Shown here: positions 1-39,067 of the stretch, piece after piece
Numbering within the stretch: position 1 is the stretch's first letter
Layout of the letters: every line of letters starts with the position of its first letter
Assembly: GCF_017635265.1 (NCBI RefSeq)
Contig: NZ_JAGBLU010000018.1
Location: forward strand, 1 to 39,067
DNA: 39,067 bases
Direction: 5' to 3'
From: Butyrivibrio sp.
Lineage (GTDB): Bacteria > Bacillota > Clostridia > Lachnospirales > Lachnospiraceae
Program-made: the position numbers and the translations under genes
The notes under the pieces: generated by a model
What the model saw: only the letters and a program-made list of their open reading frames with translations
What the model was told of the DNA's origin: nothing
Databases searched by the model: none

Positions 1-39
1 ATGCACGAAGATGATGAATTCTTTGACGAGGTAGACTGA
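1..39 (+). CDS. C-terminal tail of an upstream gene (partial)
   Basis: The window opens inside a reading frame that ends with the acidic tail DDEFFDEVD and a TGA stop at 37-39. A strong terminator follows 30 nt later, which supports a real gene end. The ATG at position 1 is probably internal. Too little is present to name the product. Confidence 0.5.
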   Translation: MHEDDEFFDEVD

Positions 40-70
40 TAATAACAATCAGCATACCTCCGCTTTGCAT

Positions 71-94
71 GGCCCGGTCTTGCCCGGGCCTTTT
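71..94 (+). terminator. Intrinsic terminator of the upstream gene
   Basis: GGCCCGG (71-77) pairs with CCGGGCC (84-90) around a 6-nt loop and is followed by TTTT. It sits 32 nt after the stop codon of the upstream gene. Confidence 0.85.
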
Positions 95-135
95 AATTCA
101 AGGTTGCGCCGTAAAGGCGCAATTTCCTATTAAAT

Positions 136-182
136 AAAAAAGAGGCCTCGCACTAACTAATTAGTGCGACAGCCCCTTTTTA
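136..182. terminator. Second, bidirectional terminator hairpin
   Basis: TCGCACTAA (148-156) and TTAGTGCGA (161-169) form a perfect 9-bp stem with a 4-nt loop. A-rich sequence on the left and CCCCTTTTTAT on the right extend the pairing, so it can act in both directions. It insulates the sugar transporter promoter region from upstream transcription. Confidence 0.8.
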
Positions 183-244
183 TTGTATTTTTTACAATTA
201 AATATTCATCACTTTATTTTTTCTTGTCGAATTTCACCACAAAG

Positions 245-258
245 CTTACGCGCATAAG
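245..258. promoter_or_regulatory. Distal LacI-type operator candidate
   Basis: CTTACGCGCATAAG is a palindrome around a central GCGC with one mismatched pair. It resembles LacI-family operators, which are palindromes with a central CG. It matches the proximal site at 445-460 in the core (TTAxGCGC). Centre-to-centre distance is 201 bp, about 19 helical turns, which would suit DNA looping. No LacI-family gene lies in the window. The rest of the 300-bp AT-rich stretch has no gene. Confidence 0.55.
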
Positions 259-444
259 TGCGGATAATTTACTATAATTTATTATCTTTTAATACGTTTT
301 ATTATATTTTTAGATTTTTCTTCTATATTTGCAAATCCGTCAACCACGCTATTTTGCGCGATTATTGAACATGTAGTCAATATTAATTTTAGCAAACTAG
401 CTTGAATTTCTGGCTTTTTTGTGCTAATTTGAATATAGCGTACA

Positions 445-460
445 ACTTATGCGCAAAAGT
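445..460. promoter_or_regulatory. Proximal LacI-type operator at the transporter promoter
   Basis: ACTTATGCGCAAAAGT is a 16-bp palindrome around GCGC with a single mismatched pair. It lies 62 nt upstream of the substrate-binding protein start and would overlap a weak candidate promoter (TTTGTG 418-423, 17 nt, TACAAC 441-446). A half-like site TTTTGCGC occurs at 352-359. The arrangement suggests repression by a LacI-type regulator responding to the transported sugar. Confidence 0.6.
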
Positions 461-521
461 AACCGCCAAAAAGTAAATAAGTTATGGCAATTTGCACAAA
501 GAGGCAAAAGGAGGAAACAAA

Positions 522-1868
522 ATGAAAAAGAAACTCATGTCAGTTCTTCTTGCAGGCACAATGGTTCTTTCACTTGCAGCTTGCGGAGAAACAGCAGCTG
601 ACACAACAACTTCGTCTGACAACACTCAGGCTCAGACAGAAACTCAGTCAGCTGACACTGCTGCAACAACTGAAACTGCAGAAGCTACAAGCGAAGTAGC
701 CGGAACACAGGAAGCTGTTCGTCTTCTCAATGGTAAGCCTGAGATCAACGATCAGATGCAGGCTCTTGCAGCTAAGTATCTTGAAGAGACAGGCAATGTT
801 CTTACAGTTGAGACAATCGGTGGCGACACAAACGCTTCTGACGAACTTAAGAAAATGTATCAGGCAGGCAACATGCCGGATATCTTCGTTATCGAAGCTA
901 ACCAGGCAGCTAACTGGGATGGAATGCTTGCAGACCTCGCCGGTGAAGAATGGACAAATAAGACAGGATTCGAACTTGTTGATTCAACAATGGGTACAAT
1001 CGGTTTTCCTTACACTGTAGAGGCTACAGCTCTTGGTTACAATGCTGACATCCTTGCCAAGGCAGGAATCGATCCTTCTACACTTACAAGCCCTGATGCT
1101 TGGAAAGCTGCATGTGAGACTCTTGATTCCAAGAAGGATGAGCTTGGTATCACTGCTGTATTTGGATGGTGTGCAGAACCTACAAACCTTGGATGGTCTT
1201 CAGGTACACACGTATTTGCTCAGTACCTTGATGCAGGACTTAAGGCTGACGATACAACATACATCGATCTTCTTAACGATGGCGGTCAGATTGATGAAGC
1301 AAGAATGAAGAACTTCGCTGAGTTCATCGGCATGATGAATCAGTATTCAGATCCTGCTCTCTTAGTTGACGGTACATATGACAATCAAGTTGCCGGATTT
1401 AAGGAAGGCAAGTATGTATTTATCACACAGGGTAACTGGTGTGTAACATCTCCTGACGATGTATCATTCGAGTGTGGATTTGCTCCATATGCATTTGAAG
1501 ATGGAATCAACACAATCATTGCAGGACCACCTTCATACTGGGTAGCATATTCAGAAGGTAACGTTGATGGTGCAAAGGCATTCTTTAACTGGTGCGCAGG
1601 AGATTCAGCTCAGAATATCCTTGTAAATGATGCAGGTCTTGTATCTCCGTTTGATGATTGCCAGTACGAAGCAGTTAACCCATTCTACAAGAGTATGAAC
1701 AGCTACATCACAGCAGGTAATTACTCAGGATGGCACACAATGCTTAAGAAGGATGGCCTTCAGAACGAAACATGTAACGTATTTGCAGACTATGCAAAGG
1801 GCAAACTTGATGCTGATGGATTCGTATCAACAATGGCTCAGGTAATTTCTGCTTACTACGCACAGTAA
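522..1868 (+). CDS. Sugar ABC transporter substrate-binding lipoprotein
   Basis: This is a 448-residue extracellular solute-binding protein (SBP family 1 type) that captures an oligosaccharide outside the cell and delivers it to the two permeases encoded next. A signal peptide with lipobox LAAC (Cys21) is followed by a Thr/Ser/Ala-rich linker to about residue 65, then a periplasmic-binding-protein-like fold with many aromatic residues. The ATG at 522 is chosen because AGGAGG lies at 509-514; an in-frame TTG at 492 has no ribosome binding site. The GH36 alpha-galactosidase encoded nearby makes alpha-galactosides a plausible substrate, but that is inference. Confidence 0.93.
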   Translation: MKKKLMSVLLAGTMVLSLAACGETAADTTTSSDNTQAQTETQSADTAATTETAEATSEVAGTQEAVRLLNGKPEINDQMQALAAKYLEETGNVLTVETIGGDTNASDELKKMYQAGNMPDIFVIEANQAANWDGMLADLAGEEWTNKTGFELVDSTMGTIGFPYTVEATALGYNADILAKAGIDPSTLTSPDAWKAACETLDSKKDELGITAVFGWCAEPTNLGWSSGTHVFAQYLDAGLKADDTTYIDLLNDGGQIDEARMKNFAEFIGMMNQYSDPALLVDGTYDNQVAGFKEGKYVFITQGNWCVTSPDDVSFECGFAPYAFEDGINTIIAGPPSYWVAYSEGNVDGAKAFFNWCAGDSAQNILVNDAGLVSPFDDCQYEAVNPFYKSMNSYITAGNYSGWHTMLKKDGLQNETCNVFADYAKGKLDADGFVSTMAQVISAYYAQ

Positions 1869-1880
1869 TATAAACTTTTA

Positions 1881-1908
1881 GGGCAGGGCACACGTGTCCT
1901 GCCCTTTA
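1881..1908 (+). terminator. Terminator or attenuator after the binding-protein gene
   Basis: GGGCAGG (1881-1887) pairs with CCTGCCC (1898-1904), followed by TTTATTT. It lies between the binding-protein gene and the permeases. Partial termination here would keep the binding protein in excess, as is common for ABC operons. Confidence 0.8.
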
Positions 1909-1950
1909 TTTGAAAAAGGCACTTGATTTTTGAATTTAGTGCGGTCCATA

Positions 1951-1992
1951 CAAGTTCACCCGGTAATTTCCTATTAAATCCGGTTGAACTTG
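1951..1992 (+). repeat. Long hairpin with a loop repeated upstream of the operon
   Basis: A 13-bp stem with one mismatch (1951-1963 with 1980-1992) encloses a 16-nt loop. Fifteen loop bases (1965-1979, AATTTCCTATTAAAT) recur exactly at 121-135, directly after another small hairpin (104-110 with 116-122). The function is unknown. It lies in the leader of the permease genes and may be an mRNA processing or stabilising element. Confidence 0.55.
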
Positions 1993-2041
1993 ATTTTACC
2001 AGTGATAAATATTTTTATGCCTCACGAAAGGGGGATTACTT

Positions 2042-3091
2042 ATGAGTACATTTTCTATAGGGAGAAAGGCAACATCATTTATTTGCCTTATAGCAGGAAT
2101 TGTGCTTACAATAGTTGGTTTAGGTATGTCAATAGCCGGCACAGGAAACGTGTATAGGGGAGCAATGCTCGTTTGCGGCATCATACTTTTCTTTATAGGA
2201 TTGTACTTATTCCCAACTCTTAAGCATCACCGTTCTATTATTAACTTTATATTTCTTTTTCCACTTCTGTTTGCATTCCTTGTAACTGTTATCATTCCTC
2301 TTTTCCTTGGTATCGGTTATTCCTTTACAGACTGGGATGGTATCAGACTTAAAGGCTTTGTTGGTTTTTCCAACTATGCAAGAATGTTCAAGCAGCCGGC
2401 TTTCTTATGGTCAACACTTTTAACATTTTTATTCGTTGTTTTTAACATGATACTTGTTAATCTTGTGGCTTTTCTTCTGGCACTTTTGTGTACATCCAAG
2501 ATCAAAGGCCTTGGATTCTTTAGAGCAGCTTACTTCCTCCCAAACCTTATTGGAGGAATCGTACTTGGTTATATTTGGCAGTTCATTTTCAGTAATGTAG
2601 TAACAAAGTTCACCGGAACTTATTCAATGCTTTCGGATACAAATACAGCGTTTATCGCTATAATTATCGTATATATCTGGCAGTACGCAGGTTACATAAT
2701 GCTCATCTATATCACAGGACTAAATACAATTCCGGGAGATGTACTTGAAGCATCTGCCATCGATGGTGCAAATAAAATGCAGACTCTTTTCAACATAAAG
2801 CTTCCAATGATTGCACCGACTATTACAATCTGTACTTTCCTTACTTTAACTTCAGCCTTCAAGCAGTTCGATGTTAACCTTGCTCTTACAAACGGTAAAG
2901 GTTCAGTTCAGTTCTTCGGTAACTACATTGCAAACGGTACTGAAATGCTGGCGCTTAACATCTATACAACAGCAGTTATCAACAATGATTACGCTCTTGG
3001 ACAGGCAAAGGCAGTTCTGTTCTTCATTATTCTGGCTATTGTCTCCATTGTTCAGGTTCGTGTATCAAATAAGAGGGAGGTGGAATTATAA
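2042..3091 (+). CDS. CUT1 sugar ABC transporter permease, MalF-like
   Basis: A 349-residue membrane permease that forms the translocation channel with the next gene product. The N-terminal 75 residues add a transmembrane hairpin to the usual six-helix core. The EAA loop that docks the ATPase is visible near residues 237-265 (EASAIDG, then KLPMIAP). The start is supported by AAAGGGGG seven to eight bases upstream. No ATPase gene accompanies the operon; CUT1 systems in Firmicutes commonly share an MsmK/MalK-type ATPase encoded elsewhere. Its stop codon overlaps the next start by one base. Confidence 0.93.
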   Translation: MSTFSIGRKATSFICLIAGIVLTIVGLGMSIAGTGNVYRGAMLVCGIILFFIGLYLFPTLKHHRSIINFIFLFPLLFAFLVTVIIPLFLGIGYSFTDWDGIRLKGFVGFSNYARMFKQPAFLWSTLLTFLFVVFNMILVNLVAFLLALLCTSKIKGLGFFRAAYFLPNLIGGIVLGYIWQFIFSNVVTKFTGTYSMLSDTNTAFIAIIIVYIWQYAGYIMLIYITGLNTIPGDVLEASAIDGANKMQTLFNIKLPMIAPTITICTFLTLTSAFKQFDVNLALTNGKGSVQFFGNYIANGTEMLALNIYTTAVINNDYALGQAKAVLFFIILAIVSIVQVRVSNKREVEL

Positions 3092-3960
3092 TGCATACAA
3101 AAGAAAAAACATCCAGCGTAGTAATAAGGCTGATAATTGCAATTATTGTAGCGGTCTATGTATTATTCCCATTTTTCCTGCTTCTTATAAATTCAGGTAA
3201 AGTGACATCTGACATTACATCCAATCCGGTAAGTCTTTCAGGTGCCAGCCTTTCACAGCTCCTTGAAAATATTAAGGCAGTAATAAATGATCCTAACTTC
3301 CTGTTTTGGAGTTCATTTGGTTCATCAGCACTTATCACAGTAGTTTCACTTGTTTTATTATCACTTTTCGGTGCTATGGCTGCATGGGTAATATGCCGTA
3401 ACAAAACGGTTTGGTCAACAGTTATTTACTTCACCTTTATTGCTTCAATGATCATTCCTTTCCAGGTAGTAATGCTTCCTCTTATCTCTACCTTCCGTGA
3501 CGTTGGCAAGTTTATCGGCATTTCAATGCTTCAATCCGTTCCGGGCATCGTATTTGCTTACCTTGGATTCGGCGGTGCCATGACAGTATTCATTCTTAAC
3601 GGATTTATAAAGGGAGTTCCTTACGATCTCGAAGAGGCTGCTTCAATCGATGGATGTTCACCGGAGCAAACATTTTTCCAGATCATATTCCCTCTGCTGA
3701 CTCCTGTTATTACCACTGTTACTATTCTTAACGGTATGTGGATTTGGAATGACTATCTTCTTCCATCTATGATGCTTGGGCAAAACGGAAAGGTAATGAC
3801 AATTCCTATTGCAATACAGAAATTCGTAGGATCTTACGTAAAGAGCTGGGATAGAATTCTTCCGGCAGCACTTCTTGCAATAGTACCAATGATCATCCTC
3901 TTCCTCATCGCCCAAAGGCAGATCATGGAAGGCATGATCGAAGGTGCCGTAAAAGGCTAA
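3091..3960 (+). CDS. CUT1 sugar ABC transporter permease, MalG-like
   Basis: A 289-residue second permease subunit with about six transmembrane helices and a clear EAA loop (EEAASIDGCSP, then IIFPLLTPVI). It partners the MalF-like protein and the upstream lipoprotein. Its ATG shares a base with the TAA of the previous gene, and GGGAGGTGG lies just ahead inside that gene, so the two are translationally coupled. It is the last gene of the operon; a strong terminator follows. Confidence 0.93.
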   Translation: MHTKEKTSSVVIRLIIAIIVAVYVLFPFFLLLINSGKVTSDITSNPVSLSGASLSQLLENIKAVINDPNFLFWSSFGSSALITVVSLVLLSLFGAMAAWVICRNKTVWSTVIYFTFIASMIIPFQVVMLPLISTFRDVGKFIGISMLQSVPGIVFAYLGFGGAMTVFILNGFIKGVPYDLEEAASIDGCSPEQTFFQIIFPLLTPVITTVTILNGMWIWNDYLLPSMMLGQNGKVMTIPIAIQKFVGSYVKSWDRILPAALLAIVPMIILFLIAQRQIMEGMIEGAVKG

Positions 3961-3972
3961 TCTCGCAAGAGC

Positions 3973-4018
3973 AAAAAAAATCCAATGGTGCCCATAGGCA
4001 TCATTGGATTTTTTTATT
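3973..4018. terminator. Bidirectional terminator between convergent genes
   Basis: A 12-bp stem (3981-3992 with 3997-4008, one G-T pair, CATA loop) is flanked by A8 on the left and T7 on the right. It serves both the sugar transporter operon (plus) and the DUF1858 gene (minus). Confidence 0.93.
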
Positions 4019-4039
4019 GCTCTTGCATAAATGTACAGA

Positions 4040-4309
4040 TTATACGTTGTGCTCTGCGAGGTAATCGTTGAGAGCGTCTACGATTTCTTCGCCATCAATT
4101 CCGTGAACTGCACATGCCTCAGATAATGACTCCATCTGAGATGCCGGACAGTGAATACATCCCATTCCGCACTCCATAAGAAACTGAGCAGCCAGTGGAT
4201 GCTTTGTAATAATTTCACCAACAAGCATATCCGGTGTAACTAGATTCTCGTTTTCCATTTCTTTTTTCTCTCCTTCTTCATTTCCGAAAAGTAGGTCCCT
4301 TAATCCCAT
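4040..4309 (-). CDS. DUF1858 / hybrid-cluster-associated redox disulfide domain protein
   Basis: An 89-residue protein. Residues 22-89 match the small DUF1858 domain seen next to hybrid-cluster and Fe-S proteins: TPDMLVGEII, then a GMGCIHCPAS motif with a CxxC pair. Family knowledge suggests a redox-active dithiol or metal-binding helper. The ATG at 4309 follows GAGGAGGT with good spacing. It lies 45 nt after the ferredoxin-fused aldo/keto reductase gene on the same strand, probably in one transcript, which fits a redox partner role; that link is inference. Confidence 0.82.
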   Translation of the reverse strand: MGLRDLLFGNEEGEKKEMENENLVTPDMLVGEIITKHPLAAQFLMECGMGCIHCPASQMESLSEACAVHGIDGEEIVDALNDYLAEHNV

Positions 4310-4354
4310 GATATGACCTCCTCAAATTTTTAAATTAAATTGTGTAAAATGATT

Positions 4355-5389
4355 TTACCTCACACTTACTTTCCCTGCAAGTACATTTTTGTAATCTTCA
4401 TAATTCTTTTTTAGAAGTTCAGGTGTACTAAGCTCATACGGGCACTTTTTGGTGCAGGCTCTGCAATTTATACACTCATCAATTTTAGCCATTTCAGACT
4501 GCCAATACTCATTAAGCCAGCTCTCCGAAGGAGCTCTTCTAAGCATAAGAGACATTCTTGCACAGTTATTGATCTGAATTCCCTTAGGGCATGGCATACA
4601 ATATCCACATCCTCTGCAGAAATCACCCGAAAGCTCATCTTTTTCTTTATCAATAAACGCTTTGATCTCATCTGAAAATTCGGGACTGTTATCCATGTAG
4701 GAAAGCCATTCGTCAAGCTCTGCCTCTCTCTGAATCCCCCAGATCGGCATCACATTATCAAACCGGCTCATAAATGCAAACGCAGCATCAGACTTATTTA
4801 TAAGTCCGCCGGCAAGACCTTTCATAGCGATAAAGCCCATATTATGTTCCCGGCATTTTTTAACCAGTTCTATTTCCTTATCGGTAGAAAGATAGCTGAA
4901 TGGATACTGCAACGTCTCATACAGACCACTCTCTATTATCTCCTCAGCTACCATGAGCTTATGAGTCGTAATTCCGATGTGTTTAATGAGGCCTTTTGCC
5001 TTAGCCTCCTCCATGCATTCATACATTCCCGTTCCATCGCCGGGTCTATAACACTGTGATACCATATGGAACTGGTATATATCGACATGGTCAGTCTGAA
5101 GGAGCTTTAATGATGTCTCCAGATCTTTCCAAAATCCATCCGGATCCTTTGCTGTAGTTTTGGTAGCTATAAAGATGTTATCACGGACACCATACTCCAT
5201 AAGACCTTTGCCAAGCTTTTCCTCCGAGTCGCTATAGGCCCTTGCTGTGTCAAAAAATCTCATGCCACCATCGTAAGCCTTCCTTAAAATCCTAACAGAA
5301 GTCTCCATGTCATCTCGCTGAATCGGGAGCGCACCAAAGCCATTCTGTGGCGCAACAATGCCTGTACTGCCTAAAGTTATATTCTTCAT
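4355..5389 (-). CDS. Aldo/keto reductase with C-terminal 4Fe-4S ferredoxin domain
   Basis: A 344-residue cytoplasmic oxidoreductase. The aldo/keto reductase barrel spans about residues 1-240 with the expected catalytic set Asp47, Tyr52, Lys77 and His108. A ferredoxin-like end carries two cysteine clusters, Cys258/261/264/267 and Cys306/309/312/316. This fusion is widespread in anaerobic Firmicutes, where the iron-sulfur domain may replace or supplement NADPH as electron source. The substrate cannot be told. The ATG at 5389 is preceded by TAGGAGA. It sits 87 nt downstream of the alpha-galactosidase gene. Confidence 0.92.
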   Translation of the reverse strand: MKNITLGSTGIVAPQNGFGALPIQRDDMETSVRILRKAYDGGMRFFDTARAYSDSEEKLGKGLMEYGVRDNIFIATKTTAKDPDGFWKDLETSLKLLQTDHVDIYQFHMVSQCYRPGDGTGMYECMEEAKAKGLIKHIGITTHKLMVAEEIIESGLYETLQYPFSYLSTDKEIELVKKCREHNMGFIAMKGLAGGLINKSDAAFAFMSRFDNVMPIWGIQREAELDEWLSYMDNSPEFSDEIKAFIDKEKDELSGDFCRGCGYCMPCPKGIQINNCARMSLMLRRAPSESWLNEYWQSEMAKIDECINCRACTKKCPYELSTPELLKKNYEDYKNVLAGKVSVR

Positions 5390-5476
5390 ATTGTTCTCCT
5401 ACCAATACAAAAAAAATTATTTATTCTCTGCCAATATACTCTATAGTTAAACACTTGGTTATTGATGCAGACGCAC

Positions 5477-7849
5477 TTAAACTTCAGTAAATAAGTACAA
5501 TCTGGTATCACCAGTTCTCATTATACGTGTTCCTTCATTGTAACCGGTTCCGCAAAATGCCGAGTTAAGGGCTACACCATGTCCATTGAATGCCGCACCT
5601 ATAGCAGTTGCCTTCTGCTCTTCTCCATTCATATCCATGAATTTATCAATTATATTGTGAATAATTCCATCCTGTTTAACATGGACAGGAGTCATCATAT
5701 TTACCAGACTTCCAAAATCCTTAACGCTGTATGGAACAACTCTGCCAACCATGTTATAGACTTTTTCATCATCAAGTCCGACAGTCCTTAAGCACTTGTA
5801 ATCTTTATTAGGTCTTGCGTTCTTTTCAACCACAAATGCCACCGCTTTTTTCTTATCTTTACTTACTATAATGTAACCATCCTCAGGAAGTCTGTAATAA
5901 TCTCCGAACTGGAACAATTCTCTATTATTCTTATAATACTCTACCTGATTTGCAACGGCCTTTTTATCTGAATCAGACATATCACAAAGATTAAGCTCAT
6001 AGCCAAAGCATCCTGCTGCCGCAACCTCAAACCTTGTCTCAAGAGGAACGGAATTAAGTGTCTGATGGTTAGGACAAGCTGATACGTGGGCTCCCACCGT
6101 ACTTGTCGGATAACCGTAGCTGTAGCCTCTCTGGATATCAATTCTGCAAAAAGCATCCGTATCATCACTTCCCCAGATCTGCGGGAAATAGCTTAAAATT
6201 CCAAGATCAAACCTGTTTCCACCGGCAGAGCAACCCTCAAAGAGAATCTCAGTGAAAGCCTCAGTAAGTGTTTTCATGATTCTATATAATCCAAGGTAAT
6301 ATCTGTGTTGGAACTCGCCCTGCCTCTCCGCGGGAAGTCCTACCGAGTACCTGTCGGAGAATGTTCTGTTCATATCCCATTTAACATAAGATACTTTTCC
6401 GGATGAAAAGACCTTCTTCATGGAATCGATAATATAATCCTGAACTTCTGTCCTTGTAAGATCAAGGTTCATCTGGTTTCTACAGGTAGAATGCGGATGT
6501 CCCGGAACGATTACAGCCCAGTCGGGATGTGCTCTGTAAAGGTCACTATTCTCATTGACCATTTCAGGCTCTACCCATATTCCAAACATCATTCCCATTG
6601 CATCAAGTTTTTCAGAAAACTCTTTTATTCCGCCAGGAAGTTTCTTCTTATTCTCATACCAATCGCCAAGTGACTTATCATCATTATTTCTCTCGCCAAA
6701 CCAGCCGTCATCCATTACAAAAAGTTCTATTCCACACTTTTTTGCTTCTTTGGCAAGTGAGAGAAGTGAATTCTGGGTGAAGTTAAAATATGCAGCTTCC
6801 CAGCTGTTTATAAGGATTGGTCTTTCTTTCTTTTTCCAGCTGCCTCTGACAACATGCTCACGCACGAAATCATGCATGTTGATACTCATGGCATTCATTC
6901 CCTTTGATGAAAATGTCATAACAGCTTCCGGTGCTTCAAATTTCTCTCCCGGAGTTAACGCCCAGTTAAATCCTGTTGGCTGAATACCGCTTACAAAACG
7001 GCTCATGCTGTGTCCATTGGAAGAAAGAGATTCATAGTGGTTACCACTGTATATAAGATTAAAACCGTAACAATCGCCATGGGTATCGTCAGCATCCGCG
7101 CTACTTACTATTACAAACGGATTGGATCTTGAGCCGGACTCTCCTGCAGCAAGTTCTTCACACACTACCTTTCCGCCATTGCAAACACTTTCGTATTTGC
7201 CCATTTCATCTGCCCATCGTCCATGGAAGGAAGTCATCTTATAGGAAGGAGAATTAAAGTCAACAGCTGTACTAAGAATTCTCTCAATTCTGATATCCTT
7301 GTCGGAATCATTGTAAAGAACCGCACTTCTTGTGATCACATCACATTCCGGAAATACGGAATAAACAAGATCGAGTCTTGCATTATATTCCTTATCTTTC
7401 AGTGTAACAACAAGCTGTTCTACATTACCATCCGGTGTTTCATTATTTTCTGCATATGATGAAGGAAGAGTTTTAAGGAGTTCCTTTCCCTCTTTTATCT
7501 CATATTTGTCAAAAAGAAAATCCACTGTTGTATTACCATCAGCATATGTAAGTTCTACAAACGGATCTCTTATATCACCTTTTCCAAAGCTGCTCATTTC
7601 AAGGCAAAGCTGCTCCAAAAGGATTTTACTGTGTTCACTTGAATACACAATTGTATTGCCGGCACCGTTAAAATGTTTGGGTGCCATAACCGCAGCTATA
7701 CTGTCAAGCATAGATACGCCTGTCTCTTTATTTGAAAAAATCTTATCCCCATAATGTAAATGCTCAAGATGCCCGGAATCAAGCTTTCTGAACATATAGG
7801 ATGTATTTTTAGTCTGAAGCAAAAATACCTTCTCATTTGTGATAATCAT
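5477..7849 (-). CDS. Alpha-galactosidase, GH36 family
   Basis: A 790-residue cytoplasmic enzyme that releases terminal alpha-1,6-galactose from raffinose- or melibiose-type sugars. An N-terminal beta-sandwich (about 1-330) precedes the catalytic barrel. Visible signatures are WEAAYFNF near 350, DDGWFGERN near 380, the nucleophile Asp492 in KWDMNR, and the probable acid/base Asp562 in GSDDTDAF, 70 residues later as in characterised GH36 enzymes. No signal peptide is seen, so the substrate must be imported, perhaps by the transporter at 522-3960. AGGAGA precedes the start. A TetR gene lies 92 nt upstream on the same strand. Confidence 0.95.
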   Translation of the reverse strand: MIITNEKVFLLQTKNTSYMFRKLDSGHLEHLHYGDKIFSNKETGVSMLDSIAAVMAPKHFNGAGNTIVYSSEHSKILLEQLCLEMSSFGKGDIRDPFVELTYADGNTTVDFLFDKYEIKEGKELLKTLPSSYAENNETPDGNVEQLVVTLKDKEYNARLDLVYSVFPECDVITRSAVLYNDSDKDIRIERILSTAVDFNSPSYKMTSFHGRWADEMGKYESVCNGGKVVCEELAAGESGSRSNPFVIVSSADADDTHGDCYGFNLIYSGNHYESLSSNGHSMSRFVSGIQPTGFNWALTPGEKFEAPEAVMTFSSKGMNAMSINMHDFVREHVVRGSWKKKERPILINSWEAAYFNFTQNSLLSLAKEAKKCGIELFVMDDGWFGERNNDDKSLGDWYENKKKLPGGIKEFSEKLDAMGMMFGIWVEPEMVNENSDLYRAHPDWAVIVPGHPHSTCRNQMNLDLTRTEVQDYIIDSMKKVFSSGKVSYVKWDMNRTFSDRYSVGLPAERQGEFQHRYYLGLYRIMKTLTEAFTEILFEGCSAGGNRFDLGILSYFPQIWGSDDTDAFCRIDIQRGYSYGYPTSTVGAHVSACPNHQTLNSVPLETRFEVAAAGCFGYELNLCDMSDSDKKAVANQVEYYKNNRELFQFGDYYRLPEDGYIIVSKDKKKAVAFVVEKNARPNKDYKCLRTVGLDDEKVYNMVGRVVPYSVKDFGSLVNMMTPVHVKQDGIIHNIIDKFMDMNGEEQKATAIGAAFNGHGVALNSAFCGTGYNEGTRIMRTGDTRLYLFTEV

Positions 7850-7941
7850 TTGCTTTCTCCTCTAATGACGCCAATTTATTATCTGACTTACTCCGGCCGG
7901 ATACTGATACCTCAGCTCAGCCAAATTCGCATCGAACGGTA

Positions 7942-8514
7942 TCATGCTTTCTCTGCAACAATTAATCCATTCATTACTATATCAATCATCTCATTGAGAG
8001 CTTCCTCATAGCTGTAACCTGTACCTGTAAGTTCTCTTGAACTTAGGAATTTCTCGATAACACCCTCGATTATAAGTTTTATGAAATCTATAGGCATTTT
8101 CTTGATAAGCCCTTCATCCATAGCTTTTTGCAAGAGCTTCTCTGTCTCTCCCCAATCACTCTCTACTCTTTCAGCAATCTTTTTATAAACTTCAGGATAT
8201 TTTTCTCTGAGCTGATATACTCGTCTGAAATCAATATTTTTATAATTGTCGGGAAGACAAACAATAAGCTTCTTTATCTTTTCAATCAGTTCCAAAGAAT
8301 TGTCGGCTATAATCTCAGCCTCTTTTTCCTTAATGGCAGAAAAACCATAATCTACTGTTGCAAAGAAAAGCTCATCCTTATCATTGAATTCTTTATAAAT
8401 AGTCTTTTTACTTATATGAAGTTCTTTGGATATGTCATCCATTGTAAACTTCATTCCTTTTGCATTGAACTGATTTATAACCGAATCCATTATTTTTTTC
8501 TTTACATCGTTCAA
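7942..8514 (-). CDS. TetR-family transcriptional regulator
   Basis: A 190-residue regulator with a TetR-type N-terminal helix-turn-helix (MDDISKELHISKKTIYKEF, about residues 24-42) and a variable ligand-binding C-terminus. The start is assigned to TTG at 8514 because CAGGAGGGG ends six bases upstream. An in-frame ATG at 8559 would place that ribosome binding site inside the gene. It lies directly upstream of the alpha-galactosidase gene with no terminator visible between, so they may be cotranscribed. Whether it controls the galactosidase is unknown. Confidence 0.87.
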   Translation of the reverse strand: MNDVKKKIMDSVINQFNAKGMKFTMDDISKELHISKKTIYKEFNDKDELFFATVDYGFSAIKEKEAEIIADNSLELIEKIKKLIVCLPDNYKNIDFRRVYQLREKYPEVYKKIAERVESDWGETEKLLQKAMDEGLIKKMPIDFIKLIIEGVIEKFLSSRELTGTGYSYEEALNEMIDIVMNGLIVAEKA

Positions 8515-8578
8515 TTGTATCCCCTCCTGTAATAATGCTTTGTGCAACACTAGTATCATGCTACTGTATATTTACCCA

Positions 8579-10018
8579 TTACTTTAATACTGCCTTTAAG
8601 TATTCCCAAACATTAGCAGCAGATTTTACTGACAGTCTTTCCTTGGTTGAGTGGATATCCTGCATATCAGGTCCTATTGAGATACAATCAAGATCCTTAA
8701 TCTTCTCACTTAATATTCCACACTCAAGTCCTGCGTGGATAGCCATAAGTCTCGGACTCTTTCCGTACATTTCCTCATACACTTTAACCATGTGGTCGCG
8801 AAGCTCTGAATGCTGCCTGTACTTCCAACCCGGATACTGACCTGAAACTGAATATGTTCCGCCAAAAGTTGTAACAATAGTGGCAACCTTTTTGATGAGC
8901 ATGTTCTTGGAAGATTCCACACTACTTCTCACTGAATGCTCAAGTGTAATTGAAGAATCCACAGTCTTCACGATACCAAGATTTAAAGATGTCTCCACAA
9001 GACCTTCAACTGCTGCGCTCATTGCCTGAACTCCATCAGGTAAAGAAATCATGGCACTTACTATCATTCTGCCATCTTCGTATTTAGCACAGGAATAGTT
9101 ATTCTCTGCTCCAGCCTCAGTACATGTGATATTCACATCGGGATCCTTTACTTCGAGTTCACCCTTAACTTCAGCCAGAGTCTGCTCTATACTCTCCTTC
9201 ATATCTGTTACGTTTCCGGCAGGAACAACAACCTTTGCCACTGCAGCAGATGGGATTGCATTATCCGCAACGCCGCCTTCTACAGATACTAGTGAGATTT
9301 CCGCTGCATCCATTGCATTTAAAAGAGTTCTTGCCAAAATATGGTTAGCATTTCCCCTTCCGCATTTGATCATTTCTCCAGAATGACCACCCAAAAGACC
9401 ATCAACCTTTATTTCAAATAAAAATCCTGTCTTGTTGTCTTTTTCAAAAGAAAAGTCTGAGTATATTCTGGCGCCGCCTGCACAACTTGTGATAAATGCG
9501 CCTTCTTCTTCATTGTCGATGTTTATCATCTTCTTTCCTTTTAAAGAAGAAAGATCAATTGCTGCTGCGCCAAACATTCCGGTTTCTTCATTAGTAGTAA
9601 TGACAACTTCAAGTGGTGGATGAGGTATAGTATCTGAATCAAGAAGCGCAAGGCAATAAGCAACAGCAATACCGTCATCACCGCCAAGGCTTGTTCCCTC
9701 AGCCCAAACATACTCCCCATCAGTCTTGCAACGAAGCCCCTCTGTTTTCATATCAATATCACAGGAGTCTTCTTTGACAGCTACCATGTCCATATGTCCC
9801 TGCAGTATTACAGGCTCTTTGTCCTCATATCCCTTGCTGCCAGGTGCTTTGATGATTACATTAAGTTCATTATCCTGAATGACATCAAGGTTTCTTTCTT
9901 TGGCAAAAGAAACAAGATAGTCGCTTATTTTCTGTAAATTACCTGAACCATGCGGTATATTGCAAAGCTCCTCAAAAAAATGAAATACTTCTTTTGGCTG
10001 TAAATTCTCATATGCCAT
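8579..10018 (-). CDS. pepD: Aminoacyl-histidine dipeptidase (M20C peptidase)
   Basis: A 479-residue zinc dipeptidase that cleaves Xaa-His and other dipeptides in the cytosol. The M20 metal ligands and catalytic residues are visible: His75 and Asp77 in GHMDMVA, Asp114 in GGDDGIA, and Glu144/Glu145 in TNEETG. A dimerisation/lid domain is inserted in the middle, and the length is typical of PepD. The ATG at 10018 has GGAGG nine bases upstream. It is separated from the ribosomal protein operon by a terminator and is probably transcribed on its own. Confidence 0.94.
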   Translation of the reverse strand: MAYENLQPKEVFHFFEELCNIPHGSGNLQKISDYLVSFAKERNLDVIQDNELNVIIKAPGSKGYEDKEPVILQGHMDMVAVKEDSCDIDMKTEGLRCKTDGEYVWAEGTSLGGDDGIAVAYCLALLDSDTIPHPPLEVVITTNEETGMFGAAAIDLSSLKGKKMINIDNEEEGAFITSCAGGARIYSDFSFEKDNKTGFLFEIKVDGLLGGHSGEMIKCGRGNANHILARTLLNAMDAAEISLVSVEGGVADNAIPSAAVAKVVVPAGNVTDMKESIEQTLAEVKGELEVKDPDVNITCTEAGAENNYSCAKYEDGRMIVSAMISLPDGVQAMSAAVEGLVETSLNLGIVKTVDSSITLEHSVRSSVESSKNMLIKKVATIVTTFGGTYSVSGQYPGWKYRQHSELRDHMVKVYEEMYGKSPRLMAIHAGLECGILSEKIKDLDCISIGPDMQDIHSTKERLSVKSAANVWEYLKAVLK

Positions 10019-10071
10019 GTCTATATCCTCCGTTTAAAAACAGTTTCCTTTAATACAGCATGTTTACTACG

Positions 10072-10106
10072 CAAAAAAAGGAGCATCACTATGTGATACT
10101 CCTTCA
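10072..10106 (-). terminator. Terminator of the infC-rpmI-rplT operon
   Basis: On the minus strand AAGGAGTATCAC pairs with GTGATGCTCCTT (one G-T pair, ATA loop) followed by a run of T. It lies about 45 nt after the rplT stop. Confidence 0.92.
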
Positions 10107-10152
10107 TTCTATATCAAAAAAACTAATATTTCAATCAAAGTTTCCGACTGTA

Positions 10153-10509
10153 TTATGCAATCTTTGTCTTTGCAAGCTCAGCAAGTGTCTTGAATCCTTC
10201 AGGATCATTTACTGCAAGCTCAGCAAGCATCTTTCTGTTGATGTCAACACCAGCAAGCTTAAGACCATGCATCATGTTGCTGTATGAAAGTCCGTTAATT
10301 CTGGCTGCTGCATTGATACGTGTGATCCAAAGAGATCTCATATCTCTCTTCTTCTGCTTACGTCCTGCAAATGCAGAAGTAAGAGCTCTCATAACTGACT
10401 GCTTTGCTACTCTATACTGTTTTGATCTTGCTCCTCTGTAACCTTTTGCAAGCTTTAATACTCTATTGTGTTTCTTCTTGGCATTTAATGCGCCTTTAAC
10501 TCTTGCCAT
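10153..10509 (-). CDS. rplT: 50S ribosomal protein L20
   Basis: A 118-residue basic protein with the classic L20 sequence ([22 protein letters not shown], conserved [16 protein letters not shown] and the [10 protein letters not shown] block). It binds 23S rRNA early in 50S assembly. In Firmicutes L20 also represses its own operon by binding the leader upstream of infC. The gene is last in infC-rpmI-rplT and is followed by a terminator. AGGAGG lies upstream of the start. Confidence 0.98.
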
Positions 10510-10614
10510 CTTAATATCCTCCTAATTTCTAAATCTTTACCGAACCAAATCTCAACTCAAATGAACTTATGGGATGCTGCACTAAACTCGATAATACCTC
10601 ATCAAGTGCTCTGA

Positions 10615-10815
10615 TCATGCATAAGGAAGAATGCTCTTCATTGTCTTTACATTTGTAGCGTCAACAAGTCCAGCCTGTCTAAGATTTCTCTTTCTCTTTG
10701 TAGACTTCTTTGTTAAGATGTGGCGCTTATACGCTTTGCTTCTCATGAGCTTTCCTGTGCCAGTAACTTTGAATCTCTTGGCAGCAGCTCTCTTTGTTTT
10801 CATCTTTTGCTGCAT
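10615..10815 (-). CDS. rpmI: 50S ribosomal protein L35
   Basis: A 66-residue protein with the family hallmark [18 protein letters not shown]. It has three extra residues (MQQK) before the usual start; CAGGAGG nine bases ahead of the ATG at 10815 supports this start. It is the middle gene of the infC-rpmI-rplT operon. The 105-nt gap to rplT holds only the rplT ribosome binding site. Confidence 0.97.
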
Positions 10816-10883
10816 AACTTAAATCCTCCTGTGAATCTCAGTAATTTTGTGGAACTATATTTTTAACCAAAAATTGGCAAAAA

Positions 10884-11393
10884 TCAATTTTTCTTTTCTG
10901 CAAGGAACATTGTCATGCTACGTCCCTCGACTTTAGGCTGTTTCTCTACAACCGCAACATCGCTCAAAGCCTGTGCAAAGTCTGTAAGGATGTGTACGCT
11001 TGCTCCCATATGAGCCATCTCACGACCGCGAAAACGAAGTGTGATCTTTACGCGATTACCTTTTTCAAGGAATTTCTTAGCTGCATTAACCTTAGTGTTG
11101 AGGTCGTTTGTGTCAATATTAGGTGAAAGTCTGATTTCCTTAATTTCAACAGTCTTCTGTTTCTTTTTTGCTTCCTTCTCTTTGCGAAGCTGCTCATACT
11201 TAAATTTACCGTAGTCAACAACTCTGCAAACAGGTGGCTTAGCTGTCGGTGCAATCATTACAAGATCAACACCCTCATCGTCAGCAATCTTTCTGGCATC
11301 AGCAATAGCCATAACCCCCAGCTGCTCACCAGTAATACCAATCACACGAACTTCCTTAGCTCTGATCTGTTCATTAATAAATAACTCGCTAAT
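10884..11393 (-). CDS. infC: Translation initiation factor IF-3, AUU start
   Basis: A 169-residue IF-3 with the two expected domains (INEQIRAKEVRVIG at the N-terminus; LRFRGREMAHMG and GRSMTMFLAEKK in the C-domain). The start is placed at ATT 11393-11391, because TGGAGGAC ends eight bases upstream and the reading frame before it has only a GTG that overlaps the ribosome binding site. A rare AUU start is the known basis of infC autoregulation in Escherichia coli and is also used in Bacillus. First gene of the operon; preceded by an attenuator. Confidence 0.95.
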   Translation of the reverse strand: MSELFINEQIRAKEVRVIGITGEQLGVMAIADARKIADDEGVDLVMIAPTAKPPVCRVVDYGKFKYEQLRKEKEAKKKQKTVEIKEIRLSPNIDTNDLNTKVNAAKKFLEKGNRVKITLRFRGREMAHMGASVHILTDFAQALSDVAVVEKQPKVEGRSMTMFLAEKKN

Positions 11394-11414
11394 GGTTTTG
11401 TCCTCCACATTCTG

Positions 11415-11549
11415 AAAAAAAAAGGTGAATACACATCGTATCCACCTATAATCTCAAATAATCAAACCAAATGGCTGATTTGAAAGATATTAACACCTGA
11501 AGCCCTTGCCGCAGGGTGAGAGTGGATACTCTGCTTTGTTTTCAAATAC
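11415..11549 (-). promoter_or_regulatory. L20-type leader with terminator/antiterminator switch
   Basis: The infC leader ends in a terminator hairpin (arms 11438-11447 and 11423-11432, then nine T on the transcript) about 20 nt before the start of infC. An upstream leader segment (11522-11529, GTATCCAC on the transcript) is exactly complementary to the 5' arm of the terminator (GTGGATAC), so the two structures exclude each other. A second small stem (CCCT with AGGG) lies between. This matches the layout of the Firmicutes L20 leader, in which bound L20 favours termination. Family assignment is by context. Confidence 0.82.
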
Positions 11550-11555
11550 TAATGT

Positions 11556-11584
11556 AATATATCACAGCCAAATTATGCTGTCAA
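11556..11584 (-). promoter_or_regulatory. Sigma-A promoter of the infC operon
   Basis: On the minus strand TTGACA (11584-11579) and TATATT (11561-11556) are separated by exactly 17 nt. The -35 box overlaps the stop codon of the VanZ-like gene. Predicted leader length to infC is about 155 nt. Confidence 0.82.
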
Positions 11585-12126
11585 TATCTTTTTGCTTTTT
11601 TTCTGTTTGCCAGCGGTCTGAATATCGTCATTCTGCCTGTCCATCCTACAATTCTGGTAATAATGATTCCCGGCAAAACACCCATACAGTCAATCAAAAC
11701 GTCCCTTTTGGAGGGACTTCTTCCTGCCACAAAGGACTGATGATATTCGTCAAGACAGGCAAAACCGGCACAAAAAGCTCCTGCAAACAAAACCAGAAGC
11801 GGTCCTCTAAGTCCATATACGTATAGAGGAAAAGCAACGGATACCGCCAGCAGAAAATACTCTGTAACGTGAGCTGTCTTTCTGACGTAAAATTGCGAAG
11901 CTTCGGATAAATCCTCTATCTGGTCCTGAGTCCATCCTTTTTCAAGCTTTTCATTGGCAAAACTAAAAACCTTAATGCCGACTATATAACTGAGGTGACT
12001 ACTACTGTCTGCATCCTGCCCCGAAAACATGAATATAACGCACATCATAATGATTGCAGGTACAAATGACAATGGCTTTAGCACAAACCTCAATGTTTGT
12101 TTAATATACAATAAAAAATACTTCAT
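11581..12126 (-). CDS. VanZ-like membrane protein
   Basis: A 181-residue integral membrane protein with four to five hydrophobic helices. VanZ-family features are visible: FMFSGQDADSSS near the first helix, RKTAHVTEYFLLA in the middle, and the charged motif DEYHQSFVAGRSPSKRDVLIDCMG. VanZ itself gives low-level teicoplanin resistance; most homologues have no assigned role. Its ATG overlaps the stop of the flavin reductase-like gene in an ATGA, so translation is coupled. The infC promoter begins inside its 3' end. Confidence 0.88.
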   Translation of the reverse strand: MKYFLLYIKQTLRFVLKPLSFVPAIIMMCVIFMFSGQDADSSSHLSYIVGIKVFSFANEKLEKGWTQDQIEDLSEASQFYVRKTAHVTEYFLLAVSVAFPLYVYGLRGPLLVLFAGAFCAGFACLDEYHQSFVAGRSPSKRDVLIDCMGVLPGIIITRIVGWTGRMTIFRPLANRKKAKRY

Positions 12127-12743
12127 TTTTTCTTCTTTGCCTTAGCTTTTTTGCTCTTTCCTCCGGCAGGCTTTGGAGAATCTTTTTTTGCAACACTGTA
12201 GCCAAACTTACCGACTTTCTCACCAAGCATGAAATATTCACCATGGGAATAAGCTACAAGCTTTGCCTTTCCCAGATCAAGCCTTCCGTTTTCATCAAGT
12301 AACTTGTCATCTACTGTAACACACACAACTTCAGCAATAAAGATTGTATGACTTCCGAGATCTATTGTCTGCCTGACCTTACATTCAATATTCACAGGAC
12401 TTTCAGCAATGCCCGGCGCTGATATTTTTTGAGATTGCAACGGCGTAAGGTTCATTTCTTTAAACTTATCGTACTCTCTTCCCGAGCGGACTCCGCACCA
12501 GTCTGCTGCCCTAGTCAGTTTTTTACTTGTGAGATTGACTACAAATTCCCCTGTCTCCTTGAGAATATCATAGGAATATCTCTCTTTACGCACAGATATT
12601 GATAGCATGGCCGGGTCACTACAGATAGTCCCTGCCCATGCCACTGTTATTATATTGGGTTTTTCTCCTTCACGCTTGCAGCTTACCATAACTGCAGGTG
12701 TGGGATAAAGCATATTACCTGGTCGCCATATTTCTTTTGCCAT
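12123..12743 (-). CDS. Flavin reductase-like, FMN-binding split-barrel protein
   Basis: A 206-residue cytosolic protein of the flavin reductase-like family: PGNMLYPTPAVMVSC at the start, TVAWAGTICSDPAMLSISV and ETGEFVVNLTS in the barrel. It is expected to bind FMN; the electron acceptor is unknown. The C-terminus is a lysine-rich tail of about 20 residues, possibly for nucleic-acid or membrane contact. It overlaps the VanZ-like gene by four bases and follows pepF after 22 nt, so the three genes with the HAD gene likely form one operon. Confidence 0.88.
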   Translation of the reverse strand: MAKEIWRPGNMLYPTPAVMVSCKREGEKPNIITVAWAGTICSDPAMLSISVRKERYSYDILKETGEFVVNLTSKKLTRAADWCGVRSGREYDKFKEMNLTPLQSQKISAPGIAESPVNIECKVRQTIDLGSHTIFIAEVVCVTVDDKLLDENGRLDLGKAKLVAYSHGEYFMLGEKVGKFGYSVAKKDSPKPAGGKSKKAKAKKKK

Positions 12744-12765
12744 ATAAGCACCGCCTTGTCATAAC

Positions 12766-14562
12766 TTACTTCATGATCTCTTCCATCTCATCGAGAGCTT
12801 CACCAAATACCTTAAGTGCCGCATCGATAGGAGCCTTTGTTGTAAGGTCAACTCCAGCTATCTTTAAGAGGCTTACAGGATCCTGTGTGCATCCGCTTGA
12901 AAGGAACTTCTTGTACTGCTCAACTGCAGGAGCGCCCTCTTTAAGAATTCTGTCTGCAATCGCAACAGCAGCAGCAAAGCTTGTTGCATACTGATATACA
13001 TAGAAATTGTAATAGAAGTGAGGAATTCTGCACCACTCCCATCCAATTTCTTCATCGGATATCATATCCTCGCCAAAGTATTCCTTATTGAGGTTATAGT
13101 ATACATTATAAAGAGACTCTGCTGTAAGAGGCTCACCATCTTCAGCCATCTTGCAGGTCTTTCTCTCAAATTCCTCAAACATAGTCTGACGGAACATTGT
13201 GCTCTTAAAGCTCTCAAGGAAGTGATTTACGATAAAGGCCTTTTCTTCCTTGCTCTTAGCATGGTCCTTAAGATAATGGTACAAAAGAACTTCATTAGTA
13301 GTAGACGCTACTTCTGCAACGAAGATCTTGTAACCTGCATCAAGGATGTGCTGAGCTTTGCTTGAATACCAAGAATGCATTGAATGTCCCATTTCATGAA
13401 CAAGTGTAAAGACATCATTCAAAGTATCATTGTAGTTAAGAAGCATATATGGATGCGTTCCGTATACATTTGATGAATACGCACCGCTTCTCTTTCCTTC
13501 ATTCTCAACAACATCGATCCATCTGTTCTCATATGCCTCTTTTACGACTGCCAGATAATCTTCGCCAAGAGGAGCAAGGGCCTTAAGAGAAATCTCTTTT
13601 GCCTCATCATATGTGACATTCATGTCAAAATCAGGGATCATTGAAACATAGACATCATACATGTGAAGTTCGTCTACTCCAAGTAGCTTTTTCCTGAGAG
13701 AAACGTATCTGTGCATTTTGTCCATGTTACCATGAATGGACTCAAACAGTGAATCGCAAACTAAAGGTGATACGTCGTTGCCATCAACTGCCGCCTCAAA
13801 GCATGAATTGTATTTTCTTGCCTTTGACTCGAAGATCCTTGCCTTAACTTCACCGTCATACATAGCAGTCCATGTATTTTTGAACTCTGCAAATCTTGTA
13901 TAGAAAGCCTCAAAACTTGCCTTTCTTAAATCTCTGTCATGAGACATCTGTGTTGGAACAAATCTTCCCTGTGAAAGCTGAACTTCTTCTCCCTTTGAAT
14001 CTTTTACTGAAGGAAACTTAAGGTCAGCGTTTGCAAGCATTCCGAAAGCTTTCTGAGGAGCGCCCTCAAGCTCACTTGCTGATGCCAAAAGAGCTTCCAT
14101 GTTGCTGTCAAGCATGTGAGCCTTTAATCTTCTGACATTCTTTATTGCTCTCTTGTATCTGTCAAGCTCAGGAATCTGCTCATAGAGCTTTTCAAGGTCC
14201 TCATCAGAAATATCAACAATCTCAGAGTTCATGAAGGCTGTTTTTTCCTCGACTGCAGCATATGCAGACATGGCCCTTGCGTTCATACCCTGGTATTTGG
14301 AATTGGATGTATCCTGATCAAATCTCTTATGAGAATAGCCAACAACCCTGTCAGCTAAAAGCTCAAACTCCTCTGTAAGCTTAAGAGCTTCAAGAAGGCA
14401 CTTTCCATCAGAAAGCTTGCCCTGAAGAGCTGCAATCTTATCAGCTACTTCACTTATCTTTTTAAGCTCTTCTTCCCACTTTTCCTCATTTTCGAAAATA
14501 TCCTCAAGTCGCCAGGTAAGTTCCTTTGCGACCTCATCTCTTTTTGGTAATCTGTCCTGCAT
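12766..14562 (-). CDS. pepF: Oligoendopeptidase F (M3B metallopeptidase)
   Basis: A 598-residue cytosolic peptidase that degrades medium-size peptides. The zinc motif HEMGH is at about residues 389-393, and a downstream glutamate ligand lies in EVASTTNE about 25 residues later. The N-terminus LPKRDEVAKELTWRLEDIF is typical of PepF. The start is placed at ATG 14562, because AAGGAG sits seven bases ahead; an upstream in-frame ATG at 14580 overlaps the previous stop codon but has no ribosome binding site. Part of the HAD-pepF-flavin reductase-VanZ operon. Confidence 0.93.
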   Translation of the reverse strand: MQDRLPKRDEVAKELTWRLEDIFENEEKWEEELKKISEVADKIAALQGKLSDGKCLLEALKLTEEFELLADRVVGYSHKRFDQDTSNSKYQGMNARAMSAYAAVEEKTAFMNSEIVDISDEDLEKLYEQIPELDRYKRAIKNVRRLKAHMLDSNMEALLASASELEGAPQKAFGMLANADLKFPSVKDSKGEEVQLSQGRFVPTQMSHDRDLRKASFEAFYTRFAEFKNTWTAMYDGEVKARIFESKARKYNSCFEAAVDGNDVSPLVCDSLFESIHGNMDKMHRYVSLRKKLLGVDELHMYDVYVSMIPDFDMNVTYDEAKEISLKALAPLGEDYLAVVKEAYENRWIDVVENEGKRSGAYSSNVYGTHPYMLLNYNDTLNDVFTLVHEMGHSMHSWYSSKAQHILDAGYKIFVAEVASTTNEVLLYHYLKDHAKSKEEKAFIVNHFLESFKSTMFRQTMFEEFERKTCKMAEDGEPLTAESLYNVYYNLNKEYFGEDMISDEEIGWEWCRIPHFYYNFYVYQYATSFAAAVAIADRILKEGAPAVEQYKKFLSSGCTQDPVSLLKIAGVDLTTKAPIDAALKVFGEALDEMEEIMK

Positions 14563-14576
14563 ACCCATTCTCCTTT

Positions 14577-15293
14577 TCATATTATTTTAGAGAAATCTCC
14601 ATCCTGTACGAAGATGTAATCTACGCCATTTGCCTTGGCTACTCCACCATCGCTAAAAACCTCATTCCCTATCATAACGCATTCAGTAGGGTTTAATCCA
14701 TGCTTTTTTAGCAGTTTTTCCATGAATTCTTTCTGAGGCTTTTTGACACCATTATCTGACGATATAAAAATGTCATCAAAGTACTTTGCAATATCCACAT
14801 CTTCCAGCTCTTTCCTGGTGAAAAAGAGCTGTGCATTAGACAAAAGAAATATCTTTTTTCCTGCACTTTTTAATTCAGATAATAGCCTGTCTGTATCCTG
14901 GTACTTGCAGAGCTTATCCCTTGAAGCTTCCCTAAAAAATATGCAAAGTCCTTCCAGGTCATCCGGATTTACTCTGTTGCCAGCTGCTTTACTTCCATCT
15001 GTTTCTGCCTTGTGGTTTTCATCCCGTATTCCATCTTCTATAAGTCTGGCCCAGACATTTTCTATTTGTATCTCAGGATACTCCGCGTGAGTCTTCTCAA
15101 TAAGGGCATCTGTTTCCTCTTTACATGCCAAAAGATATTTTTCCCTAAGGCCAGACGCAGTGTATTCGGCACCATATTCATCCAACAGCTTTTTTGCCAT
15201 TTTCTCCCAGAGCTCAGGCTGTTCCTCATCTGTGTGGATATCCACTAAAGTTCCATATAGATCAAAGATGTAATTCTTATATTTGTAAGCCAT
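14577..15293 (-). CDS. HAD-superfamily hydrolase
   Basis: A 238-residue HAD phosphatase. Motif I is FDLYGTLVD with the nucleophile Asp11, motif II LLSNAQ, motif III Lys in KKPQKEF, and motif IV GNEVFSDGGVAKANG. A helical cap (about residues 20-120) suggests subclass I (YjjG/YfnB-like). The substrate is unknown; nucleotide or sugar phosphates are usual. First gene of the minus-strand operon with pepF; its stop overlaps an upstream in-frame ATG of pepF. Confidence 0.87.
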   Translation of the reverse strand: MAYKYKNYIFDLYGTLVDIHTDEEQPELWEKMAKKLLDEYGAEYTASGLREKYLLACKEETDALIEKTHAEYPEIQIENVWARLIEDGIRDENHKAETDGSKAAGNRVNPDDLEGLCIFFREASRDKLCKYQDTDRLLSELKSAGKKIFLLSNAQLFFTRKELEDVDIAKYFDDIFISSDNGVKKPQKEFMEKLLKKHGLNPTECVMIGNEVFSDGGVAKANGVDYIFVQDGDFSKII

Positions 15294-15400
15294 ATTTCCT
15301 GCTTCACTCCTTTTTCGATTAGGAAAATTATAAGTTACTGGCCTCTGGCTTGCAACTTGCCTTGAGGCAAAATTTTAATGCTGTAAATCAAAAAATCTTC

Positions 15401-15429
15401 TTTACAACATCTATTGTCTATGCTAGAAT
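15401..15429 (+). promoter_or_regulatory. Promoter of the tRNA-Trp gene
   Basis: TTTACA (15401-15406), 17-nt spacer, TAGAAT (15424-15429). The tRNA begins 30 nt after the -10 box. Confidence 0.75.
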
Positions 15430-15459
15430 AACATTCGTTGGTGCAAAAGCCATAAATAA

Positions 15460-15531
15460 AGGGGAATCATACAATGGCTAGTATGCCGGTCTCCAAAACC
15501 GCTCATGCGGGTTCGAATCCTGCTTCCCCTG
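15460..15531 (+). tRNA. tRNA-Trp (anticodon CCA)
   Basis: A cloverleaf folds cleanly: acceptor AGGGGAA/TTCCCCT, D stem ATAC/GTAT, anticodon loop CTCCAAA (anticodon CCA), T arm GCGGG-TTCGAAT-CCTGC, discriminator G, no encoded CCA end. Oddities are a C-C mismatch at the outer pair of the anticodon stem and a 4-nt variable loop. Its last 25 bases plus flank recur at 17474, so its 3' half serves as an integration site. Confidence 0.9.
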
Positions 15532-15692
15532 CTCATTGTAAAAAGACTGGAATCCAGATAATTGCTGGAGTTTCAGTTTTTTTGTTGTTAAAAATCTTTT
15601 GTAGTAAATGTCTGTTTTAGTTCAAAAAAGTACGTTTTGGAACAGTAAATTTAGGGTGATTTTAGGGTACAAATCTGCGTACTAATCATGTA
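15510..15692 (+). repeat. Left direct repeat / attL-like site of the tRNA-Trp mini-island
   Basis: About 90% identical to 17474-17657. It starts with the 25-bp core from the 3' end of tRNA-Trp (15510-15534), continues with a terminator (GACTGG...TTTCAG plus T run, 15545-15583), and ends with two 11-bp-period repeats TTAGGGT(GATT/ACAA) at 15651-15672. The last feature resembles arm-type sites of tyrosine integrases. Confidence 0.85.
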
Positions 15693-15820
15693 TAATGTGG
15701 GAAAACAGCTATTGATCACGTTTCTTCATAAGAGTTTTATTTGACTGAACATAACAGTTGTAGTAATATGATTATGCGGAAACGCAATAAAAAGCGATTA
15801 TATATTCTATGGCAAAGCGA

Positions 15821-15848
15821 AACCCTCGATGTGGCGACATCGAGGGTT
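15821..15848 (-). terminator. Perfect hairpin downstream of the acidic protein gene
   Basis: AACCCTCGATGT (15821-15832) and ACATCGAGGGTT (15837-15848) form a perfect 12-bp stem with loop GGCG. It lies 50 nt downstream of the minus-strand gene at 15898. The T run is poor in either direction. Nothing else is seen in 15693-15897. Confidence 0.65.
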
Positions 15849-15897
15849 TCTTGCTCGTTAGAGTTACTGCTGAACTTCGATTATTATGTAAAAATAG

Positions 15898-16299
15898 TTA
15901 CTCCTGAGTTGATGACTCTGATGATGGAGCATCTACAATAATAACTTCATCCCATACAATATAATATGGCATATCATCAATAGTTAGTTTAAGTGGTAAG
16001 TTTACTTCATTAAACTCGGTAATGCATGCATTTTCTGGATAATCAAAGACTGACTCGATTATATTTATTGTACAAAAATCCTCCTGTCCTACATTTTCTA
16101 CAGCTGGGTCATTTAGGAAGTCTTCGACTGAATTAAGTGATTCTATTACATTATAAAAATCAACGTCATCTTCAACCTTCTTCACATATGCTGTACCACT
16201 TCCCGTATAATGATTGTCTTCAGTGAATTCATCCTCGAAGTTGCTTCTACAGCAGATGCAACTATAATTGAAGACATCGAGAGGTGATAAGAGTGGCAT
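15898..16299 (-). CDS. Acidic hypothetical protein divergent from the Abi gene
   Basis: A 133-residue strongly acidic protein of unknown family, without signal peptide or membrane segment. Near the N-terminus it has a CICC cysteine cluster, and the C-terminal third (LPLKLTIDDMPYYIVWDEV) looks like a compact beta-rich fold. The ATG at 16299 follows TGGAG at a six-base distance; an ATG at 16314 is also possible. Its promoter must lie in the 150-bp region shared with the abi RNA on the other strand. It may be a modulator of the defence locus or passenger DNA. Confidence 0.6.
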   Translation of the reverse strand: MPLLSPLDVFNYSCICCRSNFEDEFTEDNHYTGSGTAYVKKVEDDVDFYNVIESLNSVEDFLNDPAVENVGQEDFCTINIIESVFDYPENACITEFNEVNLPLKLTIDDMPYYIVWDEVIIVDAPSSESSTQE

Positions 16300-16324
16300 T
16301 TCTGACTCCATCATATTGTATTCA

Positions 16325-16353
16325 TTGACAATAAGGTTCTTAACATATAAAAT
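16325..16353 (+). promoter_or_regulatory. Strong promoter of the abi-linked small RNA
   Basis: TTGACA (16325-16330), 17-nt spacer, TAAAAT (16348-16353), a near-consensus sigma-A promoter. The predicted start is near 16360. It is the best promoter match seen in the island. Confidence 0.82.
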
Positions 16354-16359
16354 GATTAT

Positions 16360-16431
16360 AGTGACTAAGTTCCAGATACTCGTGAGGACTGGGACCGCGG
16401 GAGGACCTGAGGGCCCTCCTTTAATTTTTTT
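16360..16431 (+). ncRNA. Structured small RNA directly upstream of the Abi/HEPN gene
   Basis: A roughly 70-nt GC-rich block stands out in AT-rich DNA, between a consensus promoter and a T run. Hairpin 1 pairs TTCCAG (16370-16375) with CTGGGA (16389-16394). Hairpin 2, a terminator, pairs GGAGG (16400-16404) and CC with GG and CCTCC (16415-16419) around TGAG, followed by TTTAATTTTTTT. The abi ribosome binding site starts two bases after the T run. An RNA motif upstream of abiF-type genes is known and has been proposed to act as the antitoxin; membership of this RNA in that motif is inferred from position and shape only. Confidence 0.68.
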
Positions 16432-16450
16432 CTTGAGGAGTTTTTCTAAT

Positions 16451-17389
16451 ATGCCTAAGCCATATCTTCCGTATGGTAAACAAATCCAAAAACTAATAAA
16501 TGATAAAGGGTTAATAATAAAAGATGTAAACTTTGCTGAGAGAATGCTAACCGATATCGGCTATTTCTCTCTAATTGGTGGATATAAGAATCTGTTTATC
16601 AATCCTATGACAAGGAAGTATGTAGGTGGTACTACCTTTGAAGATGTGCTTGCCTTATATCACTTTGACGAAGAATTAAGAGCCCTTACTTTTAATTATT
16701 TGATCAAGGTAGAGCAAAAGATACGGCAATTAATATCAGATAGTTTCTGCGCATCATTTGGTGAGAATCAATCTCAGTATCTTTCATCGGTAAATTATAA
16801 TCAAAGTCCTAAATTATCCCATGATGTTACCAAGCTTATTAGTATTTTGGATTATCACGCAAACAAGAACACTGAGAAACCATATCTTGTACACCAGAGA
16901 AAAGTATATAGTAACGTTCCGTTATGGGTCACAACTAAAATCCTTACTTTTGGTCAGTTATCAAAATTCTATGGGTTATTACAACATAGACAGCAGAGTA
17001 TGATCAGCAAAGCCTACACAAATGTGTCCGAGAAGGCTCTTGGTCAATATCTTGGTTGTCTGACTCTTTTTAGAAATGTATGTGCTCATAATGAGAGATT
17101 GTTCAGTCATAACCTTGTACAAAGAGAATTTCCCGACACTCCGATTCATAAAAAAATGAATCTCCCTATGACTGGATCAATGTATTCTATTGGTAAAAGG
17201 GATTACTTTGGATTAGTAATTGCTTTTAGATATTTACTAAGAAGAGATGAGTTTTTGCAATATAAGCGTAGTCTTAAGAAACTTATAGATCAATACTGCA
17301 AGAAGAGCCAGCGACTAACCAAGTCTAATCTGCTAGATCAGATGGGATTGCCTTCTGATTGGGAGAATATCACCAGGTATAAGATATAA
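16451..17389 (+). CDS. Abi_2 family (AbiD/AbiF-like) HEPN abortive-infection protein
   Basis: A 312-residue protein with the Abi_2 N-terminal signature (YGKQIQKLINDKGLII, then ERMLTDIGYFSLIGGYKN) and a C-terminal RX4H motif, Arg208 to His213 in FRNVCAHNERL, the hallmark of HEPN ribonucleases. Family members cause growth arrest on phage infection. The ATG at 16451 follows TTGAGGAG at ten bases; the in-frame extension upstream runs through the RNA terminator and is not translated. Expression would need read-through of that terminator or RNA-level control. Related proteins have been proposed as ancestors of Cas13. Confidence 0.88.
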   Translation: MPKPYLPYGKQIQKLINDKGLIIKDVNFAERMLTDIGYFSLIGGYKNLFINPMTRKYVGGTTFEDVLALYHFDEELRALTFNYLIKVEQKIRQLISDSFCASFGENQSQYLSSVNYNQSPKLSHDVTKLISILDYHANKNTEKPYLVHQRKVYSNVPLWVTTKILTFGQLSKFYGLLQHRQQSMISKAYTNVSEKALGQYLGCLTLFRNVCAHNERLFSHNLVQREFPDTPIHKKMNLPMTGSMYSIGKRDYFGLVIAFRYLLRRDEFLQYKRSLKKLIDQYCKKSQRLTKSNLLDQMGLPSDWENITRYKI

Positions 17390-17473
17390 ACTGGTTAAGA
17401 AATGGTTAAATTCAAATCAATAGAAGATGCTCGAGACTCCTTTCTATCTGTATTTGGGAAAGTCAGGAAAACA

Positions 17474-17657
17474 GGTTCGAATCCTGCTTCCCCTGCTCTT
17501 AAAGAAAAGACTGGAATCCAGATAATTGCTGGAGTTTCAGTCTTTTTTGTTGTTAAAAATCTTTTGTTGTAAATGTCTGTTTTGGTTCAAAAAAGTACGT
17601 TTTGAAACATTTAAATTAGGGTAATTTTAGGGTACAAATCTGCGTACTAATCATGTA
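17474..17657 (+). repeat. Right direct repeat / attR-like site with displaced tRNA-Trp 3' end
   Basis: Second copy of the island boundary: 25-bp tRNA core (17474-17498), terminator, and 11-bp-period repeats at 17616-17637. The sequence left of the core has no tRNA 5' half, so this is a displaced 3' fragment. Confidence 0.85.
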
Positions 17658-17689
17658 AAGCAATCAATCATAGCTACAACTCAGGTGAT

Positions 17690-17880
17690 CATTTACGAAA
17701 AAATAAAGCCTTGTCATCCTTATTACGATTTGGATTTAGTGCAACGTTCTTTGGTCTTGGCTATTCCATCGGTAGGAATAGCAAGCATTAAAATAACCGC
17801 CAAGCCTGAACAACTAGCGGTTATTTTAATCACTATGTAATTTCGGACTAACCGTTGCTGTACGGGTAGCACCTTTTTAT
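17690..17880 (+). pseudogene. Decayed type I toxin/antitoxin-like locus
   Basis: A short hydrophobic reading frame without a usable start (SLLRFGFSATFFGLGYSIG, stop near 17789) is followed by a perfect 11-bp hairpin AAAATAACCGC/GCGGTTATTTT (17790-17827) and a second hairpin with a T run (17848-17878). This order of tiny membrane peptide and two terminators is typical of holin-like type I toxin loci with an antisense RNA in Firmicutes. The missing start codon suggests a remnant. No gene is seen in the rest of 17390-17964 apart from the repeat. Confidence 0.4.
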
Positions 17881-17964
17881 GCTTTCATTATAGCAAATTA
17901 ATCTTAATCTTAATAATCAGCACAGTTACTCTAAAATTATTAATTTATTTATTGTACTGCAACT

Positions 17965-19656
17965 TTAGTTCCCAGCTGCTAAAACTGCTATTCCATAGGC
18001 AGGTATTACCACTTTCCCACCATTATATTCACATTTTTCCTCAGAAGTACAAAGGCTATACACAATATTCCCATAATCTTTCGACATATCATCTGTGGAA
18101 ATATTCACTTCTTTTGACTCATCTGAAGTATTTATCAATATAAGAAGTCTCTCCACATCTGTCTCATAGGTGCTGCCTTCCTTCTTTTCCCTGACAAATG
18201 CAGAAATATCGCTGTTAGAAAGTGAATCAACATTCACAGTCCTGCCTCTTGCGATCACAGGGAACATATTTCTGAGTTTTATAGCTGCCTTGTAATAGTT
18301 AAAAATTGAGTACTCATCTGCCGCCTGCACATCAAGAGCCGGATACTTCATGTCAAACTTATCCATGTTGGCAGGGCCATTGCACATGCCTGTCAGGTCA
18401 GTAGAACTCCACTGCATTGGAGCTCTCTTGTTCTCATCCTTTCCGGAGCCCTTCATACCAAGTTCTTCGCCATAGTAAATAAACGCATTTCCGGTCATAA
18501 GAAGGTTAAGTGCTCCGGCAAGCTTCACCTTGTCCTGACTGCCCTTACCTGTATAATATCCAGCAGATCTGGCCATATCATGATTAGTGTAAAAAGGCGC
18601 ATCGATGGAAGTGTCGCTAATTTCAGCCAGCTGACTTTCTATCTTCTCAAGAGCTTTACCGTAATTAGCTGCAGCGTTCGTTCCTCTTGCCACACCTGCG
18701 ATAATTCCTTCGCTTCCGGCAAAATCAAAGTCAAAAAAGCTGTCAACACCGCTCTTATAATATTTAGAGTAGGTACTTGAATTGGTCCAGCATTCACCTA
18801 CAATATAAGCATCTTCCTTTTGAGATTTAATAGTATCATTAAGCCAGGTCAAAAATTCAATGTTCTTAAGGTCATCACCTGTATAGTAGGACGTAACCGC
18901 ATCAAGTCTGAATCCGTCAACTCCATGGTCTATCCAAAAACCTATAATATCCTCAATTTCTTTTTTCACATTATCATCATCAAGGTTAAGATCCGGCATA
19001 CCAGACCAGAACCTTGCCTCATAATAAAAATCAGTCCCCGAAAGAGGTTCATACCCATCTGATTTTTCATATGAAAAATTGTAATAAGAAAGGTAAGGGC
19101 ATGCCTTAAGATCCTCCTCTAAAAAGACGAGCCCTGAACTTTCATCAGTATTTTCATCCACAGTTTTATTTCTGTCTTTAAAATCATCCGCATTATCTGC
19201 AATATACTTCGCAGCCTCCTTAAACCACGGATGCTCTACAGATGTATGATTCAAAACCGTATCGATTATAACGTTTACATGCCTTTTATGACATTCATCC
19301 ACAAGCTCATCAAAATCCTGCAGCGTACCGTATTCAGGATCTATATCCATATAGTCGGTGACATCATACTTGTGATAGGTGGGCGAAGGAGAAACAGGCA
19401 TAAGCCAGATTTCATTGCACCCCAGATCGGTGTCCGTAGCATCATCTCCGTCATTTATATAGTCAAGTTTTTGAGTAACACCTTTTAAGTCTCCGATACC
19501 ATCTCCATCGCTGTCATAAAAAGAATAAACGAAAATCTCATAGGTCGTGCGATACTTATCCTCAATCACGTTTAAAGGCGCTGCTTTATCCGCAGCGCCA
19601 CAACCTGTCACCAGTACACTTATTATCCCCAATGTCAAAAAAACTTTTTTCATCAT
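17965..19656 (-). CDS. GH13 alpha-amylase-family lipoprotein
   Basis: A 563-residue secreted glycoside hydrolase anchored by a lipobox (VTGC, Cys19). GH13 signatures are complete: DTVLNHTS near 132-139, the nucleophile Asp252 in GFRLDAV, the acid/base Glu288 in VGECW, and TNHD with Asp360. It is probably an alpha-amylase or oligo-1,6-glucosidase acting on alpha-glucans at the cell surface. The start overlaps the stop of the permease-kinase gene by four bases (ATGA), with GGGAG about ten bases upstream, so the two are translationally coupled. Confidence 0.92.
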   Translation of the reverse strand: MMKKVFLTLGIISVLVTGCGAADKAAPLNVIEDKYRTTYEIFVYSFYDSDGDGIGDLKGVTQKLDYINDGDDATDTDLGCNEIWLMPVSPSPTYHKYDVTDYMDIDPEYGTLQDFDELVDECHKRHVNVIIDTVLNHTSVEHPWFKEAAKYIADNADDFKDRNKTVDENTDESSGLVFLEEDLKACPYLSYYNFSYEKSDGYEPLSGTDFYYEARFWSGMPDLNLDDDNVKKEIEDIIGFWIDHGVDGFRLDAVTSYYTGDDLKNIEFLTWLNDTIKSQKEDAYIVGECWTNSSTYSKYYKSGVDSFFDFDFAGSEGIIAGVARGTNAAANYGKALEKIESQLAEISDTSIDAPFYTNHDMARSAGYYTGKGSQDKVKLAGALNLLMTGNAFIYYGEELGMKGSGKDENKRAPMQWSSTDLTGMCNGPANMDKFDMKYPALDVQAADEYSIFNYYKAAIKLRNMFPVIARGRTVNVDSLSNSDISAFVREKKEGSTYETDVERLLILINTSDESKEVNISTDDMSKDYGNIVYSLCTSEEKCEYNGGKVVIPAYGIAVLAAGN

Positions 19657-22589
19657 TTTGTCAAAACTCCCGTGATAGTATCCACCATCTGTTTCATATC
19701 GATAGGTTTTGCTATATGTCCGTTCATACCAGCCTCCTTGGCTTTTTTTACATCCTCGGAAAAAGCATTGGCCGTCATGGCAAGAATCGGTATACCGGCA
19801 AGTTCAGGATTATCAAGCTTTCTGATATTCTCAGTAGCCTCATAACCGCCCATTACAGGCATCTGAACATCCATCAGTACTAAATTATAATATCCGGGCT
19901 CAGAAGAGGCAACTTTATCAAGGGCATCTTTTCCATCAACAGCCTGTTCCACCATAAATCCAAGTCTCGTAAGAAGCTTAGTTGCAATTTCACGGTTGAT
20001 CTGCATATCATCAGCCAAAAGAATTCTCACCTTGGAATAGTCCACTAAAATCTGCCCGGCTCCTGCCTTCTCCTCACTGGATTCATCGGCTTCTTCGGCG
20101 TCTGTCTGCTGTTCCTGAAGCTGCAGCTTTATGCTTACAACAAACTCTGTACCAACTCCCTTGGCAGTATTTACGGTAATGTCACCGCCCATAAGATCAA
20201 CGATACTCTTGGTTATTGACATTCCAAGGCCTGTTCCCTGTATTCCGCTGACAGTAGATGTTTTTTCTCTTTCAAAAGCATCAAATACATTTGACGCAAA
20301 CTCCTTACTCATGCCAATTCCGCTGTCCTTAACCCTGATCTCAAAGATTCCATAGCCTTCCTCAGAACAATCTATTTCCCATGCCTTAACTTCAACAGTT
20401 CCTCCATCCGGAGTAAACTTATAGGCATTGCTTATCAGGTTCAAAAGGACTCTGTTCAGTCTGTTTTTATCGCAGTAAACACAGGTGTTTCTAATATTGG
20501 AAGAATCGACAATAAAATCTATATGTTTCTCATCCATTTGGGTTTTAAACATATCTTTTATCTCTGCAAACGTCGAATGAAGATTCATTGGAATCGGCTC
20601 AATATCCATTTTTCCGCTTTCAATCCTGCTCATTTCCAGAACATCATTTATGAGAGCTAAAAGATGATGACTTGAACCCTTGATTTTCCCCAAATACTCT
20701 TTTAACTCCTCAAAAGTAACATCTTCTCTCTCCGCAAGATTTATATAACCTATGATGGCGTTCATAGGTGTTCTTATATCATGGGACATATTGGAGAGAA
20801 AAATTGTCTTGGCTCTGCTTTGTTCCAAAGCCTTTACCCTTTCTGCCTCAGTTTTTTTCTCCCTTGCTGTCATCATAGAATATAAACTGAACATGATTGC
20901 AAGAGCAGCAATGATCAGAAGCATCTGTATAAAACTGTTTCTGGTAATCTGGTCATCCGCCCTTTTTAGCTGTTCACTGATATACTCTTCCGTTTCTCTG
21001 ACTATACTCCTATCGGTAAATCCGGTACTTTTCTCATAGTAATCGCTGATGTTTTGCACCATTTCCTCAGTGATTTCGTCTGTAGAATTTTTCATCCACA
21101 TAAGTGATGTAAAAAATATTAAAAACAACAAAGAAATCCACACAATAGTAGATTTTCCAAATCTCTTTTTCTCATCATGTGAAAAGACAATCCTGAAATA
21201 GATAAATCCCAAGATACTCCAAAAGGCCAGTATCATGTAGGATTCTGTAGACATGGCATCTGCCGACCATGACATGAAGTAAATAAAGAAAACAAGAGAC
21301 ATAACAAGTCCTATACCTGCAGCCCCCTTTATATAATCATTGTTCTCTTTGTATGCAAGCCTAAGCGCACAGGCAGAAGTGTAGGCGTAAGCTATTGTAG
21401 CTCCGACTGTATTTACATCCACTATCCAGCCAATTGCGGATCTGCCAAAAAAAGGAATCACAAGTGAAATAAGAGTCAAAAACAGCATTGCGTTTTTAGG
21501 ACTTTTATCCTTATTTAATTTTCCAAACCATTTAGGCAAAATCCCATCATCTGCCATTGCGTAAAGAAGCCTGCTGGCAGCAATAAAGTTTCCTATAAGT
21601 CCTGTCATAATTCCCGAAAAAGCTGCCACCCCAAGGATAACAACACCTGCCTGTCCCATTGCCTTATAGGCGCCGTAGAACGTAGGCAGCCCCATTATTC
21701 CATCCATTTTGTCAAGGCTTCCTACATATTCATACCAGTTGCCATAGCCCTCAGGAATATATAAAACCGCCAGCGCCACTAAAGCTACATATGCAACTGT
21801 CCCTGTTAAAAGAGCTATAGCAAAAATCCATATTGTTTTTTGGGGGGAAAAGTTGAAGCCCTCGGCAGAATTTGATACTGATTCAAATCCTACAAAAGCC
21901 CATGGTGAAAGGGCAACAATTGTTGAAATCTGCCTTATGGAAGATACTCCGATGTCATCTGATTTGGAAAACATTGGAGTAAAACTGTTTGAAATATTAA
22001 GACCGCCATTAAAAAATGCGCATAGAATTACAATTATGATTCCGCCTATAAGGAAAAGGGCAAATATAACCTGAAGATGCACAGTTATTCTTTTCCCAAG
22101 AGTTCCCAAAAGTCCGCAGATGGCAATAGCAACCAGCGAAAGCAAAACCTCGCCGAAATATACATCATAACCAAGAACTTCATAGTGAAATCCAAATTGG
22201 AACATGCCTCCTAAAAGATTTCTGCTTATAAGACCGAGCGCCGTAGCATTTGCCCATATTATCGCAACGTACACGAGAATAAGAAACCAGGAACTCATAA
22301 AACCATGATCATATCCAAAAATCTTAATAGTATATGTCAAAGTCCCTCCGGCGTCAGGATACTTATTGATCAGGAAGTTATAATTTACGCCGATTATAAA
22401 CATCACAAAAGCGCCGATTATAAGACCAATAACCGTACCGACAGGCCCTGCCTTTGGTAAAAAAGTTGTGCCGGGCATCACAAAAGCGCCCCATCCTACT
22501 GCACATCCAAAGGAAAGTGCCCAAACAGACAGTGGGGATAAGTACTTACCCAGAGCATGATTTTCACTACCGGATTCAATGCTACTCAC
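19653..22589 (-). CDS. APC-family permease fused to hybrid histidine kinase and receiver
   Basis: A 978-residue fusion. Residues 1-470 form an APC-superfamily amino-acid/polyamine transporter of about 12 helices (GWGAFVMPGTTFLPKAGP at the start). An extra helix pair (about 480-498 and 554-572) brackets an extracellular loop. The kinase follows: His603 in SHDIRTP, Asn721 in the N box, DSGIGMS and GTGLGMSI ATP-lid boxes, then a receiver with Asp907 in LMDVQMP and Lys961. The start is GTG at 22589 with GAGGT ahead. Its design parallels CbrA, where a transporter domain senses or gates a kinase. No output regulator is encoded next to it; the amylase is. Confidence 0.93.
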   Translation of the reverse strand: MSSIESGSENHALGKYLSPLSVWALSFGCAVGWGAFVMPGTTFLPKAGPVGTVIGLIIGAFVMFIIGVNYNFLINKYPDAGGTLTYTIKIFGYDHGFMSSWFLILVYVAIIWANATALGLISRNLLGGMFQFGFHYEVLGYDVYFGEVLLSLVAIAICGLLGTLGKRITVHLQVIFALFLIGGIIIVILCAFFNGGLNISNSFTPMFSKSDDIGVSSIRQISTIVALSPWAFVGFESVSNSAEGFNFSPQKTIWIFAIALLTGTVAYVALVALAVLYIPEGYGNWYEYVGSLDKMDGIMGLPTFYGAYKAMGQAGVVILGVAAFSGIMTGLIGNFIAASRLLYAMADDGILPKWFGKLNKDKSPKNAMLFLTLISLVIPFFGRSAIGWIVDVNTVGATIAYAYTSACALRLAYKENNDYIKGAAGIGLVMSLVFFIYFMSWSADAMSTESYMILAFWSILGFIYFRIVFSHDEKKRFGKSTIVWISLLFLIFFTSLMWMKNSTDEITEEMVQNISDYYEKSTGFTDRSIVRETEEYISEQLKRADDQITRNSFIQMLLIIAALAIMFSLYSMMTAREKKTEAERVKALEQSRAKTIFLSNMSHDIRTPMNAIIGYINLAEREDVTFEELKEYLGKIKGSSHHLLALINDVLEMSRIESGKMDIEPIPMNLHSTFAEIKDMFKTQMDEKHIDFIVDSSNIRNTCVYCDKNRLNRVLLNLISNAYKFTPDGGTVEVKAWEIDCSEEGYGIFEIRVKDSGIGMSKEFASNVFDAFEREKTSTVSGIQGTGLGMSITKSIVDLMGGDITVNTAKGVGTEFVVSIKLQLQEQQTDAEEADESSEEKAGAGQILVDYSKVRILLADDMQINREIATKLLTRLGFMVEQAVDGKDALDKVASSEPGYYNLVLMDVQMPVMGGYEATENIRKLDNPELAGIPILAMTANAFSEDVKKAKEAGMNGHIAKPIDMKQMVDTITGVLTK

Positions 22590-22842
22590 TTCAATACCTC
22601 AGTCCACAAAATACATGGATCATATTCTTACGAAATCCGCAGTTTAAGCGGATTTCTGAAATTTAGTTCAAGAAGTCATCCTTTTTAGAAGCATTATGAG
22701 CGATATACAGTTAAATTATATCACTAATAAAATATCGGAAGTTCAGATTATGAATTATTTCATAGTTTTCATAGATTTATTATAGATTCCGTCACTATAT
22801 GATATACTAGTGTAATGAATAATAAAAAAGGGAGACATAAAA

Positions 22843-23364
22843 ATGGCACAGAATCCTATTGTTACAATCACAATGGAAAACGGTGACGTGATTAAGGCAG
22901 AGCTTTATCCTGAAATCGCGCCTAATACAGTAAATAACTTCATCTCACTTGTGAGCAAAAATTTCTATGACGGACTTATTTTCCACAGAGTAATCCGCGG
23001 CTTCATGCTTCAGGGTGGTGACCCGGAAGGCACAGGAATGGGCGGCCCCGGATATGGCATAAAGGGTGAGTTTTCATCAAACGGTTTCAAAAATGACTTA
23101 AAGCACACAGAAGGTGTTCTTTCAATGGCAAGATCAATGATGCCCAATTCAGCAGGTTCTCAGTTCTTTATCATGCACAAAACTTCTCCTCATCTTGACG
23201 GAGATTATGCAGCATTCGGTAAAGTTATAGAGGGAATGGACGTTGTTAACAAAATCGCCGAAACAGACACTGACTGGAATGACAGACCTGTAAACGATCA
23301 GGTTATGAAAACAGTAACTGTAGAGACTTTTGGCGTATCTTATCCTGAACCTGAAAAAGCCTGA
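22843..23364 (+). CDS. Cyclophilin-type peptidyl-prolyl cis-trans isomerase
   Basis: A 173-residue cytosolic cyclophilin that isomerises proline peptide bonds. The catalytic arginine is in FHRVIRGFMLQGGDP, and the SAGSQFFI and HLDGDYAAFGKV blocks complete the active site. No signal peptide is present. GGGAG precedes the ATG, and a candidate -10 box TATACT lies at 22803-22808. The gene stands alone and shares a bidirectional terminator with the convergent alarmone synthetase gene. Confidence 0.95.
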   Translation: MAQNPIVTITMENGDVIKAELYPEIAPNTVNNFISLVSKNFYDGLIFHRVIRGFMLQGGDPEGTGMGGPGYGIKGEFSSNGFKNDLKHTEGVLSMARSMMPNSAGSQFFIMHKTSPHLDGDYAAFGKVIEGMDVVNKIAETDTDWNDRPVNDQVMKTVTVETFGVSYPEPEKA

Positions 23365-23372
23365 AATTAAAT

Positions 23373-23410
23373 CAGACCTGAAAGCCCTTGGCTTTCAGGT
23401 CTGTTATTTT
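23373..23410. terminator. Bidirectional terminator
   Basis: A perfect 14-bp stem (23373-23386 with 23390-23403, loop CTT) followed by TTATTTT. It separates two convergent genes. Confidence 0.93.
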
Positions 23411-24134
23411 ACTCATCTTCATCAATTTTTACTCTTATCTGCTGCATTCTAAGATCCAGCTGATTGATAAGGTCTGCACTAAACTTAAGATCGTCTGATA
23501 TTACTTCCTGATTTTCAATGTTCTTTTTATACTTCATCTTGTGTTCAAGACTTGCCCAGAAATCCATTGCTATTGTTCTGAACTGAACTTCCACCTTCAT
23601 ATACTCTTTTTCTGTTGTGAGGAAAATGGGTACCTTAATAATAAGATGAAGGCTTCTGTAACCACTTTGCTTGGGCGTCTCAATGTAATCTTTTCTCTGG
23701 ATAACAGTAATATCATCCTGCTTGGCAAGACAATCCGCAAGCATATAAATATCATCAATAAATGAACATATAACTCGTATTCCAGCTACATCTGAAAGAT
23801 TCTTGTTAATATTCTCAATAGTAAAATCAACACCCTTGCGGTTTAACTTATTATATATGCTAATTGGTGTTTTGATTCTCATTTTTATTGATTCAAAAGG
23901 ATTTCGATTGTTGATGAGTGAAAGCTCTTTGTTAAGGACATCCAGCTTTGTCCTGACTTCAGATAATGCACAATCATACTTCATCATAAGAATCTGAAAC
24001 TCTTTAACCTGATCCTTCATTTTAAGTAAGTTTTCAACATCACTTTGTGTCATTATGTCGGTGTTAACTTTATCAGATTTTCCGGCAAGTTTAGCAAAAT
24101 CTATCTTTGAATAGTCTAATCTCTTAACTGCCAT
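23409..24134 (-). CDS. Small alarmone synthetase, RelA/SpoT-domain (RelQ/YjbM-like)
   Basis: A 241-residue single-domain (p)ppGpp synthetase. Typical blocks are visible: KTPISIYNKLNRKG, DVAGIRVICSFIDDIY, DYIETPKQSGYRSLHL and EVQFRTIAMDFWASLEHKMKYKK. There is no hydrolase, TGS or ACT domain, as in RelQ/RelP proteins. The start is placed at ATG 24134, eight bases after AGGAAG. It is transcribed alone. Such enzymes add alarmone under envelope or other stress and in a few systems act as toxins, but no antitoxin is adjacent here. Confidence 0.92.
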   Translation of the reverse strand: MAVKRLDYSKIDFAKLAGKSDKVNTDIMTQSDVENLLKMKDQVKEFQILMMKYDCALSEVRTKLDVLNKELSLINNRNPFESIKMRIKTPISIYNKLNRKGVDFTIENINKNLSDVAGIRVICSFIDDIYMLADCLAKQDDITVIQRKDYIETPKQSGYRSLHLIIKVPIFLTTEKEYMKVEVQFRTIAMDFWASLEHKMKYKKNIENQEVISDDLKFSADLINQLDLRMQQIRVKIDEDE

Positions 24135-24229
24135 AGACTTCACTTCCTTTCGCTTAATACTTCAAATACAGTATACCAATATACCTTAAACGTTCTGTGA
24201 ACTAAATATTAAATTTTAAATAAACCCAA

Positions 24230-24264
24230 AATTCCGCGAAAGTGTAAATCACTCTCGCGGAATT
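24230..24264 (-). terminator. Terminator of the BTAD regulator operon
   Basis: A 15-bp stem with one mismatch (24230-24244 with 24250-24264) 40 nt after the stop of the minus-strand gene, followed on that strand by T-rich sequence. Confidence 0.78.
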
Positions 24265-24304
24265 CTCATAAAAAACCACTATCCCCACTTAAAATTCTAT
24301 AAGT

Positions 24305-25540
24305 TTATTTTGCCTGAGCCAGATCTTTTGGAAGATCAGCAAGTGATACAACGCTATACTCCAATTCCGCTCTTGGTCCGGCCAAAACCTTATATTTATT
24401 TAACACTCTTCTATAAACTATTTTACAGCTCTCCTTACTGGTTCCCACAAGAAGAAGTAAAAACTGCGATGCCGAATACTTACAATACGTGTCACCCTGT
24501 CTTAAAGTCAAAGCTACCGCTTTCTGTAAGAGTTTTCCCTTGGCCTCCAGCTTGGTCTGATTTGAAATCTGTTTTCCCTCGTAATCAACAATTGTCAAAA
24601 GCATCATGTATACTGACTGTCCGCTTCTTTCCATGTTGCGGCTAAGTATATGATATGCATCAATGAAGCTTGGGTATGAGCAATCATATGCTCTTCCTTC
24701 TTCTGAATTAGCACTATCACGTCTTTCTACAATGTCGTCTCTTATTTTTAGTATTTTCCCTGGTGTATTAGTTATCTGTCGACTCATTTTCTCGTAGCAT
24801 TCCATCAGGTCATTACTGGGTGTTATTCCCAGTTCATCAGTATAATACCTGACAGTCTCATCGTAAATGGAATATGCATCATCATATGCTTCCATACCTA
24901 TGAGCGCATTTATCTCGCCAACCTGCCACTCATCATCGGGATATAGCTGAGCAGCCTTTTTATATACTCGATACATTGCTTCATAGTCTTTTTTCTTTTC
25001 ATAGTAATTGCCAAGTGCAACTACGCACTCTGCATACATTTTCTGAAGCTGAACACTCTTAATGATAACCCATTCCTGTGTAGAAAGTTCAGGAAGAAGC
25101 TCAGCTCTATACAGTTCAACTGCCTGCTTGTAGAAAAGAACTCCCTCCGGAGTATCTCCGCACTGTCTTGCATTTTTAACAGCTGTTTCAAAACTTCCGG
25201 CATCTGTGATAACTTCAACATTTTCATCAACATAGAAAATGCCGTCCTTATTTACTATATATTCATAATCAGGAAGAGATGACCGCCCCAACTGCTTGTG
25301 CATCTGATAAATCAAATTGTTAAAGCTGTTATTGAGATTAGACTGTTCCTCTCTCTCATAAAGTGTGCCAATAAGCCGCTCTTTGGTGATGCCGTTATCA
25401 CCTGCAAGCCACACAAGTTCAAGAAGCTGAATATATTTAGCTCCCTTGTTTTTACCTACGGATACGTTTCTTCCCTCATAAGAAATCGCAAGCCCACCGA
25501 ACATCTGAACATCTAATCTAATCATTTTCCCCTCGTTCAT
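24305..25540 (-). CDS. SARP/BTAD-type transcriptional regulator
   Basis: A 411-residue regulator. Residues about 6-110 form an OmpR-like winged-helix domain (VQMFGGLAISYEGR, GITKERLIGTLY, NNLIYQMHKQLG), and about 115-260 a bacterial transcriptional activator domain of helical repeats ending ELGITPSNDLMECYEKM. The C-terminal 130 residues are not recognised and may sense a signal. Genes of this type are abundant in Lachnospiraceae; the targets are unknown. GAGGTG precedes the ATG at 25540. A small cysteine-rich protein is encoded nine bases upstream on the same strand. Confidence 0.86.
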   Translation of the reverse strand: MNEGKMIRLDVQMFGGLAISYEGRNVSVGKNKGAKYIQLLELVWLAGDNGITKERLIGTLYEREEQSNLNNSFNNLIYQMHKQLGRSSLPDYEYIVNKDGIFYVDENVEVITDAGSFETAVKNARQCGDTPEGVLFYKQAVELYRAELLPELSTQEWVIIKSVQLQKMYAECVVALGNYYEKKKDYEAMYRVYKKAAQLYPDDEWQVGEINALIGMEAYDDAYSIYDETVRYYTDELGITPSNDLMECYEKMSRQITNTPGKILKIRDDIVERRDSANSEEGRAYDCSYPSFIDAYHILSRNMERSGQSVYMMLLTIVDYEGKQISNQTKLEAKGKLLQKAVALTLRQGDTYCKYSASQFLLLLVGTSKESCKIVYRRVLNKYKVLAGPRAELEYSVVSLADLPKDLAQAK

Positions 25541-25549
25541 GATTTCACC

Positions 25550-25765
25550 TCAACTACTGATCACTGTCTCCACATTTCCCTCATAATTGCAGACACTTAA
25601 ATTTTCTACTTCAGTATTTTTCCCATCATTCCTAAAGTTAGACCACTTGCAGCACCAACATTCCCTCATGGGTACCAATACCCCGTCATCCGGCTCCCAA
25701 TGTTCGCAGCAGTAGTCTTCTTTTACAACTCTGAGCCCCTCATTATTGTAGATAGGATTACTCAT
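25550..25765 (-). CDS. Small cysteine-rich protein of unknown function
   Basis: A 71-residue protein with cysteines arranged as YCCEHW, ECWCCKW and a late single Cys, which suggests metal binding or a redox role. It is not recognised. GGGAGA lies nine bases before the ATG. Nine bases separate it from the BTAD regulator gene, so they share a transcript and possibly a function, for example as sensor and regulator. Confidence 0.7.
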   Translation of the reverse strand: MSNPIYNNEGLRVVKEDYCCEHWEPDDGVLVPMRECWCCKWSNFRNDGKNTEVENLSVCNYEGNVETVISS

Positions 25766-25860
25766 TGCTCTTCTCCCAATACAATTACACTTTTGTTTCT
25801 GTGATTATAGATTAGCATGAAACAAAATTACACTAACAAATTATGTCGCAAGTTGTATTT

Positions 25861-25900
25861 TTTTTGTCGTCTAATGTTATCTGTATGATAGCGACAAAAA
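25861..25900. promoter_or_regulatory. Spaced inverted repeat TTTTTGTCG / CGACAAAAA
   Basis: Perfect 9-bp inverted repeats (25861-25869 and 25892-25900) are separated by 22 nt. The right arm doubles as the T run of the adjacent minus-strand terminator. A related TATGTCGCAAG lies at 25842-25852. This could be an operator for the small cysteine protein/BTAD operon, or structural chance. Confidence 0.4.
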
Positions 25901-25926
25901 GCCCTGCAGCAAAATGCTGCAAGGCT
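25896..25926 (-). terminator. Terminator after the ribbon-helix-helix gene
   Basis: A 12-bp stem with one G-T pair (25900-25911 with 25915-25926) and TTTTT on the minus strand, 38 nt after the stop at 25964. Its sequence is close to the hairpin at 38022-38048. Confidence 0.85.
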
Positions 25927-25963
25927 TCATAATCCATGCGACTCCTTTTCACATAACAATGCG

Positions 25964-26161
25964 TTATTTTATATCCAGCTCAGGCGGCTCGTCCAGATTC
26001 TGGGAAACGTACTTGCCATCTTTTTTACGCTGTTTAACACATTCAGTTAAAAGATATTCTATTTGTCCGTTAATCGATCGGAAGTCATCCTCTGCCCAGG
26101 CAGCTATTGCATCATATAACTTCGCATTAAGTCTTAACGGAACCTGCTTTTTTTCTGCCAT
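25964..26161 (-). CDS. Ribbon-helix-helix (Arc-like) DNA-binding protein
   Basis: A 65-residue protein whose sequence VPLRLNAKLYDAIAAWAEDD fits a ribbon-helix-helix beta strand and first helix, followed by SINGQIEYLLTECVKQR. Such proteins are dimeric repressors. It is encoded three bases after the SPFH-domain gene and shares its transcript, so it is probably the repressor or partner of that membrane protein. Confidence 0.82.
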   Translation of the reverse strand: MAEKKQVPLRLNAKLYDAIAAWAEDDFRSINGQIEYLLTECVKQRKKDGKYVSQNLDEPPELDIK

Positions 26162-26164
26162 ACT

Positions 26165-27199
26165 TTAGTATAAACTTCCTGAGTTAACTATAGGCTGAGC
26201 ATCGTGATTTCCGCACAATACCACGAGGAGGTTTGAAACCATCGCTGCCTTGCGCTCCTCATCCAAATTGACAATCTCTTTTTCGCCAAGTCTTTCAAGA
26301 GCCATTTCGACCATTCCTACTGCACCATCGACAATCAGTTTTCTCGCATCAACTACTGCTGAAGCCTGCTGCCTCTGAAGCATTGCAGCTGCAATTTCCG
26401 GAGCATACGCAAGATATGTGATTCTGGCATCTACTATCTCAAGTCCGGCTCCTTCAACCTTTTTCTGTATTTCCTCCCTGATTCTGCCCGCAACAACTTC
26501 AGTAGAACCGCGAAGACTTCCATCATCAGCCTGACCATCACCTGTTGTATCAACGTTTTCCGTGATGTCATAAGGATAAAGCTTAACAACATTCCTTACT
26601 GCAGAATCGCACTGAAGAGATAAGTATTCCTTGTAATTGTCTACCGCAAATACAGCCTTGGCTGTGTCTGTCACCTTCCACATAACTGCAACCGCTATTT
26701 CTACAGGATTACCCAGAACATCGTTAACCTTCTGTCTGGAATTACTTAAGGTCATAACTTTAAGTGATATCTTTTTACCGGAACCTGCCTTAAGCTCGCC
26801 TGTTGCTCCAATTTGTCCCGAGCTTACCACAATTCCTGAAAGACCGTTTTTCTTGTTATCAGATATGTCTCCACTCTGCCCAAGTCTGGTGTCTGCAGCC
26901 GGATTAAAGGCTGTGCAGAAAGGATTAACGAAGAAAAATCCGTCACCTTTAAGTGTTCCTACGTATTTGCCAAAAAGTGTAAGCACAAGAGCTTCTCCCG
27001 GCTTAAGAACCTTAAGTCCCAAGAACAGAATCCATCCGATGCACAGATAAAGAATTGAAACAATGAATAAAGCATTGTTTTCATTTGCACTTACGATCAC
27101 ACCAACAGTAGCTATTACATACAGCACTATTGCAAGAATCATTACTGTTATTCCATTCTTATGTCCGCTTATTACCTTTTCCTTTATATCCTCGTTCAT
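26165..27199 (-). CDS. SPFH/Band-7 domain membrane protein
   Basis: A 344-residue stomatin/prohibitin-like protein. Two N-terminal membrane helices (about 19-38 and 44-62) lead into an SPFH core (KPGEALVLTLFGKYVGTLKGDGFFFVNPF), with an unusual glycine/lysine-rich insert near 115-140. The C-terminal part (REEIQKKVEGAGLEIVDARITYLAYAPEIAAAMLQRQQA) is the coiled assembly region. Members organise membrane microdomains. GGAGG lies ahead of the ATG. It is cotranscribed with the small ribbon-helix-helix protein. Confidence 0.92.
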   Translation of the reverse strand: MNEDIKEKVISGHKNGITVMILAIVLYVIATVGVIVSANENNALFIVSILYLCIGWILFLGLKVLKPGEALVLTLFGKYVGTLKGDGFFFVNPFCTAFNPAADTRLGQSGDISDNKKNGLSGIVVSSGQIGATGELKAGSGKKISLKVMTLSNSRQKVNDVLGNPVEIAVAVMWKVTDTAKAVFAVDNYKEYLSLQCDSAVRNVVKLYPYDITENVDTTGDGQADDGSLRGSTEVVAGRIREEIQKKVEGAGLEIVDARITYLAYAPEIAAAMLQRQQASAVVDARKLIVDGAVGMVEMALERLGEKEIVNLDEERKAAMVSNLLVVLCGNHDAQPIVNSGSLY

Positions 27200-27246
27200 G
27201 TCTATACCTCCGTCGCACTATTAAATCGAATTGTTTTGATATCATT

Positions 27247-27274
27247 ATGATATCATTAATATTCTTTTTGTCAA
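27247..27274 (-). promoter_or_regulatory. Promoter of the SPFH operon
   Basis: On the minus strand TTGACA (27274-27269), 16-nt spacer, TATCAT (27252-27247). The -10 region lies within ATGATATCAT, a perfect palindrome followed by TGATATCA, which is a likely operator, perhaps for the ribbon-helix-helix protein. Confidence 0.68.
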
Positions 27275-27300
27275 CACTCTCTTTATCAAAAAGTCGTCTT

Positions 27301-28824
27301 TTACTGTTCACCGACATATTCAAAGCTCATGCCATCGTCATGTGACACATACAGTCCTGACGGGTGTTTGCCAAGTTCTTCGCTATAATAATCCCCTGAC
27401 CATGGGCTCTGACCTGCAAGCATATATAAACTTCCTTCTTCTAACCAGATCTTTTCCGGGATTACAAAAGGATTATAAATTGTTCCATCCGAAAGTTTGA
27501 CCTTTGCAGAGGGATAATTTATCTGGGTAAAAGACTTTCCTCCGTCTTCAGTTCTGTAAAGAAGCGCATCATCACCGCCGTTATAAGACAGACAGGAAAA
27601 TCCAAGGTTCGAATCATCGATAAATGTTATCCATTCCGCCTGACCACCGCAGCCATTGTAGGGATCACGATTTACCATAACCGGAGTTTTTTCTCCCTTT
27701 TGGTAAGCAACCAGCGAGTAATAGCTGCTGCCGCCTGCCCTGTCCACAAGAAGCATACCGTATGTCACCCCAACCTTTGTTGTATAAGAGCACTCAGGTT
27801 CTACAGATGGAAAAAATTCGTCACTCCCATCATTCACAAACTCTAGCTTTCCATAAGCTTTACCCTTGGGATAATCTGCCGATGTCAGCTTTTTATCTAC
27901 AAAATCATATATAGCTTCGTACAAAGGATCATGATCGTACCCACCACTTAAATAGGGTGATGGATCAAAAGAATCAGAAATGGATGGCATAGCAAAAACA
28001 ACCTCTTTGTAGAGCCAAGGTGCGTCTTCATAGGGAACTTCTTCAAGGCAGGACTCCAGCCATCCGCAGATATTCTCGCAAAACCAGGTCAGATCCTGCA
28101 TCCCATTTTCATCAATAATTGGAACCTGAACTCTTCCGATGCTGTTTTCGGTGCATACTTTTTCTTCCCAGTAAAGGCCTCTTTGAAACCTTTCAGGGAA
28201 AGTATCTTCTGTGACTGCAATGAAATCATTTAAGTGCTGATACTCTTTTTTCATCTGCTCAGAGAGCTCACTTGAACTGTCTTCAGAAGTAGTCCCTATA
28301 TCCACTCCTGTATTGTCTTTAAATCCATTAACATACGAATAGAATATTCCTTCTGCTACAGAGTCCGCTGAATTTCCGATATCGTGTTCAAGCCTTCTGT
28401 AAAAAAAGCTACTCTTTGACCATACAGAATAGTCACATCCGCCGTAGTCATCTTCAGTTTTTATCAGGTACAGGTTGCTTTTTTGAAGCACCACATTTCC
28501 ATAGTTGTAATCAAAGACCAGATTTAACCAACTTCCCGCTAAAAAAATAATTGCAAGACATGTGACCCCAAGGCTGGCGCACCGCAGAATGGCCTTCCCG
28601 GGATTTGCTACGTCTTTTAACACTTTGATCCAAATGATAGTACAGATGATAACGAGCACAATCTGCCATATGACAACCAGCCACATTCCTGCATCATTGC
28701 ACCATCTATGAAGTTTCCTAATATCAGTCTCTCCCTGCTTTAATATCACAAAAAGAATCGTCAATGCGCACAGTATTCCCATCAGCACTGACGATATTAT
28801 TATCCACTTTTTCCCCTTGCTCAT
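27301..28824 (-). CDS. Membrane protein with extracellular Asp-box (BNR-like) domain
   Basis: A 507-residue protein. Three hydrophobic helices lie in the first 105 residues, followed by a large outside domain with aromatic and acidic residues. Two Asp-box-like motifs (RTEDGGKSFT and SHDDGMSFEY) in the last 100 residues suggest a sialidase-type beta-propeller fragment or carbohydrate-binding fold. The catalytic residues of sialidases are not recognisable. The ATG at 28824 has GGGAG nine bases upstream. Function unknown. No promoter or terminator is obvious around it. Confidence 0.7.
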   Translation of the reverse strand: MSKGKKWIIISSVLMGILCALTILFVILKQGETDIRKLHRWCNDAGMWLVVIWQIVLVIICTIIWIKVLKDVANPGKAILRCASLGVTCLAIIFLAGSWLNLVFDYNYGNVVLQKSNLYLIKTEDDYGGCDYSVWSKSSFFYRRLEHDIGNSADSVAEGIFYSYVNGFKDNTGVDIGTTSEDSSSELSEQMKKEYQHLNDFIAVTEDTFPERFQRGLYWEEKVCTENSIGRVQVPIIDENGMQDLTWFCENICGWLESCLEEVPYEDAPWLYKEVVFAMPSISDSFDPSPYLSGGYDHDPLYEAIYDFVDKKLTSADYPKGKAYGKLEFVNDGSDEFFPSVEPECSYTTKVGVTYGMLLVDRAGGSSYYSLVAYQKGEKTPVMVNRDPYNGCGGQAEWITFIDDSNLGFSCLSYNGGDDALLYRTEDGGKSFTQINYPSAKVKLSDGTIYNPFVIPEKIWLEEGSLYMLAGQSPWSGDYYSEELGKHPSGLYVSHDDGMSFEYVGEQ

Positions 28825-28926
28825 AGCACTTTTCTCCCGGTTACTCCAATAAGTCACCTTTCTGTAATGGCTTTTAAGTACGTTCCTCCAAAATCAGCGT
28901 CCGCCGCCCAATTTATTCTTGCTTTT

Positions 28927-29157
28927 TTACTGATAAAAAATATCTTGATTATCCTCTATAAATTCATAAATAATCTGTCTTGCAATCTTCTTACTGATCA
29001 TATCTCCAGTTTCGTGAGCATGTTTCTGAAGATTGTAAATTTCTGTGAAGCCTTCCTTTCGAATTACCACAATTGGATCTGAATAGAATAATGTCCCTTC
29101 CTTTTCTAATATGCAAAGCTCATACCCTAAAAGTCTCTTTATTACAATGCAAGCCAT
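28927..29157 (-). CDS. Small hypothetical protein downstream of the XRE regulator
   Basis: A 76-residue protein of unknown family, mixed alpha/beta by eye (ACIVIKRLLGYELCILEKEG, then a helical C-terminus). Its GGGAG ribosome binding site lies inside the end of the XRE gene, and the start follows that stop by seven bases. Tight coupling suggests that it works with the regulator, as toxin or partner; this is inference. Confidence 0.65.
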   Translation of the reverse strand: MACIVIKRLLGYELCILEKEGTLFYSDPIVVIRKEGFTEIYNLQKHAHETGDMISKKIARQIIYEFIEDNQDIFYQ

Positions 29158-29164
29158 AAAAAAC

Positions 29165-29800
29165 TCACTCCCAAGCAGGCAGCATTTCAATTTTATGATC
29201 TGTCCACATTTTTATCAGCATGTTCTTATGCTCCTCATACCATGCTGTTATAACAGGAATAACATATTTAGAAAAATCCCCCAAAATTCTCCCTTCCTGA
29301 AGCTGTAAACTCCCCTGAACATTATCATCTAAGTAATTAATGTCTACAAACGGATCACCATAAAATTCCGAATCCATGAAAACTTCAATATCGCAAAATT
29401 CCGCAATCTTTACCATGGACTTATTTTCAGTTCTGTCAGTATAACCAGACTCTGTTTTCTTTTCTATTGCACGACGTGCATACTCAAGAAGATGCTCTCT
29501 TTCAAGCCAATCCATGCTGCTAAACAGTTCTATCAGCTCTCTCTCTTCTGTTCCTTTTGGAATAACCATATACTCAACATTCCTTCCTCTATCACTGTCT
29601 TCGGTGACCCCAGATAGAAGATATTCAGGGGTAACACCAAGAGCAGCACAAATTGCCATAATCTTATCAGAACCCGGATTTGTGTTCTTTTTCCTCCAAT
29701 CACTTATAGTAGTTGTAGAAATACCTGTTCTAATAGAAAACTCTTTCTGAGTCATATTGCGTTCTTCCAGTAAAAAGAATATCTTCTGCCCTATTGTCAT
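29165..29800 (-). CDS. XRE-family repressor-like regulator
   Basis: A 211-residue protein. Residues 1-65 are a Cro/CI-type helix-turn-helix (MTQKEFSIRTGISTTTISDW). The remaining 145 residues have no recognised peptidase or cupin motif. A pair of matching 20-bp operator-like sites flanks its promoter, which argues for autorepression. Cotranscribed with the 76-residue protein. Such pairs occur in phage-like elements and toxin-antitoxin loci. Confidence 0.87.
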   Translation of the reverse strand: MTIGQKIFFLLEERNMTQKEFSIRTGISTTTISDWRKKNTNPGSDKIMAICAALGVTPEYLLSGVTEDSDRGRNVEYMVIPKGTEERELIELFSSMDWLEREHLLEYARRAIEKKTESGYTDRTENKSMVKIAEFCDIEVFMDSEFYGDPFVDINYLDDNVQGSLQLQEGRILGDFSKYVIPVITAWYEEHKNMLIKMWTDHKIEMLPAWE

Positions 29801-29815
29801 ATCATCACCCCTTAA

Positions 29816-29874
29816 AAAATCGTTATTTACGGATTAATACTAACATCAGCTGTCAAAATCGTCAATTACGGATT
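29816..29874 (-). promoter_or_regulatory. Autoregulated promoter with paired operators
   Basis: On the minus strand TTGACG (29865-29860), 17-nt spacer, TAGTAT (29842-29837). Two near-identical 20-bp sites, AAAATCGTTATTTACGGATT (29816-29835) and AAAATCGTCAATTACGGATT (29855-29874), each with dyad AATC/GATT ends, lie 39 bp apart. One covers the -35 box and one lies just after the -10 box. Confidence 0.75.
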
Positions 29875-29900
29875 TTTAATTCAGTAATCATGCAATCTGA

Positions 29901-29955
29901 AAAGCCTTGATTTTACGTGGTTTCTGTCCGCATATATTCATTTTTCGCTGCATTT
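29901..29955 (+). repeat. Element-end repeat, copy 1
   Basis: About 87% identical to 38611-38666 (AAAGCCTTGATTTTACGTGG...TTTCGCTGCATTT). Copy 2 lies between the displaced tuf end and an arm-site repeat, so copy 1 may mark the end of a related integrated element. It is noncoding. Confidence 0.6.
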
Positions 29956-29985
29956 AATAAACTTTGTCACTAAAACTCTCAAATC

Positions 29986-31653
29986 TTATCTTTTGATATA
30001 CCAAGTATATCCATCAAAAATTAGCTCTTGCTCCTTATCTTTAAAAATCGGCAATAAAGTATCTTTCATCCAAGTTCTTACCTGTAATTCAGCCATATCA
30101 CCACTTTCAATTCTGGCATTAACATTTGACTGTATCATCACAAAGTCTATAAATTCATCCAAACAAAAAGAATGAGTAAGTTCATAATTGATCTGCTTAT
30201 ACATTTTCAGGCCACTTATTAAGTCTGCATCAGTCCAAATATTCTCTTTACGCGGTGGTTTAGGGAATCGTTTCAAATACTCATCCTGATACCAACTTGT
30301 ATATTCGGGAACATTCTTCATTTTATCTGTAATCCAGAAATCATAAATTATGATAAAACACTCATCTTTGGTCACTTTGATGAGATTTTCCATAAATCTC
30401 TTTTCATCAACCCAATTGACCATCCCTGCTGCTGATACCACATCATACTTTTCATCAGGTATGAAAGTATCTTCTGCTCCAGCAGTATAAAAACTATAGG
30501 CTTCGTCTGATCCATATAATTCATTACAGACCTCTACCATTGATTCTGCAATATCTGTACCTGTCACATGCCTGCATATAAGCTTCAGCGCTTTAGTTGA
30601 CAGCCCTGCGCCACAACCAACATCAAGTCCATTACTGAACATATAATCATCGGGCAAATCACAATCTTTTCTAAATCTATCAATTACACCTTTATGTAAC
30701 CAAGGTCTTTTTGCGTACCCCTCCGCAATTCTATGCGAATCAAATGATTTATTGTTCATACCTATGTCCCTCCAAAAAGTCTTAAGTAACTGATCTGATT
30801 TATTCTCCATACCGTCTATTCTTTCTCCATCATTTTGGGGAACTGAGAACCAAACTCTGTAATCAAAAGAATCCCAGTCTCCGCCAACATTTCTGATATC
30901 ACGTATTTGAAAAGACAAAACGTAGTCACCCGGAATAAGCATTCCCAACTTGCTTGTCCAGTCAATCTGGATTTCCCCTGATGAGTCTTTTTCAATAGTA
31001 AATGTCTGCCCTTCTGTACCAAAATAATCTGTATATCCCCACTCGTCATCATCTTCAGAATGAACAATCAGATTAAAAGAATTATCCGCAGTAATCTCTC
31101 CGGTGACATATCCGCCGCTCTGAGAGTATCGCAGAGTACATCCAAACGGAGTTATATCTTCCGCTGTAAAGGTTAGGCCTAAACCTCCCATGTCCTCCAA
31201 TGTTCCATGTGACATCCACTGAAGAGATTGTTGATAATCCTGATAAGTCAATACAAGATGCTTCCCATCATCTCCAAAGCTATAATGGGCATATTCATCT
31301 CTGTCTGCATAATGTATTACCAGATTATCGCCATCATTTACTTCATAAGAAAACGCTTCTACATTTCCTGCATTTGCGCCAAGACGTCTGCCGGTATATC
31401 CTTTAGAAAACTCGTAATAGTAATTCGTCCTACCATAATCAGCAGCCTGCCAAATTCCAGAATGTACAGGCATCTGGGCATCGAATTCATCTTCCTGAGT
31501 CTGATCAGTTGGACTAACTGACTCTAATGACTCTTCTGAAGAAGCTGCTACTGAATTCTGTTCTGCTTCTTTTGAATTGGAAATAGAGCATGCAGACAAA
31601 ATAAGCATGCTAATAAGAATTGCCGAGGCTACTTTATTTTTCACATCAATCAC
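29986..31653 (-). CDS. Lipoprotein-methyltransferase fusion (possible gene fusion by frameshift)
   Basis: A 555-residue reading frame with two parts that should not share a compartment. Residues 1-281 are a lipoprotein (LSAC, Cys22) with an acidic linker and a beta-rich domain that ends in an Ig-like segment (DYVLSFQIRDIRNVGG). From Met282 it is a class I SAM-dependent methyltransferase with motif GLDVGCGAG at 342-350. At the joint the +1 frame reads a TAG (30818-30816) five bases before the methyltransferase ATG, with GGAGAAAG ahead. This is the expected layout of two separate genes, so a single indel may have fused them. Confidence 0.7.
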   Translation of the reverse strand: MIDVKNKVASAILISMLILSACSISNSKEAEQNSVAASSEESLESVSPTDQTQEDEFDAQMPVHSGIWQAADYGRTNYYYEFSKGYTGRRLGANAGNVEAFSYEVNDGDNLVIHYADRDEYAHYSFGDDGKHLVLTYQDYQQSLQWMSHGTLEDMGGLGLTFTAEDITPFGCTLRYSQSGGYVTGEITADNSFNLIVHSEDDDEWGYTDYFGTEGQTFTIEKDSSGEIQIDWTSKLGMLIPGDYVLSFQIRDIRNVGGDWDSFDYRVWFSVPQNDGERIDGMENKSDQLLKTFWRDIGMNNKSFDSHRIAEGYAKRPWLHKGVIDRFRKDCDLPDDYMFSNGLDVGCGAGLSTKALKLICRHVTGTDIAESMVEVCNELYGSDEAYSFYTAGAEDTFIPDEKYDVVSAAGMVNWVDEKRFMENLIKVTKDECFIIIYDFWITDKMKNVPEYTSWYQDEYLKRFPKPPRKENIWTDADLISGLKMYKQINYELTHSFCLDEFIDFVMIQSNVNARIESGDMAELQVRTWMKDTLLPIFKDKEQELIFDGYTWYIKR

Positions 31654-31862
31654 TGTTCAGATTCCATTTCCCCAAATAGAATCTGGATTCTCCTTTTTTT
31701 CATACCCTTATATTGTAATAGCTTCCAATCATGATGGTCAATAAAAAAGCAAAAAGCTCCAGATCATATGGTTCATCCCTATTATCAACATGCTCAAAAC
31801 GTTTTCGGTAACAAACAAAATTGCTATAATACTAATCAGTGCTATAAGGGAGGAGTATTAAG

Positions 31863-32339
31863 ATGCATTGTAAAGAAATCATAGAGAAAACACTGAGAAT
31901 TGACAGCTATGATGCTATATTTGAATTTGATAGACTTTGCTTCCCCACAGATTATTGGAATGAGTCCGATTGGAAAGACTTATTGAAAGATGATCGTGCA
32001 ACATATTATTGCCTCATGGATGGTTCCAAAATCATTGGCAGCATATTTACCTATAACTGGGCTGGTAGCGGCAAGCATAATTATCTTAAAATAATGAATG
32101 TAGCGGTGCACCCTGACTATAGACGAACGGGACTTGGCCATAAACTCATGGACTATGCTTATAAGGAATACAAAGAATCAGGTTTAGATAAAATCTGTGC
32201 AGAGACACGCGCAAGTAATACCGCAATGCAGGGCCTTTTTGAAAAATGCGGATATCAGATAAACAAGATTGAAGAAGGGTATTATACTAACCCAAATGAA
32301 GCAGGTTTTAAGTATGTATTAGAACAGAGTAATTTCTGA
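31863..32339 (+). CDS. GNAT N-acetyltransferase, RimI-like
   Basis: A 158-residue acetyltransferase. The acetyl-CoA loop is VAVHPDYRRTGLGHKLM, followed by ETRASNTAMQGLFEKCGY, both typical of RimI-type protein N-acetyltransferases. The substrate cannot be told. GGGAGGAG lies upstream of the ATG, and a TATAAT box at 31825-31830 with a weak -35 (TTTTCG, 17-nt spacing) is a plausible promoter. It is the only intact plus-strand gene in this accessory region. Confidence 0.88.
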   Translation: MHCKEIIEKTLRIDSYDAIFEFDRLCFPTDYWNESDWKDLLKDDRATYYCLMDGSKIIGSIFTYNWAGSGKHNYLKIMNVAVHPDYRRTGLGHKLMDYAYKEYKESGLDKICAETRASNTAMQGLFEKCGYQINKIEEGYYTNPNEAGFKYVLEQSNF

Positions 32340-32369
32340 TAGTCTCATGCTTTCCAGAGGATAACACTA

Positions 32370-32465
32370 ATGACTTTTAGAGAAAAAATGGCGCCAATTG
32401 GCTTTATAAATCTAAAAAAATGGCTTCCAGAAATGGATGGAGATGATCTTGTATTTGGACTATAG
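32370..32465 (+). CDS. 31-residue small open reading frame
   Basis: ATG at 32370 after AGAGGA encodes MTFREKMAPIGFINLKKW and a short acidic end. An 11-bp hairpin (32472-32482 with 32493-32503) follows the stop, although its T run is poor. It could be a real small protein or the start of a truncated gene. The rest of 32466-32646 is noncoding and holds two short hairpins (32529-32548 and 32593-32611, both with CGA-type loops). Confidence 0.35.
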   Translation: MTFREKMAPIGFINLKKWLPEMDGDDLVFGL

Positions 32466-32646
32466 TTTAAAATCCGATTCGCATTATTGCTTGCGAATCG
32501 GATCTTCATCTTAAAACATATTATCCAAAAGAACACCGAAGTGTTCTTAGTAAATCTTCAAGAACGGAATTGATGCTGGCACCGCTTCCGCTGAAAACCT
32601 CGAAGGTTTTCGTTCGTTGTAAAAAAGTATATCACAAACACCTAGT

Positions 32647-32802
32647 TTAACAAAGGCTACACAAACTAGATCTTTTGATATCATCTGCATTAATATACAC
32701 GCCAACTGTTTTTGCCATTTTTGTAATTGTTGATTTTCCACTGCCATTAGGTCCAGCAAAAACAATTACCTCTGGCTTTAAATTCTTCTCTACATCAGAC
32801 AT
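32647..32802 (-). pseudogene. Truncated zeta-toxin-like P-loop protein
   Basis: Only the first 51 residues remain: a Walker A (FAGPNGSGKST) and NADDIKRSS as in zeta-type UDP-sugar kinases, then a stop where family members continue for more than 100 residues. Sequence after AAAAGATCTAG is unrelated. The ATG at 32802 overlaps the end of the antitoxin-like gene by eight bases, the layout of a toxin-antitoxin operon. It is expected to be inactive. Confidence 0.78.
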
Positions 32803-32992
32803 ACTCTTTCCTCCCATCAGGGTAGAGTATATATGCTCGTTTCGCTTCGGCATCATAACCTGACGTAGGAAGCCCTTTAATTTTTCTTATCTCCTCGTCT
32901 ATGCGTATGGATTCCTTAAATCTTTCAGTTAATTCATCATCCGAAATTCCACAGGTATAATCTAATTCATTTTTTTCTTTTATTTCCTGCAT
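32795..32992 (-). CDS. Antitoxin-like partner of the truncated zeta-type protein
   Basis: A 65-residue mostly helical acidic protein (ISDDELTERFKESIRIDEEIRKIKG). AAGGAG lies six bases before the ATG. It overlaps the truncated zeta-like gene, which fits a first-gene antitoxin. No DNA-binding motif is evident. It is intact although its toxin is cut. Confidence 0.65.
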   Translation of the reverse strand: MQEIKEKNELDYTCGISDDELTERFKESIRIDEEIRKIKGLPTSGYDAEAKRAYILYPDGRKEYV

Positions 32993-33200
32993 AGGCTACT
33001 CCTTAACTTTATCTGTATTGCATCATGCCTCTTACCAACATAATACAACAAATACTCATTTTTGTATCTTATCAAATATCACAACTGTCACACTTCTGTT
33101 TATAAGCTTTTTTGTATCTTTACAGCACTGAGTTTTATGGCACCGTTTTGGCACCGGTGCGTTATTGATTTCCAGATAGGGATCCTTAGTACACTTTTAA

Positions 33201-33527
33201 TCACCAACGCTGCATGTTCTTTTGAAACTTGTTTGTGTAAGTATCTTTTAACTCCTCTGCAGTTATTCCATAGCAAAGAAGCACATCGTTATAGTACATT
33301 AGGACATCTGCAAGCTCTTCTATCAGATGCTCACGCTCAGGGTTATCCGCATTAGACGCTTCAAGGCCATACTTCTTCACTATATCAATTACTTCCCCAA
33401 CTTCACCAATCATCCACAGCAACTTATTCTTCCCAACTTCCGGAGAAATACCTTCCCACTTGTCTTTGTATCTCTCCTGTAATGCTCTTTGCATATCAAG
33501 CATTTCATTTATACTAAAATCCGACAT
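33201..33527 (-). CDS. MazG-like nucleotide pyrophosphohydrolase, copy 1
   Basis: A 108-residue all-helical NTP-PPase. Metal-binding motifs are MIGEVGEVIDIVKK and HLIEELADVLMYYND. It would hydrolyse (d)NTPs to monophosphates and so remove aberrant nucleotides. It is 92% identical (9 differences) to the protein at 38719-39045. A pair of 11-bp-period repeats (33138-33159) sits 40 nt beyond its 3' end, just as at the second copy. It begins a cluster of nucleotide- and phosphate-handling genes. Confidence 0.9.
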   Translation of the reverse strand: MSDFSINEMLDMQRALQERYKDKWEGISPEVGKNKLLWMIGEVGEVIDIVKKYGLEASNADNPEREHLIEELADVLMYYNDVLLCYGITAEELKDTYTNKFQKNMQRW

Positions 33528-33538
33528 TGCTTTTCCCC

Positions 33539-34081
33539 TTAATAGTTTCTTGTAAGTAAAATCACTTCTCCATTACTATAGTTCACTCGCTCTTTATCTG
33601 CTTTGAAGCCAGCATTCTTCATTATTCTAATCAAAGTGTGCATAAAGAAACCATGCGTGACTATAGCACAATCCTCATTACGCTCTATTATCATGTTCAC
33701 AAACTGCTCTGCTCTCTTAGAGGTCTGCTTCCTGCCTTCAGGTTGTCTTTTATTTCCGATTAGCCACTGCAGCCTTCCTAGAAAATTCCAAACACCCAAC
33801 GGCAAACGTATTGCTATATCAAATCCTGAATGAAGCGGAACCTCATTTAGCAGTGCTGTCCTATTGAAATCCTCTTCTCCAAATATCTTTTCAGCAGTTT
33901 GTAGAGTCCTGTCCAAATCGCTAATAAAAATCTTTTGAATATCATCGTTCACTGTATCTACAGATGCCTTATCAATCGGAGCTTTGTCATATAACGCACA
34001 CTGCTCATCAAACTCAGCAGATGTGCACCACTTTTTCCAATCATGAAGTACTTTTCCATGCCTAATTATCATTACTCTCAT
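33539..34081 (-). CDS. Histidine phosphatase superfamily protein
   Basis: A 180-residue phosphoglycerate-mutase-like phosphatase. The catalytic RHGK motif lies at residues 7-10, with a second active-site histidine in IVTHGFFMH and an acidic residue in NEVPLHSG. The substrate is unknown; family members act on sugar phosphates, nucleotides or proteins. It lies 11 nt upstream of the mazG-like gene on the same strand, and may be cotranscribed with it. Confidence 0.88.
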   Translation of the reverse strand: MRVMIIRHGKVLHDWKKWCTSAEFDEQCALYDKAPIDKASVDTVNDDIQKIFISDLDRTLQTAEKIFGEEDFNRTALLNEVPLHSGFDIAIRLPLGVWNFLGRLQWLIGNKRQPEGRKQTSKRAEQFVNMIIERNEDCAIVTHGFFMHTLIRIMKNAGFKADKERVNYSNGEVILLTRNY

Positions 34082-34143
34082 TTAACAGATACCATCCAGT
34101 TATCACCCTCAACAAGATATTGGAACTCTGTAAGTTATCTGCC

Positions 34144-35067
34144 TTATGTGTATATTACCTTTCTAAGCGCAGGTCCACAGAATTCGTGTGGGCAAAGCTT
34201 AAAGCCTTGTTTTACATAGAATTCTTCTTTTCCTTTTTCTGCCAGCAGTTGTACACTTATTCTCGCTCCTTCAGGCGCATCTTTTTGAATAAGCTCAAGT
34301 AATTTACTAATTATAGTTGAGCCAACCTTTTTTCCTTGATATTCAGGTCTTACTACAACGTCCACAATAGTGTAGTACATGCCATCTCCAACTGCTCTTC
34401 CCATTGCTATAGGCTTATCTTCATCCTTTACCAATATAAAAAACGCACTTTTATTTATGGCTTTCTGCACCTGTTCTGGACAGAAATTATTCCAATCAAC
34501 AGATCTTCGAAGTTCAAAATAAGTATCTAAATCCGGTATTGTTTCATAATAAACTATTTCCATCTTTTTTATCCCATCAAGTATTATAGTTATAGCTTTT
34601 TCAACATCTTTTGTAGTAAGGCCAACCTCAGCATCTGTCTTTACCTGATGTTTTTCAATCTCACTATTATGCAGTTCAAGATCATCAAGTACTACCCAAT
34701 TCGCTGAAGGATTATCTTTTAACCACAAAAGTATTTCATCAGCTTTAACCAAGCTAAACTTCTTGGTCTTTCTTATCTCTTCCGTAGTTAAGTCTGGTGT
34801 TACTCCTGCAATCGTAATGCCTGCTTCCTTCATTGTGTTAGCCAAAAAATCTGCTTCCGTCCTTAATGGTTTCATCGTTTCATCAAACCAAAATCTCCAA
34901 CCAGAATGAAGAATTATCTTAGCATTAGTTCTTTTCACAAGGCTTCCAAGTAACTTTACAGCCTCAGAATCAATATATTTGCCATTACTAATTTCCCTCT
35001 GATGTTCGTTATCCCAAAACTTTGAATTAAGAACTCCATCCACATCAAGAAATATTACATTGCTCAT
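34144..35067 (-). CDS. HAD (SAK-type) phosphatase-GNAT fusion protein
   Basis: A 307-residue two-domain protein. Residues 1-165 are a HAD domain of the small class often annotated with RNA-repair proteins (FLDVDGVLNS, ILHSGWRFW, WVVLDDLELHN). Residues 169-307 are a GNAT acetyltransferase that opens like a stand-alone protein (MEIVYYETIPDL) and has the acetyl-CoA loop VVVRPEYQGKKVGSTI. The ATG at 35067 follows AAGGGA. Joining a phosphatase to an acetyltransferase is unusual; an internal start at 34563 is possible but has a poor ribosome binding site. Confidence 0.82.
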   Translation of the reverse strand: MSNVIFLDVDGVLNSKFWDNEHQREISNGKYIDSEAVKLLGSLVKRTNAKIILHSGWRFWFDETMKPLRTEADFLANTMKEAGITIAGVTPDLTTEEIRKTKKFSLVKADEILLWLKDNPSANWVVLDDLELHNSEIEKHQVKTDAEVGLTTKDVEKAITIILDGIKKMEIVYYETIPDLDTYFELRRSVDWNNFCPEQVQKAINKSAFFILVKDEDKPIAMGRAVGDGMYYTIVDVVVRPEYQGKKVGSTIISKLLELIQKDAPEGARISVQLLAEKGKEEFYVKQGFKLCPHEFCGPALRKVIYT

Positions 35068-35142
35068 AATACAATCCCTTACTAACGTTTTTATGAAAAA
35101 ATTCCTGTCACCATTATGGTGTATGCCCATAAATAGGCATTT

Positions 35143-35547
35143 TCAGCCGTTTATAAATTCATCTGCTTCTAACAATATTCTTCTTGGATTCTCATATTCC
35201 AACAGATGTAATGCATCTTCAAGTTTCAATCTTTTGATAGTTTTCACTTCTTGTGGCCTTACAATCCTAGGCTCCTGATTTTTATTTTCTGCAAGAAAGT
35301 ACACAACCTGCCTCTTTATGGTTGGTCTCTCGGCAGGTACATATTCACTCACTTTTCTAAAACCTGATATCAATTTGAGATTAAGTCCCGTTTCTTCCAA
35401 AATCTCTCGAATTGCTGTTTGTTCCTCAGATTCACCAATTTCAATATGGCCTTTCGGAAAACTATAAAATCCAGACGTTTCCTCAACTAAAAAGTATTCT
35501 GTGTGACCATCTATTATCGAATAAACTACAGCACCACATGATTTTTT
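35143..35547 (-). pseudogene. NUDIX hydrolase lacking a start, out of frame with the RdgB-like gene
   Basis: A complete NUDIX domain of about 130 residues (KSCGAVVYSIIDG, box GHIEIGE...REILEETGL, then KRQVVYFLAENK). It resembles diadenosine polyphosphate hydrolases. There is no ATG, GTG or TTG in frame before the domain. Removing one A from the A6 run at 35542-35547 would join it to the upstream RdgB-like frame and give the usual EKSCGAVV opening. So it is either a broken half of an RdgB-NUDIX fusion or is expressed by slippage. Confidence 0.75.
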
Positions 35548-36151
35548 CCGGAATTATTTTGGATTCTTGCAAAAATCTAATGCACTTTTCATCAAAAGAA
35601 CCTGCAAGAACTGAAAGTTCATCTAATGAGCAGTCATTAAAGTACTTGCTGTTGGCTGGACAAATCGTTACAACATCAAGCGGATTACCTCTATGTTGCC
35701 TGTTAGGATTGGGTTCACATGTGATTATGAAATCATCATCCGGAATTTCTGCTGTATATTCTTGCCCATCCACCATCAGAACCAAACCGGTAATATAGCG
35801 TGCATTCAGCTTCCCGCCATATCTCGCAGCCAGATTGCTATAATGCGTGATCATTTCATCTTCCGATAACGTTTTGCCATTTACCCTTCGCACAAATAGT
35901 CCTGGCTGAGCATCAGAAGGAATGTCATCCACATAAAGTCCTGAGTCGGCTGCTAATGTAGGTAGTCCTGTTTTCTCATAATAAGCTTTTGCCTTCAATC
36001 TGGCATTCTCTATAGGTGTACTGCCTGATTCATCGACATCTATATGGATTCCCAAATCCTTAGGAGTGATAATCTCTACATCATAGCCCGTGAGCCTGTA
36101 TCTCATATTGCATATTTTTGATTCATTACCTGTAGCATATAACAATTGCAT
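35483..36151 (-). CDS. RdgB/HAM1-like non-canonical purine NTP pyrophosphatase
   Basis: A 222-residue enzyme expected to hydrolyse dITP, ITP and XTP. Motifs are LLYATGNESKICNM, LAADSGLYVDDI and PGLFVRRVNG. The last 19 or so residues after IIPE are read out of frame through the NUDIX coding region and are not family sequence. Three bases separate its start from the stop of a small nitrilase fragment; AAAGG within that fragment is the ribosome binding site. It lies among other nucleotide clean-up genes. Confidence 0.85.
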   Translation of the reverse strand: MQLLYATGNESKICNMRYRLTGYDVEIITPKDLGIHIDVDESGSTPIENARLKAKAYYEKTGLPTLAADSGLYVDDIPSDAQPGLFVRRVNGKTLSEDEMITHYSNLAARYGGKLNARYITGLVLMVDGQEYTAEIPDDDFIITCEPNPNRQHRGNPLDVVTICPANSKYFNDCSLDELSVLAGSFDEKCIRFLQESKIIPEKIMWCCSLFDNRWSHRILFS

Positions 36152-36154
36152 ATT

Positions 36155-36256
36155 TCAAATACCTTTCTCACAAGCTCTAATTATAGTTCGTTTTATTATT
36201 TCTAAATTATCCTTTATGTTCCCGGTTACTCCAAATTTATAAGCTGCTATTTTCAT
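36155..36256 (-). pseudogene. N-terminal fragment of a carbon-nitrogen hydrolase
   Basis: A 33-residue frame with a good ribosome binding site (GGAGGCACT before the ATG) begins MKIAAYKFGVTGNIKDN, the typical start of nitrilase-superfamily amidases, and stops at TGA just where the RdgB-like gene begins. The remaining more than 200 residues are missing. It now acts at most as a translated leader for the RdgB-like gene. It marks a deletion junction. Confidence 0.6.
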
Positions 36257-36334
36257 AGTGCCTCCAGAAGTTCTGATAAACTATCCACTTCATAATTTGG
36301 CTTTTACCTTTACTATTTGACTTGCATTCACTAA

Positions 36335-36850
36335 TCAAGAAATAACATTTAAAAGTGTTTCAACATTAGTAGCTACTTCGACAGTTCCATCTATACTAAT
36401 TACAGGACATGTTAAATCCTTCAGCCAGCCTTTTGCATGATCATCAGATCTCTCCTCAACCATTTTAAAGAAACGTTCTTCACTCTCGTAAAGGTCTCCT
36501 CCTGGTAACATACGATTTCCAAATTTGTCATTGGACCTTTTTCTTACCCTTGCCATTCTAATCTCTTTGGGTATATCAATGTATACTGCCAGATCGAATA
36601 GTTTTTCTATCTGCTCGCTATAATTACCACGAACTGAAGCTAGTACAACGTCTTCATTTTCTTCCAGGTCTTTTAATAAAAGCGCTGCTACTTCTTCCTC
36701 TGTCCTCTGAACACTGTATTCATATTTATCATCTGTCTTCGGGAAATAATAATCTTCGATATCTCTGAATTCATAATGAAGCTGCCCTGCCAATGCTCTC
36801 CCCAAAGTACTTTTACCAGCTCCATTTAAACCACAAATAATGATACGCAT
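36335..36850 (-). CDS. P-loop nucleotide/shikimate-kinase-like protein
   Basis: A 171-residue kinase-fold protein with Walker A GLNGAGKST at residues 7-15, a DIEDYYFPKTDD substrate loop and an Arg-rich lid (MARVRKRSNDKFG). It is most like adenylate/shikimate-kinase-type small ATPases of unknown substrate. The stop is followed by about 80 nt before the nitrilase fragment. GGGAG lies 12 bases before the start. It fits the nucleotide theme of the neighbourhood. Confidence 0.8.
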   Translation of the reverse strand: MRIIICGLNGAGKSTLGRALAGQLHYEFRDIEDYYFPKTDDKYEYSVQRTEEEVAALLLKDLEENEDVVLASVRGNYSEQIEKLFDLAVYIDIPKEIRMARVRKRSNDKFGNRMLPGGDLYESEERFFKMVEERSDDHAKGWLKDLTCPVISIDGTVEVATNVETLLNVIS

Positions 36851-36995
36851 ATTATAATGATTTAACTCCCAACACTTTTTATAAAAAAGAAAACATGTGC
36901 CCTTCCCATGAACACATGCCTTAATCTTAACACAACGATATTAAAGATTCTATCAACATTCATTTGTCTCTTATTTGTTGTAAATAAACCATCTA

Positions 36996-37034
36996 ATAAT
37001 TAAAGCCCCGACTCTCGTCGAGGCTTTAATTATA
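36996..37034 (-). terminator. Terminator hairpin downstream of the PBECR4-like operon
   Basis: ATTAAAGCC (36999-37007) pairs with GGCTTTAAT (37022-37030), with a further GAC/GTC inner stem, flanked by A/T tracts on both sides. Nothing else is seen between 36851 and 37209. Confidence 0.75.
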
Positions 37035-37209
37035 TAGTGTTATCTTTTCAGCTTGCGCCTAACTGGCTCGCGGTTGTCACACTAAACCCGCCCATAGACT
37101 CCATGTATCCCCCTGCCAGTAGGGATTTACACTTCACAGCCAACAAATGCTCAAAGTCATTTGTTACAACTTTAATATACAGTGTCACAATAAACCTGTC
37201 AGTTGAAAT

Positions 37210-37384
37210 CTATACTCTCACATGTTTTATAGCCTCTTGCTCATATATTACATCCCACTCATCATCAAGAATCCAATCATCATCCAGAGAAAGATCTTCG
37301 ATTCTTACAGCGTTTTTTATGCAGAAGTTCCCTGTTTTCTTTAAGAAAGTCCTTATAATCCTGAACAGATCTAATCTTAGACAT
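37210..37384 (-). pseudogene. Small protein frameshifted at an A6 run, partner of the PBECR4-like gene
   Basis: The frame opens MSKIRSVQDYKDFLKENREL with a perfect AAGGAGGAG ribosome binding site made from the last codons of the upstream gene, but stops after 34 residues. Removing one A from the A6 run at 37313-37318 restores a 57-residue acidic protein ending AVRIEDLSLDDDWILDDEW and so on to 37210. The intact form looks like a small partner or antitoxin. It is currently disrupted or depends on frameshifting. Confidence 0.6.
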
Positions 37385-37386
37385 TT

Positions 37387-37998
37387 TTACTCCTCCTTAG
37401 AATAGTTTGGGTGTTTATACAAAATAATATTTTTATCTGCAAAAATATTGTGTTTAGTCTTCATCATCCAATACAGTATATCTCCACCATAAGCAATATT
37501 CTCTTTCTTGAAAAAGGATATCAGCCTGCATTCTCCTGTTGCATCATTTATACACTTAAGGAATATATATACTGTAATCCCTGCGGAAATTTGACTTTCA
37601 ATTATATAATCTGCATCTATCAATGAAGATAAATACCTTTGGTTTTTAATTGAAAAGATCTTAATGATGTTATCCGTGTCAAGATATTCCTCTAAAAACC
37701 TCAATTCTTCGATTCTTGATTTTATATTGCCTTCAGGTATTTTTTCTCTGAAGAACTTACTCTTTCCGATAGTTTCATCTGTAATAGCCCTAGAAAACAG
37801 AATATAATCCAATGTTTTATTCTTATTCCTGGGAATCTGAATATCTGTCAAATGCTGTAATCCTGCCAAATGAAAAAACTCTTTATTAGAAAAGGATAGC
37901 TTTATCTTCCTTGTTTTTCTTCGATGCGATAATACAAATTCATACTCATACTGTTGTAATGCTACGTACTTTGCAGCTGCCTGATATATTAAATCCAT
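37387..37998 (-). CDS. PBECR4-like nuclease-domain protein (putative toxin)
   Basis: A 203-residue protein. The pattern KIKLSFSNKEFFHLAGLQHLTDI, then IPEGNIKSRIEEL and FFKKENIAYGG resembles PBECR4 domains (phage-associated Barnase-EndoU-ColicinE5/D-RelE-like nucleases), from memory of the family. The ATG at 37998 follows AAAGG; the in-frame extension upstream runs through a terminator hairpin and is not used. Its final codons encode the ribosome binding site of the small partner gene, so the two are tightly coupled, as in toxin-antitoxin pairs. Confidence 0.6.
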   Translation of the reverse strand: MDLIYQAAAKYVALQQYEYEFVLSHRRKTRKIKLSFSNKEFFHLAGLQHLTDIQIPRNKNKTLDYILFSRAITDETIGKSKFFREKIPEGNIKSRIEELRFLEEYLDTDNIIKIFSIKNQRYLSSLIDADYIIESQISAGITVYIFLKCINDATGECRLISFFKKENIAYGGDILYWMMKTKHNIFADKNIILYKHPNYSKEE

Positions 37999-38017
37999 TA
38001 GGTAACCTTTTACATAA

Positions 38018-38048
38018 TAAAAGCCTCGCAACAAGGTGCTGCAAGGCT
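38018..38048 (-). terminator. Terminator just upstream of the PBECR4-like gene
   Basis: AGCCTCGCAACA (38022-38033) and TGCTGCAAGGCT (38037-38048) pair imperfectly; the minus-strand transcript continues TTTTATT. It closely resembles the terminator at 25900-25926. It probably ends a lost upstream gene. Confidence 0.65.
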
Positions 38049-38111
38049 TCATAGTCTTTTTTGCAACTTTCTTTCGCAAATCGCTAGATGGGTTATGGTA
38101 AGTTGCCACCT

Positions 38112-38306
38112 TTATAAGCCTCCACGTTCACCGCCTCCCATCGCGGATTCCGATTCACAGGCAAATAAAGCATTTTTATGAGTGTGCTTCTCAAGAAGTT
38201 TCCTTCTACCATCATAATACATATTCCAGTCATGATAGTCAATCAAAAAACTATAAAATTTACTAACTCCATATTGGCACCGGAAGTGCCCTTTACAAAA
38301 GCGCAT
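38112..38306 (-). pseudogene. Fragment of an unrecognised protein shared with 31.7 kb
   Basis: A 64-residue frame without a clear ribosome binding site contains FLIDYHDWNMYYDGRR. A related sequence, FFIDHHDWKLLQYKGMKKRR, is encoded on the minus strand at about 31690-31752 upstream of the lipoprotein gene. Both look like C-terminal remnants of one dispersed protein family that I do not recognise. Probably not functional. Confidence 0.35.
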
Positions 38307-38439
38307 AAATACTGAATATAATCAGAGTCAAAACTCGGAAACGAAATCAGAGATTTCGCTTGCTAGCGCGGGGCATGAACTAAGCGAACCTCGATTCCGC
38401 TTTCGCTCCATCTCGGTCACGGTATTCGCTGAATGCCTA

Positions 38440-38502
38440 AAAAGCAAATATAAATAGCCCATCGTGCTTGCACGAAATGGGCTGTTTTTTATTTGCTTTT
38501 TA
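38440..38502. terminator. Terminator of tuf (displaced)
   Basis: AGCCCAT and CGTG (38456-38466) pair with CACG and ATGGGCT (38471-38483), extended by AAAAAGCAAATA/TATTTGCTTTTT. It lies 29 nt beyond the tuf stop. A GC-rich noncoding block (38330-38440) with a small hairpin (38342-38358) precedes it. Confidence 0.85.
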
Positions 38503-38530
38503 ATCGCTTAGCTCATTACTAACGTGAACA

Positions 38531-38584
38531 TTACTCAACGATTGTAGCAACCTTACCTGATCCAACTGTACGTCTACCCTCACG
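38531..38584 (-). pseudogene. tuf: Displaced 3' end of tuf (EF-Tu), integration site
   Basis: The minus strand reads REGRRTVGSGKVATIVE and a stop, the C-terminus of elongation factor Tu. Immediately upstream in that frame the sequence stops matching (RPLS, then a stop). Only 17 codons remain, followed by the natural terminator. This is the footprint of an element that inserted into the 3' end of tuf and carries its own copy of the core; the intact gene should lie beyond the right edge of the window. Confidence 0.75.
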
Positions 38585-38610
38585 GCTTAACGGTCTTTAT
38601 ATCTATTTGG

Positions 38611-38666
38611 AAAGCCTTGACTTTACGTGGTTTCTATTCGCATATATCTCATGTTTCGCTTCATTT
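38611..38666 (+). repeat. Element-end repeat, copy 2
   Basis: About 87% identical to 29901-29955. It lies 27 bp inside the tuf junction. Two perfect contiguous copies of TTTTAGAGCCA follow at 38684-38705, resembling integrase arm sites. Confidence 0.65.
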
Positions 38667-38718
38667 TTAGTGGTTTTTGAAATTTTTAGAGCCATTTTAG
38701 AGCCAAATCACATTTACG

Positions 38719-39045
38719 TCACCAGCGCTTCATGTTCTTTTGAAACTTGTTTGTGTAAGTATCTTTTAACTCCTCTGCAGTTATTCCATAGCAAAGAAGC
38801 ACATCGTTATAGTACATTAAGACATCTGCAAGCTCTTCTATCAGATGCTCACGCTCAGGGTGGTCTGCATTTGAAGCCTCTGGACCATGCTTTTTTACTA
38901 TATCAATTACTTCCCCAACTTCACCAATCATCCACAACAGCTTACTCTTCCCAACTTCCGGAGAAATACCTTCCCACTTGTCTTTGTATCTCTCCTGTAA
39001 TGTTCTTTGCATTTCAAGCATTTCATTAATACCAAAATCCGCCAT
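38719..39045 (-). CDS. MazG-like nucleotide pyrophosphohydrolase, copy 2
   Basis: A 108-residue protein that differs from copy 1 at 33201-33527 at nine positions, with all metal-binding residues kept (MIGEVGEVIDIVKK, HLIEELADVLMYYND). It is the first gene inside the element inserted at tuf. The nucleotide identity starts a few bases beyond its 3' end, so the two copies are long direct repeats 5,518 bp apart and could recombine. Confidence 0.9.
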   Translation of the reverse strand: MADFGINEMLEMQRTLQERYKDKWEGISPEVGKSKLLWMIGEVGEVIDIVKKHGPEASNADHPEREHLIEELADVLMYYNDVLLCYGITAEELKDTYTNKFQKNMKRW

Positions 39046-39067
39046 TGTTCTTCACCTTAACACTTTC

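Follow-up and report, generated by a model that had tools for sequence, protein, structure and literature searches.

The closest described relative of the locus reported here is the type III-like AbiF/RCd22 module of the C. difficile prophage phi027. In the accessible text of PMC12373285, RCd22 lies upstream of abiF behind one sigma-A promoter and is followed by a terminator; no second promoter is predicted, and read-through from RCd22 into the toxin gene was observed. RCd22 binds AbiF; it neutralises the toxin both in cis and in trans, and toxicity depends on residues R202/H207 of AbiF (RX4H) (PMC12373285). The same text reports that Cas13 is considered a descendant of AbiF, presents the PbAbiF structure as a dimer with ncRNA, and names RNA in repeats as a key feature of type III systems.

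We analyzed a 39,067-nt stretch of DNA from the rumen-type bacterium Butyrivibrio sp. (hereafter the window), in which a small structured RNA precedes an Abi_2 gene (Table 1). A preliminary description had reported a near-consensus promoter (TTGACA-17-TAAAAT) here, and this is borne out: 9 promoter-like sites occur in the scanned stretch (7.0 expected from shuffles), and this one alone scores 11/12. It is presumably common to the RNA and the toxin gene. Six bases downstream of the promoter comes AGUGACUAA, followed by hairpin 1, a short linker, hairpin 2, and a U-rich tail; the conserved AGUGA (from 16360) probably lies at or near the transcription start, as judged from promoter spacing. The distance from the T run to the ribosome binding site, described earlier as two bases, is three (CTT), since the run ends at 16431 and GAGGAG starts at 16435. 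A simple terminator scan of the stretch called no terminator, probably because of the A/C mismatch in the hairpin-2 stem, and the terminator is judged here by eye and by covariation. The order of noncoding RNA, terminator, and toxin gene behind a single promoter is a type III-like layout.

Table 1. Features of the RNA–Abi_2 locus and the surrounding repeats (window coordinates)
Feature	Position	Strand	Remarks
Left copy, ~183-nt direct repeat	15510-15692	.	starts in 3' part of tRNA-Trp (15460-15532)
138-aa ORF, divergent from RNA	15898-16314	-	no Pfam match
Sigma-A-like promoter TTGACA-17-TAAAAT	16325-16353	+	11/12 consensus letters
Small structured RNA, ~70 nt, two hairpins	16360-16431	+	model R1 covers 16360-16427, 88.5 bits
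Hairpin 1	16369-16395	+	7-pair stem GUUCCAG/CUGGGAC, 13-nt loop
Conserved hairpin-1 loop AUACUCGUGAGGA, 13 nt	16376-16388	+	
Hairpin 2 (terminator hairpin) GGAGG-A-CC-UGAG-GG-C-CCUCC	16400-16419	+	covaries in relatives
U-rich tract (terminator tail) UUUAAUUUUUUU	16420-16431	+	directly 3' of hairpin 2
Ribosome binding site GAGGAG of toxin gene	16435-16440	+	by eye
Abi_2 family protein, 312 aa, RX4H HEPN motif R208-N-V-C-A-H213	16451-17389	+	ATG at 16451
Right copy of ~183-nt repeat	17474-17657	.	93% identical

The Abi_2 protein, a presumed RNase toxin, matches PF07751 (E 4.2e-45), and its best PADLOC model is AbiD (E 1.6e-61). The RX4H HEPN motif read earlier at Arg208/His213 was confirmed: both residues, together with N209, C211, and A212, are invariant across 12 aligned proteins. 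The AlphaFold2 model is mainly helical (mean pLDDT 91), and the sole convincing solved relative found by sequence is 8vz6, an 'Abi family protein' (E 1.4e-20), a structural link that rests on sequence. The nearest relatives, identified by a peptide-pattern scan of genome contigs, are from Butyrivibrio (93% and 89% identity). A further RNA and Abi_2 pair occurs in the genome of the window (G000:C49:8242-9257, L002), with a protein 43% identical and an RNA that is diverged yet matches the covariance model R1 described below (72.8 bits).

The ~183-nt repeats, which may be att-like, bound a ~2-kb cassette holding the RNA and the toxin gene. The only ORFs of at least 80 aa between them are the Abi_2 frame and the 138-aa ORF, so no integrase was seen in the cassette. 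Across the genus, the repeat was partly matched in 38 of 61 genomes, most of them over only its first 22–83 bases, the first 23 being tRNA; the genomes of loci L217 and L218 have one repeat copy each, and B. proteoclasticus P18 (L026) has three (822-1008, 1464-1650, and 3512-3698). The tRNA-Trp gene is perhaps a cassette hotspot in Butyrivibrio. In P18, the DNA upstream of the RNA differs from that of the window, and a nucleotidyltransferase-like gene and a small peptide gene were seen by eye between the repeats. In its 822-1464 interval, again by eye, a minus-strand ORF for a short membrane peptide lies close to a strong hairpin, and this hairpin recurs at window positions 15819-15850; we take the ORF to resemble type I toxin peptides. 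Elsewhere, the window carries an Rfam drum RNA (37032-37142, minus strand, 56.2 bits).

Folded singly, the window RNA was no better than shuffled sequences (-20.6 kcal/mol, z 0.13). Single-sequence folding was therefore rejected as structural evidence, and the structural claim rests on relatives. A first alignment comprised 14 RNAs (11 distinct), namely that of the window and 13 from loci with proteins 36–89% identical. All 154 of its 154 cells were paired, 10 of 14 pairs had changed on both sides, and 0/500 shuffles were as good; sliding the partners by one column lowered pairing to 56–58%. The preliminary description had let its ~70-nt, two-hairpin RNA stand or fall with covariation in homologues, and the RNA passed this check: it is real, its structure backed by covariation in relatives. 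Across 73 sources, R1, the covariance model built from these 14 RNAs, matched the window and 25 clade loci at 47–91 bits (24 distinct places, among them the 14 used for building). Apart from these matches, L010 contains a weaker second copy (30 bits), and nothing else scored above 15 bits. The score of the window RNA in Table 1 is self-inclusive, as this RNA was among the sequences used to build the model.

The toxin-linked alignment (A6) comprises 50 RNAs from 48 loci, among them the second, downstream RNA of L118 and the RNA of L042, which has an Abi_2 gene that fell outside our definition of intact and was placed among the toxin-linked RNAs. Here 99.4% of cells were paired and 11 of 14 pairs had changed on both sides; the pair count was reached by 3/500 shuffles, the fraction of cells paired and the covariation score by 0/500. 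Three positions of the hairpin-1 loop (C20, G25, and G28 of the RNA) are invariant in all 50. A fixed inner pair within this loop was rejected, as the two predicted inner pairs break in several relatives. Four pattern-found candidate RNAs (L188-L191) had no R1 match at E ≤ 0.01 and were likewise rejected. A tandem RNA pair precedes one gene in L135 (248-383), the sole such locus among the 80 considered below, and in L118 the RNA flanks the Abi_2 gene on both sides (801-869 and 1867-1935).

Membership of the abiF motif, which the preliminary description had inferred and for which it had suggested an Rfam covariance search, was not borne out. Neither 16300-16500 searched at E ≤ 10, nor the whole window at gathering score, nor the genome to which the window belongs at E ≤ 0.001 (strict filters) contained a match to the RF03085 model; Rfam otherwise returned only chance matches to other families in 16300-16500. 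An Rfam scan of 16 loci at E ≤ 1 detected abiF in L030, L031, L032, L012, and L020 (four distinct places, L012 below gathering score) and in 0/10 loci with the new RNA. L011, abiF-like by eye only, was also unmatched, and thus 5/6 abiF-type loci (four distinct places of five) match RF03085. We rejected RF03085 membership on the lack of a match in the window, in 16300-16500, and in the 10 new-type loci. Two scans of 36 Abi_2 loci outside the clade (E ≤ 3) found abiF in nine, five of which reached gathering score, and at Abi_2 genes accompanied by abiF RNA, R1 produced no convincing match. In L020, abiF RNA stands on both sides of the Abi_2 gene (1417-1465 and 2443-2479, one below gathering score).

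The proteins are divided in the same way. When 84 Abi_2 proteins were placed in a tree, those 53 that accompany the new RNA made up one side of a branch (support 82/61, which is moderate, with many of the other rows long), with one change versus 25.5 in shuffles. Abi_2 proteins with the new RNA are thus, at this branch support, one clade apart from the sampled abiF-RNA proteins. Other Abi_2 clades show other short upstream hairpins by eye (L227, L228, L229, L017; L015, L021, L059, L060; L048; L022, L231), perhaps several further RNA families; those of L017, L015, L021, L059, L060, L048, and L022 had no match to Rfam abiF at E ≤ 3. The RNA of the window is a family without a match in Rfam 15, within a known kind of module. 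A literature search of titles and abstract starts, with subscription papers outside its scope, found no report pointing to this RNA or to its toxin-less copies, and the words 'orphan' and 'solitary' do not occur in the accessible text of PMC12373285.

The same 397 Lachnospiraceae genomes were searched for the RNA (R1, strict filters) and with the clade protein profile, and both counts are lower bounds. R1 matched at E ≤ 0.01 in at least 84 genomes, many of the weak matches probably being due to chance, and the profile found at least 42 genes, most matching over the whole profile, at E ≤ 1e-100, a cut-off chosen after viewing the list. Among the 42 matches listed, coordinate comparison placed an R1 match 12–238 nt upstream of 41. 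The remaining gene (G432) has no R1 match in the upstream stretch retrieved and one ~55 nt downstream of the profile match (L138), with a promoter-like site of its own (10/12). Below the protein cut-off were 28 of 70 rows, comprising fragments (several of genes with an R1 match) and other-clade genes; one such fragment at a contig edge (G399) is without an R1 match. R1 had no match in four other-clade rows (L226-L229), nor in L230 and L231. In a sample of the class Clostridia, the RNA was matched at E ≤ 1e-4 in 15 of 341 genomes. Where the gene is intact, 50/53 RNAs, some of them near-identical, have a promoter of at least 9/12 at the right place, versus 2.2 expected by letter shuffling; the corresponding count for the remaining RNAs, mostly at broken-gene loci, is 21/25 (1.0 expected).

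A position directly upstream in 41 of the 42 listed clade genes, with hairpin 2 and the U tract ending just before the ribosome binding site, would also suit an RNA that is a cis-acting leader only, a terminator or attenuator that sets the toxin mRNA, perhaps by sensing a signal, and does not act on the protein. We consider such a leader improbable, as the RNA often occurs without the gene. The 83 R1 rows of at least 44 bits yielded 80 loci, after G336 (contig edge) and a second G558 copy, whose gene is open by protein profile search, were left out and the tandem pair was merged. An intact gene lies downstream in 39, a broken or partial one in 18, and a gene upstream only in one (G432), while 22 show no trace, as judged over 1.5–2.2 kb downstream (0.8 kb in L172). 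Intact here means at least 265 profile positions between the first and last match in one frame, which does not imply a working gene; L075 was counted as such though its last ~35 positions sit in another frame. L116 and L104, which end at contig ends, were counted as remnants, and the remnants of L116 and L141 were found at E 0.006–0.009 only. At two loci close to that of the window, one from P18 and one from an uncultured Lachnospiraceae MAG (L028), the gene is broken and the RNA unchanged. Recoding TAG as Q for the two in-frame stops in L028 was rejected, as the frame still ends at the second stop; the copy is simply broken. Loss of the toxin with retention of the RNA is predicted for an antitoxin, not for a pure leader, and a leader also fits poorly with the clade member whose RNA stands only downstream behind its own promoter-like site, and with toxin-less RNAs that keep covarying stems as well as the hairpin-1 loop, a part of the RNA outside the terminator.

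Toxin-less copies, those showing no toxin trace in the sequence covered, were aligned as a set of 28 (A5, from which L146, L148, L167, and L187 were left out by choice) and as a set of 38 (A8, with these four and six viral copies added), with similar results. In the larger set, 97.9% of cells were paired and 13 of 14 pairs had changed on both sides; 4/500 shuffles reached the pair count and 0/500 the fraction of cells paired and the covariation score. C20, G25, and G28 are kept in 38/38, and conservation of the loop is about equal in toxin-less and toxin-linked copies, a conservation that is partly ascertained, as the model or patterns used to collect the copies reward loop and stems. A promoter of at least 9/12 stands at the right place in 15/28 toxin-less RNAs (1.5 expected); 13 have none, and some of those without a clear promoter sit at gene ends. 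In L107, L128, and L182, from three genomes, the RNA has no clear sigma-A promoter and is followed after ~32 nt by a small ORF and a Zeta-toxin-like gene (Pfam for L107), and in L143 it precedes a nucleotidyltransferase/NTase_sub_bind pair (Pfam). Because these RNAs precede other toxin-antitoxin genes, a different partner is possible for some toxin-less RNAs; as general partners, the Zeta and nucleotidyltransferase neighbours were rejected, occurring at three loci and one locus only.

Solitary copies are also present in viral contigs, which were collected by pattern scans and protein searches. Of 15 with R1 scores of at least 43 bits (no census, as the patterns cover only some RNA variants), seven hold Abi_2, and PF07751 is absent from the whole record in eight (L167, L168, L199, L201, L202, L204, L205, and L208), where the IMG/VR records may be fragments and L199 and L202 share nearly the same locus. 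Abi_2 is also absent at four weaker viral R1 matches (30–36 bits; L192, L198, L203, and L207), which are not in this count. The 112.8-kb contig of L168 carries, in the parts read, genes for topoisomerase II, DNA ligase, tail fibre, RNA ligase, and dUTPase, and four tRNAs. The RNA of L168 starts 6 bases past the stop codon of an ORF of 161 aa and has no clear promoter of its own (7/12); its hairpin 2 contains compensatory changes. Of the other copies, that of L204 follows an endolysin gene at ~250 nt and that of L205 an integrase gene at 56 nt, whereas the L201 copy precedes an integrase gene by 1.3 kb and the L183 copy, on a bacterial chromosome, precedes the gene for a terminase small subunit by 0.6 kb. 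Together, the eight Abi_2-less contigs, the phage scaffold L193, and the chromosomal L183 and L187 make up 11 phage- or prophage-like copies, in which 99.3% of cells are paired and 13 of 14 pairs have changed on both sides.

These copies bear on whether toxin-less RNAs are functionless relics or ordinary terminators, with only the RNA beside an intact gene being of consequence. Gene loss is indeed common, as the 18 of 80 broken or partial loci attest, no clear promoter stands before 13 of the 28 toxin-less RNAs, and several sit at the ends of genes, a place suited to a terminator (L168, L077, and L205). Even so, the phage- and prophage-like copies differ widely in sequence yet retain their pairing through changes on both sides, and toxin-less RNAs keep the loop about as well as toxin-linked copies do. 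On balance, we regard decay or mere termination as rather unlikely. What would be expected of an anti-defence element, a solitary viral copy without the defence gene and under selection, was found in 8/15 contigs, with the 11 copies covarying. We hypothesize, giving the idea an even chance, that Clostridia phages carry the solitary antitoxin RNA as counter-defence, an RNA 'anti-Abi'. An infecting phage would flood the cell with antitoxin RNA and so keep the HEPN suicide RNase of the host silent, and solitary chromosomal copies would do likewise against incoming Abi-bearing elements.

For the locus itself, we think it likely that RNA and gene constitute a two-part toxin-antitoxin module in which a trans-acting RNA neutralises a HEPN RNase by direct binding. 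The preliminary description had proposed an RNA-antitoxin/toxin module of the abiF type. There is good support for a module of RNA and HEPN toxin in which no second promoter is visible; the antitoxin role is the best reading, drawn from the RCd22/AbiF analogy and the toxin-less copies; the assignment to abiF is not supported. As the RNA is not of the abiF family, the RCd22 mechanism is carried over by analogy, and since the anatomy is the same and the RNA different, we propose the same mechanism with a different RNA. One promoter would make the ~70-nt RNA, most transcription stopping at hairpin 2, and occasional read-through would make the mRNA of the Abi_2/HEPN ribonuclease. The RNA would bind the toxin directly, probably via the conserved hairpin-1 loop, and hold it inactive, as RCd22 does AbiF; growth would stop once the toxin was released by stress or by an infecting phage. 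Action in trans as well as in cis is suggested because relatives lose the toxin and keep the RNA, and because solitary RNAs, whether they have a promoter of their own or follow phage genes, keep stems and loop. The reported descent of Cas13 from AbiF and the PbAbiF dimer with ncRNA (PMC12373285, accessible text) could instead suggest a Cas13-like role, in which the RNA would direct the HEPN RNase to particular RNAs or switch it on against them. This seems to us highly improbable: the loop is nearly fixed across copies, no variable spacer-like part was seen, and the accessible text of PMC12373285 reports neutralisation, not guiding, for RCd22.

Among known systems, AbiF/RCd22 shares with the present locus the Abi_2 RX4H toxin, the upstream RNA, the sigma-A promoter, the terminator, and the lack of a second promoter; read-through mRNA was demonstrated there and is predicted here (PMC12373285, accessible text). 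By contrast, RCd22 carries two abiF motifs (RF03085), according to the same text, whereas the RNA described here matches none. It instead combines one loop hairpin with one terminator hairpin, and its Abi_2 proteins belong to another clade. The abiF RNA of RF03085 is likewise short, lies directly upstream of Abi_2 genes, and by its look doubles as terminator; however, it is a single 37-position motif, unlike the new RNA in sequence, loop, and stems. A second, unrelated-looking RNA family for AbiF-type toxins, common in Lachnospiraceae, would make RNA control of Abi_2 broader than one Rfam motif. ToxIN, CptIN, TenpIN, and AbiQ (type III) also place an RNA antitoxin gene, a terminator, and a toxin RNase gene on one transcript. 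ToxN toxins are not known to belong to the HEPN proteins. The RNAs differ too: ToxI consists of a 36-nt pseudoknot in repeats (PMC12373285, accessible text), whereas the RNA here is one unit. With a single unit in the window and a tandem pair in only one of 80 loci (L135), the module lacks the repeats of type III and is best said to work like, rather than to be, a type III system. Racr RNA anti-CRISPRs, as presented in the accessible text of PMC10651486, are similarly solitary copies of a defence-system RNA in viral genomes. If the counter-defence hypothesis is true, phages would possess an RNA-based answer to abortive infection parallel to these RNA anti-CRISPRs, with the difference that Racrs mimic CRISPR repeats and their inhibition was tested in that work (PMC10651486, accessible text), whereas the RNA described here belongs to a HEPN toxin, of which it is a putative inhibitor.
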